Below are positions 1 to 64,000 of a DNA stretch of 64,000 bases, one piece after another (the first letter of the stretch is position 1; each line of letters starts with the position of its first letter). The notes below the pieces were generated by a model that saw nothing but the letters and a program-made list of their open reading frames with translations, did no database searches and was not told where the DNA came from. Made by a program: the position numbers and the translations under genes. Origin of the DNA: Sphingobacteriales bacterium (GTDB taxonomy: Bacteria; Bacteroidota; Bacteroidia; Chitinophagales; LD1); contig JADFDM010000009.1 of the NCBI GenBank assembly GCA_018262795.1, forward strand, positions 1-64,000. Reading direction: 5' to 3'.

Positions 1-93
1 TTTGACTTGACCAACCTTGCAGCCGGCAGCTACACCGCAGTGGTTTCTTCTGCTAACGAAGTGTATAGCAAAAAATTGGTGGTGGTGAAGTAG
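1..93 (+). CDS. C-terminal end of a T9SS-secreted protein (partial)
   Basis: The open frame enters from outside the window and ends at TAG in position 93, leaving 30 residues. The pattern NLAAGSYTAVV followed by SKKLVVVK is the last part of the type A T9SS C-terminal sorting domain, in which a beta-strand hairpin with an AGxY turn ends in a K-x-V-V-like tail. The upstream protein is therefore probably exported by the type IX system and anchored to or released from the cell surface. Its own function cannot be seen. Confidence 0.75.
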   Translation, partial: FDLTNLAAGSYTAVVSSANEVYSKKLVVVK

Positions 94-122
94 GCAGAAA
101 GCCTAAACAACTAAAACATCTG

Positions 123-162
123 AATTCCTGTCTTAAATTATTAAGACAGGAATTTTATTTTT
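123..162 (+). terminator. Rho-independent terminator after the partial T9SS gene
   Basis: There is a perfect 14-bp stem (123-136 with 141-154), a 4-nt loop ATTA, and a T-rich tail. It lies 30 bp after the stop codon at 93. Confidence 0.85.
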
Positions 163-229
163 AGGTTGTGCCATTAACCAAGGAAAATTTCCTGCAATAT
201 CTATTTCCAAATGATTGGTATAATTTAGG

Positions 230-3200
230 ATGAGTATGAAAAAACTTTACTTACCGCTATTACTTCTTTTCTTTTCAGGAAAAGTCTTTACTCAGAATTA
301 TACAGTGCTTGGCAATGCTTCATCGTTATCAGGATGTAATTGTTTTCGATTGACTCCGGACGCTAACGATCAAGCAGGAGCGATCTTTCAAAACAGTACG
401 ATTAATCTCAACAACTCCTTTGATTATAAGTTTAATGTATTCCTAGGGTGCAATGGCAGCGGTGGTGCAGATGGAATTTGCTTTGCTTTGACTTCTAACC
501 CGAATGGATTGGGAAATCAAGGAGAAGGTTTGGGATATGCGGGGCCGAATCAGCCGTACTCTTTAGCCATAGAATTTGACACCTGGCAAAATGGTTCTCC
601 GGCAAATGATCCCACTTTCGATCATATTGGTATTGAGTCAGGCGGGCAGTATAACCATAACGTTGCCGCTCCGGTTCCCGCCTTAACCAGTCAGGCGAAT
701 ATTGATGATTGCCAATGGCACACGGTTCGAATTGTGTGGGATGTGAATACAAATACTTTGTCTGTATATTTTGATGGAGTATTGCGGCAGACGGTCGTGA
801 TTCCGAATATTGTAGGCTCGTACTTTGGCGGAAATCCGATTGTGAACTGGGGTTGGACAGGGGCTACCGGGGGTGGAACAAATGACCAGCAAGTATGCGA
901 GGTGAGTAATTCAAATTGGGTAGGAGGAATCAATTATCAGAGCTGTAGCACTACGGTACAGTTTACCGATATTTCTACCAGTAATATTGGTTCAGTTCAA
1001 TCATGGGCATGGTCTTTTGGGGATGGCGGAACTTCTACCTTACAGAACCCTTCTCATACTTACCCATCTGTCGGAACTTACTCCGCCTCTTTAACCATCA
1101 CAGATATTGCAGGGTGTACCAACACATACACCCACGATATTGTCATTAATCCGCCAATTTCACTTGCCGCCACCCCGCAATCTCCTCCTTGTAATGGTGG
1201 AACAAATGGAAATATCAATGTGAGTGCAAGTGGTGGCTTTGGAGTTAGTGCCGGTTATGGTGGCTATTCCTATACGTGGAGCAATGGACAAGTAGGGGCG
1301 AACGCGGTGGGAGTATCGGCCGGGACTTATTCAGTAACCGCTACGGATGGAGTCTGCACCACTACTGCTCAATATACACTTAATCAACCCGCAGCTCTTA
1401 CTGCTACCACTTCCCATACCGATGCTCCTTGCGCGGCAAATGGAACCGCTACGATTGCTATTTCAGGTGGTACACCACCTTATTCGGGAGTGAATTGGGC
1501 AGGCATTGCCGGATATACCGTTTCGCTGCCGGCAGGTACTTGGATTGCTGACTTTCATGATGCGAATGGCTGTTCGGCTTTATTACAATATACAGAAACG
1601 ATTGCCTCCCTCCCTTGTGGTATTACCTCCAGTGTCAGTAAAACAGATGTCAGTTGTTATGGCGGTACTAATGGAACTATTACACTAACTGTTACGGGGG
1701 GTGTTGCTCCGGTATCTATTTCATGGAGCAATGGAGCCAGCGGAGCTTCTATTTCGGGATTAGCAGCGGGTACTTATACCTACAATTACAATGATGGGGT
1801 ACCTTCACATAGCTTTTCGGGGAGTGTGACCATTACCCAACCCGGTGCCGCCATGGTGGCTTCTCTCGCCACAGTGAATATGTCTTGCGCCAACACCAAT
1901 GACGGGCAAGCATTAGTATCCGTAACTTCGGGCGGTACTGCTCCATATTCTTATGCGTGGAGTGGAGGGCAGCCGAACAATGCAGTAGCAAGTAATTTGA
2001 GCACGGGGTCTATTTCAGTTACGGTTACCGATGCCAATACTTGCACGGCAACTGCTACGGGAAATATTACCGGGCCACCTGCACTTATTGTGACCACTAC
2101 TGCCGTTGATGATAGTTGTTATCAGGCTCATTTGGGAAGTGCTACCGCAAACGTAACTGGCGGTAACGCTCCTTATACTTTTTACTGGAGCAATATTTCT
2201 TCGGCTCAAACGAATCTTAGCTTGGGCATTGGAACGTACACCGTCACCGTCACTGATGATAAAGGGTGCACGGCTACCGGAACAGCAACGATTAATCAAC
2301 CCACCGCTTTTTCGTACACTTTGATTTCGCAGAATATTACTTGCCATGGAGCTAGTACCGGCAGCATTAATATCACCCCCGCAGGAGGTACCCCTCCGTA
2401 TCATTACACTTGGAATCCCGGCTCAGTTTCAGGGAATAACCCGACCGGTTTAGCTGCGGGTTCATATCTTGTGACCATTGCTGACAGCCACGATTGCGGT
2501 AATCCTGATAGCGTAGTGCTTACAGAACCGGCTACTGCACTATCGGTAACTACCAGCCATACCGATGTAAATTGCTACAATGCAAATGACGGCACCGTGA
2601 CCATAACGGTAGCCGGAGGAACGCCTCCTTATACCTATCAAGGAAATCCAATTCCCCCGGGCACTACTACTTTAACTAATCTCCCTCCTGCTACCTATTC
2701 CGGAACGCTTACTGATGCCAACGGATGTAGCGCGGCTGTGTCGGAAACCATCGCACAGCCCGGAGTGCAAACGCTGACGATGAGTAGCACAGATAATACG
2801 TGCAATGGAGGAACAATCGGCACTGCTACCGCTAATTTTGTAAATGCTACCGGAACGGTGACTTACAATTGGAGCAATGGCCAATCGGGAGCTACCATCA
2901 GCAACCTTGCCGCAGGGTCTTATACAGTTACCGCGACTGATCAGCATACCTGTATATTGATAGATTCTGTGACGGTGAATGAACCTGCCGCACCAATAAT
3001 GACTGTTACCGTTACAGATGCCACCTGTTTTGGAGGGAATGGAAGTGCAATGGCTAATCCGAGTGGAGGAACCGCTCCTTTCAACTATGTATGGAGTGGC
3101 AGTAGCGCCAATACCCAAACCGCTTCCATGCCCGCAGGCAATTACACGGTGACCGCCAGTGATGCCAGCTCTTGCAATCAAACGGCTGCCTTTACCGTGA

Positions 3201-5131
3201 ATGAGCCACCAGCGATTGATATTCAGGAAATACATACTGACCTAAACTGTTACAGCGATTCGGATGGCACCATTCAACTGGCGGTGACAGGTGGCGCCGG
3301 GTCTACTTATACTTATAACTGGAACCCAAATGTAAGTACCTCTAGCCTCGCGGGCCTTTTACCTGCGGGAACTTATGCTATTACCGTAACCGATCAGGTT
3401 AATTGCAGCAGCAGTATTTCAATTACCCTCACTCAGCCTTCTCAGGCGGTAACGCTGAATGTGCAATCCAATAATATTTCTTGCTATGGTGTTCTGGATG
3501 GTTCTGTGACCATTTCGGCCAGTGGCGGAACTCCGGGATATACGTATGCGTGGAACCCCAACATCAGTAGCACTAACACGGCTTCCGGCTTAGGACCGGG
3601 CACTTATACCATCACGGTCACGGATGCAAAAAACTGTACGGTAGTGCCTTCTGTAACCATATCACAACCCAACCAACCTTTAACGCTTACTCCTTCTCAA
3701 ACCAATTTAAGTTGTTATCAAAGTGGCGATGGCTTGGCTGTAGTGACCGTTAATGGGGGTACCTTCCCTTATACCTTTTTGTGGAATCCGAATGTAAGTA
3801 CCAATGATTCTGCCACGGGATTGAGCGCAGGGAATTATGGCGTAACGGTAACCGATCATAATGGATGCACCAACACCTCTTCGTATGTGCTCACTGAACC
3901 AACACAGCTTACTTCTTCTGACAGCCACGTCAATATACTTTGCAATGGAGAAGCTACCGGCTCTATCATCATTGCTGCCTCTGGTGGCACTCCGGCTTAC
4001 TCTTATTCGTGGAGTTCATCCGTGAGTGCGAACGATTCTGCGCTTAACCTTACCGCAGGAAATTATTCAGTGACCATTAGCGATGCAAACAATTGCACCA
4101 CTTTAAAAACAGTAACACTGACCGAGCCACCACTTCTAACTCTTGCGCTCACTCCGAATGCCGCTTTGTGCAATGGTGGTAATACCGGCTCTGTCACTGC
4201 GGTAGCCGGTGGGGGAGTGCCTTCGTACTCCTTCTCCGCTACTGATGGAACTAACAATTTCAACTCCGTTACCGGGCAGTTTACGGCATTATCCGCAGGA
4301 AACTACACGGTGACAGTGACCGATCAAAACGCTTGCGAAACTTCAGCTGCCACCGTTGTTGCGGAACCTTCTGCTATCATAGAGACCATCCAGATTACCG
4401 ATGCCACTTGTTACCATTATTCCGATGGTCAAATAGAAGTAGTTACATCTGGCGGTACGCCTAATTATTCATTTGCATTTTCAGATGGCAGCAGTACTGC
4501 CAATGGAATTTTTACCGGTTTAAGTGCCGGCTCGTATGTAGTCACGGTCACGGATGCCAACGGGTGTTTTGTGGTGGACTCAGGAATGATAACCGAACCT
4601 GATTCGGTTTTTATTGAAGTGTATCCAACTCCCGTGGAAGTGAAACTGGGGCACGAATTGCAGATTAATCTTACTTCTAACCAAACGGGGTCGGTCACCT
4701 ACAACTGGACTCCTTCCTTCGGGTTGAGTTGTTATGATTGCGCTGATCCAGTATTCAATGGAGTGTATTCGCAGCAATACGCAGTAGTAGCCACCAATCA
4801 GAATGGATGTATAGGAACCTCAAAATTTGTAGTAACCGTGATTCCAAACTACGATGTGTTTATTCCGAATGCCTTTACACCCAATGGGGATGGTGTGAAT
4901 GATGAGTGGGTGATGTTTGGCAATATGACGGCCATTAAGCAAGTTGAAATAGCGGTGTTCAATCGGATCGGTGAAAAAGTGTTTGAAAGTCACGATATAC
5001 ATTTTGCTTGGGATGGAACATATAAAGGCGTGAAAGTGCTACCCGGAGCTTATGTGTATTACGCCAAATTTGTGTGGCTGAATAATCATACGGATGATAA
5101 ATACAAAGGCTCCTTAACGATACTTCGTTAA
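230..5131 (+). CDS. Giant surface protein: lectin domain, PKD domain, SprB repeats, gliding-motility-associated C-terminal domain
   Basis: The protein has 1633 residues. Residues 1-22 are a signal peptide. Residues ~23-225 look like an L-type (legume-like) lectin fold, with GADGICFAL and SLAIEFDTW as hallmarks. Residues ~237-309 are a PKD domain (WSFGDGG...NPSHTYPSVGTY). Residues ~310-1457 hold about 15 SprB-type repeats of ~75 residues, each with a C-(Y/N)-G...DG start, GGTPPYTYxW centre, AGTYTVTVTDxxxC strand and a closing (T/N)(E/Q)P. A further Ig-like segment follows, and residues ~1540-1633 are the CHU_C domain (IPNAFTPNGDGVND...YKGSLTILR), the T9SS type B signal. In Flavobacterium johnsoniae SprB is the mobile gliding adhesin. 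Here a sugar-binding cell-surface adhesin is inferred. The ATG at 236 is an alternative start. Confidence 0.9.
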   Translation: MSMKKLYLPLLLLFFSGKVFTQNYTVLGNASSLSGCNCFRLTPDANDQAGAIFQNSTINLNNSFDYKFNVFLGCNGSGGADGICFALTSNPNGLGNQGEGLGYAGPNQPYSLAIEFDTWQNGSPANDPTFDHIGIESGGQYNHNVAAPVPALTSQANIDDCQWHTVRIVWDVNTNTLSVYFDGVLRQTVVIPNIVGSYFGGNPIVNWGWTGATGGGTNDQQVCEVSNSNWVGGINYQSCSTTVQFTDISTSNIGSVQSWAWSFGDGGTSTLQNPSHTYPSVGTYSASLTITDIAGCTNTYTHDIVINPPISLAATPQSPPCNGGTNGNINVSASGGFGVSAGYGGYSYTWSNGQVGANAVGVSAGTYSVTATDGVCTTTAQYTLNQPAALTATTSHTDAPCAANGTATIAISGGTPPYSGVNWAGIAGYTVSLPAGTWIADFHDANGCSALLQYTETIASLPCGITSSVSKTDVSCYGGTNGTITLTVTGGVAPVSISWSNGASGASISGLAAGTYTYNYNDGVPSHSFSGSVTITQPGAAMVASLATVNMSCANTNDGQALVSVTSGGTAPYSYAWSGGQPNNAVASNLSTGSISVTVTDANTCTATATGNITGPPALIVTTTAVDDSCYQAHLGSATANVTGGNAPYTFYWSNISSAQTNLSLGIGTYTVTVTDDKGCTATGTATINQPTAFSYTLISQNITCHGASTGSINITPAGGTPPYHYTWNPGSVSGNNPTGLAAGSYLVTIADSHDCGNPDSVVLTEPATALSVTTSHTDVNCYNANDGTVTITVAGGTPPYTYQGNPIPPGTTTLTNLPPATYSGTLTDANGCSAAVSETIAQPGVQTLTMSSTDNTCNGGTIGTATANFVNATGTVTYNWSNGQSGATISNLAAGSYTVTATDQHTCILIDSVTVNEPAAPIMTVTVTDATCFGGNGSAMANPSGGTAPFNYVWSGSSANTQTASMPAGNYTVTASDASSCNQTAAFTVNEPPAIDIQEIHTDLNCYSDSDGTIQLAVTGGAGSTYTYNWNPNVSTSSLAGLLPAGTYAITVTDQVNCSSSISITLTQPSQAVTLNVQSNNISCYGVLDGSVTISASGGTPGYTYAWNPNISSTNTASGLGPGTYTITVTDAKNCTVVPSVTISQPNQPLTLTPSQTNLSCYQSGDGLAVVTVNGGTFPYTFLWNPNVSTNDSATGLSAGNYGVTVTDHNGCTNTSSYVLTEPTQLTSSDSHVNILCNGEATGSIIIAASGGTPAYSYSWSSSVSANDSALNLTAGNYSVTISDANNCTTLKTVTLTEPPLLTLALTPNAALCNGGNTGSVTAVAGGGVPSYSFSATDGTNNFNSVTGQFTALSAGNYTVTVTDQNACETSAATVVAEPSAIIETIQITDATCYHYSDGQIEVVTSGGTPNYSFAFSDGSSTANGIFTGLSAGSYVVTVTDANGCFVVDSGMITEPDSVFIEVYPTPVEVKLGHELQINLTSNQTGSVTYNWTPSFGLSCYDCADPVFNGVYSQQYAVVATNQNGCIGTSKFVVTVIPNYDVFIPNAFTPNGDGVNDEWVMFGNMTAIKQVEIAVFNRIGEKVFESHDIHFAWDGTYKGVKVLPGAYVYYAKFVWLNNHTDDKYKGSLTILR

Positions 5132-5139
5132 ACCATCGA

Positions 5140-5167
5140 AAAGCCTGCTGACTAAAGTAGGTTTTTT
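5140..5167 (+). terminator. Likely terminator after the giant adhesin
   Basis: A hairpin (arm 5140-5149, arm 5156-5165, with two G-T wobbles and a 6-nt loop) runs into a T6 tract. It starts 8 bp past the adhesin stop codon. The T tract merges with the candidate promoter of the next gene. Confidence 0.55.
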
Positions 5168-5174
5168 ACTTTTG
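5167..5174 (+). promoter_or_regulatory. Bacteroidota -7 element before the CDGSH gene
   Basis: TACTTTTG followed by C matches TAnnTTTG exactly and sits 11 bp before the ATG at 5186. No clear TTG -33 element lies 18-23 nt upstream, because that position falls in the terminator stem, so the call is tentative. Confidence 0.4.
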
Positions 5175-5185
5175 CGCCTGTATTT

Positions 5186-5398
5186 ATGGAAGAAGAATTA
5201 GAACAAGAAAAGAAAGACCACGCGACTATCCAGTTGAAAGCTCGCGGCCCGGTAACTATTACCGGCAATTTTGAGGTAATTCTCGAAGATGGGAGTATAT
5301 TAGAGAAGCGGGAGAAGGTTTCTATCTGCCGCTGTGGAATGAGTCAAACAATGCCTATTTGTGACGGGGCGCATAAAGCACTTGCTTCCCTGTTGTAA
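5186..5398 (+). CDS. CDGSH-type iron-sulfur protein
   Basis: This 70-residue cytosolic protein carries the motif C-R-C-G-M-S-Q-T-M-P-I-C-D-G-A-H near its C terminus. That is the C-x-C-x2-(S/T)-x3-P-x-C-D-G-(S/A/T)-H signature, whose three Cys and one His bind a [2Fe-2S] cluster. The size fits the small single-motif bacterial members. Family members act in redox or iron-sulfur handling, but the specific role is unknown. The next gene starts 18 bp downstream, so the two are probably co-transcribed. Confidence 0.88.
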   Translation: MEEELEQEKKDHATIQLKARGPVTITGNFEVILEDGSILEKREKVSICRCGMSQTMPICDGAHKALASLL

Positions 5399-5416
5399 CC
5401 GAATAAAATAAACGCC

Positions 5417-5572
5417 ATGGAACAGAATGAAAAGACAGAAACGACTGAAAAAAAATCTCGCTTTACCCACTTGGTAAAACGGTTTGGTATGTTGGGGTTC
5501 CTTTTTTTCTTGGTGAAAGGATTAATATGGGTAGGCGTGGCTTTGGTGGCCGGCAAAACTTTGTTCGATTAA
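5417..5572 (+). CDS. Small single-pass membrane protein, unknown function
   Basis: The frame starts at ATG 5417 and encodes 51 residues. A charged N terminus (MEQNEKTETTEKKSRFTHLVKRFG) is followed by one strongly hydrophobic helix (LGFLFFLVKGLIWVGVALVAG) and a short tail. It lies 18 bp after the CDGSH gene on the same strand. The acidic/basic head plus a single helix with positive residues before it suggests an N-in inner-membrane protein. No family is recognised. The composition and the spacing argue that it is real. Confidence 0.6.
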   Translation: MEQNEKTETTEKKSRFTHLVKRFGMLGFLFFLVKGLIWVGVALVAGKTLFD

Positions 5573-5691
5573 TATATCCGCTTTCCTTGCTTCTATTTGC
5601 TTACTCTGTTCTAACACGGAACAAGAAGGCTTAGTTCTCTACTGAACCATAAACAAGCAGTAGAAATAAAACCCAAGATTACCTCTTCGCC

Positions 5692-5724
5692 CTAAAAAAA
5701 ATCCCGTCTGCGCAAGCAGACGGG
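5692..5724 (-). terminator. Terminator of the rpsL-rpsG-fusA-rpsJ-rplC operon
   Basis: A perfect 9-bp GC-rich stem (5703-5711 with 5716-5724) is closed by a GCAA tetraloop on the + strand. Read on the minus strand it is followed by a run of T (5695-5702). It lies 49 bp beyond the rplC stop codon. Confidence 0.9.
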
Positions 5725-5772
5725 AACTTTCCTTTCCTTTATCGGGACCACTCTCCGTTGCCGGAGAATGTA

Positions 5773-6387
5773 TTACCCTTCAATAATTACGTAAGAGCCG
5801 ATAGCTCCCGGTACTGAACCGGAGATAAGCAAGATGTTGTGTTCCGGCATTACCTTTACTACTTTCAAGTTCAGCGTTACTACACGTTTGCCACCCATTC
5901 TGCCGCCCATTCGCATTCCGGGAAGTACGCGAGATGGATCGGAGGATGCCCCTACTGAACCCGGAGCGCGCTGACGGTCGTGCTGGCCGTGAGAGTTCAT
6001 TCCTACTCCACTAAATCCGTGGCGCTTTACCACCCCCTGAAATCCTTTTCCCTTTGAAGTGCCAATCACATTTACCAAATCCCCATCTTCAAAAACGGTA
6101 ACGGTAATAACTTCGCCTACCGGTTTTTGAAAGTCATAATCACGAAATTCGTGCACTTTTCTTTTGGCCGAAGTATTCGCTTTTTTAAAGTGCCCTAACA
6201 GGGGCTTCGGAGTGTTCTTTTCTTTTTTGTCGTCAAAAGCTAACTGAGTGGCATGGTATCCGTCAGTTTCTTGCGTTTTGATTTGTGTAATCACGCAGGG
6301 ACCTGCTTCAATCACGCTAACGGCAGTGTGCTGTCCGTTGTCGAACACGCTGGTCATTCCTACTTTTTTTCCTAATAATCCTTTCAT
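5773..6387 (-). CDS. rplC: 50S ribosomal protein L3
   Basis: The 204-residue protein starts [16 protein letters not shown], the canonical L3 N terminus, and contains the conserved [15 protein letters not shown] and MGGRMGGKR stretches of the loop that reaches the peptidyl transferase centre. An in-frame upstream ATG at 6414 would add nine residues with no counterpart in the family and lies inside a small hairpin, so 6387 is preferred. It is the last gene of the operon here. rplD, which normally follows, is absent and a terminator comes next. Confidence 0.97.
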
Positions 6388-6404
6388 ATAATTGGGTTTT
6401 AGAG

Positions 6405-6424
6405 GACCCGCCATAGCGGGTCAT
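6405..6424 (-). promoter_or_regulatory. Small hairpin in the rplC leader
   Basis: ACCCGC and GCGGGT (6407-6412 and 6417-6422) pair around the loop CATA, 20 bp before the L3 start codon. It has no T tract, so it is not an intrinsic terminator. It could affect translation of rplC or be an RNA processing site. The role is inferred only from position. Confidence 0.35.
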
Positions 6425-6447
6425 AAATGATTAAATACTTCTGATAC

Positions 6448-6753
6448 CTACGCTTTGATTTCTACTTCAACACCACTGGGAAGCTCCAATTTCATCAGCG
6501 CATCAACTGTTTTCGAGTTCGATGAAAGAATATCAATCAGTCTTTTGTAAGTACACAATTGAAACTGCTCCTTACTATTGCTGTTCACGTGTGGTGAACG
6601 GTTTATGGTAAAGATTTTTTTGTGCGTAGGAAGTGGCACCGGACCGCTTACAAAAGCACCGGTATTCTTTACGGTTTTCACAATTTTCTCGGCACTCTTG
6701 TCAACGAGGTTGTGGTCGTAACTTTTTAATTTGATTCTGATTCGCTGGTTCAT
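6448..6753 (-). CDS. rpsJ: 30S ribosomal protein S10
   Basis: This 101-residue protein has the family hallmarks [10 protein letters not shown] at the start and the loop [27 protein letters not shown]10 is part of the 30S head and, as NusE, of the antitermination complex. It lies 35 bp after fusA and 60 bp before rplC on the same strand. Confidence 0.97.
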
Positions 6754-6788
6754 TGGAAAGAACGTTTTAAGTGTTTATTGTTATCGGA

Positions 6789-8900
6789 TTATACTTCTTC
6801 AACTTTCAGTTTGCCTGTGTTTTTAGCCACTACGGTAGCCGCTACACTTTCCGGTGCCGGTTGGAAACTGTGAAACTCCATCACTGAAGTAGCACGGCCG
6901 GAGGTGATAGTTCTCAACTGAGTCACATAGCCAAACATTTCGCTCAAAGGCACTTTTGCTTTAATTACCTGTGCATTTACTTTGGCTTCCATTCCTTCTA
7001 CCAAGCCGCGTCTGCGATTGAGGTCACCTACCACATCACCGGTGTTTTCTTCCGGGGTTATTACCTCTACCTTCATAATAGGTTCCAGCAACACCGGCTT
7101 ACACAATTTGGCCGCTGTGCGGAAAGCTACTTTAGCGCAAAGCTCAAAGGAAAGAGCATCGGAGTCCACTGCGTGGAAAGAGCCGTCAAATAAGCGAATC
7201 TTTAGACTGTCTAATTCATATCCTGCCAATACCCCGGTTTTCATGGCTTCTTTAAATCCTTTCTCCACCGGTGCAATAAATTCTTTCGGGATAGAACCTC
7301 CAAAAATGTCATTCACAAATTGTAAACCCACAAAACCTTCATCGGCAGGGCCTATTTCAATTTTAATATCGGCAAACTTACCGCGACCACCCGTTTGCTT
7401 TTTGTATTGCTCGCGGTGTTCAATTGTTTTAGTCAGTCTCTCTTTATAGTTTACCTGCGGTGCGCCCTGGTTGCACTCTACCTTAAACTCTCTGCGCAAG
7501 CGGTCAATCAAAATTTCGAGGTGTAACTCACCCATACCCGCTATAATGGTTTGGCCGGTTTGATCATCAAAGGATACTTTGAAAGTAGGGTCTTCTTCCG
7601 CCAACTTCGCTAAACTCATACCCAATTTATCCATATCCTTCTGCGCCTTTGGCTCAATAGCCAAGGAGATTACCGGCTCAGGGAATTTCATGCTTTCCAA
7701 TACTATAGGGTGCTTCTCTTCGCAAAGCGTATCGCCCGTGCGGATTTCTTTAAACCCTACGGCTGCGGCAATGTCACCAGCTTCAACCCGCTCTACTGAA
7801 TTTTGCTTATTGGCGTGCATCTGGAATAAACGAGAGATGCGCTCTTTCTTGCCGGAGCGAGTGTTTAATACATAAGAACCGGCTTCTAAAGTGCCGGAGT
7901 AAACCCGGAAGTATGCCAAACGGCCTACGAAGGGGTCGGTAGCAATTTTGAAAGCAAGGGCTGCAAAAGGCTCATCTGTATTGGGATGCCTTACAATTTC
8001 TTCGTCATTATCAGGGTTGATTCCTTTTACTTCCGCCTTATCTTGTGGGGAAGGAAGAATGGCACATACAGCATCTAACACCGCTTGCACTCCTTTGTTT
8101 TTGAAAGAAGAGCCGCAATACATGGGCACCACTTTTTGTGCGATTACTGCTTGGCGAACGGCTGCGCGAATTTCTTCGGCAGTAATGGAGTTTGGATCAG
8201 CAAAATATTTTTCCATCAAAGTATCATCAAACTCAGCTACCTGCTCCAGCATCTTCTCGCGATACTCTTTTACTTCCTCTACTAACTCAGCCGGAATTTC
8301 AATTTTGGTAGAAGTCATTCCTTTATCTTCTTCGTTGAAGATGATCGCTTCATTCGTAATTAAATCTACTACTCCTTTAAAATGCTCTTCGTTGCCTATA
8401 GGAATTTGCATTACCATCGGGTTAGAACCCAGCATGGTATTTACTTGCTTCACTACATTGAAGAAATCGGCTCCCTGACGGTCCATTTTGTTTACAAAAC
8501 CCAGACGAGCCACGTTATAGTTATCGGCTAATCGCCAGTTAGTTTCAGATTGAGGCTCTACCCCATCTACGGCTGAGAATAGGAATACTAGACCATCTAA
8601 TACCCGTAATGAGCGGTTTACCTCAACGGTAAAGTCAACGTGACCGGGGGTGTCAATGATGTTAATGTCGTATTTGTGGTCTTTCCAGGTCCAAGCGCAA
8701 CGGGTAGCAGCCGAGGTAATAGTAATACCGCGCTCTTGCTCTTGCTCCATCCAGTCCATCGTAGCAGCTCCTTCGTGCACTTCGCCCAACTTGTAATTCA
8801 CCCCAGTGTAGTACAAAATACGCTCTGTGGTAGTGGTTTTCCCGGCATCAATGTGAGCGGCAATTCCAATATTTCTTGTAAAACTTAAATCCTTTCCCAT
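6789..8900 (-). CDS. fusA: Translation elongation factor G
   Basis: The protein has 703 residues. The G1 motif AHIDAGKTT is at residues 15-23, followed by [11 protein letters not shown] (G3) and [10 protein letters not shown] (G4). Domain II and the C-terminal domains III-V (including [10 protein letters not shown]) are all present. It is a GTPase that drives translocation on the ribosome. It sits between rpsG (82 bp upstream) and rpsJ. A hairpin with a T tract occupies the rpsG-fusA gap. Confidence 0.97.
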
Positions 8901-8933
8901 TTTATTTTATCTCTTACTTTTCTGTTCTTTTAA

Positions 8934-8957
8934 TAAAAAAGTCCCGCTGTTGCGGGA
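8934..8957 (-). terminator. Terminator or attenuator between rpsG and fusA
   Basis: TCCCGC and GCGGGA (8942-8947 and 8952-8957) pair around TGTT. On the minus strand the stem is followed by a T6 run (8935-8940). The 6-bp stem is short, so partial read-through into fusA is likely and would uncouple fusA from rpsL-rpsG levels. Confidence 0.65.
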
Positions 8958-8982
8958 GAACTTTCTTGTATGTTCTTTCTGA

Positions 8983-9450
8983 TTAGAACCTGAAATGTGC
9001 GAAGGCTTTATTTGCCTCAGCCATCCGATGTGTATCTTCCTTTTTCTTGAAAGCGCCTCCTTCTCCTTTTGAAGCGGCTACTATTTCAGCAGCCAATTTA
9101 TCGGCCATTGATTTGCCATTGCGGTTGCGACTGTACTGGATAATCCATTTCATAGCCGTAGATGCTTTCTTATCTCCGCGAACCTCTGTAGGGATCTGGA
9201 AGTTGGAGCCACCGATTCTGCGAGACCTTACTTCTACTGAAGGGCCTACATTTTGCAATGCCTTTTTCCAAATTTCCAAACCGTTTTCCTTGGCTCTGTC
9301 TTCTACCAGTTCAATGGCTTCGTAAAATACTTTGTAGGCGGTTGATTTGCGGCCTTCGTACATCATTCGATTTACAAACTGGCTAACCATGATATCACCG
9401 AACTTTGGATCGGGTTGAACGTAGTGTTTGGGTGCTTTTTTCTTTCTCAT
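8983..9450 (-). CDS. rpsG: 30S ribosomal protein S7
   Basis: The 155-residue protein has the S7 signature ([24 protein letters not shown]), the basic N terminus [10 protein letters not shown] and the C-terminal [13 protein letters not shown]7 nucleates assembly of the 30S head by binding 16S rRNA. It starts 32 bp after rpsL and precedes fusA, the usual str order. Confidence 0.97.
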
Positions 9451-9482
9451 ATTCTAGCTTAGAATAAAATTGCTTGACTGAA

Positions 9483-9890
9483 TTACTTTTTACCTTTTGT
9501 TGCCGGTGCCGGTGCTCCTGCCTTAGGACGCTTGGTGCCGTATTTAGAACGGCTCTTTTTGCGATTTTCTACGCCAGCCGTATCTAACGAACCCCGCACA
9601 ATGTGGTAACGAACTCCCGGAAGATCTTTTACCCGGCCTCCGCGTATCAAAACGATAGAGTGCTCTTGCAGGTTGTGCCCTTCGCCCGGAATGTAGGCGA
9701 TAATCTCAATTTGATTAGTTAAACGAACTTTAGCCACTTTGCGCAAAGCGGAGTTAGGTTTCTTAGGAGTAGTGGTGTAAACACGGGTGCATACACCGCG
9801 TTTTTGCGGACATGAATCCAGCGCACGGCTCTTTGATTTTGCGCGGATTATCTCACGCGACTTACGAACTAATTGTTGAATAGTAGGCAT
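9483..9890 (-). CDS. rpsL: 30S ribosomal protein S12
   Basis: The 135-residue form starts [12 protein letters not shown], the canonical N terminus. A longer frame from 9914 overlaps the promoter and is rejected. The decoding-site loops are intact: [13 protein letters not shown] keeps the lysine at the classic streptomycin-resistance site, and [13 protein letters not shown] keeps the second one, so the residues are of the streptomycin-sensitive type. The C terminus is a Lys/Ala/Pro-rich tail longer than in E. coli. It is the first gene of the operon. Confidence 0.97.
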
Positions 9891-9910
9891 TCCACTTTTA
9901 TTTTGGGACG

Positions 9911-9942
9911 GCAAAAGTAGTCTTATTCCTTTAATTTCAAAA
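9911..9942 (-). promoter_or_regulatory. Promoter of the rpsL operon
   Basis: On the minus strand TTTTG (9942-9938) is followed after 18 nt by TACTTTTG (9919-9912) and a C, matching the Bacteroidota TTTG/TAnnTTTG consensus. The -7 element lies about 20 bp before the rpsL ATG at 9890, giving a short leader. Confidence 0.75.
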
Positions 9943-10011
9943 CTGCAAACAGAAAAGTTTTAGGAGAAATAAAGAGGCCTCTAACTTGGGGTAGCAACCT
10001 TGAATACTGAC

Positions 10012-10047
10012 TTTGCCTGCTCTCGCAAAAATGTGGCAATAAGTTTG
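10012..10047 (+). promoter_or_regulatory. Possible promoter of the 10078 lipoprotein gene
   Basis: TTTG (10012-10015) and TAAGTTTG (10040-10047) are separated by 24 nt. The -7 match is exact. The spacing is slightly longer than usual. Confidence 0.45.
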
Positions 10048-10077
10048 AAATTAATACCTTAGCGCGAAATTGATTAC

Positions 10078-10506
10078 ATGCGTTCCATTCTTATTTTTCT
10101 CGGTTTTTCTATGATTTTATTGAGTTCCTGTAAGAAGGAAACATCTACCGTTAGTGTAGAATGCACTAATCCGGCTATCTACCAAAAATTCGATACCGCT
10201 CGCGCTTTAATATTAGGTGCGATGGATGCCCGCCTTTCTAATTTCTCAAATATCGGCTATTGCGATACTTGCTTCAGCAAAGAATTAACCACTGCGAATG
10301 CGCAGGTTTATTCCATTAGTGAGTTGATCCATCAATCCTCCAGTTGCTACAACGTTTACCGCAGTTATCAAGGCTATTGCTACAAAATGATTACCGGGGC
10401 ACAAATTGTATCCGTGCAAACCGACTCTTCAGAGTTTGCCGCCTTGAGGCAGTCTTACGATGTGAAGTTTGGGCAGATTCTGAACTACGTGAAGTCGCTT
10501 CAATAG
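10078..10506 (+). CDS. Putative lipoprotein, unknown function
   Basis: This 142-residue protein has an N-terminal lipoprotein signal peptide ending LLSSC, followed by KKE. The mature part is rich in Cys (nine in all, including CDTC and SSCYNVY), which suggests disulfides in the periplasm or at the surface. Its 3' end is 2 bp from the end of the convergent OmpA-domain gene. No family is recognised. Confidence 0.7.
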   Translation: MRSILIFLGFSMILLSSCKKETSTVSVECTNPAIYQKFDTARALILGAMDARLSNFSNIGYCDTCFSKELTTANAQVYSISELIHQSSSCYNVYRSYQGYCYKMITGAQIVSVQTDSSEFAALRQSYDVKFGQILNYVKSLQ

Positions 10507-10508
10507 CT

Positions 10509-11486
10509 CTAACGTTCTACCAGTTCAACCCTACGGTTAGCACTTCGTCCCTTTTCGTTCTTGTTCGACATAATAGGAACAAGAGGTCCCACTCCTTGAG
10601 CACTTAATCGTTCGGCACCAATACTGTATTTACTAAGCAATTCTTTCACCACCGCCTCTGCTCTTTGTTTCGATAAATTGAGGTTGTATTCCAGCGTTCC
10701 TTTTAAGTCGGTATGCCCAACCACATATATATTTAGGGTTGGATTTTCTTTTAGCAAGCGGGCTATCTCGGTAAGGGCAGCAGCACTTTCGGGCTTAACA
10801 ATGGCTTTGTCAAAATCAAAATAAATAGCGTAAAGGGCTACTTTGCCTTTGCTGTCAATGTCCGATTTCATGTTAGCGGCACTTACCGTAATTAACTCAT
10901 CATCCATCTTGGTTTCTTCCACTATATCTACCAAAAAGTATTTTTCATCCGACTTGTACTGAGTTCCCCCAATTACCATATACAGGTTCTGTTTACCCTG
11001 CGTAAGCTTTGCTGCTATATAACAGGAACCACCGCTGGTAGAAGAGCCGTTTAAAAAGTAAATACCTTTATTGGTAGGGAAGGGATTGCTTTTGTAAAAC
11101 GTACCCAAGTGTGTCCTGCCTCCTACTTCCTTTGATACATTTGACTTGTCGTCAATGCCCTGTGCCAGAATGGTAAAGCCCCCCTTGTTGAGTGCAGTAA
11201 TATAGTTTCGGTACACTTCGGTAACAGTAGTGGTGCCGGTAACTTTGTAGTAAATGCGGGTTAATTTTCCTTCTGTTTCAACCCATTCGCCAATGGTTCG
11301 GTATCCCGTTTCGGGTCCGGAGGCTACTTTGTAGGGGGCATACTTTTGCTCTTCATAATATTGGATCACCGATCCGGGATAGCGCGTAATAACCGGATGG
11401 TCTTTACTGCCGGTTATGTCCTGTGCCGATGGCTTTACTATAGAAAGTAATACTACTGTTAGGCTTAGTATATATCTCCAAAACAT
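10509..11486 (-). CDS. OmpA-family C-terminal domain protein
   Basis: The 325-residue protein has a signal peptide (to ~residue 22), a ~180-residue N-terminal region without a recognised fold, and an OmpA-like domain from ~residue 215 (IYFDFDKAIVKPES...VVGHTDLKGTLEYNLNLSKQRAEAV...NRRVELVER). This domain binds peptidoglycan non-covalently in the periplasm. The ATG overlaps the stop of the upstream Kelch gene by one base (TAATG), so the two are translationally coupled. Confidence 0.88.
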   Translation of the reverse strand: MFWRYILSLTVVLLSIVKPSAQDITGSKDHPVITRYPGSVIQYYEEQKYAPYKVASGPETGYRTIGEWVETEGKLTRIYYKVTGTTTVTEVYRNYITALNKGGFTILAQGIDDKSNVSKEVGGRTHLGTFYKSNPFPTNKGIYFLNGSSTSGGSCYIAAKLTQGKQNLYMVIGGTQYKSDEKYFLVDIVEETKMDDELITVSAANMKSDIDSKGKVALYAIYFDFDKAIVKPESAAALTEIARLLKENPTLNIYVVGHTDLKGTLEYNLNLSKQRAEAVVKELLSKYSIGAERLSAQGVGPLVPIMSNKNEKGRSANRRVELVER

Positions 11487-12853
11487 TATTGCACAACTAT
11501 TTTTTGAACGATGTTGTTACCAGTTTGAGTATTTGTAACCACTGCTAGATATACTCCTGATTGATAACCGAAGGCACTAAAAATCCAATTGTTTGTAAAT
11601 ATTTCCTTGGTATATAGTACTTGCCCTGCTATGTTATAAAAAGCGAAGTTAGCGGAACCTTGATTTTTCAAATTTACTTCGAGCAACTTGGTGTTGCTCC
11701 TATATGAAACAGCCGCGAAATTGTTTTTTGCACTTATTATACCGGTCGTTCCATTTTCATCAAAAATATAGCACTTGGGACTTCCAACACCTATTAACTG
11801 AAGATGTTCAACACCTCCGGTTATCAAATACTTTCCATTACCCATTGGGGCTACTTCATGATATTGTGTCCCGGTAAAAAAATGTCCGTTTATGATGGCC
11901 CATTGCCCGATAAGCGGATCGTAAATCTCAAGTATCTCAGTATCTCCGTTAGGATTAAACGTATTGCCAACATTAAAGCTGGCAATTTTACCGTTGGTCA
12001 TTGGCATTAACGTGCATCCATAGCGGGCAAAATGAGTATTGCCGGTGACGGTTATTTCATTTGTAACCGGATTGTAAAGTTCACATGTATTAGTTGCCGT
12101 CCCGTTTGCAATAAGCACCTTCCCGTCTGGCAAAAGTGCCAGTCCAGGTTGTGGGTGATCTTCTGTGGCAGCAAAGGCGGTATCCACCGTTAGGCTTTGC
12201 GTAAATATTATAGGGTGGTGCAAAGCAGGCCCTGTTTCAGCGCCTACAGCCAATATTTTGGTGTTGCCCATACGTATTAGCCTTGGCGATTCGGGTATAA
12301 CAGCAAAATTTGGCATAAGGTGTTCCGTCCATAAACCCGCACCACTTGATGTACCTTCCTCAAAACTTGATTGGTAATTACTAACCAGTAATATGTTTCC
12401 GTTGTCTAACAAAACTGCATCGCCATTTTTTCGCGACCTGCTTAAGTTGCCCACCATAGTCCATGTATCAGTGGCAGGGTCATAACTCTCTACCGTGGTA
12501 AGATTAACTGCACTATCCGATTCTCCTCCAATGGCTAAAACCTTTCCTGCCTGAGTAACTACCGAAATAAATTTGGTACGCTTGAAATTCATATCGGCAG
12601 CCGGTGCCCAAGTTTCCGTAAGTGGATCAAATACTTCGCAAGTATTTAAAACTACTGCTTGGTACAATGGAGGAGATGCCTTTTGTCCACCAAAAACCAT
12701 CACCTTTCCATTGGGCAGTACTTCAATTTGGTGATAGATTCGTTGCCCAACCATGTCGGTGGTTGGCTTTACACTTTGCGCCATGCAAGCGGTGGCTATC
12801 AAAAGCAGTAAACCCAAATTTATACTTCTCAAACGATAAATTACCCGTTTCAT
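11486..12853 (-). CDS. Kelch-repeat protein with T9SS type A sorting domain
   Basis: The 455-residue protein has a signal peptide (LLLLIATACMAQ). It carries about five or six Kelch/beta-propeller blades with recurrent patterns such as GKVMVFGGQ, GKVLAIGG, VESYDPATDTW and GKYLITGG. A C-terminal sorting domain (NFAFYNIAGQVLYTKEIFTNNW...GVYLAVV...IVQKIVVQ) marks it for T9SS export. The lineage is similar to galactose-oxidase-like Kelch proteins but no catalytic residues were identified, so binding rather than catalysis is inferred. It is the middle gene of a lipoprotein-Kelch-OmpA set. Confidence 0.85.
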   Translation of the reverse strand: MKRVIYRLRSINLGLLLLIATACMAQSVKPTTDMVGQRIYHQIEVLPNGKVMVFGGQKASPPLYQAVVLNTCEVFDPLTETWAPAADMNFKRTKFISVVTQAGKVLAIGGESDSAVNLTTVESYDPATDTWTMVGNLSRSRKNGDAVLLDNGNILLVSNYQSSFEEGTSSGAGLWTEHLMPNFAVIPESPRLIRMGNTKILAVGAETGPALHHPIIFTQSLTVDTAFAATEDHPQPGLALLPDGKVLIANGTATNTCELYNPVTNEITVTGNTHFARYGCTLMPMTNGKIASFNVGNTFNPNGDTEILEIYDPLIGQWAIINGHFFTGTQYHEVAPMGNGKYLITGGVEHLQLIGVGSPKCYIFDENGTTGIISAKNNFAAVSYRSNTKLLEVNLKNQGSANFAFYNIAGQVLYTKEIFTNNWIFSAFGYQSGVYLAVVTNTQTGNNIVQKIVVQ

Positions 12854-12873
12854 AATTGCTGTTTTTTCAACCG

Positions 12874-13425
12874 TTATTGTGCCTTAATATTTATTCCGGT
12901 AAAGTCTCCGGTCACTGTAATTTGGTTGGGCGGATTACTGTTATCTACCATAGTAGTAGAGAAACTACCATCTACATACCAGTCGGCAGCCGGCCCTACA
13001 TTCTGATATAAAACTGCTTTGGTAATAGTTATTGAGCCGGAGGTGGAGGTATAGGCGGTAGTTTGTGAGGCGTTTGCAAAACTGCTGATAGCACCATTAA
13101 CGGTGTTCATAGTATAGGTGCCCACCTTTACCTGATTTCCTGAACTTGATAGGGATATTGCCCAACCGGTGGGCATTTGCTTTGCCAGCATGGTAAATAG
13201 TCCAACTGTAGAGTTACACGACCCGTTTACCGCATAGCTTCCAGCCGTTCCTTTTGGCAAAGTAAAACTGAATGTATAACTCTCCGCACCACTCACGGAG
13301 GCATTAAATATGGCATCAGGTATAGTGGGGTTATTGTTTGTGTTATTTTCTTTATCACAAGATGGCAAGAACATTATCATTAGTAGCGCTGCGGAAAATA
13401 GCATCAGAGTTTTTATTGGTTGCAT
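12874..13425 (-). CDS. Putative lipoprotein
   Basis: The 183-residue protein has a lipobox FLPSC at ~residue 23 followed by DKENNTNNN, a typical Asn-rich linker. The remainder is Ser/Thr/Gly-rich and looks all-beta (GSITITKAVLYQ, NQITVTGDFTGINIKAQ). It is first of three minus-strand genes, 20 bp before the Kelch gene. Function is unknown. Confidence 0.72.
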   Translation of the reverse strand: MQPIKTLMLFSAALLMIMFLPSCDKENNTNNNPTIPDAIFNASVSGAESYTFSFTLPKGTAGSYAVNGSCNSTVGLFTMLAKQMPTGWAISLSSSGNQVKVGTYTMNTVNGAISSFANASQTTAYTSTSGSITITKAVLYQNVGPAADWYVDGSFSTTMVDNSNPPNQITVTGDFTGINIKAQ

Positions 13426-13505
13426 AGTAATTCGGTTTTGGGTTAGTTAATTGTTTGTACAAAAGAGAGCAACCGATTACTGCTTATGAAGGAAATTATT
13501 TCCAG

Positions 13506-13540
13506 TTTGTGATAAAAAGGGGAGTAAAAAATTAACTTTG
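13506..13540 (+). promoter_or_regulatory. Promoter of the 13556 gene
   Basis: TTTG (13506-13509) and TAACTTTG (13533-13540) lie 23 nt apart, with an exact -7 match. The ATG at 13556 follows 15 bp later. A longer frame with a TTG start at 13538 would begin inside the -7 element, which argues for the ATG. Confidence 0.6.
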
Positions 13541-13555
13541 GTTAAGCAGTCGAGT

Positions 13556-15103
13556 ATGAAAAATAAAGCACAATATCTGGTTAACTTACTGAGTGTCGAA
13601 GAGGCAAAGGAGTTCAGCAAACATCTGCTAAAATTAAAGTGCAAAAGTTTGTTGCTGTTATTCAGAAAACTTGCAAAATCAGAGCAACCCGATGGAACTA
13701 TTGACAAGGGGCTTCTATTCAAAGCTATTTTTGGCATACCCCATACAAAGCAAAAAGATTATTTACTGCGAAACGAACTGCGATTATTGACAAATGAGTT
13801 AGTTCACTTTGCCGGACTCACCACATTACATCAAAAGATGAAAGCGGAACCCGACTTTCAATATTTGCATTACGTTATGTGGTTACTGAAGAAACCTTCC
13901 AATGAGTTAGGGCAAAAAGAAAGTGCTGAACTAATTAAAAATTATGCGGCAATTAACGACTACCGAAGTATATCAGATTTGTATAAGGCTCAAATTGACC
14001 CTTTTATATATCAGCGCGAAGCCACCGTTCAAAACTACGAGCAACTACTCAGCCTGATTCAGCAGTTTTATAAAGCTGAGATGAAAGACTATATGTGCCG
14101 GGTAATGGAGGTTAAAATGAAGGAGGCATTTGCAGACCGTACGCTCCATACATTGAACAATAGCTATCCGATTACAGATAAACCGATTCCCATTCCACAA
14201 CCAGCGGCTATCATTGAAGAGGATAACTATCTGCGCTTTATTGAAAACGTTTGTGCATCGTACCGACAAAATGGTAACGAGAAAATTTGCAGTCTTCAAA
14301 AGGCCTTAAAGTTGTGTGACACCATAAGCAGGAGGGGCTTTGAGCGCAACCACACACGAAGCAGTCTATCGGCCCTTATCGCGCTAGAATATTTTTTGGC
14401 AGGCCAGTATTCCAAGGCCATTCCCTTTCACAAAAAAGCACTTGAAACCACTGAAGGACTAAGCAATCAAAACATTATTACTTATGCCTTTAATTACCTG
14501 AGCACTATGATGCGAATTGAGGCGTACGACCAGGCTATTGAAATAATTCATCAGTACCGCCCAATATGGGAACACATGCCTCGCGTGAAAGATCGCTTCA
14601 TCTGTATGCAAGCGATGTACTATGTATTTTCAAATAATCCTACATCCGCTTTGCAATGCATTCCCCAAAAACGGAAACAAAGTGGGCTGGATCACTATTA
14701 TTATTATCGCTTTATTCATCTAATCGTTCAGTTCCAATTCAACAATTTACTAACTGCTATTTCTGAAGTCGAGAGCTTTATTCATACCATCAGGAATAAT
14801 GACGGCAATACTTCTTACATCAAACTGAGCATCCATTTCAAAAAATTAATAGAACTTACTACAGGGAAAAGTGCCTTAACTAAAAAACAATACTGCAAAA
14901 GGAATACAATACTGCTAAAGGAATTGGAAGAAAACAGAGGCGAGTTAGAGTTGGCAGATAATGCATTACTTTTCCGTTGGTTACACACCACTTTAAAAGC
15001 TGGAGTCCGGATAAGTAGTGTTCTATTTTCTTTTGCCCTTAATTTTGTGGAGATTAAACAGGTTCTGTGCAATCAGGAATGGGAATTGTCCGTTATATTA
15101 TAA
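13556..15103 (+). CDS. Unrecognised helical (TPR-like) cytosolic protein
   Basis: The protein has 515 residues, no signal peptide and no membrane segment. It is predicted to be mostly alpha-helical, with repeated pairs of amphipathic helices in the middle (LIALEYFLAGQYSKAIPFHKKALE is a good TPR-like unit, as is YDQAIEIIHQYRPIWEHMP). The N terminus (AQYLVNLLSVEEAKEFSKHLL) resembles a short helical domain seen in orphan Bacteroidota proteins. No catalytic motif was found. A scaffold or regulatory role is only a guess. A small lipoprotein gene follows after 16 bp. Confidence 0.75.
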   Translation: MKNKAQYLVNLLSVEEAKEFSKHLLKLKCKSLLLLFRKLAKSEQPDGTIDKGLLFKAIFGIPHTKQKDYLLRNELRLLTNELVHFAGLTTLHQKMKAEPDFQYLHYVMWLLKKPSNELGQKESAELIKNYAAINDYRSISDLYKAQIDPFIYQREATVQNYEQLLSLIQQFYKAEMKDYMCRVMEVKMKEAFADRTLHTLNNSYPITDKPIPIPQPAAIIEEDNYLRFIENVCASYRQNGNEKICSLQKALKLCDTISRRGFERNHTRSSLSALIALEYFLAGQYSKAIPFHKKALETTEGLSNQNIITYAFNYLSTMMRIEAYDQAIEIIHQYRPIWEHMPRVKDRFICMQAMYYVFSNNPTSALQCIPQKRKQSGLDHYYYYRFIHLIVQFQFNNLLTAISEVESFIHTIRNNDGNTSYIKLSIHFKKLIELTTGKSALTKKQYCKRNTILLKELEENRGELELADNALLFRWLHTTLKAGVRISSVLFSFALNFVEIKQVLCNQEWELSVIL

Positions 15104-15119
15104 CCAAAACTTGATAAGG

Positions 15120-15314
15120 ATGAGGAAACTAATCATGGCATTAATCGTGTTCGGCATTTTAGGAATCGCTTCTTGCTCAAAATGCACTACTTGTTCACCT
15201 GCTCAAGGAGCCGACATTTCGGTATGCGATAAAGATTATAGCTCCGAAAGTGAGTATCAGGAGGCCGTAGATAGTTACGAAAGTGCTGGTTACAGTTGCT
15301 TCAATAGCCTATAA
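15120..15314 (+). CDS. Small Cys-rich lipoprotein
   Basis: The ATG at 15120 gives 64 residues with a lipoprotein signal (VFGILGIASC) and a short mature part with C-SKCTTC, a VCDKDY and a C-terminal Cys. It ends two bases into the atpC terminator hairpin region. It is the second gene after the helical protein and probably co-transcribed. Function is unknown. Confidence 0.65.
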   Translation: MRKLIMALIVFGILGIASCSKCTTCSPAQGADISVCDKDYSSESEYQEAVDSYESAGYSCFNSL

Positions 15315-15342
15315 AAAAAGCAGACTCCAACTGGAGCCTGCT
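15313..15342 (-). terminator. Terminator after atpC
   Basis: The arms 15319-15328 and 15333-15342 form a 10-bp stem with one wobble position and a 4-nt loop. On the minus strand it runs into T7 (15313-15319). It also sits at the end of the convergent lipoprotein gene. Confidence 0.75.
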
Positions 15343-15363
15343 ACAAATATTTTGCTTTGCTGT

Positions 15364-15612
15364 TTACTGAGCCATTCCGCCTTCAGCGCAAATAATTACT
15401 TTATTGTTGAGGCACTCTACAAACCCTCCGCTGATATCAAACTTTTTTTCTCCCTCCTTTGAACCTACGCGAACAGTACCATTTCCTAATGCAGAAATGA
15501 TAGGAGCGTGTTTATCCAATATTTCAAAAAGTCCGTCCACACCGGGTAGCATCACCATGGTTGCCTCTCCGCTGAACAGCTTTTTTTCGGGTGTGAGAAT
15601 TTCAAGTATCAT
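15364..15612 (-). CDS. atpC: ATP synthase F1 epsilon subunit (short form)
   Basis: The 82-residue protein carries the N-terminal beta-sandwich of epsilon (EILTPEKKLFSGEATMVMLPGVDGLFEILDKHAPII...LGNGTVRV). The C-terminal helical hairpin that inhibits ATP hydrolysis in E. coli is absent, which is usual for this phylum. It follows atpD by 84 bp on the minus strand. Confidence 0.93.
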   Translation of the reverse strand: MILEILTPEKKLFSGEATMVMLPGVDGLFEILDKHAPIISALGNGTVRVGSKEGEKKFDISGGFVECLNNKVIICAEGGMAQ

Positions 15613-15696
15613 TTTATTCAGTTGTCAGTTGTTCGTTGCCGGGTGTCAGGTTCTAAAGGGTTTCTGCAAACCGCCAACAATCAAAATTTAACGGTA

Positions 15697-17559
<1,863 letters not shown>

Positions 17560-19044
17560 TTATCGCTTAACAGACAAAAGTGAGGTGGCCGATTTCATCA
17601 TATTTTTTAAATCGGGGGCAAGATTCAGCACTGTAATACAGAAAATATAAAAGACAGTGGCAACCATTGACCTTAAAATGATATTTACTACCGGGGAATG
17701 AATTTTGGGAATCAAGAAGACTAAACCAGCGGTAACAATAATTACGGCCACAGCCTGCATGGTCTTGAAAGAATAGGGCTGAAACCCAAAACTTCGATAC
17801 ACGATGATATACTTAGCAAAGAAATAAAGTATGGCGGAGAGTGCCGTGGCAGATGCGGCTCCATTTAACCCATAGAGGGGCACTAAAATCAGGTTCATCA
17901 TAAAGGAGAAAAACATGACTGCGATTAACAACATGCCCCCCTTCCAAAAATTATCAGAACTGAAAATGATCTGAGTAATGGCTCCTCCGGCAATATTGAA
18001 CATCGCCCCTACACTGATAATAAAAACCACACTTAGTCCACCGGCATACTTGGGGGGCAGCAACTGCAAGATGAACTCTATGTTGGTAATTATTCCGATA
18101 AAAATCAGTCCTGAAATAATGATCAGATATTGCACCGACAAGTAATAAATCTTCTTTATTTCGTCTAATTCGCCATGCGTCAGTGAGTGAGAAATTTTTG
18201 TGCCGGCTATTCTGTCAATAGCGTTCAAGGGGGCTTCAATTATATTGGGAATAAAAGCTGCCACCGTGTAAATTCCTACAAACTCCAGTTTGTAATATTT
18301 TGCGATCACTAAGGAGTCTATAAACTTAATTCCCAGAGAAGCAACGGAGACAAATGACATCCACAAACCAAATTTTGTCATAGCGGAGAAATTCCCATCC
18401 TTCAGAAGTGACCAGTTGATGTTGATACTTGGCTTATCTACAATAAATAGATACCCTAAAAGCGACACGGTCTGCGTTCCATACACCCCTACAAACAGAA
18501 ATATGAAGGTTGGGAGTGTAATTATTTTAGAGTAATAGACCGTAAATAACAAGATGGACAGTACCCTCACCAACACCTCATTAAACAAAACCGGAAAAGT
18601 TGTTTTAAAAAGAGAATTTGAGTAAAGAGTGAGCACCGCATTAAACCCGATGATGAAACTAAGTGGAAGAACGTACGCATAAAACTCCGTAAACAGTGGC
18701 GACTGTTCCTGATAGGTTTTTATAAAAAAGCCTTTAGTCATCCACAACAGGGAGAATATCACTAAGGCCCCTGAAACCATATAGAGGAGAATGATGCCGA
18801 AAAAGCCATTATGCCCATTCTCTGAATTGCGAAATACCGGGAAATATTTAACGGTGATAGTGCCAATACCTAAAGGAAGAAAAACCCCGACCAAAGAGGA
18901 TAGGCTAAATAATACCCGAGTCAATCCTATTTCTTCCGCAGTTAAAAAGTGCGGTTGTATATAGAGCAAACTAACAAACCCCAATAAAAGCCCGGCAAAG
19001 GTGACAATGGTGTTCTTTAAACCTTGTCGTTGAATTATTCCCAA
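17560..19044 (-). CDS. Oligosaccharide/lipid-linked glycan flippase (MatE/Wzx superfamily)
   Basis: The 494-residue integral membrane protein has about 12-14 hydrophobic helices along its whole length. The start MGIIQRQGLKNTIVTFAGLLLGFV and LTAEEIGLTRVL is typical of Bacteroidota polysaccharide flippases. The start codon is TTG at 19044. The N-terminal similarity supports it although ATG is usual. It moves lipid-linked sugars across the inner membrane. The divergent deacetylase gene lies directly upstream. Confidence 0.85.
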   Translation of the reverse strand: MGIIQRQGLKNTIVTFAGLLLGFVSLLYIQPHFLTAEEIGLTRVLFSLSSLVGVFLPLGIGTITVKYFPVFRNSENGHNGFFGIILLYMVSGALVIFSLLWMTKGFFIKTYQEQSPLFTEFYAYVLPLSFIIGFNAVLTLYSNSLFKTTFPVLFNEVLVRVLSILLFTVYYSKIITLPTFIFLFVGVYGTQTVSLLGYLFIVDKPSININWSLLKDGNFSAMTKFGLWMSFVSVASLGIKFIDSLVIAKYYKLEFVGIYTVAAFIPNIIEAPLNAIDRIAGTKISHSLTHGELDEIKKIYYLSVQYLIIISGLIFIGIITNIEFILQLLPPKYAGGLSVVFIISVGAMFNIAGGAITQIIFSSDNFWKGGMLLIAVMFFSFMMNLILVPLYGLNGAASATALSAILYFFAKYIIVYRSFGFQPYSFKTMQAVAVIIVTAGLVFLIPKIHSPVVNIILRSMVATVFYIFCITVLNLAPDLKNMMKSATSLLSVKR

Positions 19045-19045
19045 C

Positions 19046-19077
19046 TATTAGAAGTTTATATTAGAAGTTTATTTTTG
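19046..19077 (+). promoter_or_regulatory. 13-bp tandem duplication and -7 element between divergent genes
   Basis: TATTAGAAGTTTA occurs twice in tandem (19046-19058, 19059-19071). The second copy runs into TATTTTTG (19070-19077), an exact TAnnTTTG match for the + strand deacetylase. No TTG was seen at the -33 position. The duplication lies where both divergent promoters must be. Confidence 0.4.
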
Positions 19078-19089
19078 AAAAAAAACACA

Positions 19090-20085
19090 TTGCGTGCAGT
19101 AAAACAAATTGCAAGGGTATTCATTTATCCACTTATTACTTCAATGGGTATTGAAAGGCTTTTTTCAGTGGCCAGCAAAAATAACAAACTGATTCTCGTT
19201 TATCATGGCGTGGTAGAACAACCCAATGCTAAAGTCAGCGTTGGCCCCATCTCTTTAAAGCAGTTTACGCAGCACCTTGCCTATTTCAAGAGAAACTTCA
19301 ATTTAGTTTCTCTTGAAACGATATTTGATATGTATCGGAATGATTTCGTTCCCAACAAAAAAACAATAGCGCTGACCTTTGACGATGGTTATGAGAATAA
19401 TTACTCAAATGCTTACCCCCTATTAAAGCAAAGTGAGATACCGGCAACCATTTTTGTGGTTTCTGAAAACATCGAAATGGAAGACCGAATTACATGGTAT
19501 GACTTTTTGGATTTAGTGAAACCTGATTTGGAACTTACAAAAGTGAATTTTGAGATTATAAAAACTCCTCCTCAACGCACCATCTCCAATTTAAAGGACT
19601 TAGTGAAGTCTTTGGACATTGAGAGACGAACTGCGCTTTTTGCTGAAATCAAGAAACAACTACCCAATAAAAATTATCTGGCTCAATATCCTCGGGAACA
19701 TTGGAGATTAATGAATAAGAACGAATTAAGAGTATTGTCAGATTCTGGAATTATAGAGATTGGAGCGCATACGCAACATCATCCCAACTTAGGAAGCATT
19801 CCTTCTGAATGGGTATATAAAGAGGTTAGCGAGTGCAAGCGTATCCTTTCTGATTTATTGCAAAAGGAAATTAAGTCTATTGCCTTTCCCGATGGGAGCT
19901 ATACTGATGAAGTGAAAAATATTTGCTTATCTGTCGGGTACGAAAATCTCCTGGCAGTTGATTATAGATGTTCTTCTGACAAGAATGACAAAAATATCTT
20001 ACCTCGATACTGCTTGAGTTCCACCACCACTTATGAGTCAAATATAATTCAGGTAAACAGGCACTTCAGGTCATACGGATTCTAG
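19090..20085 (+). CDS. Polysaccharide deacetylase (NodB-like)
   Basis: The protein belongs to carbohydrate esterase family 4: LILVYHGVV is followed by the metal/catalytic motif TFDDGYENNY, then the second His motif EIGAHTQHHPNL and SIAFPDGSYTD. It hydrolyses N- or O-acetyl groups of a glycan. The start is uncertain. TTG 19090 gives 331 residues and lies just after a good -7 element. ATG 19144 gives 313 residues. The longest frame, from TTG 19024, overlaps the divergent flippase gene and is less likely. The 3' end overlaps the convergent acetyltransferase by 4 bp. Confidence 0.87.
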   Translation: MRAVKQIARVFIYPLITSMGIERLFSVASKNNKLILVYHGVVEQPNAKVSVGPISLKQFTQHLAYFKRNFNLVSLETIFDMYRNDFVPNKKTIALTFDDGYENNYSNAYPLLKQSEIPATIFVVSENIEMEDRITWYDFLDLVKPDLELTKVNFEIIKTPPQRTISNLKDLVKSLDIERRTALFAEIKKQLPNKNYLAQYPREHWRLMNKNELRVLSDSGIIEIGAHTQHHPNLGSIPSEWVYKEVSECKRILSDLLQKEIKSIAFPDGSYTDEVKNICLSVGYENLLAVDYRCSSDKNDKNILPRYCLSSTTTYESNIIQVNRHFRSYGF

Positions 20086-21017
20086 AAAGTATCAAAATCG
20101 GCTAACACGTATTTGAAGTTCTCTAAAGGTAGTCCTGATTGCAAATCAAGATACCCGATATAAATTCCTTCTTTGCTTTCCATCTTTTCTTTCAGTAAAT
20201 GATCCCAAGTAGAACCGGGGCTAACGGGAAAAAGCAGGTGGTTACTTCCCAACAAAAATGATAGCCATTGAAGTTTCTTAAGTACAGATTCTATTCCATC
20301 GGAAGCCGCTAAATCTAAATCGCCAATCAACAAATCTCCATCTACTTTTATCCATGCGCGAGATTTGCTTACTGAGACAAAATAATTTTTATGGTATGTT
20401 TTGTACTGCATGAATGCCGGGCTTCTTACCACTCCTCCGGTATTTTCGGTAATTACAGAATTATGAATCTCCATACTGTCCGACAGATAACTTCTGATTA
20501 TAAAATCGGAGTACTTCTTGTAAATGGGCATCAAAAAATGAAACCGTTTTGCCAACCCCGCCAAAGGGATGGTGCGAACGCGAATCTGATAATTAATCAT
20601 ATTCTCATGGTGTGTCCAGTTCAATTTTTTTACAAAGCCCGGATAAGAGTTTTTGTTAGGGAATCCGAAGATAAATTGTATCCCTTCCTGTTTTGCCAGT
20701 TGGTAGGTCATCTTAGCAAGCGAAGTAAACAGCCCTTTCCCTCCATGTGCCGGATGCGTCATGGTATCACCGGATTGAGCAGCTAAGTATTGCTTTCCTT
20801 TATACTCCATCCGATAAGGATACACGCCATAGAATGCGGCTGCTTGTCCTTTTGTGTCAAAGGCGATATACCCCAGATGCTTTGCTCCCAAATAGCCGGT
20901 ATCCATTTTCTTTTGAAAAAAACGAATATCCTTTTTAGCGCCAAAAGCACTTTCCGACAGAGAACACAAATCCTTGTAATACGCTTCATTAATTCTTTCA
21001 AATCGGTACTCCTCCAT
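20082..21017 (-). CDS. GNAT-family acetyltransferase, glycan-region member
   Basis: With ATG 21017 the protein has 311 residues. It contains a GNAT core (YIAFDTKGQAAAFYGVYPY...QSGDTMTHPAHGGKGLFTSLAKMTYQLAKQEGIQFIFGFPN), where HPAHGGKGL is the acetyl-CoA-binding R/Q-x-x-G-x-G/A-like loop. The C-terminal half is of unknown fold. A longer frame to 21113 would overlap the ATP-grasp gene, whose stop is 5 bp upstream of the chosen start. It is third of HAD, ATP-grasp, GNAT in a tight operon. Confidence 0.75.
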   Translation of the reverse strand: MEEYRFERINEAYYKDLCSLSESAFGAKKDIRFFQKKMDTGYLGAKHLGYIAFDTKGQAAAFYGVYPYRMEYKGKQYLAAQSGDTMTHPAHGGKGLFTSLAKMTYQLAKQEGIQFIFGFPNKNSYPGFVKKLNWTHHENMINYQIRVRTIPLAGLAKRFHFLMPIYKKYSDFIIRSYLSDSMEIHNSVITENTGGVVRSPAFMQYKTYHKNYFVSVSKSRAWIKVDGDLLIGDLDLAASDGIESVLKKLQWLSFLLGSNHLLFPVSPGSTWDHLLKEKMESKEGIYIGYLDLQSGLPLENFKYVLADFDTF

Positions 21018-21022
21018 AATCT

Positions 21023-22081
21023 CTACGCTGTATTCTTCAAAAACCATCTGACGCGCTTTTCCATCAGCAACTGCACCCAGTGCAGGTATATGGTATCCCA
21101 CGAATTTCGCCACAAAAATTTCTTCTTGAACTCGCCATAGGTAAATCCCCTTCCGGTTAAATCAACGGGTGGGTTGGGCTGATAAGTAGGGCTTACTTCC
21201 AGAATGATTGGTTCGGTGTTCAAATCATCGTGCTGCCAGGTAATGTCGAAGGCTCCGGTAGAAATATTCAGCCGTTTAAAAGTATCCATGATGTATGCTC
21301 TCCATTGTTCCGGGAACGTGACAAAATCAACATTGCTGCCGTGCATCGTAGAGGTGGGTTTCCATTCTTTAGAAGGGTTGGTGCGCCAGTAGTGCAATAC
21401 AATTTCATCCCCGATAATAATTACACGAAAATCCATGTGCATATCTACCAACTGCTGCACGATAATAGTTTCATTTCGCTTTTTGAATTTTTCTGAAGCG
21501 CATAGTTCTATCGCTTCCTCCCGGCTGTTTATTTTATGCACCCCCAAGGAGCCATAGCTGTGCTCTTCCTTAATCAGGCAGGGAAAGTTTATAGCTGCTT
21601 TTGTCAACTGCTCTACCGATTTGAAAAGTTTCGTTGGCGGAGCATGAATACCCAATTCATCAAACCGCTGGTGCATGTATGCTTTATTTTCCCAATACAC
21701 AATTTCATGCGAGCCGAGCATTACTTTATTTCCATTGCTTTCTAACAGGCGACACCAGCTTACCAAAAACTCGGTGTAGTTGATGTGGCCGGTGTTATTG
21801 AATAATTCCGAAGCATTATAAAAGATGATCTTATTCTTCAGTCGGTGGTAATCCTTCCCGGTAAAAATGCTGAACTTTTTACCCTGCTTCACAATCGCGC
21901 CAAGGAGCAAAAGATCTAATTCTAAATGATGAATGAGCCACTTATCCGCCCACAAAGGGGTAATCATTACAATTTCTCCCTCCCGGCTGTATAGCTGAAG
22001 GAATTGAATCCAATTAACTCTGCGGATGCAGATAATAATACGGATGAGTCGCTTCGTATTTCGCTTTAAAAAATCCTTCAC
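21023..22081 (-). CDS. ATP-grasp ligase-like protein
   Basis: The protein has 352 residues. It shows an N-terminal region, an ATP-grasp central part (ENKAYMHQRFDELGIHAPPT; FPCLIKEEHSYGSLGVHKI as the Lys/Gly-rich lid), IIVQQLVDMHMDFRVIIIGDEIVLHYWR, and the metal-binding end GAFDITW...PIILEVSPTYQPNP. ATP-grasp enzymes join a carboxylate to an amine or thiol through an acyl phosphate. The start is GTG, overlapping the stop TGA of the HAD gene by 4 bp (GTGA). Substrate is unknown. The setting suggests glycan or amino-sugar modification. Confidence 0.8.
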   Translation of the reverse strand: MKDFLKRNTKRLIRIIICIRRVNWIQFLQLYSREGEIVMITPLWADKWLIHHLELDLLLLGAIVKQGKKFSIFTGKDYHRLKNKIIFYNASELFNNTGHINYTEFLVSWCRLLESNGNKVMLGSHEIVYWENKAYMHQRFDELGIHAPPTKLFKSVEQLTKAAINFPCLIKEEHSYGSLGVHKINSREEAIELCASEKFKKRNETIIVQQLVDMHMDFRVIIIGDEIVLHYWRTNPSKEWKPTSTMHGSNVDFVTFPEQWRAYIMDTFKRLNISTGAFDITWQHDDLNTEPIILEVSPTYQPNPPVDLTGRGFTYGEFKKKFLWRNSWDTIYLHWVQLLMEKRVRWFLKNTA

Positions 22082-22626
22082 AAATGTTTGTTTTGAAACC
22101 TCACGATAGTCTGGTAGCCGATGTATTTCAAGGGCATTTTCAAAAGTAATTCAATTTCCTTCTCATAAAATTTCACGGCTCCGTTTTCGTGATTATAGCT
22201 CATATCATCCACCAACCAAACGCGGCTTACTTCAGAAACAGCCATCTCCGCATACTTTATTTTGTCGGCAGCCGAAGGAACAATAATAACATTAGAAGCA
22301 TCCGCAGGAAATTGATTTTGGCGCAACCATTCTAGCGTTGACCCGCACATTTTGTAGGAGCGAGCGGTGAGAAAAATCAAAGTGCGGGAAGGGGAGTCGG
22401 CAATAGCACGGGTGAGTTGCTGCATCTTAGGAAAGGCTTCTAAGGTTAGATGTCTTTGCTTTTCGGAAGTGAACGTTTGCCGGAGAGATGGATAGGTATG
22501 GGCGATAGTATTATCAATATCAAAAATGAAAACACTTATATGCCGGTGGCCTCGGAGAAATAAGCGAAACTTCCTTCGGAACCAGCAGTCGGCTATGTAA
22601 TTAAAAAGTACCCTGCCTATATTCAT
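22078..22626 (-). CDS. HAD-superfamily phosphatase-like protein
   Basis: This 182-residue protein has HAD motif I FIFDIDNTIAH (catalytic Asp pair), motif II FLTAR, a Lys before motif IV (ADKIKYAE) and the motif IV-like VWLVDDMSYN. It resembles small HAD phosphatases acting on phosphorylated small molecules. It is the first gene of the minus-strand HAD/ATP-grasp/GNAT operon. The divergent GT4 gene starts 20 bp away. Confidence 0.8.
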   Translation of the reverse strand: MNIGRVLFNYIADCWFRRKFRLFLRGHRHISVFIFDIDNTIAHTYPSLRQTFTSEKQRHLTLEAFPKMQQLTRAIADSPSRTLIFLTARSYKMCGSTLEWLRQNQFPADASNVIIVPSAADKIKYAEMAVSEVSRVWLVDDMSYNHENGAVKFYEKEIELLLKMPLKYIGYQTIVRFQNKHL

Positions 22627-22645
22627 CAGCCGGAAGTATTAATTT

Positions 22646-23776
22646 TTGGGTTTCAGAAAATTCATTCAGGTTTGTAATACATACAAGTATAATCAAAAAG
22701 TAAAGCGGGCACTATTGAATCAGCGAAAGAACATACTGTTTTTCTATAACTACCTTTCTTCCTTTGTGCGTAAGGATATCGCTATTCTCACTTCGGAGTT
22801 TAATGTGTGTTCTCATGATTTCTATGCTGTGGCCAAATGGCAGCTTCCCTTTCGTTTTATTTCGCAAAAGTTATTTCTGCTCCGCCATATCCTGCGTGCC
22901 GATTTAATTGTTTGCCAGTTTGCCGGATACTCTTCGGTGCTTCCTGTGCTATTCGCAAAAATTTTCAGAAAGCCATCCTTGATTATTGTAGGAGGAACAG
23001 ATGCGCACTACTTTCCGGGAATCGGTTATGGCAACTGGCAGAAAAAATATCTCCAGTCGGCTACCGCTTTTAGTTTCCGATTATGTACGCACATAGCTCC
23101 GAAGCATAGCTCGCTCATGAAATTTGAATACCGATACGATTCCGATGAACCTACCTTTCAAGGATTGTACGAGCGAATGCCGGGTTTAGAAACTCCCTTT
23201 ACACCAATCACCAATGGCTACGATCCCACAAAATGGAACTGCACAAAACCAAAACGGAAAAACACTTTCATTACGGTGAGCAGTGGGTGGGAATACCCTT
23301 TTCAAACTAAGTTGAAAGGAATTGATTTGATATTAGCTACAGCACCGCATTTCCCTGAATGTGAGTTTGCCATACTGGGAGTGCCGGATAAAAATATTTT
23401 TGGAGAAATTCCTTTGAACGTTACCCTATTGCCTCCCTGTAAAAACGAGGCGTTGAGTGCCGTGCTAAGCGAATATGAGTTCTATCTGCAACTTTCCATT
23501 GCAGAAGGTTTCCCCAACTCTCTCTGCGAGGCGATGTTATGCGAGTGTATTCCTATCGGCTCCAACGTATTTTCTATCCCTGAAATTATCGGTAACACCG
23601 GATATATTTTGAACTTCAGAAAGCCCGATGAATGCAAAGAGTTGATTGGGAAAGTGCTGTCTGAAAATAAAACAGAGTTAGGCAAAGCTGCTCGTGCGAG
23701 AATTGTCGAAAACTATTCAGCAGGCAAACGAACCAGCGCTTTGTTGGCACTTTGCAATAAGTTGACCAGCCAATAA
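22646..23776 (+). CDS. Glycosyltransferase, GT4-like
   Basis: The protein has 376 residues and a GT-B fold. The C-terminal donor-binding half holds ISVSSGW-like TVSSGW, EFAILGVPD and the E-x7-E motif AEGFPNSLCEAM, and the N-terminal half has KPSLIIVGGTDAHYFPGIGYG. No ATG is available near the start. TTG 22646 is the longest option and TTG 22713 (NQRKNILFFYNYLSS) is possible. It transfers a sugar from an activated donor in cell-surface glycan assembly. Confidence 0.82.
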   Translation: MGFRKFIQVCNTYKYNQKVKRALLNQRKNILFFYNYLSSFVRKDIAILTSEFNVCSHDFYAVAKWQLPFRFISQKLFLLRHILRADLIVCQFAGYSSVLPVLFAKIFRKPSLIIVGGTDAHYFPGIGYGNWQKKYLQSATAFSFRLCTHIAPKHSSLMKFEYRYDSDEPTFQGLYERMPGLETPFTPITNGYDPTKWNCTKPKRKNTFITVSSGWEYPFQTKLKGIDLILATAPHFPECEFAILGVPDKNIFGEIPLNVTLLPPCKNEALSAVLSEYEFYLQLSIAEGFPNSLCEAMLCECIPIGSNVFSIPEIIGNTGYILNFRKPDECKELIGKVLSENKTELGKAARARIVENYSAGKRTSALLALCNKLTSQ

Positions 23777-23822
23777 ATGAATGTGAACGGGGTAAAGGAG
23801 TTTATAGCAGTAGCCGGCCACA

Positions 23823-25118
23823 TCAACTCTTTACGGGGAGGCGATCTAACTCTGATGCCAACAAACCTGTCAAATATTTGCGGCTAAAATTTTGATGAAG
23901 AGCGGGCAGATATTTTACTTGCTGATGGGTATTAAAATTGTTGATACTCTCCAATAGTTGCGCCTTCATACTGTCGGCATCGGCAAAGTCAATCATAGGC
24001 TTTCTACCGGTTTGCTTTAAAATTGTTGCGGCATCTCCATCCACCGGCCCTATTGAAATCAACTCGGTGCAGGCAGCTAAATATTCAAATAATTTTCCGG
24101 TAACAATCAGTTTATTATCGGGCACATCGGGAACAATAAAGAGAAGCATAGAAGCGGTTTGTAGAAGAGCAATAGCCGAGCGATGATCTATAAAATCTTG
24201 AAAGAGGCAATGCTTTTCAATTCCGGCTTCCGCAATGCTTTGCTTGACCGAATGATCTACTCTACCGATGCACTCCACCGTGATAGTATTCCCTTCCTGA
24301 ATTAATTCTGCAATAACCAGCCAGAGTTTTACAGAATTCTGGCTGGTCATCAAATTACCGATGTACCGCAACACAAAACCAGATTGGCCCTTCCTCTCTA
24401 TGGCTGTGCTAAAATCATCTTCATCGTAGCCGTTGTGTATGATGCGGATGTTAGTGGCTTTGCTTTCAAACCCGGCCTTTAGCCCGGGGCTAATCACTGT
24501 TACCAGGTCAGCAGCAGCCAACACCTGCTCTTCCATCCGTTTATCTTTTGCTTTGGTACCGGCAGTTCGGGGGAGTAGCTTATTGTAAAATATCTTCGTC
24601 CACGGATCGCGAAAATCCGCGACCCATTTTAATCCGTATTTCTCCTTTAGTTTTAAACCAATTAAATGAGTCGAATGGGGTGGCCCGGTAGTGATGATAG
24701 CATCTATTTTTTCGCTTTCAATAATTTCTTGCGCTTGCTTTAAAGCATAAGGCACCCACCCTTTTCGCGCATCGGGAATAAAGAAATTGGCTCTTACAAA
24801 CTCAGCTACTTTTTGAACAAAAGACTTGTTATCGCTGGCACCTACTGCTACCACGGGCATTGCTTTCCCCTTTTTCCCTCTCAATAAATTATAGAATTCA
24901 AAGGGTTCAAATGTTTTGGTGCGATACACTCTTAATGCAGGAGAAATTTCTTGCAGCAAGGATTCATCCTTATACGGATAACTGCCATTGGCCACCGTAA
25001 CGATAATCGGCTCCCAACCGAATTCGGGTAAAAATTTCGAAAACTTGAGAAAGCGCTGTACCGCCACTCCTCCGGCCGGAGGAAAGTAATAAGTGAAAAT
25101 CAGTACCTGTTTCTTCAC
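23823..25118 (-). CDS. Glycosyltransferase family 4 protein
   Basis: The 431-residue protein starts with MKKQVLIFTYYFPPAGGVAVQRFLKF, the typical WcaI/GT4 N-terminal segment. It also has a KWVADFRDPW acceptor motif, a central VTVISPGLKAGF segment and a C-terminal GKLFEYLAACTELISIGP nucleotide-sugar binding region. Its GTG start overlaps the stop of the upstream YfhO-type gene by 4 bp (GTGA), so the two are coupled. Confidence 0.86.
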   Translation of the reverse strand: MKKQVLIFTYYFPPAGGVAVQRFLKFSKFLPEFGWEPIIVTVANGSYPYKDESLLQEISPALRVYRTKTFEPFEFYNLLRGKKGKAMPVVAVGASDNKSFVQKVAEFVRANFFIPDARKGWVPYALKQAQEIIESEKIDAIITTGPPHSTHLIGLKLKEKYGLKWVADFRDPWTKIFYNKLLPRTAGTKAKDKRMEEQVLAAADLVTVISPGLKAGFESKATNIRIIHNGYDEDDFSTAIERKGQSGFVLRYIGNLMTSQNSVKLWLVIAELIQEGNTITVECIGRVDHSVKQSIAEAGIEKHCLFQDFIDHRSAIALLQTASMLLFIVPDVPDNKLIVTGKLFEYLAACTELISIGPVDGDAATILKQTGRKPMIDFADADSMKAQLLESINNFNTHQQVKYLPALHQNFSRKYLTGLLASELDRLPVKS

Positions 25119-27619
25119 TTCTTCTTTTGCTGTTTGGGAGTTGCCTTTTCTTGCTTCGCAGGAGGGCTTGGCTCGGTAGGCAACTCTTTAAATTTTTTGT
25201 ATCCGGCAGCACCTAAAATTCCTATTACCAACAGGAATAGCAAGAACGAACCGGCATACGATATCGCATTTCCTTCGGTGACGCTCTTCGGTTCAAACTT
25301 GAATTCGATTTTGTGCGAACCCGCAGGAATCACCAATCCGCGCAACACATAGTTGCAACGGAAATGCGCTACTTTTTTTCCATCAATATAGGCATGCCAT
25401 CCTTTCTCATTGTTGTAATAGATTTCAGAAAACACGGCTAAGCCATCGGCTGTGGCGTTCGATTGATAAGTTAGCCGGTTGGGGGAGTACTCCGTGAGTT
25501 GAATGGTGGCGGTGCTGTCGCCACTGTAATGCCAGTTGCCCACTATAGATTTGTATCTTTCATCAATCACTACGGTATTCTTAGGCTCAAAGTTGTTGAG
25601 GTCGGCCATTTCCTCATCGGCATTTTTCGCCCACTTTATTTCCTTCACAAACCAAGCATTTCCCAAAGCATTGGGATTGAGCTGCGCCATCGGCTCTTTT
25701 GTTTGCTGATTGTTGACGATGAAATACTTTGTGTTGAGCATGTCTAACACACTCATATTATTTTTTGAAATTTGGTTTTCTATTAAGTCCTGATAGCGGA
25801 TCAGTTTAGCGGCATGGTACCCTCCTACCGATTTGTGATAATAGGAAGTCATAGCATCGTTGAATGGGTCGCGGGTAAGATTATAAACCCGGTAGTCAGG
25901 GTCGGTATCTTTTAATATATCCAGATCGGCTTGCGTAGGCGCATGATTATTTTTGTATTGAGCGCTTTCTACAAAATCATCGGCATTCAAGTAGCGCTTG
26001 CCTACTGACCAAGCATCTACCAAAAAGAGAAGCGCAAAAGCTCCGATAAATAATGTTTGCGACAGTTTTTTCTTCACAAAAAACCAAACTAAGCCGAAGG
26101 CTGCTACAATGAAAAACAAAGAGCGAAGGGCATCGGCACGCAATAGGCTGGCTCTATCTTTCTTGATGGCATCTATCAACCAACCATTTCCCGCATCGTA
26201 GTATTGCTTATCGCCTGCTGAGGAAAAGCTGAAGAACATTCCCCCAAACAGTCCGAACACAATCACGATGCCCGCTGTTATTCCTCCTGCAATCTTTAAT
26301 TTTTTCAATGTTTCCTCTGCCGAAACCTTCCCCGATAAAATTTCATTCAACCCAATAAGTGCTAACAGCGGTACTGCGAGTTCGGCAATGACTAACGCCA
26401 TACTCGGTGTTCGAAACTTATTGAAAAAAGGCAACAGGTTAAACATCCATTTATAGAATGGCGTGTGATAACCAAATGAAAGCAAGAAGGAGAAAACGGT
26501 GAGTACCAGCAGCACCCATTTAATGTGAGAGCGAACCAAGAGCAAGGAAAAAATAAAGAGAAACACAATGGCGGCTCCAAAGTAAACCGGCCCGGAGGTA
26601 AAGGGTTGCTCGCCCCAATAAAGCGGCATTTGCTTGATATAGCGCTCGGCTGTGGCCGGGGCTACCCCCTTGTTTATCATTTCCTGATAAGTGGCCGAAC
26701 TCTCACTCAACTCACCACCTGAGGCTCCTCCCTTTATGTCGGGAATGAGGACCGAAAGAAATTCCCCATCTAAAAAGCCATAGCTCCAGCGAGTGGCATA
26801 GTCAAAATCTAAGCCACCGCCTTTAGTGGCTTCCTTCTTATGCGTCAATTCCGATGAACCTCCGCGAATAGTTTCCTTGGCATATTCCTGCGTGCTCCAC
26901 AGGTTGCCAATATTGGGCATTACCGCCAGCAATCCGGCAACCACCAATACTGCCGAAGCCTTTACAAAATTCATCACTTTTCTATCCAATATATCAACAA
27001 TCAAAAAATAGACGGCTACCATCCCCAACATCAGCAAAATATAATACGCCACTTGCAGGTGGTTGGCATCTATGGCCATCGAGAGAAACAAAGCCGTGAG
27101 CGCAGCGCCTACCAATATATTTTTTCTATACGCCAACACCACTCCACCTAACACAGGGGCCATTAAACTCATGGCTTGCACCTTAGTGTTGTGCCCCGCC
27201 TCTAACGATACTAAGAAGAAAGACGAAAGCCCATAGGCCAGCGCACCCGCTAAACTCAGCCAAGGATTTACGCCAAAGCACAGGAGTAAAATGTAAAAGC
27301 CCGTAAAGGCCATAAACATCAGCACCGCAGCATCCGGGAAAAACACTTGTAAAGAATGAACTATCCTATCCACAAAATTGCCGGGGTATTTCATCGAAAT
27401 CTGATAAGCGGGCATCCCTCCAAACATGCGGTTGGTCCACATGGCCGGGTCATCAGGATGTGTTTCATTCCAATCAACTATTTCTTTGCTCATGCCTTCC
27501 CATTGGGTCACATCTCCCTGGCTCAAGGTCATACCCTGATATTGAGGTAAAAAGTAAACGATGGTGAGCACAGCAAAACTGATGACGGCAAGGATATGCG
27601 GCAGGATTTTCTTTTGCAT
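25115..27619 (-). CDS. YfhO-type membrane protein (GT-C-like glycosyltransferase)
   Basis: The 834-residue protein has about a dozen transmembrane helices, the first at residues ~7-25. A large extracytoplasmic domain (residues ~560-790) comes before a last helix and a Lys-rich tail (PPAKQEKATPKQQKKK). The pattern of an early D-V-TQWEG loop after helix 1 and MWTNRMFGGMPAY fits the YfhO family, whose Bacillus/Listeria members take part in teichoic acid glycosylation. Here a role in sugar transfer from lipid carriers is inferred. Coupled to the GT4 gene. Confidence 0.82.
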   Translation of the reverse strand: MQKKILPHILAVISFAVLTIVYFLPQYQGMTLSQGDVTQWEGMSKEIVDWNETHPDDPAMWTNRMFGGMPAYQISMKYPGNFVDRIVHSLQVFFPDAAVLMFMAFTGFYILLLCFGVNPWLSLAGALAYGLSSFFLVSLEAGHNTKVQAMSLMAPVLGGVVLAYRKNILVGAALTALFLSMAIDANHLQVAYYILLMLGMVAVYFLIVDILDRKVMNFVKASAVLVVAGLLAVMPNIGNLWSTQEYAKETIRGGSSELTHKKEATKGGGLDFDYATRWSYGFLDGEFLSVLIPDIKGGASGGELSESSATYQEMINKGVAPATAERYIKQMPLYWGEQPFTSGPVYFGAAIVFLFIFSLLLVRSHIKWVLLVLTVFSFLLSFGYHTPFYKWMFNLLPFFNKFRTPSMALVIAELAVPLLALIGLNEILSGKVSAEETLKKLKIAGGITAGIVIVFGLFGGMFFSFSSAGDKQYYDAGNGWLIDAIKKDRASLLRADALRSLFFIVAAFGLVWFFVKKKLSQTLFIGAFALLFLVDAWSVGKRYLNADDFVESAQYKNNHAPTQADLDILKDTDPDYRVYNLTRDPFNDAMTSYYHKSVGGYHAAKLIRYQDLIENQISKNNMSVLDMLNTKYFIVNNQQTKEPMAQLNPNALGNAWFVKEIKWAKNADEEMADLNNFEPKNTVVIDERYKSIVGNWHYSGDSTATIQLTEYSPNRLTYQSNATADGLAVFSEIYYNNEKGWHAYIDGKKVAHFRCNYVLRGLVIPAGSHKIEFKFEPKSVTEGNAISYAGSFLLFLLVIGILGAAGYKKFKELPTEPSPPAKQEKATPKQQKKK

Positions 27620-27700
27620 AGGAATTGTTTGTAAGCCTTTATTTGAGCAGGCCGGACGAAAATAAGAATTAGGGAATTACAAGATAAACACAGCCTGAAA

Positions 27701-27730
27701 TTGTAAACAGAATAAACCTTTTTACTTTTG
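27701..27730 (+). promoter_or_regulatory. Promoter of the threonine dehydrogenase gene
   Basis: TTG (27701-27703) and TACTTTTG (27723-27730) are 19 nt apart, an exact match to the Bacteroidota consensus. The ATG lies at 27775, giving a leader of about 40 nt. Confidence 0.7.
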
Positions 27731-27774
27731 AGCAATGCAGCCCAACCGGCTGTTTATGTTCAAGAAACACCTTT

Positions 27775-28728
27775 ATGAAAAGTGATACGATTTTAGTCAC
27801 CGGTGCCTGCGGGCAAATAGGCAGTGAACTGGTTTTGGCCCTCCGTAAACAATATAAAAATGTGATTGCCTCTGACTTGAAAGAACCGACCGGTGAACTG
27901 AAAGAAAGCGGTGAATTTGTGCGCTTAGATGTGCTACATAAAAATGGATTGAGCGAGTGTGTTCATCAATATGGAGTAAAGCAAATGTACCATTTGGCAG
28001 CTATCCTTTCAGCTACTGGGGAGCAGAATCCCGAACTGGCTTGGCGCATTAACATGAAGGGACTGCGCAATATGCTCGATGTGTGCACAGAATCATCTGT
28101 TCAGAAACTATTTTTCCCCTCCTCTATGGCGGTGTTTGGCCCGCATACCCCCAAGGTAAACACCCCTCAATATACGGTGATGGATCCCAATACTATCTAT
28201 GGTATATCGAAACAAGCAGGGGAGCGCTGGTGCGATTGGTATTTTCAGAAAAAAGGATTGGATGTGCGCAGTATTCGCTATCCCGGACTTATCTCTTATA
28301 AAACAAAGGCCGGTGGCGGAACCACCGATTACGCGGTAGATATTTTCTTTGAAGCGCTGGAAAAGAAAAAATACACTTGCTTTTTGAAAGAAGATACCCT
28401 GCTGCCCATGATGTATATGCCCGATGCGGTGCGCGGTACGATTGAACTGATGGAAGCTCCTGCTGAAAAAATTACGGTGCGTTCGAGCTACAACCTCTCC
28501 GGCTTCAGTTTTGCCCCGGCTGAATTAGCTGCTGAAATCAAGAAACAAATTCCCGATTTCACTATCATCTACCAACCCGATTTTCGTCAATCTATTGCCG
28601 ATAGCTGGCCCAAAAGTATGGACGACTCTTATGCTAAAACAGATTGGGGATGGAAGCCCGAATTTGACCTGAGTGCTATGACTAAAGATATGATCGCCAA
28701 TATTGAGGCGATGCAGGAAACCGTATAG
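27775..28728 (+). CDS. L-threonine 3-dehydrogenase, SDR type (or close NAD-dependent epimerase relative)
   Basis: The 317-residue extended SDR protein has the NAD-binding motif GACGQIGSE at residues 10-18, MYHLAAILSATGEQNP, the catalytic Ser stretch FFPSSMAVFGP and the Y-x3-K motif YGISKQAGE. DPNTIYGISKQAGERWCDWY and YPGLISYKTKAGGGTTDYAVDIFFEAL are characteristic of the UDP-galactose-epimerase-like threonine dehydrogenases described in Flavobacterium. It oxidises L-threonine to 2-amino-3-oxobutyrate. It stands alone between the divergent YfhO gene and the convergent ligase gene. Confidence 0.88.
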   Translation: MKSDTILVTGACGQIGSELVLALRKQYKNVIASDLKEPTGELKESGEFVRLDVLHKNGLSECVHQYGVKQMYHLAAILSATGEQNPELAWRINMKGLRNMLDVCTESSVQKLFFPSSMAVFGPHTPKVNTPQYTVMDPNTIYGISKQAGERWCDWYFQKKGLDVRSIRYPGLISYKTKAGGGTTDYAVDIFFEALEKKKYTCFLKEDTLLPMMYMPDAVRGTIELMEAPAEKITVRSSYNLSGFSFAPAELAAEIKKQIPDFTIIYQPDFRQSIADSWPKSMDDSYAKTDWGWKPEFDLSAMTKDMIANIEAMQETV

Positions 28729-28836
28729 CTTTCCGGGCGCAGTTGATTCTGCAAAATTTATAGCAGACTTGCCTAAATATTTCGCAAGCGGCATCTGAGT
28801 ACAATCAACTATTTAGTAGCAGCTAAAGGAGCACAA

Positions 28837-28867
28837 AAAAGGCGCAAATGATTTTTTTGCGCCTTTT
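28837..28867. terminator. Bidirectional terminator between convergent genes
   Basis: A 12-bp stem (28837-28848 with 28856-28867) has A-rich and T-rich ends and a 7-nt loop. It lies 109 bp after the threonine dehydrogenase stop and 4 bp after the acyl-CoA ligase stop, and can work for both strands. Confidence 0.75.
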
Positions 28868-28870
28868 GCT

Positions 28871-30661
28871 TTAGGTGTATATCTTTTCTATCAGATCCTT
28901 AAATTTTTCTAACACCACCTTTCTTTTCACTTTCATGGTGGGGGTCAGTTCGCCCGTTTCAATGCTCCATTCGGTCGGCATCAATTCAAATTTTTTAATC
29001 GTTTCCCACGAGCCGAAATTTTTGTTCTTCTCATCTATCGCTGCGCGGAACATTTTAAGCACCTCCGGATTGGTGGCCATCTCTTCGGGGGTTTTGGCAT
29101 TCACTCCGTTTTTGAGGCACCACTCTGTTAGGTTTAGGAAATTGGGAACAATCAAGGCACTTACAAAATTCCGGTTTTCGCCCACGGCCATGATTTGCTC
29201 GATGTAGGGAATCTCCTTCATTTTGTTTTCTAACTGCTGCGGAGCAATGTATTTGCCTCCCGAAGTTTTGAAAAGCTCCTTCACACGGTCGGTTATCTTA
29301 ATGTATTTGGCTCCTTTGTATTCCACCCAAGTGCCCACATCTCCTGTTCTCAACCAGCCATCTACCACCGTTTCTGCTGTGAGGTCGGGGCGCTTATAGT
29401 AGCCCATCATCACGTTGGGGCCTTTGGCTAATATTTCTCCTTCGCCTAACGCCATGCCTTCCCGCTGTTCCATTTTCACCTGTACTCCTTCAATTGGAAT
29501 GCCGACTGTTCCGAATTTGATTCGGTCTAATTCAAAGGGATTGATAGAGATAACGGGGGAGGATTCTGTTTGACCGTAGCCCTCAATAATAGGGATGCCG
29601 GCACAAGTAAATACTTTGGCGAGCAAAGGATTCAGCGCAGCCGCTCCGGTGCAAATTCCTTCGCATTCGCCTCCGAGTGCTTCGCGCCATTTTGAATAAA
29701 TCAACTTGTTATATACTGCGCGTTTCAGTTTATCGGTGAGGCTGTATTCTTTCTCTACATCAAAATTCTGAGCAAACTCCAGCGCATTGTTGTAAAGGCT
29801 TTTTTTCCAGCCTTCCAAGTTGCCGGCTGCTCCTTGCAATTTGATATACACCTTCTCTAACAATCGAGGAACGGAGGTGAAGAAGTTGGGCTTTACTTCC
29901 TTGAGGTTGTCGGCAATGGCCTCCATACTTTCGGCATAGTAAACCGACACGCCACATCCCATGTAAACGTAAATAACCATGCGTTCGAAAATGTGACATA
30001 GGGGCAGAAAACTCAGCACCTTCTTAGTTTCATTCAGTGGTAACACCGGGCGAGATCCCTTCACGTTGCTCACCACATTGTTGTGCGAAAGCATTACTCC
30101 TTTAGGATTGCCGGTAGTGCCGGAGGTATAAATAATGGTGGCTAAAGTTTCGGGGTGGATGCTCGCTTTCAGTTTCTCAACTTCTGCCAAATCACCGCCA
30201 TCGGCCAGCTTTAAGAATTCGGAAAAATGCTTACAGCCGGGAACTTCTTCAAAGCTGTAAATATCTTTTAGCGAAGGTACTTCACTTTTGATAGCATTGA
30301 TTTTCTGAAACAACTTCGCATCGCTCACGAAGGCATATTTAATCTCGGCATCGTTAAAGATGAATTTATACTCGTGCTCGCTGATGGTGGGATATACCGG
30401 CACGTTCACCGCACCCACTTGCTGCATTCCAATATCCACCGCATTCCACTCGGGACGGTTGTTAGAAATGATGGTGATTTTATCCTGCGGTTTTACGCCC
30501 AAGCTCAACAAGCCAAGGCTCACCTTGTTGGCCATATTGATAATGTCCTGGGTCGAGAACTTTATCCAATTGCCGTTTACTTTGTGGGCAAAGGCATCTT
30601 GCTTCGGGTAGTTTGACTGCTGGAAATAAATGATGTCAAACAATCTGGTAAAATCTGTCAT
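28871..30661 (-). CDS. Long-chain fatty acid--CoA ligase (AMP-forming)
   Basis: The 596-residue protein is an ANL-superfamily adenylating enzyme: the P-loop TIIYTSGTTGNPKGVMLSH, the A5-like GYGQTESSP, the TGDVG hinge region and YIKITDRVKELFKTSGGKYIAP near the C-terminal lysine. Length and the LKEVKPNFFTSVPRLLEKVY region match the long-chain acyl-CoA synthetase group. It activates fatty acids with ATP and CoA at the membrane. Confidence 0.92.
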   Translation of the reverse strand: MTDFTRLFDIIYFQQSNYPKQDAFAHKVNGNWIKFSTQDIINMANKVSLGLLSLGVKPQDKITIISNNRPEWNAVDIGMQQVGAVNVPVYPTISEHEYKFIFNDAEIKYAFVSDAKLFQKINAIKSEVPSLKDIYSFEEVPGCKHFSEFLKLADGGDLAEVEKLKASIHPETLATIIYTSGTTGNPKGVMLSHNNVVSNVKGSRPVLPLNETKKVLSFLPLCHIFERMVIYVYMGCGVSVYYAESMEAIADNLKEVKPNFFTSVPRLLEKVYIKLQGAAGNLEGWKKSLYNNALEFAQNFDVEKEYSLTDKLKRAVYNKLIYSKWREALGGECEGICTGAAALNPLLAKVFTCAGIPIIEGYGQTESSPVISINPFELDRIKFGTVGIPIEGVQVKMEQREGMALGEGEILAKGPNVMMGYYKRPDLTAETVVDGWLRTGDVGTWVEYKGAKYIKITDRVKELFKTSGGKYIAPQQLENKMKEIPYIEQIMAVGENRNFVSALIVPNFLNLTEWCLKNGVNAKTPEEMATNPEVLKMFRAAIDEKNKNFGSWETIKKFELMPTEWSIETGELTPTMKVKRKVVLEKFKDLIEKIYT

Positions 30662-30757
30662 AGCTAAATTATTTTATGGTGTTGCAAGGTGGTAAATATA
30701 TTGATTCTGAGGTCAGTTGAAAAAGGTAATTGGCCGATTATACATCCGGTACAGGCA

Positions 30758-33142
30758 TTAAATATTGCTGGCTCTTCTTTCGTTGCGCGACTGTGCAGGG
30801 CTGCCACCGCCAAAATTGACCACTAACTGCACCGTGTATGAGCGTGGCTTGTCGGGCTTAGCTATTCTGAGAGAGTAGTTAGAGTTCATGACGTTTTTCA
30901 CCAAAAAGTTGAGGGAGATATTCTGATTGAAATCATAACCTGCCCGCAAATCCCACACTACATCTCCTTTGTTCAAACGGTTCTCGCGATAGGTTTTAGC
31001 ATCTTTAATAAACACTTCAAAGATGCGATCTACGCGAGTCATGTAACTATAGTATTGGAGGGCCGTGCCGATGTGATATTTGTTGTAGAGAATAAAGTCT
31101 AGGTCAATCTTTAGTTGATGCGGAGTGCGGTATTTTAATTGCCCTCTGGTGAGAGAATCCCACACGGCATAATCGGCTGCGGGATCGGAAGGATTTGATT
31201 TAGGCGTAGCAATCACAAAGTGGGTAAAGGCATCTTTCAAAAAGTCACCCACATTGTGCGTCACCGAAGTGTCGTTCAAATCTACTCCATAAAAATAGGT
31301 GTAGCCCAAAAGAGTGGTAAAATCAACGGGGCCAATCTTCCCTTCGCCATAGGCAGAGATTTCCCATCCGAAAATCCGGGCCTTGCTCACGTTCTGCGAT
31401 TGAAAGTAGGGGTAAAAGCCGGTGTTGTCGAACTTAGTGCCGAAAGAAAACTCGATCATGTTTTTAAACTCCGTCCAAAACAGCACGGCATCTAAGTACC
31501 CCAACCAATTATTGATTTTCAGACTTCGCTTGTAGCCCAACTCAGCCGTGAATCCCTGCTCGGGTTTAATGTTTGGATTGGGGAGAATACGAATGCCCGC
31601 CAAGTTGTAATCCACAAACCGCTCGGCCACGCTGGGCACTCTGAAGGCCTGCCCAAACGAAGCTCGGATGTAATTATATTTTCTGATTTCGAAATTTACG
31701 CCTGCCCTGAAAACGGGGATGGTGGGCGTAATGGCGCTGTCTAAACGCACATATTCTTCGCGAACACCGGCATTTGCGGTAAAGAATTTATAGGTCACTT
31801 CGCCCTGTAAAAATCCTCCTCCGAAATCGGCCTTGTGTTTTCCAAGCGTGCCGTCATCAACAATCCAGTGTTCGTTGCTCACCCCGGTCAGTAATCGGAA
31901 TATTTTTCCGAAGTCGTGGCGGAACTGGTAATCCACGCGGTAAATCCAGAAGTCTGTTTCGCCATCCAAATTATTTTGCCGGAAGATGCGGGTGTATAGC
32001 TTGTGCTCACTTTGCGATTTATCTATAAACCTGAACTTAGGGTCAACGAAAGCATAGAAATAGCGTTCGTCAACATCCACTCCGCTGGCCGATAAGTAGG
32101 GGTGCCCGCCATCCTGCCAGTAAAACTGGAAGCCGTCCTTGCGATACATTAAATTGGCGTTTAGCTCCAGCGTAAGGCGCTGCAGTTTTTTGGGCTTCCA
32201 TCTAATCTTAGCGCTGAACCGGGTGAAGTAGTCATACTCTTCATTCAGAAAACTTTGAGAGCCTTGCAACATTCCTCCGAGCACAAAATCTATAGGGCCA
32301 AATTTCTGTTTATGCAGAAAGGACATTCCGGCTAAGTTGGGGTTGCTGAAGAATTTGCCATCGCGTTTCCACCACTGAAAAGAATCTACCGGAGGTTTCC
32401 CCATTCCTTCATAAAAGAAGGTGAGGCGAGTGGAAGGAGTATCGCGTGCATAAGCGGTAGTTACGTTCAGTACCCCGTTGAGCGCAGAGCTGCCGTACTG
32501 CATCGTTGAAGCGCCTTTAATCACCTCCATCTGCTCCACATTTTCTACCGGAATAAATTGCCAGAGTATTCCTCCCCGGTCTGCCGTCATCAATGGCATT
32601 TCGTCCACCACCAGTAATACTCGACTACCCGAACCATAGGCATAGCCGCTTCCTCCGCGAATGCTCATTTGCCCGTCCAGCACATTTACTCCCGGTATTT
32701 TAGAAACGGCATTCTGCATGTTCGTAATATTATTGGCTTCCAGCAATCGAGGCTTCATCACGTCTATACTTTGCGTGATTTTCTGGATTTTAACCCCGAT
32801 TTTATTTTCTCCGATCACGACTTGTTGAAGCTCCAAAGGATTTCCGCCCAAATTGATATTGAGTGTTTTGGTTTCACCTTCCTTCATCGTCAGCAATTGA
32901 GTATCGGGGTTCATGCCGATATAGCTGATCACTAAGGTTATTTTTCCGGGGCTTACCTTTAATTCATAATTGCCTTTAGCATCGGTCAGCACTCCGTTAG
33001 CAGGCAACTCCACCACATTCGCACTTTCTAATAATTCACCGTTAGTGCCGTCTTTAACAGTTCCTTTAATGGTGGCTGTTTGTGAGAACGAAAGAGGGAC
33101 GAGTAGAATACTTGCTGCAATGGTCAAAAGAATCTGACGCAT
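30758..33142 (-). CDS. TonB-dependent outer-membrane receptor
   Basis: With ATG 33142 the protein has 794 residues. A signal peptide (to SFSQ) precedes a CarboxypepD_reg-like domain (TIKGTVKDGTNGELLESANVV), a plug domain (KIPGVNVLDGQMSIRGGSGYAYGSGSRVLLVVDEMPL) and a beta barrel ending in a short extension (after VVNFGGG). A frame from 33178 would add 12 residues ahead of the signal peptide and is rejected. It takes up an unknown ligand with TonB energy. No SusD partner is adjacent, so a siderophore, cofactor or metal complex is likelier than a polysaccharide. Confidence 0.9.
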   Translation of the reverse strand: MRQILLTIAASILLVPLSFSQTATIKGTVKDGTNGELLESANVVELPANGVLTDAKGNYELKVSPGKITLVISYIGMNPDTQLLTMKEGETKTLNINLGGNPLELQQVVIGENKIGVKIQKITQSIDVMKPRLLEANNITNMQNAVSKIPGVNVLDGQMSIRGGSGYAYGSGSRVLLVVDEMPLMTADRGGILWQFIPVENVEQMEVIKGASTMQYGSSALNGVLNVTTAYARDTPSTRLTFFYEGMGKPPVDSFQWWKRDGKFFSNPNLAGMSFLHKQKFGPIDFVLGGMLQGSQSFLNEEYDYFTRFSAKIRWKPKKLQRLTLELNANLMYRKDGFQFYWQDGGHPYLSASGVDVDERYFYAFVDPKFRFIDKSQSEHKLYTRIFRQNNLDGETDFWIYRVDYQFRHDFGKIFRLLTGVSNEHWIVDDGTLGKHKADFGGGFLQGEVTYKFFTANAGVREEYVRLDSAITPTIPVFRAGVNFEIRKYNYIRASFGQAFRVPSVAERFVDYNLAGIRILPNPNIKPEQGFTAELGYKRSLKINNWLGYLDAVLFWTEFKNMIEFSFGTKFDNTGFYPYFQSQNVSKARIFGWEISAYGEGKIGPVDFTTLLGYTYFYGVDLNDTSVTHNVGDFLKDAFTHFVIATPKSNPSDPAADYAVWDSLTRGQLKYRTPHQLKIDLDFILYNKYHIGTALQYYSYMTRVDRIFEVFIKDAKTYRENRLNKGDVVWDLRAGYDFNQNISLNFLVKNVMNSNYSLRIAKPDKPRSYTVQLVVNFGGGSPAQSRNERRASNI

Positions 33143-33210
33143 AAAATTTTCTTTTTTAATGTCGAAATCACGCGACAAAGTATAGAATTATAGTTGTTCT
33201 ATACAAATAA

Positions 33211-33218
33211 TACATTTG
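33211..33218 (+). promoter_or_regulatory. -7 element before the TMTC-like gene
   Basis: TACATTTG followed by CC matches TAnnTTTG and lies 12 bp before ATG 33230, implying a very short leader. A TTG at 33194 is only 14 nt upstream, too close for a standard -33 element. Confidence 0.35.
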
Positions 33219-33229
33219 CCCATTCCGCA

Positions 33230-35245
33230 ATGAGCAATAAAATTAAGAAGAGTGTTATCTCCCCAAGTCCCCATACCGGTGGTTCGGGCTTTGCTATTGC
33301 CGGAAAACCACTCCGATATTTTTACGCTTGGGTTGTGGTCCTTTCGTTTTTGGCGTACGGCAATACCCTCTTCAACGATTATGGATTAGATGACTCATTA
33401 GTAACGAACCACAATCCGCTGATTGAAAAAGGGCTGAAGGCATTGCCTGAAATTTTCACTACTAACTATATTGCGGAGGAGGGCATTCATCTGGACTACC
33501 GCCCTTTGGTGAAGGCTTCTTATGCCTTGGAATACACCCTTTGGGGATGGAGGCCCGGCATCAGTCATTTTATCAATATTCTTCTCTTTGCCTTTGCCGG
33601 CTGCGTGCTGTTTAATGTGTTGCTCGAAACCTTTTCGGCAAAGTATTTTCAAGTGCTGTTTATAGGTGTGTTGATTTATATGGTGCATCCGGTGCATACT
33701 GAAGTAGTGGCCAGCCTAAAGAACCGGGACGAGATATTCGTTCTGCTATTCTCTTTTCTTTCGGCTCGGTTCTTTTTAAAGTATGCCGACTCTCAAACGG
33801 TGAAATTCTTTGGCATTGGGCTGCTGATGTTTTTATTGGCGCTCTTCTCAAAAATTAGTTGTTTGCCTTTTATCGCTTCTATTCCCTTGCTGCTGTATTT
33901 CAAAAACAAAAATGTAAAGACGGCAGCTTTGGCTTTTGTGGGTCTGGCGGTGTTGGCGGCAGCCTATTACTTTGTAGTGATTCACAGCTTACCCGGTTTC
34001 GCCCGGCCTTATGATTATGTAGAAACTCCGCTCCCTTATTTACAAGATATGTCGCTCAAACTCGGAACGGCATTTTACTCCTTAGCTTGGTATCTGCGGT
34101 TGTTAGTGGTTCCGTATCCTTTGAGTTTTTACTATGGCTATCAATATGTAGAACTGGTTCCATTATTCTCTCTTTGGCCCATCGTATCCATCATTATTCA
34201 TCTCTCACTTTTTGTTTTGGCGGTGTACCTGCTCCGCAGAAATCGCTTGGTTTCATTTCTATTGCTTTTCTACCTCATTCAAATTTCACTTTACTCCAAT
34301 TTAGTGTTGCCGCTGGTGGGAATAGTAGCCGAGCGAGGATTGTTTTTTGCTTCCCTCTCCTTTTGTGTGTTGCTGAGTTGGCTAATCAACTACAGTTGGC
34401 AAAACATTCGGGAGAAGCCGCATCCTGAAAGTAAAAAAGCAGCGCTTCTCTACGATGTCAGGCTGGGAGCCGTCAAAACCATCTTGGTTTTGGTTTTATT
34501 AATGGGCTTTGGCGCGGTTACCATTGCGCGAAATCAGGAGTGGAAAGACACCCTTACACTGTTTGAAGCCGACATGCCACATCTCGAAAACTCCGCCAAG
34601 GCCAATTATATGATGGCGAAGGAAATCAGAAGAATTTATCGGACGGATCCACAACTCACGAAGGAGAAATTAGAAACCGAATCGGCTAAAGCGGTGCATT
34701 ACTACAAACGCGCTATCGAAATATACCCTCAATATGCGCAGGCTATGGAAGAGTTGGGGATGGTGTATGCCATAGAGCAGCGCAATACTTCGATGGCTAT
34801 TCCTATGTTTAAAGAAGCCTTTGTCATTGATTCTACGCTTTGGCGAAGTGCCAATAATTTGGCGCTTTCGTTTCAGTTATCGAAAGACACTGCCGAAGCC
34901 GTGTATTGGTATGAGCGATCGGTGAAAGCACATGCCGATAATCCCAAAGGCTTAGTAGAATTGAGCAAGCTCTATTACATGCAAGGGAAGAAGGAAAAAG
35001 CCTTGTGGGCCAATGGGCAGTTACTCAAAGTGGCTCCCGATTCGTATCTTCCTTATTACAATTACGCCATCTATTACATGCTGGAGAAAGATACCGTTTC
35101 TGCCGTTAAATATTTCGAGGAGGACATTAAGCGCGGAGAACGCGAGCAGTTCCCGTACTTCTTTCTTTTCAGATATTATTTGCAGAACGGAGATACAGCA
35201 GCGGCTGTGCGCGTAAAAAATTTAGCCCCACCGGTTTCACAATAA
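33230..35245 (+). CDS. TMTC-like membrane protein with C-terminal TPR repeats
   Basis: ATG 33230 gives 671 residues (a TTG at 33194 is an alternative). About nine or ten membrane helices occupy residues ~15-440. The first loop has the acidic pair GLDDSLVTNH, and helix 3-4 carries HPVHTEVVASLKNRDEI, the hallmark of the TMTC/GT105 family of protein O-mannosyltransferases in animals. From ~residue 460 there are TPR-like helices (KAVHYYKRAIEIYPQYAQAMEELGMVYA; EAVYWYERSVKAHADNPKGLVELSKLY). A dolichyl/undecaprenyl-phosphate-sugar dependent protein glycosyltransferase is inferred. The ACP gene starts 22 bp downstream. Confidence 0.8.
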   Translation: MSNKIKKSVISPSPHTGGSGFAIAGKPLRYFYAWVVVLSFLAYGNTLFNDYGLDDSLVTNHNPLIEKGLKALPEIFTTNYIAEEGIHLDYRPLVKASYALEYTLWGWRPGISHFINILLFAFAGCVLFNVLLETFSAKYFQVLFIGVLIYMVHPVHTEVVASLKNRDEIFVLLFSFLSARFFLKYADSQTVKFFGIGLLMFLLALFSKISCLPFIASIPLLLYFKNKNVKTAALAFVGLAVLAAAYYFVVIHSLPGFARPYDYVETPLPYLQDMSLKLGTAFYSLAWYLRLLVVPYPLSFYYGYQYVELVPLFSLWPIVSIIIHLSLFVLAVYLLRRNRLVSFLLLFYLIQISLYSNLVLPLVGIVAERGLFFASLSFCVLLSWLINYSWQNIREKPHPESKKAALLYDVRLGAVKTILVLVLLMGFGAVTIARNQEWKDTLTLFEADMPHLENSAKANYMMAKEIRRIYRTDPQLTKEKLETESAKAVHYYKRAIEIYPQYAQAMEELGMVYAIEQRNTSMAIPMFKEAFVIDSTLWRSANNLALSFQLSKDTAEAVYWYERSVKAHADNPKGLVELSKLYYMQGKKEKALWANGQLLKVAPDSYLPYYNYAIYYMLEKDTVSAVKYFEEDIKRGEREQFPYFFLFRYYLQNGDTAAAVRVKNLAPPVSQ

Positions 35246-35267
35246 TCGGTTTAATTTGTTCGTGTAT

Positions 35268-35495
35268 ATGGATGTAGAAGAGTTTACTGAAAAGTTTGCG
35301 GCTTGCTTTAGTCAAACGGAGAGTGCTGCTATAAAGCCTGAAACGGAATTTCGATCCTTAGAAGAATGGGGGTCCATGATGACTTTAATTGTAATTGCTA
35401 TGGTGGACTCTGACTATGGCAAAATTTTAACTGCCGAGGATTTAAAGAGTGCGGGCACCGTTGCCGAACTTTTTGACTTGATAAGTAAAAAATAA
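35268..35495 (+). CDS. Acyl carrier protein
   Basis: ATG 35268 gives 75 residues. The modified serine lies in the W-G-S-M motif (Ser36), where DSL is usual in primary fatty acid ACPs. FRSLEEWGSMMTLIVIAMVDSDYG and the end VAELFDLISKK fit ACPs of accessory clusters next to KAS III rather than AcpP. It carries an acyl chain for the enzyme encoded by the next gene, which begins one base after its stop. Confidence 0.85.
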   Translation: MDVEEFTEKFAACFSQTESAAIKPETEFRSLEEWGSMMTLIVIAMVDSDYGKILTAEDLKSAGTVAELFDLISKK

Positions 35496-35496
35496 G

Positions 35497-36549
35497 ATGG
35501 CCTTTTTCACCGTTCGGGATATACAGATTAAAGGACTTGCCGCTGCCGTACCGTCCAATACAGAAGATAATAATGAACTGGATCTTTTGGCGGAGAAGGA
35601 GCGGGAATTATTCATTCGCACAGTTGGCATTCGGTATAGGAAAGTAGCGCCCAAAGGGCTTACGGCTTCTGATTTGTGTTTGGCCGCTACTGAAAAATTG
35701 TTAGCGGAGTTGCAGTGGAACCGAGCCGATATTCAAGCGCTCGTTTTTGTGACTCAAACTCCCGATTACATCATTCCCAATACCTCCTCTACCATGCAAC
35801 ACAAATTAGGCTTGTCGAAAAACTGCTTAGTGTTTGATGTAAATCTCGGCTGTTCAGGTTTTGTGTATGGCTTATCTATCATCAGTAGTATGCTGCAAAA
35901 TATTCCGAATGGCAAGGCGCTGCTGTTGGTAGGCGATGTATCCACTTCTACTATTTCAAAACGCGATCGCAGCACCACTCCTTTATTCAGCGATGCCGGC
36001 TCGGCTACGGCATTAGAACATACTCCCGATGGTAAAATGAGTTTTAACCTACAAACGGATGGGGCAGAGTTCGATGACATCATAGTGCCCGAAGGCGGTT
36101 TTAGAAATAGAGCTACTGCGGAATCATTCGTGCTAAAGGAAATTGAAAATGGCGTACACCGCAGCGGATTGGATATGAAATTAGATGGCGCTAAGATTTT
36201 CAACTTTGCGCTTCGAGAAATTGCACCAAGCATTAAGCATTTATTCACCGAAGCAAAGGTTGCCAAAGAGGAGATAGATTACTTTGTCTTCCATCAGGCG
36301 AACCTGTTGATGCTTGAAAGTTTAAGAAAGAAGTTGAGCATAGCCCCCGAGAAACTTCCTTACAGTCTTTATGATTTTGGAAATACCAGTTCTGCTTCTA
36401 TCCCCCTCACGATGCTGGCTCGAATACCCGAAGCGCTGCGAGCCGGAAAACTGAAGCTGCTCCTTTCGGGCTTTGGCGTGGGTTTGTCGTGGGGTAGTGT
36501 TTATCTTGAAACAAATAGTGTTATTTGCTTGCCTATAATGGAGATTTAA
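35497..36549 (+). CDS. 3-oxoacyl-ACP synthase III (KAS III/FabH-like)
   Basis: The 350-residue thiolase-fold enzyme has the catalytic triad Cys119 (NLGCSGFVYGL), His266 (FVFHQANLLM) and Asn296 (YDFGNTSSAS). It condenses an acyl-CoA with malonyl-ACP. The dedicated ACP directly upstream and the glycosyltransferase and acetyltransferase downstream suggest that it makes a short acyl group for a modified sugar, not membrane lipid. It could still be an ordinary FabH paralogue. Confidence 0.9.
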   Translation: MAFFTVRDIQIKGLAAAVPSNTEDNNELDLLAEKERELFIRTVGIRYRKVAPKGLTASDLCLAATEKLLAELQWNRADIQALVFVTQTPDYIIPNTSSTMQHKLGLSKNCLVFDVNLGCSGFVYGLSIISSMLQNIPNGKALLLVGDVSTSTISKRDRSTTPLFSDAGSATALEHTPDGKMSFNLQTDGAEFDDIIVPEGGFRNRATAESFVLKEIENGVHRSGLDMKLDGAKIFNFALREIAPSIKHLFTEAKVAKEEIDYFVFHQANLLMLESLRKKLSIAPEKLPYSLYDFGNTSSASIPLTMLARIPEALRAGKLKLLLSGFGVGLSWGSVYLETNSVICLPIMEI

Positions 36550-36551
36550 TC

Positions 36552-37481
36552 ATGTCATCTGCACCTCAATATTCTGTTGTTGTTCCGGTCTTTAATAGCG
36601 AAAAGACCATCGCTGAACTTTGCCAAAGAATTGAGACGACTTTTAATAAGATGCAAGCCACCTTCGAAATTATTTTGGTAAACGATAACAGCAATGATAG
36701 CAGTTGGGAAGAGATTCGGAAAGTGAAAGTGAATTTTGGAACCAAGCTCACGGCTATATGTCTGCGCAAAAATTTTGGACAGCATAAAGCGCTGTTGTGC
36801 GGCTTTCAATATGCGCAAGGAGAATATGTGATTACACTGGATGATGACTTGCAGTTTTTCCCTGAGGATATAGAATTGCTCGTGCAGCGGATTTATACCA
36901 CCCAAGCAGACATGGTGTATGGCAGTTATCAAGAGGAACGCCAACATGCTCGCATCCGAAAATGGGGGAGTAGTTTTGTGGGGTATCTGTTTGAGAAGTT
37001 TGGGAACACGGTGGGCGAAGGTTCCAGCTTTAAAATTATTCATCGGTCGGTGATTGAAAAAATAAAATACTACAATCACTCCTTCACTTTTATTGATGAA
37101 ATACTTTCGTGGCACACGACCAAAATAGAATGGCAACCGGTGCGACATGCAGCCCGCAGAGAAGGGCAATCGGGCTATAGTTTCGTTAAATTGTCTTTTC
37201 TCACCCTCAATTTGATTTTTGCCTATACTACTGTTCCGCTTCGGTTTATGACTTGGTTTGGCTTTGCCTCCTTTTGGGTTTGCTTACTGTTGGTGATCTT
37301 TTTCATTTATCAGAAAATTGCTTTGGGGGCACCTCTCGGCTTTACGGCAATCATTGTTTCCATTTTTATGTCCACCGGCTTAATACTTTTCAGCTTGGGA
37401 ATTATTGGGGAATACCTCAACCGGCTGTTTGCCCTTCAGCACAAGAAGCCGCCTTATTTAATCCGTGAAATTTTGAGATGA
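36552..37481 (+). CDS. Glycosyltransferase family 2 (DPM1/ArnC/GtrB-like)
   Basis: ATG 36552 gives 309 residues. The GT-A domain has SVVVPVFNSEKTI, LVNDNSNDSSW and the DxD-type TLDDDLQFFPED. Two membrane helices lie at residues ~230-295. This layout is that of polyprenyl-phosphate glycosyltransferases, which make a sugar-P-lipid donor. The TMTC-like protein upstream would be a natural user of such a donor. It overlaps the next gene by 4 bp (ATGA). Confidence 0.9.
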   Translation: MSSAPQYSVVVPVFNSEKTIAELCQRIETTFNKMQATFEIILVNDNSNDSSWEEIRKVKVNFGTKLTAICLRKNFGQHKALLCGFQYAQGEYVITLDDDLQFFPEDIELLVQRIYTTQADMVYGSYQEERQHARIRKWGSSFVGYLFEKFGNTVGEGSSFKIIHRSVIEKIKYYNHSFTFIDEILSWHTTKIEWQPVRHAARREGQSGYSFVKLSFLTLNLIFAYTTVPLRFMTWFGFASFWVCLLLVIFFIYQKIALGAPLGFTAIIVSIFMSTGLILFSLGIIGEYLNRLFALQHKKPPYLIREILR

Positions 37482-38125
37482 AAATTACTCGCTATGGAAT
37501 CACGCTGGAACGGTTGAAGGCGGAGAAAACCGAGTTAGTACGCCAATGGCGAAACGACCGAAAAATTTCGCGCTTTATGTTTTACAAAGGCGAAATAACA
37601 TCGGCCATGCAGCAGGAGTGGTTTGATTCGATAGACAACGAACAGAATTTTTTTTTCCTGATTTATTACAACAGTGAAGCGGTGGGTCTCATCAATATTT
37701 CCTCTATTGACTGGGAAAACAAAACTGCTTACACCGGGCTGTTTATTTACGAGGATAAATTTTTAGATACTGATGTGCCGGTGAGTGCTTCCTTAGCTAT
37801 GCTGGATGTTTTTTTTCTGTTGTTCGATATTCAGTCGGTGTATGCCAAAGTAAAAGGCAACAATCAGGTGGCTCACCGCTACAACACTTCGCTGGGATTC
37901 AGTCGCACTAAGAAAATTGAATTTGGCTTGGGGTATGAATATCTTTTGCAAAAGGAAATCTATCTGTTGGAAGCAAACCGGTTAAGAAATGCTGCGGTTC
38001 ATCTCAAAGGCAACCAAACTATCATCGAACTGACTCGAAAAAATGAGACTGATGCCTGGATTCTGGAGAAGTTGAACAAAGCTCCTAAGCATGTGTTGCA
38101 ACATCTCGAAGTAAAGTTTACCTGA
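37478..38125 (+). CDS. GNAT-family N-acyltransferase
   Basis: The 215-residue protein resembles RimJ/PseH-type acetyltransferases: an N-terminal VRQWRNDRKISRFMFYKGEIT, the central AVGLINISSIDWENKTAYTGLFIYE, and GNNQVAHRYNTSLGF at the acetyl-CoA-binding end. PseH relatives acylate amino sugars. Given the ACP and KAS III genes in the same unit, an acyl-ACP could be its donor. It overlaps the GT2 gene by 4 bp and the convergent gene by 8 bp. Confidence 0.82.
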   Translation: MKITRYGITLERLKAEKTELVRQWRNDRKISRFMFYKGEITSAMQQEWFDSIDNEQNFFFLIYYNSEAVGLINISSIDWENKTAYTGLFIYEDKFLDTDVPVSASLAMLDVFFLLFDIQSVYAKVKGNNQVAHRYNTSLGFSRTKKIEFGLGYEYLLQKEIYLLEANRLRNAAVHLKGNQTIIELTRKNETDAWILEKLNKAPKHVLQHLEVKFT

Positions 38126-39023
38126 TTTTATCTAACCACCGAAACCGCAAGGTATCAAAGCGATACTTCCATTTACGGGCGGTGCTTTTCCCCTCTAAAT
38201 CTATCACCTGATAGGTGCGAAACGAAGGATTCAACATCCACTTCATCACTCTTTTATAGAAGGACAATTCGCTGTAAGGGAATTTCTCTATACGCAACCG
38301 ATCTTTGATTTCGGGATAAATATTTTGCTCGTATTCCTGCCGGTTGTGTTGGTAATATTCGGGGTCTAAAGGCGGCATCACTTCAGTGCCTATATGAAAA
38401 GTCAGATGTAATTCATCTACTAATTTCAGCCGTTCGGCAAAAGCAATAAAATTGTGAACAAGCGCTACTTCGCTAAAGGAAACTCCGAGGCAAATATTTT
38501 TCAGCAGTAGCTTAGGGAATAGCTCTCTTTTAAAAACAAAGCAATCAAAACCGGGATGGGGTTGCCCAAACTCTGAGTACATCATCGGCAGTTCATCTAT
38601 GCGCTTATATTTTTTAGAAATCCCTCTGCGGTTAATTATCACCGCATCGTAACCGCCTCCAACAATTTGGCTCACGGCCACATAAAACTGCGGCTGAAGC
38701 GCAATATCCATGTTGGTAAACAGCAGGTAGTCTGCATCGCTGTGCTCATAAAGTGACTGTAATACATCGGCCAGCAGTGGATATTTCTTAGGTCGTGTAA
38801 ATTTCTTCAAATCGAGAACGGAGCGATGAAGCAGCGGAAGCCGCTGTATGAAGGCGGGAATCACTGCCTGGTCTTCATCATATCCCACGGCAAACACCTC
38901 AATGGCTAAGGGCGCAGCAAACTCTTTGGCTCTGCGAATCGTTTCAAACGTTATCGGCTGGGCAATTCCCAATTCCGAATCAGCGGGCACCTTTACCGGG
39001 TTAATGACATGTGCAAACTTCAT
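38118..39023 (-). CDS. Putative glycosyltransferase-like protein
   Basis: The 301-residue soluble protein has a GT-A-like layout, with a DADYLLFTNMDIAL segment resembling a metal-binding DxD region and an N-terminal nucleotide-binding-like MKFAHVINPVKVPADSELGIAQP. It has no signal peptide and no membrane helix. The setting beside other glycan genes agrees with a sugar transfer role, but the catalytic residues cannot be assigned. Confidence 0.6.
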   Translation of the reverse strand: MKFAHVINPVKVPADSELGIAQPITFETIRRAKEFAAPLAIEVFAVGYDEDQAVIPAFIQRLPLLHRSVLDLKKFTRPKKYPLLADVLQSLYEHSDADYLLFTNMDIALQPQFYVAVSQIVGGGYDAVIINRRGISKKYKRIDELPMMYSEFGQPHPGFDCFVFKRELFPKLLLKNICLGVSFSEVALVHNFIAFAERLKLVDELHLTFHIGTEVMPPLDPEYYQHNRQEYEQNIYPEIKDRLRIEKFPYSELSFYKRVMKWMLNPSFRTYQVIDLEGKSTARKWKYRFDTLRFRWLDKIR

Positions 39024-39213
39024 TGTTTCAAATCTATGTTTTAATTCCTTGCGAAGGAATCATTCTCTATTTTTATCACTGTGGGCAGCCGCTTCTTTCA
39101 ATGAGAGACAGAATTTTCAAAAATATCCGATTGCAGAAAAGGCTTCCTGGGAAAAAGTATTTTCGCCACATACTGAACCTTTCAGTGAAGCAATTTTAAA
39201 CGCATTAGTGGAT

Positions 39214-40368
39214 ATGTTATTTACAAAAGTGATAGGGCAGTGGCAGTTAAAAACGAAAATGGCAGAGATGATTCTGTCCGGCAGGTTTCCTCATGCCCTG
39301 ATGTTGGCCGGGCCTACCGGCAATGGGGGGTTGCCTTTGGCTTTAGCAGTGGCACAATATCTGCACTGCGAAAACCGGCAGGGGAATGATTCCTGTGGGG
39401 CTTGCCCTTCATGCCTGAAACATCAAAAGTTTATTCATCCGGATCTTTATTTCTCCTTTCCGGTGGTGAAGCCGGAAAAGAAAAGAGAGCCTCCGGTGAG
39501 CACTGACTATATTAAAGAGTGGAGAGCAGCACTCAGTCAAAATCCATACTTGAATTACTATGACTGGATGCAGCGCATCGAAGCCGAGAATAGGCAGGGC
39601 AATATTACTGCCGATGAATGTCGGCAAATCATTCACCACTTCAGTCTTAAAACGTTTGAGGCAGCGTACAAAATTCAGATAATATGGTTGGCCGAATTTC
39701 TGGGGAATGAAGGCAACATTCTGCTGAAATTAATAGAGGAGCCCCCTCCGAATACCATTTTTATTTTGTTGGTCGAAAACTTGGAACCGGTGCTCAACAC
39801 CATTATTTCGCGCACCCAAATAGTGAAGGTGCCGCCTATTGAGGATAACGACTTGGCGCAGGCATTACTCCAAAATTTTGAAATGGATAGCACAGCCGCA
39901 CAAAAGATTGCTCGAATTTGTGACGGCAACTTTGATACTGCGATGATTATTGCAGCCGGGGAAGAAAATGTAAACGATAAGCTGTTGCATCAATGGCTGG
40001 CTTGTTGCTATCACCTGAAGCAAAAGCCTTCTGAAGCCAACACGCAAACTTTGTTGGAATGGACTGAAACTATTGCCAAGGTGGGGCGCGAAAACCAAAA
40101 GATATTTTTGAAGTATGCGCTCTTTTTTCTTCGCGAATGTTCGTTGTTGGTGCAAACCGGCCACTCCGAAAAATTAGATGGCGATGAGTTGAAATTTGCA
40201 AGAGGGCTTTCTGCCAAATTACAGCCCGAACAATTTGAGGCTATCACCGGCATTTTAAATCGCATTCATTATCACATTGAGCGCAATGCCAACCCCAAAA
40301 TTCAGTTTCTGAGCAATTCTTTTAAAATCGCTTCTGTGTTTATTAATGAACCGGTGCGAGTAGATTAA
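39214..40368 (+). CDS. holB: DNA polymerase III delta' subunit
   Basis: ATG 39214 gives 384 residues, the usual length in this phylum. It starts MLFTKVIGQWQLKTKMAEMI. The clamp-loader AAA+ fold is seen in LMLAGPTGNGG, four Cys form the zinc module (C-GAC-PSC-LKHQKFIHPD), and the sensor-like LLKLIEEPPPNTIFILLVENLEPVLNTIISRTQIV is present. The Walker A lysine is missing, as is normal for delta'. The frame is open further upstream but lacks homology there. Confidence 0.92.
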   Translation: MLFTKVIGQWQLKTKMAEMILSGRFPHALMLAGPTGNGGLPLALAVAQYLHCENRQGNDSCGACPSCLKHQKFIHPDLYFSFPVVKPEKKREPPVSTDYIKEWRAALSQNPYLNYYDWMQRIEAENRQGNITADECRQIIHHFSLKTFEAAYKIQIIWLAEFLGNEGNILLKLIEEPPPNTIFILLVENLEPVLNTIISRTQIVKVPPIEDNDLAQALLQNFEMDSTAAQKIARICDGNFDTAMIIAAGEENVNDKLLHQWLACCYHLKQKPSEANTQTLLEWTETIAKVGRENQKIFLKYALFFLRECSLLVQTGHSEKLDGDELKFARGLSAKLQPEQFEAITGILNRIHYHIERNANPKIQFLSNSFKIASVFINEPVRVD

Positions 40369-40787
40369 GAGAAATTACTTTTCATAAAGCCGGCAGCAAA
40401 AAAAGTGGCCGGTGCCAGGCTTTACGTGGAAAGTGGAACTATGAAAGTGATGGCGCGGGCTTTTCCAACACAGGAACTGAACAAAGCTCCAAGCAACCTT
40501 CCGCTTTGTATTTCTTAGATCTGTTCCACCTCCCCATCCGTGTTATCCGTGTGCCAATGTATTTCATGCTGAGCGTAGGCTGTGAACTACAAACGCTGCT
40601 TAGTCTGCCTCACCCTTAGGCGAGAGGCTTTCATCAGTTACCAACTAAGCCGGCAATATCTTGCTGCCTTCATTCCGCAAAGTATTCTGCTTCTTTTTTA
40701 CATTCGTTTATCGCTGGGCGATATGCGCTTCTAAAACCCGCATATCACACCCCCTCTCGGCTCAATTATTAGCAGCAAATTAGAAGC
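40369..40787 (+). other. 419-bp intergenic region with an inverted-repeat element
   Basis: No gene was recognised. A 7-bp inverted repeat GCTTAGT/ACTAAGC (40598-40604, 40644-40650) encloses an inner stem (GCCTC 40607-40611 with GAGGC 40624-40628). The rest shows no open frame, tRNA-like fold or terminator that I can support. Confidence 0.4.
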
Positions 40788-41312
40788 ATGTCCAATACCG
40801 AATTGTTAGAGCAATACCGCGCAAACCGAAAAGTTACCGATGCCAAGTTTTTGAAGTTGGTCAATCAGCCGCTGCTGTTCAATTTATTTTTGATGGGGCA
40901 GTTGCCAATGGGATTTATGGCGGGGCTGAAAGTGAAATCCTGCGATTCGGAGCAATGCCGGATCACCGTTCCTTTTCGCTGGATGAATCAAAATCCATTT
41001 CGCTCCACTTATTTTGCAGTGCTTTCTATGGCGGCTGAAATGAGTACCGGTATGTTGGCGCTGATGATGACTCGGGATTCAAAGCCTTCCGTTTCTATGT
41101 TGGTCACTCACTTAGAAGCAGACTTTGTGAAGAAAGCCACGGGCATTACCACCTTTACCTGCAATGAAGGGAAACTGATTAATGAGGCGATCGAGAAAAC
41201 AATTATAACTGGCGAAGGGCAAACGTTTAATGCGACCAGCATCGGCACTTCCCTATCCAGTGAGGTAGAAGCGAAGTTTTTAATTCAATGGAGTTTTAAA
41301 GCCCGGGTGTAG
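40788..41312 (+). CDS. DUF4442 hotdog-fold thioesterase-like protein
   Basis: The 174-residue protein matches the DUF4442 family: MAGLKVKSCDSEQCRITVPFRWMNQNPFRSTYFAVLSMAAEMSTGMLAL followed by SMLVTHLEADFVKKATG. The fold is that of hotdog acyl-CoA thioesterases (PaaI-like). An acyl-thioester substrate is inferred. The gene stands alone, convergent with the GNAT-nitrilase gene. Confidence 0.82.
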   Translation: MSNTELLEQYRANRKVTDAKFLKLVNQPLLFNLFLMGQLPMGFMAGLKVKSCDSEQCRITVPFRWMNQNPFRSTYFAVLSMAAEMSTGMLALMMTRDSKPSVSMLVTHLEADFVKKATGITTFTCNEGKLINEAIEKTIITGEGQTFNATSIGTSLSSEVEAKFLIQWSFKARV

Positions 41313-41326
41313 TCAGCCGCTGCGTT

Positions 41327-42847
41327 TTATTTCTGCTCGGTATCTTTTCTTATCACCTCGTAAAGATCTGTTCTGCGATTTTTCAGGTTATTCACCGAAC
41401 CTCGGCTGTGCAAATCCTCTAAGAGCGACAAATCCACATCGGCCACCAGCACAGTTTCATTGTTTGGCGTTGCTTCACTTTTTACTCCGGTGTCGGGGAA
41501 TGCAAAATCGCAGGGAGTTAACACAGCCGATCGCGCATACTGTATATCCATGTTCTCTACTTTGGGCAGATTTCCTACGCTGCCGCAGATAGCCACAAAA
41601 CATTCATTTTCGATAGCGCGTGCTTGCGCGCAATGGCGAACGCGGTGATAAGCGGTTTGAGTATCGGTGAGAAAAGGAACGAACAAAATCCGCATTCCCT
41701 GCTCGGCCAGCAAGCGACCCAGTTCGGGGAACTCTACATCATAACAAACCAGCACGCCTATTTTGCCGCAGTCGGTATCAAATGTTTTGATTTGAGTGCC
41801 GCCTTTAATGGCCCAGTATTTTGTTTCGTCAGGGGTAATGTGGATTTTCTCATAGCGGTCTATTTCTCCGTTGCGCTTGCACAAAAACCCAACATTGTAA
41901 GTTTGGTTATTAATCACTTCGGGCATGCTGCCGGTAATGATGTTGATGTTGTATTTCACGGCAAAATGTGCCATTGTTTTCTTAATGCTTTCGGTATGTG
42001 TACTGAGTTGCCGAAATGCTTCCGCTTCGTTTAGGTGATTATAATTGGCGAGCAAAGGAGCGTTGAACAACTCGGGCAATAAGGCAAAGTCGGCCCGATA
42101 AGCTGCCAGCGCATCAATAAAATACTCCGCCTGCTCCAGCATTTCCGCTTCACTTTTGTAAAGCCGCATTTGCCACTGAATCAATCCGAGGCGCACGTTG
42201 CTTTTGTGAATGATTGCTTTTTCTTGTTGGTAGTAAATGTTGTCCCATTCCAGCAGCACTGCATAATCCCCCGACTCGGCATCACCGGGCAGGTAGTTCT
42301 GCATTACTTTTATCGGATGAAAATCATTAGACATCTGAAAGTTGAGCGTGGGGTCCGATATCTCTCTGCTTTTTACTTTCCGCAAATATTCTTTCGGGCT
42401 TAACTGGTCTTTGTATTTATGATAGTTCGGCATTCGCCCGCCAAACAAAATTCCCCGCAGGTTCATTTCCTCGCAAAGCTCTTTGCGAGCATCATACAAC
42501 CGTCTGCCGAATCTGCGCCCGCGTTGTTTCGGTTCCACAAATATTTCAATACCATACAGTGTGTCGCCTTTGGGGTTGTGAGTGCTAAAACTGTAGTCGC
42601 CCACCACTTCACGAAAAGTATGGTTGGTGCCAAAACGGCTGTAATCAATAATGATAGATAGTGCTACGGCAACGATTTTATTATTTACGCAGATAACTAA
42701 CTGCCCTTCGGGAAATTTTTGAATCAGTTTTGCGATCTGCTCTTCGCGCCAATAGGCTCCCCAATCTCCGTAGGCGCGCAGCATCACCGCTTTTGCCTCT
42801 TCATAATCCGATACCTTTAGCTTTCGTAGTTCAACTATTCCATACAT
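41327..42847 (-). CDS. Fused GNAT acetyltransferase / carbon-nitrogen hydrolase
   Basis: The 506-residue protein has an N-terminal GNAT domain (residues ~1-160, IEIFVEPKQRGRRFGRRLYDAR as the acetyl-CoA loop). A nitrilase-superfamily domain follows (residues ~218-500) with the triad Glu259 (LLPELFNAP), Lys334 (RYEKIHITPDE) and Cys368 (GVLVCYDVEFPE). The fusion is widespread in bacteria. The hydrolase probably acts on an amide and the GNAT domain on an amine, with unknown substrates. Confidence 0.9.
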   Translation of the reverse strand: MYGIVELRKLKVSDYEEAKAVMLRAYGDWGAYWREEQIAKLIQKFPEGQLVICVNNKIVAVALSIIIDYSRFGTNHTFREVVGDYSFSTHNPKGDTLYGIEIFVEPKQRGRRFGRRLYDARKELCEEMNLRGILFGGRMPNYHKYKDQLSPKEYLRKVKSREISDPTLNFQMSNDFHPIKVMQNYLPGDAESGDYAVLLEWDNIYYQQEKAIIHKSNVRLGLIQWQMRLYKSEAEMLEQAEYFIDALAAYRADFALLPELFNAPLLANYNHLNEAEAFRQLSTHTESIKKTMAHFAVKYNINIITGSMPEVINNQTYNVGFLCKRNGEIDRYEKIHITPDETKYWAIKGGTQIKTFDTDCGKIGVLVCYDVEFPELGRLLAEQGMRILFVPFLTDTQTAYHRVRHCAQARAIENECFVAICGSVGNLPKVENMDIQYARSAVLTPCDFAFPDTGVKSEATPNNETVLVADVDLSLLEDLHSRGSVNNLKNRRTDLYEVIRKDTEQK

Positions 42848-43024
42848 AGTATTCTCTTGTTTTCTTTGTCCTAATTATTTTCCACTGAGTGGGTGCCCGA
42901 CAAGCGGCTCGCGCAGTGGAGGAGCAAATTTGCGATAAAAGAGTTTATAAACCCTAAACGTTTCTCAGCGAGAAGTAGTGCAGGGCTTTAGAATCATAAA
43001 GAAGCCAATAGCTATTCTCTGCTA

Positions 43025-46000
43025 TTATCGAAGTAGCGTGAGGGAGCCTTTGTAGTTGCGCACGACTCCATCTAAAAACATCGCCCTTATTTTATAAACA
43101 TAAACACCCAGAGGCATCTTTACGCCTTTATATATTCCATCCCATCCGTCCAATATGTTTTGGGAGGAATAAACCAATTCGCCCCAGCGATTGTACACCT
43201 CAATATCAATATCCCGAACATTGTTTCCAAAAACGTGAAACAGATCGTTCTTTCCATCTCCGTTGGGTGAAAATGCGGTGGGTATAAATACGGCATCATC
43301 TGCGCAAGAACTAAAGGTTACTTTGATAGAACCTGACACAGTGCAGTTGTTGCCATCCACAGCCGTGACCGTATAAGTGCCTGAAGTTTGCGGGGAAATA
43401 GTTTGAGAGGTTTCTCCGCTGCCCCAAGCGTAATTGGTATATCCGCTGCCCGCATCTAACACGACTAAAGAATCTTTGCAAGTAGAAACATCACTTCCTA
43501 AAACGATGGGACTGGTGGGTATTTCTGTTACAACAGCCGAAGCAGTACCTGAGCAACCCACATTACTTGCAGTCACGGTGTAAGTGCCCTGCGTTACTGT
43601 AATGTTATCGGCAGCACTGCCGGTGCTCCAGCTATAGGTGCTTCCTCCGGTGGCGGTTAGGGTAGTGCTGGCCCCCGGGCAGTAGCTCATTGCCCCGCTA
43701 ATGCTCACCGTTAAACTAGTAGATTCTGTGACGGTGGCCGAAGCCGTTCCGGTGCAGCCATTTGCATCGGTAGCGGTCACGTTGTAGGTTCCTTGTGTGA
43801 CTGTGATAGCGGCCGTGTTGGCGGTATTATCCCAAACATAAGCGGTACCTCCACCGGCAGTTAAAGTAGTGTTCTGGCCGGTGCAATAGGTTAAAGAACC
43901 GCTGATCGTTACCACCGGTGCCGCATTCTCTGTCACTGTCGCATCGGCTGTGGCGGTGCAATTGTTGGCATCGGTTCCGGTAACGGTGTAGCTTCCCTGC
44001 GTTACCGTGATGGCGGCAGTGGTACTGTTCGCGGCATCATTCCATACATAACCGGTACCCCCGTTGGCGGTGATTGTAGTATTGCCTCCGGCACAATAGC
44101 TGAGAGTGCCACTGATAGATATGTTGGGCGATGTTAATTCAGTGACCGAAGCAGAAGCGGTGCCGGTGCATCCGTTGGCATCGGTTCCTGTAACGGTATA
44201 ACTTCCTTGAGTTACCGTAATACTTGCAGTAGCGCTGTTGCCGGCATCGTTCCACACATAGCCGGTGCCACCGCTGGCGGTGAGGGTAGTATTTTGCCCG
44301 GGGCAGTAACTTAAATCACCGCTAATGCTTACCGGCAAAGTAGAAAGTTCTGTCACCGTAGCAAAAGCAGTATCGCTGCAATTGCTGGTATTTGTCACCA
44401 GCACCGCATAACTGCCTTGCGTCACCGTTACGCTGGCACTGTTTCCGATAATACTTACTCCATCTACCCAAACATAATTAGTGCCTCCACTGGCTGTAAG
44501 GGTGGTATTGCCACCGGTGCAATAACTGAGGTTGCCGCTAATAGAGGCCACCGGTACCGGTAATTGTGCCGCATTGCTAAAAGAGGTGCTGGCGGTAGAA
44601 GAGCAAGTGCCATCACTGGCAACTACCGTATAGCTGCTGCCGAGGGTCATCCCGCTAATCACTCCCCCTGCCCCTGCGGTAGGTCCTGTAGGGGTGAACT
44701 GATAGATGGCAGTCGCATTGTAATTAGAGATAGTGCTGCTGCCGTCTGCCGTGCAGGAAGGCGGAGTAGTCGTGATGGTAGGAACCGAAGGCGGCAGAGT
44801 AGCGGCTGCATTGCTGAATGAAGTGCTGGGGGCCGAAGGGCAAGTGCCATCATTTGCCACTACTGTATAATTAGTGCCGGTCACCATCCCGCTGATAGCA
44901 CCTCCTGCCCCTGCGGAAGGTCCCGTAGGAGTAAATTGATAAGTTTCAGCCGCATTGTAATTGCTGATAGCGCTGCTGCCATCGGCCGAACAAGTAGGTG
45001 GCGTAGTGGTAATAGTAGGAGTGGTAGGAACCGGAAATTGCGCTGCATTACTAAATGAAGTGCTGGCTGCCGAAGGGCAAGTGCCATCATTTGCCAGTAC
45101 CGTATAATTAGTGCCGAGAATCATTCCACTAATCACTCCACCGGCACCAACGGTAGGTCCCGTAGGAGTGAATTGATAAGTTAAAGCCGCATTGTAATTA
45201 CTGATAGTACTGCTGCCGTCTGCTGTGCAGGAAGCCGGAGTAGTGGCAATAGTTGGCACTGCCGGCACCGGTAATTGTGCCGCGATGCTGAAAGCGTTGC
45301 TGGGTGCCGAAGCACAACTTCCGACCCCTGATACCACCGTATAACTTGTTCCGGGAGTCATGCCGCTGATAAGTCCACCGGCTCCTGCCGTAGGGCCCGA
45401 AGGGGTGAAAACATAAGTAGCGCTTGCATCGTAATTTGTGATAGTACTGCTGCCACTTGCAGAGCAAGTGGCTGTTGTGGTCGAAACGTTGGGAGTTGTA
45501 GGGAGCGCAATGGTTGTGTTGTAAGTAATCAGAATACCTCCGGCAGCACCATTTCCGCCATCGCCATCGCCACCACCTGCGCCACCGCCACCGTACGAAT
45601 TGCCGGGGGCAGAATTACTGGCACCGCCCAATCCACCGGTGGGGCCGGCTCCTTTTCCTCCGGTTCCGCCACTGCCGCCACTGCCGCTATTCCCTGCTGC
45701 ACCGGAGGTGTTGGTAGAGCCGCCACTGGCACCGCCACCGGCACCGCCTGCGCCCACATTCCCGTTTCCTCCATAAAATCCACAAGTATTTCCGCGATCG
45801 CCTCTGGCACCTCCATTGGCAGTAAGAGATACGGAACCTCCACCGGCATCGGTGCCGCTAAAGGTGGTATTGCCACCGGCATTGCCGTTTGAGCCATTGC
45901 TGTTATCGCCACCATTGCCCCCTCCGCAACCACCCGCACCAATGCTATAGGTAAAAGAGGAACCGGGAGTTACGTTGATCGTGATAGTAGAGTAGCCACC

Positions 46001-46264
46001 GCCACCACCACCACCGCCACCGCGGGTGTTACATACTCCGCCATTACTACCGCCACCGCCACCGCCTGCACCACCACCTCCTCCGTGAATTACTATGGTA
46101 ACAGCCGTCACGTTACAAGGAACCGTCCATGTTCCGTTCACGGCACTGCCGCAACTGGCAGAACCGGGTAAAGTGACATCTTGCGCAAAAACTGCTACGA
46201 ACGAAAGCAGCCAAATTGCTACGGAGAAAAGTATCTCTTTTATAAAAGGGGACCCTCTAAACAT
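43025..46264 (-). CDS. Glycine-rich repetitive surface protein with T9SS type B C-terminal domain
   Basis: ATG 46264 gives 1079 residues. A frame to 46300 is rejected because it starts in the promoter. After the signal peptide (WLLSFVAVFAQ) comes a beta region, then a long Gly/Ala/Ser-rich stretch (residues ~60-240) with GGGGGAGGGGGG-type runs. Next are four ~70-residue repeats (CTADGSSTISNYNA...GVISGM...YTVVANDGTC), five ~70-residue repeats (ISGxLSYCxGxNTTLTASGG...TVTQGSYTV) and one diverged copy. The end (IPTAFSPNGDGKND...YKGSLTLLR) is the CHU_C domain. A secreted adhesin is inferred. Confidence 0.88.
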   Translation of the reverse strand: MFRGSPFIKEILFSVAIWLLSFVAVFAQDVTLPGSASCGSAVNGTWTVPCNVTAVTIVIHGGGGGAGGGGGGSNGGVCNTRGGGGGGGGGYSTITINVTPGSSFTYSIGAGGCGGGNGGDNSNGSNGNAGGNTTFSGTDAGGGSVSLTANGGARGDRGNTCGFYGGNGNVGAGGAGGGASGGSTNTSGAAGNSGSGGSGGTGGKGAGPTGGLGGASNSAPGNSYGGGGAGGGDGDGGNGAAGGILITYNTTIALPTTPNVSTTTATCSASGSSTITNYDASATYVFTPSGPTAGAGGLISGMTPGTSYTVVSGVGSCASAPSNAFSIAAQLPVPAVPTIATTPASCTADGSSTISNYNAALTYQFTPTGPTVGAGGVISGMILGTNYTVLANDGTCPSAASTSFSNAAQFPVPTTPTITTTPPTCSADGSSAISNYNAAETYQFTPTGPSAGAGGAISGMVTGTNYTVVANDGTCPSAPSTSFSNAAATLPPSVPTITTTPPSCTADGSSTISNYNATAIYQFTPTGPTAGAGGVISGMTLGSSYTVVASDGTCSSTASTSFSNAAQLPVPVASISGNLSYCTGGNTTLTASGGTNYVWVDGVSIIGNSASVTVTQGSYAVLVTNTSNCSDTAFATVTELSTLPVSISGDLSYCPGQNTTLTASGGTGYVWNDAGNSATASITVTQGSYTVTGTDANGCTGTASASVTELTSPNISISGTLSYCAGGNTTITANGGTGYVWNDAANSTTAAITVTQGSYTVTGTDANNCTATADATVTENAAPVVTISGSLTYCTGQNTTLTAGGGTAYVWDNTANTAAITVTQGTYNVTATDANGCTGTASATVTESTSLTVSISGAMSYCPGASTTLTATGGSTYSWSTGSAADNITVTQGTYTVTASNVGCSGTASAVVTEIPTSPIVLGSDVSTCKDSLVVLDAGSGYTNYAWGSGETSQTISPQTSGTYTVTAVDGNNCTVSGSIKVTFSSCADDAVFIPTAFSPNGDGKNDLFHVFGNNVRDIDIEVYNRWGELVYSSQNILDGWDGIYKGVKMPLGVYVYKIRAMFLDGVVRNYKGSLTLLR

Positions 46265-46297
46265 AATCTCAAATTGAACTATCAAATTTCGTACGTC

Positions 46298-46305
46298 CAA
46301 ATATA
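46298..46305 (-). promoter_or_regulatory. -7 element before the glycine-rich adhesin
   Basis: The minus strand reads TATATTTG, an exact TAnnTTTG match, 34 bp before the ATG at 46264. No clear TTG was found 18-23 nt upstream. Confidence 0.4.
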
Positions 46306-46516
46306 GAAAAACTTGCCATGCAGGGGATAGCTATTACTGATTAGCAATTAGCGATTACTAACTACTAATTACTCACTACCTATTACTAATAGCACTACCG
46401 TTTTCCCGTTCCATTAAAACACTATTAAAATCGGGTTGAACGCTGGTAGTGTTGGCGTGACTACTGTCGCTGGCCACGTGGCTGCTCTTACTGGTCCTGT
46501 GACTACTAACAGGCGG

Positions 46517-47146
46517 AACATTTTCACTGTGGCTAAGCATCTTCCCACTGCCAGTAAAAACATTTTCACTGTGGCTGTAAATCTTCCCACTGCCAGTAAA
46601 AACATTTTCACTGTGGCTGTAAATCTTCCCACTGCCAGTAAAAACATTTTCACTGTGGCTGTAAATCTTCCCACTGCCAGTAAAAACATTTTCACTGTGG
46701 CTGTAAATCTTCCCACTGCCAGTAAAAACATTTTCACTGTGGCTAAACATCTTCCCACTGCCAGTAAAAATATTTTCACTGTGGCTAAACATCTTCCCAC
46801 TGCCAGTAAAAATATTTTCACTGTGGCTGTAAATCTTCCCACTGCCAGTAAAAACATTTTCACTGTGGCTAAGCATCTTCCCACTGTCAGTAAAAACATT
46901 TTCACTGTGGCTAAGAATCTTCCCACTGCCAGTAAAAACATTTTCACTGTGGCTGTAAATCTTCCCACTGCCAGTAAAAACATTTTCACTGCGGCTGTAA
47001 ATCTTCCCACTGCCAGTAAAAACATTTTCACTGTGGCTAAGAATCTTCCCACTGCCAGTAAAAACATTTTCACTGTGGCTGTAAATCTTCCCACTGCCAG
47101 TAAAAATATTTTCACTGTGGCTAAAAATCTTTTTACTGCCAATTGT
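46517..47146. repeat. 15-copy tandem array of a 42-bp hairpin unit
   Basis: Fifteen head-to-tail units of exactly 42 bp run from 46517 to 47146, with a decayed sixteenth after that. Copies differ by a few substitutions, mostly at one position pair (GTAAAT, AAGCAT, AAACAT, AAGAAT). Each unit contains CAGTAAAA-ACA-TTTTCACTG, which pairs over eight bases with one bulged C. Because 42 is a multiple of three and the unit lacks stops, several frames stay open on both strands, but none has an ATG before the array. Just upstream (46331-46389) is an AT-rich stretch with four loose ATTAC copies. Confidence 0.95.
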
Positions 47147-47178
47147 AATGTTATGACTGCGGGAAAGAATGCTTCGCT

Positions 47179-47220
47179 GTCCTTAGTCTGAAGCGGAGTC
47201 AGAGCCGAGGGACTAAGGAC
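47179..47220. repeat. Inverted-repeat element upstream of the RAYT remnant
   Basis: GTCCTTAGTC (47179-47188) and GACTAAGGAC (47211-47220) form a perfect 10-bp stem around 22 nt. The element ends 40 bp before the start of the transposase remnant. REP-type palindromes next to a RAYT gene are the expected substrates of these enzymes, so it is a candidate REP-like end. Confidence 0.7.
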
Positions 47221-47260
47221 TTGAACGCGAAAAGCTAACTCTCGTTTATATTTAATCCTG

Positions 47261-47547
47261 ATGAGCAAAGCAGGCTACAAAATTCGAAATAACGAAGGCG
47301 TTTACTTTGTAAGTTTTGCCGTAGTAGAGTGGGTGTATGTCTTTAGCCGTCAGCAATACCGCGACACCGTACTATAAAGTTTTGTCAGCAACAGAAAGGA
47401 TTATTGCTGCATGCATGGTGTATAATGAGTAGCCATCCTCATTTAATTGCTTCGGCACGCGATAAAAACCTGAGCGATATACTGCGTGACTTTAAAAAAT
47501 TTGCGAGCAGCATTTTTGCAGACTTATTTTCGTTTTCCGTTAACTAA
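47261..47547 (+). pseudogene. Decayed REP-associated tyrosine transposase (RAYT, IS200/IS605-like Y1 family)
   Basis: The first part (47261-47377) encodes MSKAGYKIRNNEGVYFVSFA and WVYVFSRQQYRDTVL and then hits TAA. The homologous reading continues in another frame from 47380 to 47547: FCQQQKGLLLHAWCIMSSHPHL and NLSDILRDFKKFASS, then a stop. HAWCIM...H-x-HLI is the HUH active-site region of RAYT proteins, here HPH. The C-terminal half is missing. A small indel plus truncation means it is inactive. Full-length relatives have roughly 180-200 residues. Confidence 0.85.
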
Positions 47548-47603
47548 TAAAATAGGAGGCGACTATCCTGCGGTGCAGGCGACCAATGTTTGCGCAGTCG
47601 CGC

Positions 47604-48680
47604 CTACTTGGGGGCTTTCATCAATAAGTAAAGCCCCAGTGATGCAAATATCAAATTGGGAATCCACACGGCAATTACCGGTGGGAGCGAAGCATTGGTG
47701 GCAAAGGTGATAGAGAATTTCATAATCACTTCGTACAGTGCGCTCATGCCTATGCCCAGCACTAAGTGCCAGCCCAGCCCTCCGCGCACCTTGCGCGCAG
47801 CCACGCTCACCCCGATTAAGGTGAGGATATAAATACTGAAAGCGGAGGCCGTTCTGCGATAGCGCTCCACCTCGTAAAACTCAATATCGGGCTGCCCGGA
47901 CTGATACATGAATTGGATATACTCCTTCAGTTCGGGAGTCGTCATCTCCTCTTTGTAATGAGCGGTAAAAGAAAAGTCGGAGGGCACAAAATTGAATGCG
48001 CTATCCATCTCGGCTCCCGAAGTAATGCGGTCGTGATCGCCATTCAATTCGCGGATATAATAATTGCTTACATGCCATTTCTTCGTTTCCTTATTCCAAT
48101 CAATTCTTTCGGAGCGCAGTTTATAAATCAGTTTGCCGTCTTTAAATTTATCAATGGAAAATTTATAGCCACTGCCATCCGAAGGCTTGTAGTTTTCGAT
48201 GTAAATGATAGTGCCGGGAGCTATGGTTCGATGAAAATTGTAACGCATGCCTTCAAAGGGTTTGCTCACGTACGTTTTTTCAAACACAATGCGCTGGTGA
48301 TTGGCAAAAGGGACAAAATAGTGATTGCCGATAAAGAAAATACCGGCCAAAATGGAAGCTCCTACAAAGTAGGGCCACAGCATTCGGTAAAAGCTGGTGC
48401 CGCTGTTCAGAATGGCGATAATCTCGGAGCGCTCGGCCAGTTGAGAGGTGAAGAAAATGACCGAAACCAACACAAAGAAAGGCCCGATAAGTGAAGTGAT
48501 GTAAGGGATAAAATAAATGTAATACTGAAACACCACCACCTTTACCGAAGCGTGATTTTCCACAAAGGCATCAATCTTTTCGCTGAGGTCAATCACGATA
48601 GTAACCCCCAGCAACAGCGCCATGATAAACACGAAGGTGCCGAGAAATTTGCCGAGTATGTACCAATCGAGTTTTTTCAT
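47604..48680 (-). CDS. LptF/LptG-family permease (YjgP/YjgQ)
   Basis: The 358-residue membrane protein has two helix groups (residues ~10-120 and ~270-355) around a periplasmic beta-jellyroll domain, the LptF/LptG layout. MKKLDWYILGKFLGTFVFIMALLLGVTIVIDL is a typical start. Together with LptB it would extract lipopolysaccharide from the inner membrane. Whether this is the F or G partner is not clear. It lies 40 bp after tgt on the same strand, a common pairing in Bacteroidota. Confidence 0.9.
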   Translation of the reverse strand: MKKLDWYILGKFLGTFVFIMALLLGVTIVIDLSEKIDAFVENHASVKVVVFQYYIYFIPYITSLIGPFFVLVSVIFFTSQLAERSEIIAILNSGTSFYRMLWPYFVGASILAGIFFIGNHYFVPFANHQRIVFEKTYVSKPFEGMRYNFHRTIAPGTIIYIENYKPSDGSGYKFSIDKFKDGKLIYKLRSERIDWNKETKKWHVSNYYIRELNGDHDRITSGAEMDSAFNFVPSDFSFTAHYKEEMTTPELKEYIQFMYQSGQPDIEFYEVERYRRTASAFSIYILTLIGVSVAARKVRGGLGWHLVLGIGMSALYEVIMKFSITFATNASLPPVIAVWIPNLIFASLGLYLLMKAPK

Positions 48681-48720
48681 TCCGTCTTGCTGATTCTTGT
48701 CGCGCTTTTTTAAGTAAAGG

Positions 48721-49851
48721 CTATAACCTCGTCATCAACTGCTTTGCCATTCTGTTTTTCCACGCATCAAACGTGCCTTCGATAATTTTCTTGCGAGCCT
48801 CTTTCACCAACCACAAATAAAGGCTAAGGTTGTTGATAGAAGCTATTTGCCCGGCTAAGAATTCTTTTTCGTGCATCAGGTGGCGCAGAAAGGCTTTGCT
48901 GCTGGTGCGCATCATTTCGCAATCGCTTTCTGCATCAATCGGGGAGAAATCATCGCGCCATTTTTCATTTTTAATATTGAGGATACCCTGCCGGGTAAAT
49001 AACATTCCGTTGCGCGCATTTCGCGTTGGCATCACACAGTCAAACATATCAATACCGAGCGCAATGCCTTCGAGTATGTTGGCAGGCGTGCCCACTCCCA
49101 TCAGGTAACGCGGCTTGTCGGCCGGTAGTATGCTGCACACCAGATCGGTCATTTCATACATGTCCTCTATCGGCTCGCCCACGCTCAAGCCGCCAATGGC
49201 ATTGCCTTCCATTTCCATCGAGGCAATAAACTCTGCCGACTCTTTGCGCAAATCGCGGTACACACTACCCTGCACTATCGGAAAAAGAGTTTGCGAATAG
49301 CCATAAGTACATTCCGTTTCCTGAAATCGGTTCACGCAGCGCTGCAACCAGCGATGCGTTAAGTGCATAGAGTTTTTCGCATACGCAAAGTCGCAGGGAT
49401 AAGGGGTGCATTCATCAAAAGCCATGATGATGTCGGCTCCTATTTTTCGCTGTATATCTATGACCAGTTCGGGGGTAAAGAAATGTTTGGAGCCGTCAAT
49501 GTGACTGCGGAACTCCGCTCCGTCTTCTTTTATCTTTCGAATGGCCGACAAGGAATACACTTGATAGCCTCCGCTGTCGGTCAGTATAGGTCCTTGCCAT
49601 CCGTTGAACCGGTGAAGGCCTCCGGCTTTCTCCAGCACATCAATGCCGGGGCGCAAGTAAAGGTGATAGGTGTTGGAAAGAATAATCTGTGCTTGAATCA
49701 GGTCGCGCAGTTCGTGCAGGTGCACCGCTTTCACCGCACCGAGGGTTCCCACCGGCATAAACATAGGCGTTTCAATCCGCCCGTGGTCGGTCATTATTTC
49801 ACCTGCGCGCGCTTTGCTTTCTTTATCACCGGCTGTTAAGCTAAACTTCAT
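48721..49851 (-). CDS. tgt: Queuine tRNA-ribosyltransferase
   Basis: The 376-residue enzyme exchanges guanine-34 for preQ1 in tRNAs with GUN anticodons. Seen are GRIETPMFMPVGTLG, LTDSGGYQVYSL, the AFDECTPYP loop, GGLSVGEP, YLMGVGTP and the nucleophile Asp region DMFDCVMPTRNARNG. The zinc motif C-x-C-x2-C of other bacteria is incomplete: the matching segment DCEMMRTSSKAFLRHL keeps one Cys and the His. It precedes the LptF/G gene. Confidence 0.94.
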   Translation of the reverse strand: MKFSLTAGDKESKARAGEIMTDHGRIETPMFMPVGTLGAVKAVHLHELRDLIQAQIILSNTYHLYLRPGIDVLEKAGGLHRFNGWQGPILTDSGGYQVYSLSAIRKIKEDGAEFRSHIDGSKHFFTPELVIDIQRKIGADIIMAFDECTPYPCDFAYAKNSMHLTHRWLQRCVNRFQETECTYGYSQTLFPIVQGSVYRDLRKESAEFIASMEMEGNAIGGLSVGEPIEDMYEMTDLVCSILPADKPRYLMGVGTPANILEGIALGIDMFDCVMPTRNARNGMLFTRQGILNIKNEKWRDDFSPIDAESDCEMMRTSSKAFLRHLMHEKEFLAGQIASINNLSLYLWLVKEARKKIIEGTFDAWKNRMAKQLMTRL

Positions 49852-49961
49852 AACTGCGCGAATATATCACAAATGACCATTGACGACAGACGGTTATATG
49901 AGGATAACTTTCAGCTAAAAGAAAGCGGCAGCTACGCGCTATTTTTTACTCTTGCAGCCGA

Positions 49962-51068
49962 ATGGAAATGGTGTTTTGGTTATTTATTGCCAGTGCTGCG
50001 CTACAGGTTTTGTATTACCTGCTGGTGTTCGCCCGGCTTAATTTTGTAAGAGGGATGAACGGTGTGTCAGAGAATCTTCCTCCGGTATCGGTCGTCATTT
50101 GTGCTCACAATGAAGCAGAGAATCTGAAGAAATATTTGAAAGTAGTGCTCATACAACAGTATCCGGTGTTTGAAGTGATATTGGTCAATGACCGCAGTAC
50201 CGATGCGACCATTGACGTGATCGTTGATTTTTATAAGCGAAATACCAACGTGCGCATTCTTAATATTTTGCCCGAAGAAGTGAATGCTTATGCCGGAAAA
50301 AAGCAGGCACTGATGAAAGGCATAGCACTGGCGCAGTACGAAACCATTGTAGTGACCGATGCCGATTGCCGCCCCGCATCTACACATTGGCTTGCCAAAC
50401 TGGTAGGAACTTACATGGGCAACACCCAAATAGTGCTGGGTTATTCCCCTTTCGAAAAGCGGAAAGGGTTTTTGAACAAACTCATTCGCTACGAAAATCT
50501 AATGACGGCTCTTCAGTATCTGGGCTTTGCCAAAGCGGGGATGCCTTATATGGGGGTGGGGAGAAATCTTTCGTATAAGAAAAGCGTGTTTGCCAACTTT
50601 GACGGTTTTGAAAAGCATCGCGAATTGCCCACCGGTGATGATGATTTGTTGGTGAATGCCATGGCAAAGGCAGGAAGCACAGAAATTTGTTTAGATAAAG
50701 ATGCCTTTATGTTTACCCCTGCGGCAACTACATTTAGGGAATGGGTGAATCGCAAACGGAGACATTTGCGCTCGGGCTTTCGTTACAAATGGTATCACCG
50801 CCTCATTTTGTTTCTATTTGCACTGAGCGGCTTTCTGTTCTATTCCACTTTTGTAATTTTACTCAGCGGGCTTTGGATGTTAAAATATGTGCTGCTTGTA
50901 TTTTTAGCAACGCTGGTTTTGAAAATGCTCTCTGTTTTCAGAGTATATAAAAAATTAGCGGCACCGGATTTGATTTTTATTACACCCCTATTAGATGTTG
51001 CATTTACAGGCTATCTGCTGATAGTATTTTTCTTATTATTGCTTAAACCGAAAAAAAGTTGGACTTAA
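49962..51068 (+). CDS. Membrane-bound glycosyltransferase family 2
   Basis: The 368-residue protein has an N-terminal membrane helix and a GT-A domain with PPVSVVICAHNEAENL, VNDRSTDAT, the metal-binding VVTDADCRPAS and the end motif VNRKRRHLRSGFRYKW in the place of QxxRW. Two or three C-terminal helices follow. It probably makes or extends a membrane-linked saccharide. The sigma factor gene overlaps its end by 10 bp. Confidence 0.88.
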   Translation: MEMVFWLFIASAALQVLYYLLVFARLNFVRGMNGVSENLPPVSVVICAHNEAENLKKYLKVVLIQQYPVFEVILVNDRSTDATIDVIVDFYKRNTNVRILNILPEEVNAYAGKKQALMKGIALAQYETIVVTDADCRPASTHWLAKLVGTYMGNTQIVLGYSPFEKRKGFLNKLIRYENLMTALQYLGFAKAGMPYMGVGRNLSYKKSVFANFDGFEKHRELPTGDDDLLVNAMAKAGSTEICLDKDAFMFTPAATTFREWVNRKRRHLRSGFRYKWYHRLILFLFALSGFLFYSTFVILLSGLWMLKYVLLVFLATLVLKMLSVFRVYKKLAAPDLIFITPLLDVAFTGYLLIVFFLLLLKPKKSWT

Positions 51069-51667
51069 ATTCTAAATTTTCATCTCGTGCCCAGGAAGAT
51101 TTTGACCTGGTAGAAAGTGCTAAGAAGGGCGACCAGAATGCGTTTAGCAAGTTGATGAGCCGCTATCACGATTCTATTTTCTTTATGGTGCTCAAAATGG
51201 TACACAATCGCGATGATGCCGAAGATTTGACGATGGAGGCTTTCGGAAAAGCATTTAACAGCATCACTAATTATTCTGCCGACTTTGCTTTCAGTACTTG
51301 GCTTTTTAAGATTGCTACCAATAATTGTATTGATCATATCCGCAAAAAGAAATTACAAACTACATCGCTGGAACAAACCAACACCACTTCTGAAGATGGT
51401 GACGTGCAACCTATTGCCGTGAAGGATTATAACCCCGACCCCGAAGAATCATTGATGAAAGATCAGCGCGCAGAAAAGATAAGAGGTGCTATTGAACAAT
51501 TATCGGCTAAGTATCGCACACTGATTGAGCTTCGTTACTTAGATGAACTTTCGTATGAAGAGATAGCCGTCAAACTCGATATTCCTTTGGGCACGGTAAA
51601 AGCTCAACTGTTTCGCGCGAAGGATATGCTTTACCACCTCCTGAAAGAAACGAAGGAAAAATACTGA
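51059..51667 (+). CDS. ECF-type RNA polymerase sigma factor
   Basis: The 202-residue protein has sigma region 2 (VESAKKGDQNAFSKLMSRYHDSIFFMVLKMVHNRDDAEDLTMEAFGKAF...STWLFKIATNNCIDHIRKKK) and region 4 (LSAKYRTLIELRYLDELSYEEIAVKLDIPLGTVKAQLFRAKDML). No region 1 or 3 is present. The only start ahead of region 2 is TTG 51059, which overlaps the GT2 gene. No anti-sigma gene is adjacent. rsmG follows after 15 bp. Confidence 0.93.
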   Translation: MDLNSKFSSRAQEDFDLVESAKKGDQNAFSKLMSRYHDSIFFMVLKMVHNRDDAEDLTMEAFGKAFNSITNYSADFAFSTWLFKIATNNCIDHIRKKKLQTTSLEQTNTTSEDGDVQPIAVKDYNPDPEESLMKDQRAEKIRGAIEQLSAKYRTLIELRYLDELSYEEIAVKLDIPLGTVKAQLFRAKDMLYHLLKETKEKY

Positions 51668-51682
51668 AACAGAGAATGCCCA

Positions 51683-52306
51683 ATGGAACTACTGCTGAAA
51701 TATTTCCCCCAAATTTCACCCCGCCAAATACAACAGTTCTCAAGTCTCGGCAGAGTGTATGCCGAATGGAATGAAAAAATAAACGTTATTTCGAGAAAAG
51801 ATATCGGCAATTTGTACCAACGCCATATCCTTCATTCCTTAAGCATCGCTAAGTTTATTTCGTTTCGCAATGGCACCAAGATTATGGACCTGGGATCGGG
51901 AGGCGGATTTCCCGGGGTGCCTTTAGCTATCCTGTTCCCCGAAGTGCGTTTTCATTTGGTAGATTCGATTGCTAAAAAGCTGAAGGTGGTAGAAGAGGTA
52001 AAAGATGCAACCGGACTTACCAATGTGTTTACTTTTCATTCGCGGGCCGAAGAAATGGATTTCCAATACGACTTTGTGGTGTCGCGTGCAGTTGCTCCAC
52101 TCAGCGATTTAATGGACTGGACGAAGAAGAAATATCTGGTAAAGAATCTGAATAAAATTCCCAACGGGCTAATTTGTTTGAAGGGGGGAAGTGTAGATGA
52201 AGAAATAGCTCAAGTTCAGTTGCGCGAGGTGCAGAAGATGCCGGTGAGCGATTATTTCGAAGGTAATTTTTTTGCCGATAAATATTTGATATACGCCAGG
52301 CATTAA
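51683..52306 (+). CDS. rsmG: 16S rRNA (guanine-527-N7)-methyltransferase
   Basis: The 207-residue SAM-dependent methyltransferase has NVISRKDIGNLYQRHILHSL, the SAM-binding IMDLGSGGGFPGVPLAILFP and the LVDSIAKKLKVVEEV motif that follows. It methylates G527 in the 530 loop of 16S rRNA. It is last of the GT2-sigma-rsmG unit and its end overlaps the convergent ppx gene by 4 bp. Confidence 0.95.
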   Translation: MELLLKYFPQISPRQIQQFSSLGRVYAEWNEKINVISRKDIGNLYQRHILHSLSIAKFISFRNGTKIMDLGSGGGFPGVPLAILFPEVRFHLVDSIAKKLKVVEEVKDATGLTNVFTFHSRAEEMDFQYDFVVSRAVAPLSDLMDWTKKKYLVKNLNKIPNGLICLKGGSVDEEIAQVQLREVQKMPVSDYFEGNFFADKYLIYARH

Positions 52307-53217
52307 GGCTTATCCAGTACACTTTTTTTACCGTTCAGATATTCTTTGAAAACCTCGCGCACAATCCCATCGCTTAACCCAATTTTCGGAATATACATTT
52401 TGTCGGAGTTCATTAGTTTCATAATGGTGAGGAATATTTCACCGGCCGGTACTATCACATCGGCTCGGTCGGGATTTAAGTCAAATATCTTCATGCGATC
52501 CTCATAACTATACCGTTTTAGTTCATCAATAATATCCGCTAAAGTTTTGTAAGGCAAAGGCTTGCCCGGCTTCAAATTCACCAATTTTGAAATGCGGTTG
52601 ATGTTTCCGCCTGATGCAATCAGAGAAAAGTCTTTCAGCTTGCCCGATTTCAATTTTATCCAATCTTTCAACTTTTTCCATTCCTCTTTGGGTGCTCCTT
52701 CTTGTAAAATGCGGATAGTCCCCAAACTGAAAGATTTGGCAGCTACAGGTTTTCCTTTTGAAAAAATGGTAATCTCAGTACTGCCTCCACCTACATCTAC
52801 AAACAGGCTGTTGGTAAGCAATTTACCCAAGGAGGCCGTTTGGCTATTAAAGATAAGATTCGCCTCTGTGTTGCCACTAATAATCTCGATATCCACTCCG
52901 GCTTTTGCCTTAATTCTTTTAGTTATTTGCGGCCCGTTTACAGCTTCGCGCATGGCTGAGGTGGCGCAACCTTTGTAATGCAATACTTCATTCGCCTTCA
53001 TCAGATATTTGAAAGCTATCATGGTTTCTACTAAATGATTTACTGATACTTCAGGGATTTTATGATTGGTAAAAGCATTGGCTCCTAAGCGAACCGGAAC
53101 GCGGATGAGGGCACTCTTTTTGAACAGCGGGCCTTCTCCGTTTATCAGCACATTAGCGATAAGAAGTCTTACAGAGTTAGAACCAATGTCAATGGCTGCA
53201 AATCGTTTTATATCCAA
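52303..53217 (-). CDS. ppx: Exopolyphosphatase / guanosine pentaphosphatase family
   Basis: The 304-residue protein has the ASKHA-fold nucleotide motifs FAAIDIGSNSVRLLIANV at the start, CATSAMREA, IISGNTEANLIF and the phosphate-2 loop LFVDVGGGSTEITIF. This length matches the short Ppx/GppA form without the C-terminal HD domain. It shortens polyphosphate or removes a phosphate from pppGpp. It lies 28 bp after ppk1, which makes the polymer. Confidence 0.9.
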   Translation of the reverse strand: MDIKRFAAIDIGSNSVRLLIANVLINGEGPLFKKSALIRVPVRLGANAFTNHKIPEVSVNHLVETMIAFKYLMKANEVLHYKGCATSAMREAVNGPQITKRIKAKAGVDIEIISGNTEANLIFNSQTASLGKLLTNSLFVDVGGGSTEITIFSKGKPVAAKSFSLGTIRILQEGAPKEEWKKLKDWIKLKSGKLKDFSLIASGGNINRISKLVNLKPGKPLPYKTLADIIDELKRYSYEDRMKIFDLNPDRADVIVPAGEIFLTIMKLMNSDKMYIPKIGLSDGIVREVFKEYLNGKKSVLDKP

Positions 53218-53245
53218 GTCCGCATGAATTTTCCGAAATGTAGTT

Positions 53246-55357
53246 TCATCCTTCGGAAACCGGTAACCGAGTTTTCAACGGTACCAATGTTGATACGGAA
53301 ATATTGCCGAGCGATTTAAGGTAATCGTAAATAACTTCTTGCGATCTAATTTTCTGGCGGGTGGAAGTGCTGCGGTGTTCGTTCTTGAGTTTGTCATCCA
53401 TGCTGCGCGCTTTCACATTATCCGTCCATTGTATCTCAAGCATGTGGCGCAGTTCTTTCTGAAGGTGGGCATCATAGATGGGGCAGGTGGTTTCTATCCG
53501 ATAATCTAAGTTGCGAATCATCCAGTCGGCAGAGGAGATATAAAAAAGTTCATCGCCTTCATTATGAAAAATAAATACGCGCGAGTGTTCCAGAAATTTA
53601 TCTACGATGCTGATTATTTCTATGTTCTCACTCAAGCCTTTTCTGCCGGGTACTAAGGCGCAAATGCCTCGTATGATTCCTCTGATTTTCACCCCCGCAG
53701 CACTTGCCTTATACAAACACGAAATCATTTCTTCATCTACAAGGCTATTCATCTTCAGAAAAATTTCTGCTCTCTTCCCGGCTTCTGCATTTTTGATTTC
53801 ATTTTCAATGAAGCGGATAAACTTTCTGCGCGTAGCCAAAGGGGAAAGTATGAGATGCTTATAATGATGTACTTTGTAATTCTTTTCGAAGAAATCGAAC
53901 ACATGCTCTACCTCTTTCGTGATTTTAGGGTTAGAAGTGAACAGGGAGTCATCGGCATATACCTGCGCTGTTTTTTCATTGTAATTGCCGGTGGTAATGT
54001 TGGCGTACAAATTATTTTTTCCTCCTTCTATTCGGGTAATCAGACATAGCTTTGAGTGTACTTTTAATCCCTGCACACCATAAATTACCTGTATCCCTTC
54101 CTCTTGTAATTGCTGCGCCCATTTTATATTCGCCTCCTCATCAAAGCGCGCTTGCAGTTCTACCACGGCTGTGACCTGCTTGCCGTTTTTTGCAGCGTTT
54201 ACCAGTGCATTAATCACCATTGATTTATCGGCCACGCGATACAAAGTAATTTTAATTGATTTTACGGTTGGATCAATAGCGGCCTCGCGTAACAGGTCAA
54301 TGAAGTGAGCGAAACTCTGATAAGGATAGTGCAGCATAATATCCTGTTTCTTTAGCACTTTAAAGAAACTTTGGTTCGAGGCGAGCGATTTGTGAAGCAG
54401 TGGTTTTAACTTGGGATAGGTGAGGTTTTTTGGTCCGATGTTGGGAAACTTCATAAAGTCGCGGAAGTTATGATAACGCCCTCCGGGCTGAATGTTATCC
54501 GTCCCTTTCATCTTTATTTTTGTCTTGATAAAATCTAACAGGTCTTTCGAAATTTTACTGTCATGCACTAAGCGGACCGGTGTTCCTTTCTGCCGTGCTT
54601 TTACACTTTTTGAAATTTTGCCTAAGAAACTTTGAGAGATGTCATTGTCAATATCCAACTCGGCATCGCGAGTAATTTTAATAGTGTAGGCTTCGAAAAC
54701 ATTAAACGGAAAGGCAGAAAAAATTTCGGAAAGGTTATGGCGGATCACATCATCGAGTAAAATGAGGTACTGTTTTTTATTGACAGAAGGCAGAATTACA
54801 AACCGATCCTGTTCGTCTGAGGGAATTTCAACCAATGCAAATTGTTTTAAAGATGGTTTGTTTCGCACCGAAAGTCGGATAGCCAAGTAAATCGCCTTTC
54901 CTTGTAGCGCTGGAAAAAGTTTTACCTGATTGAGCATGATAGGCACCAAAGAGGGCCGTACGTTTTCGATAAAATAATTTTTTACAAACTGTCCTTGCTC
55001 GGCAGTAAGTTGCTTTTCGTTAATAATGTAAATGTTGTTTTGCTGAAGTTGTTGATGGATATCGTTATAAATTTCCTCAAACCATTTTCCCTGCCGAATC
55101 ACCGTTTTTTGCACCTCTGCTAATATTTTTTTAGGCTTATAGTGAATTGTGGCTTTCGCGCGTTTGCCCAAAGTAAGCAGCCTTCTCAAAGTGGCAATTC
55201 GCACTTTAAAAAATTCATCCTGATTGTTAGAAAAAATTCCGAGAAAGCGGAGGCGCTCCAACACCGGCACATTAGAATCGGATGCTTCCTGAAGTACCCG
55301 TTCGTTAAAAGCCAGCCAACTTATTTCGCGATTAATATACTTTTCCGGATTATCCAT
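53246..55357 (-). CDS. ppk1: Polyphosphate kinase 1
   Basis: The 703-residue protein has the N-terminal PPK domain (YINREISWLAFNERVLQEA), the middle domain, and the C-terminal phospholipase D-like region with LLHYPYQSFAHFIDLLREAA and the histidine stretch GLKVHSKLCLI (autophosphorylated His in the family). GNYNEKTAQVYADDSLF and the second-half FIRFIENEI are conserved. It makes polyphosphate from ATP reversibly. Together with ppx it controls cellular polyphosphate. Confidence 0.95.
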   Translation of the reverse strand: MDNPEKYINREISWLAFNERVLQEASDSNVPVLERLRFLGIFSNNQDEFFKVRIATLRRLLTLGKRAKATIHYKPKKILAEVQKTVIRQGKWFEEIYNDIHQQLQQNNIYIINEKQLTAEQGQFVKNYFIENVRPSLVPIMLNQVKLFPALQGKAIYLAIRLSVRNKPSLKQFALVEIPSDEQDRFVILPSVNKKQYLILLDDVIRHNLSEIFSAFPFNVFEAYTIKITRDAELDIDNDISQSFLGKISKSVKARQKGTPVRLVHDSKISKDLLDFIKTKIKMKGTDNIQPGGRYHNFRDFMKFPNIGPKNLTYPKLKPLLHKSLASNQSFFKVLKKQDIMLHYPYQSFAHFIDLLREAAIDPTVKSIKITLYRVADKSMVINALVNAAKNGKQVTAVVELQARFDEEANIKWAQQLQEEGIQVIYGVQGLKVHSKLCLITRIEGGKNNLYANITTGNYNEKTAQVYADDSLFTSNPKITKEVEHVFDFFEKNYKVHHYKHLILSPLATRRKFIRFIENEIKNAEAGKRAEIFLKMNSLVDEEMISCLYKASAAGVKIRGIIRGICALVPGRKGLSENIEIISIVDKFLEHSRVFIFHNEGDELFYISSADWMIRNLDYRIETTCPIYDAHLQKELRHMLEIQWTDNVKARSMDDKLKNEHRSTSTRQKIRSQEVIYDYLKSLGNISVSTLVPLKTRLPVSEG

Positions 55358-55614
55358 AACATGATTTATTCTCCTGTTTATTTAAGTAGGAGAAATGAGT
55401 TTCCGAATATAAAGAAAGAGGTAAGGATAGATTAATTTTTAACCCGTTTTACGGTTTATTAAATCCAGATGCCATTAGAAAGTTTGTGTTTCCAATGCCC
55501 ACGACAATCTTTCTTGACCATACAGGAAGCTAAGGAAAGTAGCATTGCGATCACAATTGCTACAAGTGCTATATGGAGCAGCCTTCTCACTGAAATCTAA
55601 CGAAGGCATTCTGT

Positions 55615-56109
55615 TTAGATTGTTTTGGGAGAGAGAAACGCTTTTAGTTGGCAGGGAGTCGTGGTGTATATTTCCCAATCGTCCGATTCAAATTCGAACC
55701 AGGCCACCCCGGTGGTAGGAAGATGTTGTATAGCATTGCCACTGAAAAGAGCAGCCAAATATGTAAGAGCAGGATTGTGTCCAATGAGAAGAAGTTGCTT
55801 CACTTCTGCAGGTGTTTCTCTAATCACCTGCAAAACATCTTCGATACCCGCCTCATAAATGCGTTTGTCAAAGACTATTTTTTTGAAAGGATAAGAAAGT
55901 TGATGACAAAAAAATCGCGCTGTCTCCGTAGTTCTTACTGCCGGACTGCAAATGATTAAATCGGGTTTAACTGTTATTTCTTTTAATTCCTTCGCCATGT
56001 TTATAGCATCCTCCATTCGATCCTTCTTTAAAGGGCGCTCATAGTCCGGTAGCGAGAAATCGCTCCACCCGGATTTAGTGTGGCGTATTAGAATCAATTC
56101 ACGTTTCAT
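55615..56109 (-). CDS. sixA: Phosphohistidine phosphatase SixA-like protein
   Basis: ATG 56109 gives 164 residues starting MKRELILIRHTKSGW, the histidine phosphatase RH(G/T) motif. The start at 56214 would add 35 unrelated residues. Further motifs are CSPAVRTTETARFF and the second catalytic His in LLIGHNPALTYL. The C terminus lacks a membrane segment. It removes phosphate from phosphohistidine in small proteins. It lies 257 bp from ppk1, and this region contains no other gene that I can support. Confidence 0.88.
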   Translation of the reverse strand: MKRELILIRHTKSGWSDFSLPDYERPLKKDRMEDAINMAKELKEITVKPDLIICSPAVRTTETARFFCHQLSYPFKKIVFDKRIYEAGIEDVLQVIRETPAEVKQLLLIGHNPALTYLAALFSGNAIQHLPTTGVAWFEFESDDWEIYTTTPCQLKAFLSPKTI

Positions 56110-56149
56110 AACAAAGCAATAATGCAAACTAATTATTTTTGACTCCTCC

Positions 56150-56476
56150 ATGAACCGCACTTCCGCTTTAAGGAAATTACTGTCGCTAAGCTTTGCCGCT
56201 ATTGTGATGTACACTGCGAGCGTGCGACAGGTGCATTTTTTATTTTTTCATCACCATGTTCAAGAGCATTGCGATCATCACCTTCATGCGCAAGATTCTC
56301 ATCGAGATTGTGCCGTCTGCAATTTCGATATTTCAATCTTTACCGATTGTATTGCCTGCGCTTTTCCAAAACAAACGGAAAACCATGAAACGGTTTCGTC
56401 AGTAGCCTACCAATCTATTATCCTTCATTCCACCTTTCAGTTCTACTCTCTTCGCGGCCCTCCGACACTCGGATAG
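56150..56476 (+). CDS. His-rich small protein, probable metal binding
   Basis: The 108-residue protein has an N-terminal hydrophobic segment (LLSLSFAAIVMYTASV), then HHHVQEHCDHHLHAQDSH and C-AVC-NF. The HHH, HH and Cys pairs make a metal-binding surface in the periplasm likely. It sits 65 bp before the TonB receptor on the same strand, a pairing that suggests metal uptake. A minus-strand frame overlaps its end and the receptor start but has no support. No named family was recognised. Confidence 0.75.
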   Translation: MNRTSALRKLLSLSFAAIVMYTASVRQVHFLFFHHHVQEHCDHHLHAQDSHRDCAVCNFDISIFTDCIACAFPKQTENHETVSSVAYQSIILHSTFQFYSLRGPPTLG

Positions 56477-56541
56477 TTTTTTCTTCTACGCGAAAATTTA
56501 TTCGCACCACTGAAATTTTTAGTACTACAAAATGAGAAAGC

Positions 56542-58974
56542 ATGAAGTGCGCTGTATTGCTGTGGATGTATGTATTTATTACCTCCGCTTTGTTTGCCCA
56601 AATAAAACTGTCAGGGAATGTTTCCGATAAAACAACGAATGAAAAATTAGAGAGTGCCGTTATTTCCATTCCGGAGTTGAAGCGCGGAGCTATTGCCGAT
56701 GAAGCCGGTAACTTTTCTTTTGTGAATTTGCCAAAAGGCAATTATCTGCTGAACGTAAAATATGTAGGTTATGCTGCTTTGAATATTCAGCTAAAGCTAT
56801 ATCGCGATACCACTATCCGAATTCAACTCGCGCAAACGGCTGCCGAATTAAATGATGTGGTAGTAACCGGTGTTTCAAAAGCTACAGAAGTGAAGGAGTC
56901 GCCTATTGCGATTACCTTAGTCAATCAAAAGGAATTGCAAGCCACTACCGCTACCAATATTGTGGACGCCATTTCAAGACTTCCGGGAGTTTCTTCCATT
57001 AATACCGGAGCGGCCATTTCAAAACCGGTGATTCGCGGATTGGGTTACAACCGAGTAGTTACTTTGAATGATGGCATTAAGCAAGAAGGGCAGCAGTGGG
57101 GCGATGAGCATGGTATCGAAATTGACGAAGCGAGTATTAGTCGCGTTGAAGTTTTGCGCGGCCCGGGAAGTTTAATGTACGGGAGCGATGCCATAGCAGG
57201 AGTAGTGAATTTTTTGCCGGATGCTCCGGTAGCGGAAGGAAGAATTGCGTTGAATGCGCTGTTGAATTATCAATCGAATAACCAAATGATTAGCTCCAGT
57301 TTGATGACAGCCGGAAACATCAGAGGGGTAAACTGGAGCCTCCGTGGAAGTAACAAGACGGTAGGAGATTATTCCACTCCCTACGATGGAAAAGTTTGGA
57401 ACAGTGGTTACCGCGAATGGAATATGAATGGAGGATTTGGTGTCAATAAACAGTGGGGATATTCTTCCCTCTCGTTTAGCACCTTTAATCAAAAGATTGG
57501 ATTCAATGATGGTGCCCGAGATAGCAGTGGCTTATTTTTGCGGGAGACCGTAAGCGGTGATACGGTAATTACTTCTATTGCTGAAGGTGCTGATTTGAAG
57601 GGGTATCAAATTTTTACTCCTTTTCAAAGAGTGAACCATCATCATATTTCTATTCAAAATAAAATTTTTATTGGGCGAGGTAGTTTGGCGATTAACGCAG
57701 CCTGGCAAATGAATGAGCGAAGAGAGTTTGGCGATGCGTTACACCCTATGGCGGCAGGGCTACATTTTTTGATGCACACCGGCTCCTTAGATATACAATA
57801 TCATTTGCCTGAAATGAAAGACTGGAATTCCACAGTCGGTATAAGCGGGACTTACCAAAACAGTAGAAACAAAGGCACTGAATTTCTGATCCCTGCAGAT
57901 CATCTGTTCGACTATGGAATTTTTGCCCTCACGCAACGCAGATTTCATCACCTTTTCTTTGAAGCGGGGTTGCGATTTGATCAACGATTTTTTCATTCGC
58001 AGCAGTTATTTCTCCAAGCAGATGGAGTGGTCTCCAATGAGTCAGATACTTCGGCCACACAAATCTTTTCTGATTTGAAAAAAATGTTTTGGAATATATC
58101 GGGCAGTATTGGTCTTTCTTATCGCGCCAATGACAACTGGGTCATTAAGTTTAATGTAGCTAAAGGATTTCGCGCTCCGGTAGCTGCTGAGTTGGCTTCG
58201 AATGGTCAACATGAGGGAACTTTTCGCTATGAATATGGAAACGCAAATCTAAAACCGGAATCGAGCTATCAGGTAGATGCCGGAATTGACTACACCAGCG
58301 AACATGTAAATGTGAGTGTAGATGTGTTTGAAAATTCGATACTCAACTACATCTACATTCAAAAATTGAGTAACAAAACAGGCGAAGACAGTGTGCTGCC
58401 AACTGCTGATGGAAGTTGGATACAAGCATTCCAGTTCAGACAAAACAATGCAGTGCTGGCAGGAGTAGAAGTCACTATGGATATTCACCCGCATCCCGCA
58501 GACTGGCTACATTTTGAAAATTCATTCGGTTATGTTTATGCGGTTAATCTCCACCAACCGGACAGTGCAAAATATCTCCCTTATACACCACCGGCACATT
58601 ATCGCGGAGAGTTGCGATTTGATATTCCTAAAACCGGTTCTTGGATTCGCGGATTATTTGCCGGCATTCACTTTGATTACTTCTTTCAGCAAAATCACGT
58701 TTTATTAATGGATAATACGGAAACTCCTACCCCGGATTATGGGTTACTGGGCGCGGCTATCGGGTTTGACTTTTATGCCGGAGGGAAAACAAAAATTTTC
58801 TCTCTCATACTGGCGGGAGAAAATCTACTCAATACTGCCTATCAGAGCCATCTGAGTCGTTTAAAATATTTAGAGGAGAATCCGGCAAATGGCAAGCGCG
58901 GCATTTGGAATATGGGAAGAAATTTTAGTGTGAAGATGGTGTTCCCTCTGGAATTCAATTTGCGGAAAAAATAA
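56542..58974 (+). CDS. TonB-dependent receptor, probable metal/metallophore uptake
   Basis: The 810-residue protein has a signal peptide (to SALFAQ), a CarboxypepD_reg-like domain (KLSGNVSDKTTNEKLESAVISI) and a plug domain (ISRLPGVSSINTGAAISKPVIRGLGYNR; GPGSLMYGSDAIAGVVNF). The beta barrel ends FSVKMVFPLEFNLRKK. There is no SusD gene, but a His-rich protein gene precedes it and a CDF exporter lies 3.3 kb downstream. The local context therefore favours a metal ligand such as zinc or copper chelates. Confidence 0.9.
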   Translation: MKCAVLLWMYVFITSALFAQIKLSGNVSDKTTNEKLESAVISIPELKRGAIADEAGNFSFVNLPKGNYLLNVKYVGYAALNIQLKLYRDTTIRIQLAQTAAELNDVVVTGVSKATEVKESPIAITLVNQKELQATTATNIVDAISRLPGVSSINTGAAISKPVIRGLGYNRVVTLNDGIKQEGQQWGDEHGIEIDEASISRVEVLRGPGSLMYGSDAIAGVVNFLPDAPVAEGRIALNALLNYQSNNQMISSSLMTAGNIRGVNWSLRGSNKTVGDYSTPYDGKVWNSGYREWNMNGGFGVNKQWGYSSLSFSTFNQKIGFNDGARDSSGLFLRETVSGDTVITSIAEGADLKGYQIFTPFQRVNHHHISIQNKIFIGRGSLAINAAWQMNERREFGDALHPMAAGLHFLMHTGSLDIQYHLPEMKDWNSTVGISGTYQNSRNKGTEFLIPADHLFDYGIFALTQRRFHHLFFEAGLRFDQRFFHSQQLFLQADGVVSNESDTSATQIFSDLKKMFWNISGSIGLSYRANDNWVIKFNVAKGFRAPVAAELASNGQHEGTFRYEYGNANLKPESSYQVDAGIDYTSEHVNVSVDVFENSILNYIYIQKLSNKTGEDSVLPTADGSWIQAFQFRQNNAVLAGVEVTMDIHPHPADWLHFENSFGYVYAVNLHQPDSAKYLPYTPPAHYRGELRFDIPKTGSWIRGLFAGIHFDYFFQQNHVLLMDNTETPTPDYGLLGAAIGFDFYAGGKTKIFSLILAGENLLNTAYQSHLSRLKYLEENPANGKRGIWNMGRNFSVKMVFPLEFNLRKK

Positions 58975-59054
58975 GAAGTGAATAGGGAAAAGAAATGTTA
59001 GCGGGGCATACTTTTATTTTCCAGGATGAAGGGAATCATTTTTAGATTAGGGAA

Positions 59055-59951
59055 ATGAAAAGAATACTATTTATCAGTTTGGTGCTATTTGCAAGCTCCT
59101 TAAACGCACAGCAAACACAAGTGAAGCATGTGATTATTATTGGAGTGGATGGTATGTCACCCGATGGAATTATACATGCGCACACCCCCAACATAGATTC
59201 ACTGATTGCTGCTGGCAGTTCAACTTTTGAATGTAAGGCGCAGATTCCCACGGTGAGCAGCCCTAATTGGGCTTCGGTGATAGATGGTGCACCCCCTGCC
59301 TCCCATGGTATTTGGAGTAATAGCTGGAAGGTAAAGCAGATAAAGGATTCCGTTTATTGTGGGGGTAAGAAAGGGCAAATGTTTCCGACTATTTTTCGGG
59401 TGCTTCGAGAACAAAAACACAAAGCACAGATAGCGGTATTTTCTGCATGGTGGAGTTTTGTTCGTTTGGTGGAACCACGAGTTTGCAATGTGAAGGAGCG
59501 CACTTTGTTTACAGGCTTAACTGCGCAAAGAGCAGCTACTGCAATTCGGTTGCGTAAACCTGATTTATTATTTCTACACTTCGATGAAGTGGATGAAGCC
59601 GGGCATAAATACGGACATGGAACCCCTCCGTATTATGAAGCAGTAGGCTCAGTGGATAAGGCGATTGGCAAAGTATTGAAAGCCGTAAAGAAGGCAGGCA
59701 TAGAAAATAGTACCGTGATTATGATAATTGCCGACCATGGAGGCATTGGCAAAGGACACGGTGGTAGTACCCAGCAAGAAATTAATGTGCCTTACATTAT
59801 GAAGGGGCCGGGTATCAAAAGAAACTATCGCCTGAAAAGCACCCCACGAAATTTTGATACCACGATCACATTAGCTCAAATACTTGGACTTAAAGCCCCC
59901 AGTTGTTGGGAGGGAGTACCGATAGAAGAAATCTTTAGCTCAAGTAGATAA
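59055..59951 (+). CDS. Type I phosphodiesterase / nucleotide pyrophosphatase family protein
   Basis: The 298-residue secreted protein has a signal peptide (to SLNAQ), then IIIGVDGMSPDGI (first metal Asp), the nucleophile region QIPTVSSPNWASVIDG, DEVDEAGHKYGHG and MIIADHGGIGKGHGG (metal-binding Asp/His). This is the alkaline phosphatase superfamily layout of NPP enzymes. It hydrolyses phosphodiesters or phosphate monoesters in the periplasm with two zinc ions. Substrate is not known. Confidence 0.87.
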   Translation: MKRILFISLVLFASSLNAQQTQVKHVIIIGVDGMSPDGIIHAHTPNIDSLIAAGSSTFECKAQIPTVSSPNWASVIDGAPPASHGIWSNSWKVKQIKDSVYCGGKKGQMFPTIFRVLREQKHKAQIAVFSAWWSFVRLVEPRVCNVKERTLFTGLTAQRAATAIRLRKPDLLFLHFDEVDEAGHKYGHGTPPYYEAVGSVDKAIGKVLKAVKKAGIENSTVIMIIADHGGIGKGHGGSTQQEINVPYIMKGPGIKRNYRLKSTPRNFDTTITLAQILGLKAPSCWEGVPIEEIFSSSR

Positions 59952-60016
59952 AGTATCTCCCGGTTGTTAAATGTTGAAGCTGACCTTACTCTTTAGGTGG
60001 TTAGGGATTCATACCC

Positions 60017-60024
60017 TACATTTG
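60017..60024 (+). promoter_or_regulatory. -7 element before the Cys-rich protein gene
   Basis: TACATTTG followed by C matches TAnnTTTG. It lies 7 bp before the GTG at 60032, so the message would be almost leaderless unless a later start is used. No clear -33 TTG was found. Confidence 0.35.
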
Positions 60025-60031
60025 CAGTTCA

Positions 60032-60406
60032 GTGAAATATTTTCTTTCCATTTTTCTTACCTTATCAGTGCTTTCTCAAACCATGGTGAATGTAGGTATT
60101 GGTATATATTATCACCTGAATAAGGAATACATTTCTCAGAAACTTTGCATAAACAAGAACAATCCGAAAATGCACTGTAATGGTCACTGCTATTTGACAA
60201 AGCAACTTAAAACTGCAGAGAAGAGAGAAAGTAAATCGGAAGCAGGTATGGTGAAGGAGCAAATTGAATTTGTTGGAGAGTTTAGCCCTCTTAAAATAGA
60301 TACTTTTTATCCTCAGTTTCATGAAATTGGGAGAATTATCTTCTCTCAAATATTAGCGTTGACTCCCCCGGTTTTTGAAATCCTCCAGCCGCCACAAGTA
60401 GTCTGA
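60032..60406 (+). CDS. Cys/Met/His-motif membrane-associated protein, probable metal handling
   Basis: The start is GTG 60032, giving 124 residues. A signal or anchor helix (FLSIFLTLSVLSQTMVNVGIGIYY) precedes the motif C-INKNNPKMHCNGHC-YLTKQL, a C-x-N...M-x-C-x-G-x-C-x-L pattern typical of proteins next to copper/zinc transport genes in Bacteroidota. The rest is unremarkable. It starts a five-gene stretch ending in a CDF exporter. Confidence 0.7.
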   Translation: MKYFLSIFLTLSVLSQTMVNVGIGIYYHLNKEYISQKLCINKNNPKMHCNGHCYLTKQLKTAEKRESKSEAGMVKEQIEFVGEFSPLKIDTFYPQFHEIGRIIFSQILALTPPVFEILQPPQVV

Positions 60407-60457
60407 CTTTTCGTAGGTATTTGCAATCTTTTTTCAGTAATTCTAATTTAATTTTCA

Positions 60458-61366
60458 ATGAAAAATAGAATAGCTATTGTGCTGCTTCTATTCTTTGTAA
60501 GCGGGCACAGTAGTATGGCGCAATCTTGTTGCTGCACCGGTACGGGTTCAAATTATTCCATTCTTCCCAACCTGAATAAGCATATCCTCGGACTTCGCTA
60601 TACGCATACAGATTACCAATCAAAAACACAGAGTTTGAATTCCGAATTGGACGGCATGATCACTTATGAGCACGTCAATACGGTTGATTTATTCGGCAGA
60701 TTTAATCTGATGAAACAACTGCAACTTTCGGTTTTTCTTCCTATCAGTTTTATTCAAGAGCATTCTACACTATCTGCTAGTAAAACAGTCGGCTTAGGCG
60801 ATATGAGTTTCTTGCTACAGTATTCAGTCTTGGATCCTTTGAAGTGCAACGGGAAAACCGCTAAGCATCAGTTGCGCTTTGGCATCGGAACTAAACTTCC
60901 GAGTGGCGAATTCAATAAGAGCGAAAACAATCTTTACAGTACCAGTGTACAATTAGGTACCGGTAGTATAGATTTTTTAGCTAATGCCATCTATACCTTC
61001 CGGTTCAAAAAAATAGGATTCAATGCACAAGCGGGATACAAATTGAATACCTCCAACCCTGATCAATTTAAGTTCGGAGACAAAGTGGATGGAAGTGTCA
61101 ACTTCTTTTATGTCGCAGACATCAATGAGGTAAGAATAATGCCTTCTGTGGGTCTGACTTATGCGCATACGTTTGAGAATTGGAACAAACATCAACTCGT
61201 TTATCTTTCTTACTCGGATATCGTTAATGCCCCCATTTCGCTGGATATTTATTACAAGCGAATAGCAATTACTCTTTCGGGTAGCCCCGTCATTTATAAT
61301 CGGGTTGCCTTTAAGGGATTTAAGCAGCGCTACTCCGTTTCGGGGGGTGTATTTTATAATTTTTAA
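60458..61366 (+). CDS. Outer-membrane beta-barrel protein
   Basis: The 302-residue protein has a signal peptide (to SSMAQ). Directly after it stands Ser-Cys-Cys-Cys, then SNYSILPNLNKHILGLRYTHT. The remainder has the alternating pattern of an outer-membrane barrel and ends with aromatic VSGGVFYNF. The CCC at the mature N terminus is unusual and could bind a metal or form disulfides. It lies 51 bp after the Cys-rich protein gene and 33 bp before the lipoprotein. Confidence 0.75.
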   Translation: MKNRIAIVLLLFFVSGHSSMAQSCCCTGTGSNYSILPNLNKHILGLRYTHTDYQSKTQSLNSELDGMITYEHVNTVDLFGRFNLMKQLQLSVFLPISFIQEHSTLSASKTVGLGDMSFLLQYSVLDPLKCNGKTAKHQLRFGIGTKLPSGEFNKSENNLYSTSVQLGTGSIDFLANAIYTFRFKKIGFNAQAGYKLNTSNPDQFKFGDKVDGSVNFFYVADINEVRIMPSVGLTYAHTFENWNKHQLVYLSYSDIVNAPISLDIYYKRIAITLSGSPVIYNRVAFKGFKQRYSVSGGVFYNF

Positions 61367-61399
61367 ACTAGCATTCTTTAATTTTAAATTCAAAACAAA

Positions 61400-61819
61400 A
61401 TGAAAAAAAATAATTTCTCAATTGCCATTTTAGCTACTGCGCTACTTCTATTTATTGTTTCTTCTTGCAAGAAAGAAAGCACTGTTTCTGATTATCCGGG
61501 TATTACTATCAGTATGCCGACTACCGATCAAATGATTATGAATAATGGAGCCGTTCATATTATGGGGACAGCCACCGCTTCGGGAACAGATGATACGCAT
61601 TTGTTGCACGAAGTTTCAGTGGAAGTAAGAACATTGCCAGACAGCACCGTTATCTTCAGCCATGTATGGAGCACGCATGATTATGAAACATTTGCTATTG
61701 ATACGTCTTTTCTTCCGAACGTTACGCAAGATCGGGATATGGTGTTGGTCGCTCAGTCAGAAAATCATGTGCCTAAAACTACTACCGTCTTTGTGCCATT
61801 TATGGTGCATTTGCACTAA
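61400..61819 (+). CDS. Lipoprotein with Ig-like/DUF4625-like body
   Basis: The 139-residue protein has a lipobox FIVSSC at ~residue 23 and the following KKE. The mature part (YPGITISMPTTDQMIMNNGAVHIMGTATASGTDDTHLLHEVSVEVR) resembles a single beta-sandwich domain with Asp/His clusters, and the last residues are His-Leu-His. Its partner, the next lipoprotein, has a related layout. A terminator hairpin follows. Confidence 0.72.
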   Translation: MKKNNFSIAILATALLLFIVSSCKKESTVSDYPGITISMPTTDQMIMNNGAVHIMGTATASGTDDTHLLHEVSVEVRTLPDSTVIFSHVWSTHDYETFAIDTSFLPNVTQDRDMVLVAQSENHVPKTTTVFVPFMVHLH

Positions 61820-61838
61820 AGTTTTTACTTGGTTTTCT

Positions 61839-61874
61839 AAACCCGTGTATGTATTACACGGGTTTTTTTTATTT
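61839..61874 (+). terminator. Terminator between the two lipoprotein genes
   Basis: An 11-bp stem (61839-61849 with 61855-61865, loop of 5 nt) ends in a T-rich tail through ~61870. It would lower expression of the second lipoprotein and CDF gene, unless they have their own promoter. No clear one was found in the 18 bp before ATG 61892. Confidence 0.8.
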
Positions 61875-61891
61875 TGCAAAAAAAATAGAGT

Positions 61892-62296
61892 ATGAAACAA
61901 AGTCTATTTCTAGTTTTTATTTTCGCAACGGGACTGATTATACAAGGATGTAAAAAGGATGCAACCAATGCAAATCCTAAGGTTACGATCACCAGCCCTC
62001 TTCAAAACCCACACCAAAAATATAAAACCAAACAGCTTTTGCATTTTATTTACAGTGCCAGTGACGTAGATGGTTTAACGGATATTCAGGCAATTGTAAG
62101 GGGAGGTGGCGTAACGTTTTTTCAATCAGATACCACCTTGAGCGGGCAGGGTGAGTTTTCTATGGATGCCCCATTTACAGTAGATTCTGTGTATGGAAAA
62201 AATCCTATGAATTGTGCTGCTATTGTTACAGCAACTGATACAAAAGGCGGAGTGACCACCATGAAATTTATTTTTGAGGTTTATCTCCATCCGTAA
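61892..62296 (+). CDS. Lipoprotein, second of a pair
   Basis: The 134-residue protein has a lipobox IIQGC followed by KKDATN, then PKVTITSPLQNPHQKYKTKQLLHFIYSASDVDGLTDIQA. It is a small beta-sandwich like the previous one and ends VYLHP. Both lie between an outer-membrane barrel gene and a CDF exporter gene, so a role at the cell surface in metal binding is possible but not shown. Confidence 0.7.
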   Translation: MKQSLFLVFIFATGLIIQGCKKDATNANPKVTITSPLQNPHQKYKTKQLLHFIYSASDVDGLTDIQAIVRGGGVTFFQSDTTLSGQGEFSMDAPFTVDSVYGKNPMNCAAIVTATDTKGGVTTMKFIFEVYLHP

Positions 62297-62322
62297 ATGA
62301 AACTGTCTTTAAAAGAGTGATC

Positions 62323-62982
62323 ATGGAATCACAAGAGCATGGTGCTCACCACGAACACTCCCATTATCATATTCACAGTAAAGAAAGAACTACACGATTC
62401 GTAGTTCTTCTTTCTTTTATTACCATGCTGTTAGAGTTGTATTATGGATACAAGGCGCATTCAAGAACTTTAATTGTTGACGGCTGGCACATGTTGTCTC
62501 ATGTATTAGTGCTTGGCTTGGCATGGTTAGCGTACTTTTACATTAAACAAAAGAAAGGAGCGATAAACCATAAGCAGCAACACCGGATTATTTCTCTCAG
62601 CGGTTTTGCCGGTGCCGTAGTGATGCTGGTGATCACAGCCGATATTATTTATGATTCAATACAGAAGTTTTCAGGGCATTCGGTCATTGTGAGTAAAGAA
62701 GCATTTGCCATAGCCGTAATCGGATTATTGGTGAACGGACTGAGTGCGTATTTTCTTCATCAAGAAGAAGATAAGGATATGAATCTAAGCGCAGCCTATT
62801 TGCATGTATTCAGCGATGTGGTACTTAGTCTTTTCGCTATTACCTCTTTATTGGTGATCCACTTTTTTAATCTCCGAATGATTGATTCTATCCTAGCCTT
62901 GATCGGCTCTTTGGTGATTTTGAAATGGAGTATTGACCTAATAAGGAAAAGTTGGAAAGAGGTAATTGAAATAAGAAACTGA
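62323..62982 (+). CDS. Cation diffusion facilitator (CDF) family metal transporter, short form
   Basis: ATG 62323 gives 219 residues. The N terminus is His-rich (GAHHEHSHYHIHS). Six membrane helices follow. The metal sites are LIVDGWHMLSH in helix 2 (D-x3-H-like) and YLHVFSDVVLS in helix 5 (H-x3-D). The cytoplasmic C-terminal domain found in longer CDF proteins is missing. It exports Zn2+ or a related ion from the cytosol. It is last in the run of metal-related genes. Confidence 0.85.
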   Translation: MESQEHGAHHEHSHYHIHSKERTTRFVVLLSFITMLLELYYGYKAHSRTLIVDGWHMLSHVLVLGLAWLAYFYIKQKKGAINHKQQHRIISLSGFAGAVVMLVITADIIYDSIQKFSGHSVIVSKEAFAIAVIGLLVNGLSAYFLHQEEDKDMNLSAAYLHVFSDVVLSLFAITSLLVIHFFNLRMIDSILALIGSLVILKWSIDLIRKSWKEVIEIRN

Positions 62983-62986
62983 AGGG

Positions 62987-63655
62987 CTAATCAGAATGAC
63001 CACTTATCACAAAAACAAATTCCCCTCTCGGTTCTTTAATACTAAAATGAGAAATCAACTCCTCTAAATTTCCGGTCACAGTTTCCTCAAACATTTTAGA
63101 GATTTCTCTGGAAATAGAAATTTCTCTTTCGGGTTTTAAGTGCTCTTTCAACTCTTCTAAAAGTTTGATTACGCGGTAAGGTGATTCATAAAGAATAAGA
63201 GTCCGTTTTTCAAGCGCAATTTCTTTCAATTTGGTTTGTCGTCCTTTTTTATGCGGTAGAAATCCAATGAATATAAATTCGTTGGTGGCGAAACCGGAGT
63301 TCACTAAGGCTGGCACAAAAGCTGTAGGCCCCGGTAAAGTTTGTAACGGAATCTTTTGTGCTACACAAGCGGATATTAGAATTTGGCCGGGGTCGGAAAT
63401 TCCCGGTGTACCGCAGTCGCTGACCAGCGCCATTTGAACACCCGATTGTAGTTTTGAAGTGAGTGATTCTACGGAGCGGTGCTCATTAAATTTGTGATAG
63501 GCTATCAGCTTCGTCTCAATGTGGTAATGATTGAGAAGTTTTTTTGTTTGCCGGGTATCTTCTGCTAAAATTAGATCCACCTCTTTTAATATGCGTATGG
63601 CTCGAAGGGTAATATCTTCAAGATTGCCTACGGGAGTGGGAACGATATATAGCAA
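62987..63655 (-). CDS. rsmI: 16S rRNA (cytidine-1402-2'-O)-methyltransferase
   Basis: The 222-residue SAM-dependent enzyme starts LYIVPTPVGNLEDITLRAIRILKEVD and has AEDTRQTKKLL, the ALVSDCGTPGISDPG loop and LPGPTAFVPALVNSGF. It 2'-O-methylates C1402 in the P-site region of 16S rRNA. It ends 4 bp from the stop of the convergent CDF gene and is oriented like purS. Confidence 0.95.
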   Translation of the reverse strand: MLYIVPTPVGNLEDITLRAIRILKEVDLILAEDTRQTKKLLNHYHIETKLIAYHKFNEHRSVESLTSKLQSGVQMALVSDCGTPGISDPGQILISACVAQKIPLQTLPGPTAFVPALVNSGFATNEFIFIGFLPHKKGRQTKLKEIALEKRTLILYESPYRVIKLLEELKEHLKPEREISISREISKMFEETVTGNLEELISHFSIKEPRGEFVFVISGHSD

Positions 63656-63709
63656 CGGATGAATTTTCTATTTGAAAACTGTAGAAATACAAAAGCGGGA
63701 GAAAGGTTT

Positions 63710-63961
63710 CTATGCTTCCTTCAGTTCGTACCGGTAGCCTTCCATAATTGGATTAGCTAACAATTTTTTACAGGCTTCTTCCACTTTAGCTTGTGCTATT
63801 TCTTTTGAGTTAGCTGCTATTTTTAAGGTGATGTGTTTGCCTATGCGAACATCATCCACTTCTTTAAAACTCATTTTCTGCAAACTGTGTTCAACTGCTT
63901 TGCCCTGTGGGTCAAGAAGTTCTTTTAGTGGCATGATGACGATTTCTGCTATAAAGTTCAT
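63710..63961 (-). CDS. purS: Phosphoribosylformylglycinamidine synthase subunit PurS
   Basis: The 83-residue protein matches PurS: FIAEIVIMPLKELLDPQGKAVEHSLQKMSF, DVRIGKHITLKI and the end NPIMEGYRYELKEA. PurS bridges PurL and PurQ in the purine pathway step from FGAR to FGAM. It ends 54 bp ahead of rsmI. The upstream gene is outside the window. Confidence 0.92.
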   Translation of the reverse strand: MNFIAEIVIMPLKELLDPQGKAVEHSLQKMSFKEVDDVRIGKHITLKIAANSKEIAQAKVEEACKKLLANPIMEGYRYELKEA

Positions 63962-64000
63962 TTAGTAATTATTTTTTGAGCAATGGAAATAAGAATGTAA

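Follow-up and report, generated by a model that had tools for sequence, protein, structure and literature searches.

A 42-bp tandem array in a Sphingobacteriales genome as a probable intergenic satellite of a class with periods in multiples of 21 bp

Ordinary bacterial minisatellites and VNTRs are tandem arrays whose copies turn over and whose centre is homogenised, and their periods normally differ from locus to locus. BrickBuilt of Porphyromonas gingivalis is, in the sections of the published account drawn on here, a MITE/minisatellite with a 23-nt intergenic unit, a leader and a tail, and inverted-repeat ends (PMC4596501). The TAACTGA heptamer repeats of Beggiatoaceae, Cyanobacteria and some Bacteroidetes, together with the VNTRs of Flavobacterium psychrophilum, demonstrate, on the portions of the two reports consulted, that fixed-period repeats exist in this phylum (PMC4679880, PMC4501049). 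Titles and abstracts listed in searches of the open-licence literature, preprints being outside their scope, contained no report of a 21-bp rule for bacterial intergenic arrays. Here we describe an array that we judge, with a probability of about 0.7, to be a non-coding intergenic satellite belonging to a class that holds its period at 21 bp or a multiple of it, most often 42 bp, while the unit sequence is free; such arrays would grow in steps of 21 or 42 bp and be copied to new loci. The class appears to be patchily distributed among bacteria.

The array lies at positions 46517–47131 of the window, by which we mean the whole 64,000-nucleotide stretch of DNA that was analysed, and the 15-copy 42-bp array claimed in an earlier note on this sequence is real: TRF gives a period of 42 bp and 14.6 copies with 94% matches, 0% indels and a score of 1041. 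Head-to-tail copies of a unit between 10 and 100 bp make it a minisatellite or VNTR in form; a CRISPR array was ruled out, as the units abut with no spacers between them. Tiling by 21 resolved each unit into two 21-bp subunits (consensus halves AACATTTTCACTGTGGCTGTA and AATCTTCCCACTGCCAGTAAA) that have diverged from each other, with a lag-21 identity of 0.52, and the same tiling, judged by eye, continued in phase into degenerate 21-bp units on the left (about 46451–46516) and right (about 47132–47185). The recent expansion proposed in the earlier note thus holds as regards expansion, the centre being homogenised, but gives only half of the picture, since the edges are degenerate. The array is intergenic, between a glycine-rich protein gene with a CHU_C type IX secretion signal domain (43025–46300; Pfam) and an adjoining lptF/lptG-family permease gene (47604–48680; Pfam PF03739, E 4e-72), both on the minus strand. 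A single-copy assembly artefact is unlikely, because the units are not identical copies, homologous arrays occur at three loci and a single-contig genome (G415) contains a 42-bp array; the exact copy number may nevertheless be wrong. Other repeats were seen in this neighbourhood: a dispersed, REP-like palindrome of 46 bp right beside the array (47176–47221; arms CCTTAGTC and GACTAAGG) with 14 more matches in the genome; 7-bp repeats (ACTAATT-like) to its left at 46336–46391; and 237-bp repeats within the glycine-rich protein gene at 44556–45455. Among the short repeats counted, periods of 7, 14 and 28 were far commoner than 6 and 8.

Two homologues of the window array are present in the same genome, on contigs C18 and C11, the latter with 28.8 copies of a 21-bp unit (TRF). 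In the tiling, the first left-edge unit of the window array resembles the left-edge unit on C18, and a G+C-rich 21-mer subfamily is common to the left edges of both homologues; with about 120 bases of flank per side compared, similarity was confined to the arrays and their edges. A DNA search for this family in 149 genomes, among no more than three candidates scored per genome, found it in its own genome only (1/149). By the tgt protein, the best match among named relatives is a Chitinophagales MAG, with 76% identity. Array families occupy 2 to 8 loci: the window family is at three loci of this genome, another family is at two (L054 and C4), and one in G009 is at eight, of which six have flanks in common and two (L284 and L287) share the array only. 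The G009 family is a dispersed BrickBuilt-like element with a 42-bp array inside (L074, about 15166–15806, and L280–L287). Beyond families, array sequences were mostly unrelated, with 3.2% of 1081 pairs among 47 arrays at z > 3 and the strongest similarities between family members within one genome. All 15 congener loci with a 1500-base flank beyond lptG lack sequence like the window array, as does a sixteenth whose flank covers 522 bases, in keeping with fast turnover. On C18 (L002, 1520–1813) the array stops about 70 bp before the likely ATG of the next gene, and a mechanical ORF call fuses the two. Arrays were often at contig ends (L201, L203, L239, L244 and several matches of the profile search described below); they therefore probably break assemblies, and their true lengths may be larger.

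A profile search of 149 genomes with the plus-frame protein of the array, a method that favours period 21, gave matches in 27 genomes, its own included. At 26 of the 30 loci TRF found an array of period 21k (21, 42, 63, 84 or 126), mostly of unrelated sequence; L035, L037, L045 and L046 were without an array, and L033 has the appearance of a genuine protein repeat. The same biased query over 296 genomes of the phylum gave matches in 22, and 18 of the 26 loci examined hold an array whose period is 21k and whose copy number is 2.5 or more (TRF; coding ones not filtered out). Since the search favours period 21, we sampled 1.61 Mb of genome stretches that depend on it less, from seven array-bearing genomes (G000, G004, G009, G017, G039, G069 and G079); the stretches of G000 and G009 lie partly on contigs with known matches, and the others are the first contigs by number, skipping C4 of G017, whose array was already in hand. 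Arrays were counted if they had at least 2.7 copies, a period of 10–150 and a TRF score of at least 80, and were non-coding by a simple open-frame rule, which excluded another 10 arrays (5 with a period of 21k). The period was 21k in 40 of the 44 arrays so counted, and in 27 of 31 once overlaps with profile-search matches had been removed, a removal that mends the bias in the choice of stretches only partly. The exceptions had periods of 22, 28, 41 and 82, and the period-41 array has a 42-letter consensus. Outside the counted stretches, the genome of the window array has a further exception, a 41-bp array on contig C15 (L004, 612–825), and, at loci found via a short dispersed sequence matching on both strands, arrays of periods 294 (L290, 618–1888) and 126 (L293, 1813–2264), both multiples of 21 (coding ones not filtered out).

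For comparison, 1.47 Mb was assembled from stretches of G002, G005, G006, G008, G018, G020 and G094 and from 80 tgt loci across the Bacteroidota; this set is array-poor and not empty, as G005, G008 and G094 have matches in the profile search. Among arrays of at least four copies, 28 of 34 in the array-bearing sample had a period of 21k versus none of four in the comparison sample, and two-copy repeats of period 21 numbered 26 and 5 respectively. The rule was also visible without TRF in the lag spectrum of 370 kb of G009, where lag 21 was found at 9 places and lag 42 at 23, while the average over other lags not divisible by 3 was 0.11; there were none at lags 19, 20, 22, 23, 40 and 44, and 2 each at lags 41 and 43. 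In the comparison set, lag 42 was found at 3 places both in the order-level stretches (532 kb; mean of other lags 0.21–0.44) and in the tgt loci (933 kb; 0.29–0.62), so that the rule is present there weakly if at all. Sub-structure of 3 x 7 bp was rejected, as no 7-bp sub-period was detected in the 42 units analysed that have a period of 21 or 42 (z −1.8).

The phase of the arrays tends to extend past their borders: of 412 blocks of 42 bp lying 43–210 bp beyond the TRF edges, 72 had their best match to the array in exact phase, with 19.6 expected (P 2e-21). Offset −1 was also raised beyond the edges, at 41 of 516 versus 116 at offset 0, and 1-bp shifts are therefore tolerated to some degree. 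Inside 51 arrays there were 5 indels versus 1056 substitutions, three arrays with a 41- or 43-letter consensus having been left out; this depletion is suggestive only, because the flank control from the G009 element (4 indels versus 188 substitutions) is not clearly different. The arrays used for these tests, and for the dyad, variant and codon-phase tests below, were picked by period and score, with only two known coding ones removed, so that a few of them lie within open frames.

A period in common could reflect shared descent only, with one ancestral 21-bp array spreading through the phylum, its sequence being lost and its period being kept passively by unequal crossing-over. The copying of families to 2–8 loci and the tendency of flanks to remain in phase are in keeping with this, but most pairs of arrays are without similarity, and occurrence is patchy, with matches in 27 of the 149 relatives and in 22 of the 296 genomes across the phylum by a search favouring period 21; passive inheritance should, moreover, have let other periods arise over such divergence. 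We regard descent alone as an unlikely explanation.

Selection may hold the phase. Iterons and plasmid centromeres are arrays bound by protein in a phased manner, and one or more proteins might coat or bridge these arrays, for example as chromosome anchors, with a single protomer or dimer seated on the same DNA face every 21 bp. Degenerate edge units that stay in phase are in keeping with such sites, as is symmetry: a significant dyad (p < 0.05 against dinucleotide shuffles) was present in 13 of 26 42-bp units, and the window unit has one at p 0.04 against shuffled units. No dyad at this level was found in 16 units of 21 bp, however, and the different arrays of one genome are mostly unrelated in sequence, so that one sequence-specific protein cannot read all of them; array density in the sampled stretches also varies strongly between congeners. 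Binding by protein is an unlikely account of the class.

The stem-loop claimed in the earlier note is present, carrying one bulge on the plus strand by direct reading of the unit. Minus-strand RNA of three window units folds at z −4.1 against ordinary dinucleotide shuffles, although such shuffling breaks up the repetition as well; when the control is a tandem of shuffled units, the window array is at +0.3 (plus) and −1.6 (minus), and its hairpin alone is therefore unremarkable. Over 51 arrays, tandem units on average folded better than shuffled ones, the mean z being −1.1 for both strands; 19 arrays scored below −2 on one strand or both, and 1 above +2. The 21-bp arrays had a mean of 0.0. Either expansion is aided by hairpins, or the two 21-bp halves together are recognised as a dyad.

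In the satellite reading that we prefer, unequal exchange or slippage would lengthen and shorten arrays 21 or 42 bp at a time, a turnover that would homogenise the array centre, and an array would occasionally be copied to a new locus. Twenty-one base pairs make about two helical turns (2 x 10.5 bp), and no smaller whole number of bases gives whole turns; the step may be 21 bp because only repeats on the same face of the helix duplicate efficiently or are bound in register. As to what keeps the phase, we slightly prefer a mutational process over a bound protein. Support for DNA curvature or a helical idea was mixed: the 10.5-bp harmonic was below shuffles for W (z −2.4) and AA/TT (z −1.6), and above them for A alone (3.0) and A3/T3 (2.9). 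A bolder form of the helical idea, which we find possible but doubtful, is that geometry and not sequence generates or marks satellites, any intergenic sequence repeating every two helical turns being eligible via a ruler-like duplication machinery or a helix-phased scaffold. If true, this would provide a bacterial counterpart of eukaryotic satellites with a nucleosome-set unit length.

Candidate machinery was sought by presence and absence in the 149 relatives, a rough test given that its 27 genomes with profile matches stem from the search favouring period 21, with an array at 26 of 30 loci. Cas1 was found in 10 of these 27 genomes versus 44 of the 122 without profile matches (Fisher p 1.0), and RVT_1 in 7 of 27 versus 42 of 122 (p 0.50), neither being associated with the arrays. 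The REP/RAYT system was rejected: array-rich G079 is without a match to Y1_Tnp (PF01797), though 114 of the 149 genomes have one, and the genome of the window array has two. Plasmid candidates amounted to two weak matches, both under other proteins. On contig C31 of G052 (L032, 1502–1978) a 42/84-bp array begins about 40 bp past the last repeat of a CRISPR array (46–1463; 36-bp repeats, mostly every 66 bp), and C31 also carries a Cas1 gene.

We also considered whether the array is a repetitive protein gene, with 7 or 14 residues per unit and a fold such as a beta-roll dictating the 21- or 42-bp period. Three frames had been claimed to remain open, and stop counts over the array bear this out (0, 8 and 21 in the plus frames; 0, 0 and 23 in the minus frames), one plus and two minus frames being open. 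The earlier note had seen no ATG ahead of the array; a 251-codon plus frame (46436–47191) and a 284-codon minus frame (46414–47268) have TTG starts, at 46436 and 47268 respectively, and for the other minus frame, of 166 codons (46376–46876), the only ATG lies within the array. The two TTG-started frames, with no synonymous excess and no Pfam match above cut-off, were judged not to be genes. Synonymous changes had been taken in the earlier note to favour a TTG-started protein on the plus strand, but that frame has 2 synonymous and 5 non-synonymous distinct variants versus 2.2 and 4.8 expected if those changes are shifted to other columns; both open minus frames have 1 synonymous variant of 7, versus 2.0 and 1.8 expected. 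The doubt about coding voiced in that note is thereby upheld, as no open frame of the array has a synonymous excess between copies.

Across the analysed arrays the result was the same. Their 172 open frames contained 662 synonymous, 1868 non-synonymous and 84 stop variants versus 670.1, 1841.3 and 102.3 expected; the spread of z was 0.96, as it would be without selection, and no single frame stands out. Heterogeneity between codon phases reached p < 0.05 in only 2 of 50 arrays, variation not being focused on one codon position, and neither test gave a sign of purifying selection on codons. The deficit of stop-creating variants (84 versus 102), a slight excess of open frames over dinucleotide shuffles (180 versus 164.8 ± 5.6, with 4 of 300 shuffles reaching 180) and a weak 3-bp harmonic of purines (z 2.4) are a weak trace of coding, insufficient to call the arrays genes.

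Pfam scans covered 25 translations, of which two were of the neighbouring genes and 23 of array frames. The 166-codon frame matches the beta-roll family LbR_Ice_bind above the curated cut-off of 30 bits, with 57.5 bits for the minus frame of the array alone, the top Pfam score among the array frames scanned; the C11 homologue has an ATG-started frame of 283 codons, and a minus frame of this homologue matches the same family below cut-off, at 27.2 bits. Against this, the C18 homologue has one stop in the matching frame and the tiled edge units of the L289 array contain stop codons. Frames of other arrays also give odd, if weaker, matches above cut-off (a frog antimicrobial peptide at 31 bits, YqbF at 36.7 and tape-measure TMP_N at 38.3). 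Because the codons of the frame are unconstrained and other arrays behave likewise, we judge the LbR_Ice_bind match to be a brief chance similarity that the repeat has multiplied. The window array is very probably not a gene; coding is possible but unlikely, and a period dictated by a protein fold is highly improbable. Should the period rule hold genome-wide, repetitive 'ORFs' of Bacteroidota whose units have 7 or 14 residues may represent satellites instead of genes.

A transcribed array of 42-nt RNA hairpins, acting as a protein sponge, attenuator or decay barrier, is very unlikely: units do on average fold better than shuffled ones, but the window array and the 21-bp arrays do not share in this, the excess may merely reflect hairpin-assisted expansion, no Rfam family was found in 44000–50000 (best E 0.41, 23 bits versus a gathering score of 70), and there were no promoter- or terminator-like sites beyond shuffles with a sigma-70 consensus, which fits Bacteroidota poorly.

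Should the period rule hold genome-wide, it would amount to an unnoticed constraint on non-coding tandem DNA in these bacteria, and it raises the question of whether the duplication of short DNA in bacteria has a two-turn ruler or whether a protein scaffold needs helically phased repeats.

Set beside ordinary minisatellites and VNTRs, the arrays described here are alike in being tandem, in their probable copy turnover and in their homogenised centre, and unlike them in that one period rule spans unrelated loci. From what is given in the portions of the reports consulted, the heptamer repeats resemble them as abundant intergenic direct repeats of patchy occurrence, but have a 7-bp unit of one fixed sequence, a sub-period absent here (PMC4679880); the F. 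psychrophilum VNTRs resemble them as unrelated, mostly intergenic units with one period (8 of the 12 listed are of 7 bp), but the units listed are of 4–9 bp, and neither '21 bp' nor '42 bp' occurs in the text (PMC4501049). BrickBuilt is the closest relative among those found. In the sections of its description used here it, too, is an intergenic non-coding tandem array of the Bacteroidota, present at many loci, some copies having a common leader and tail, and the G009 element much resembles it; it differs in being one family with a 23-nt unit, where here many unrelated units of 21 or 42 bp occur per genome, and probably in its leader and tail, no common flank having been found for the window family outside the 21-bp register (PMC4596501).
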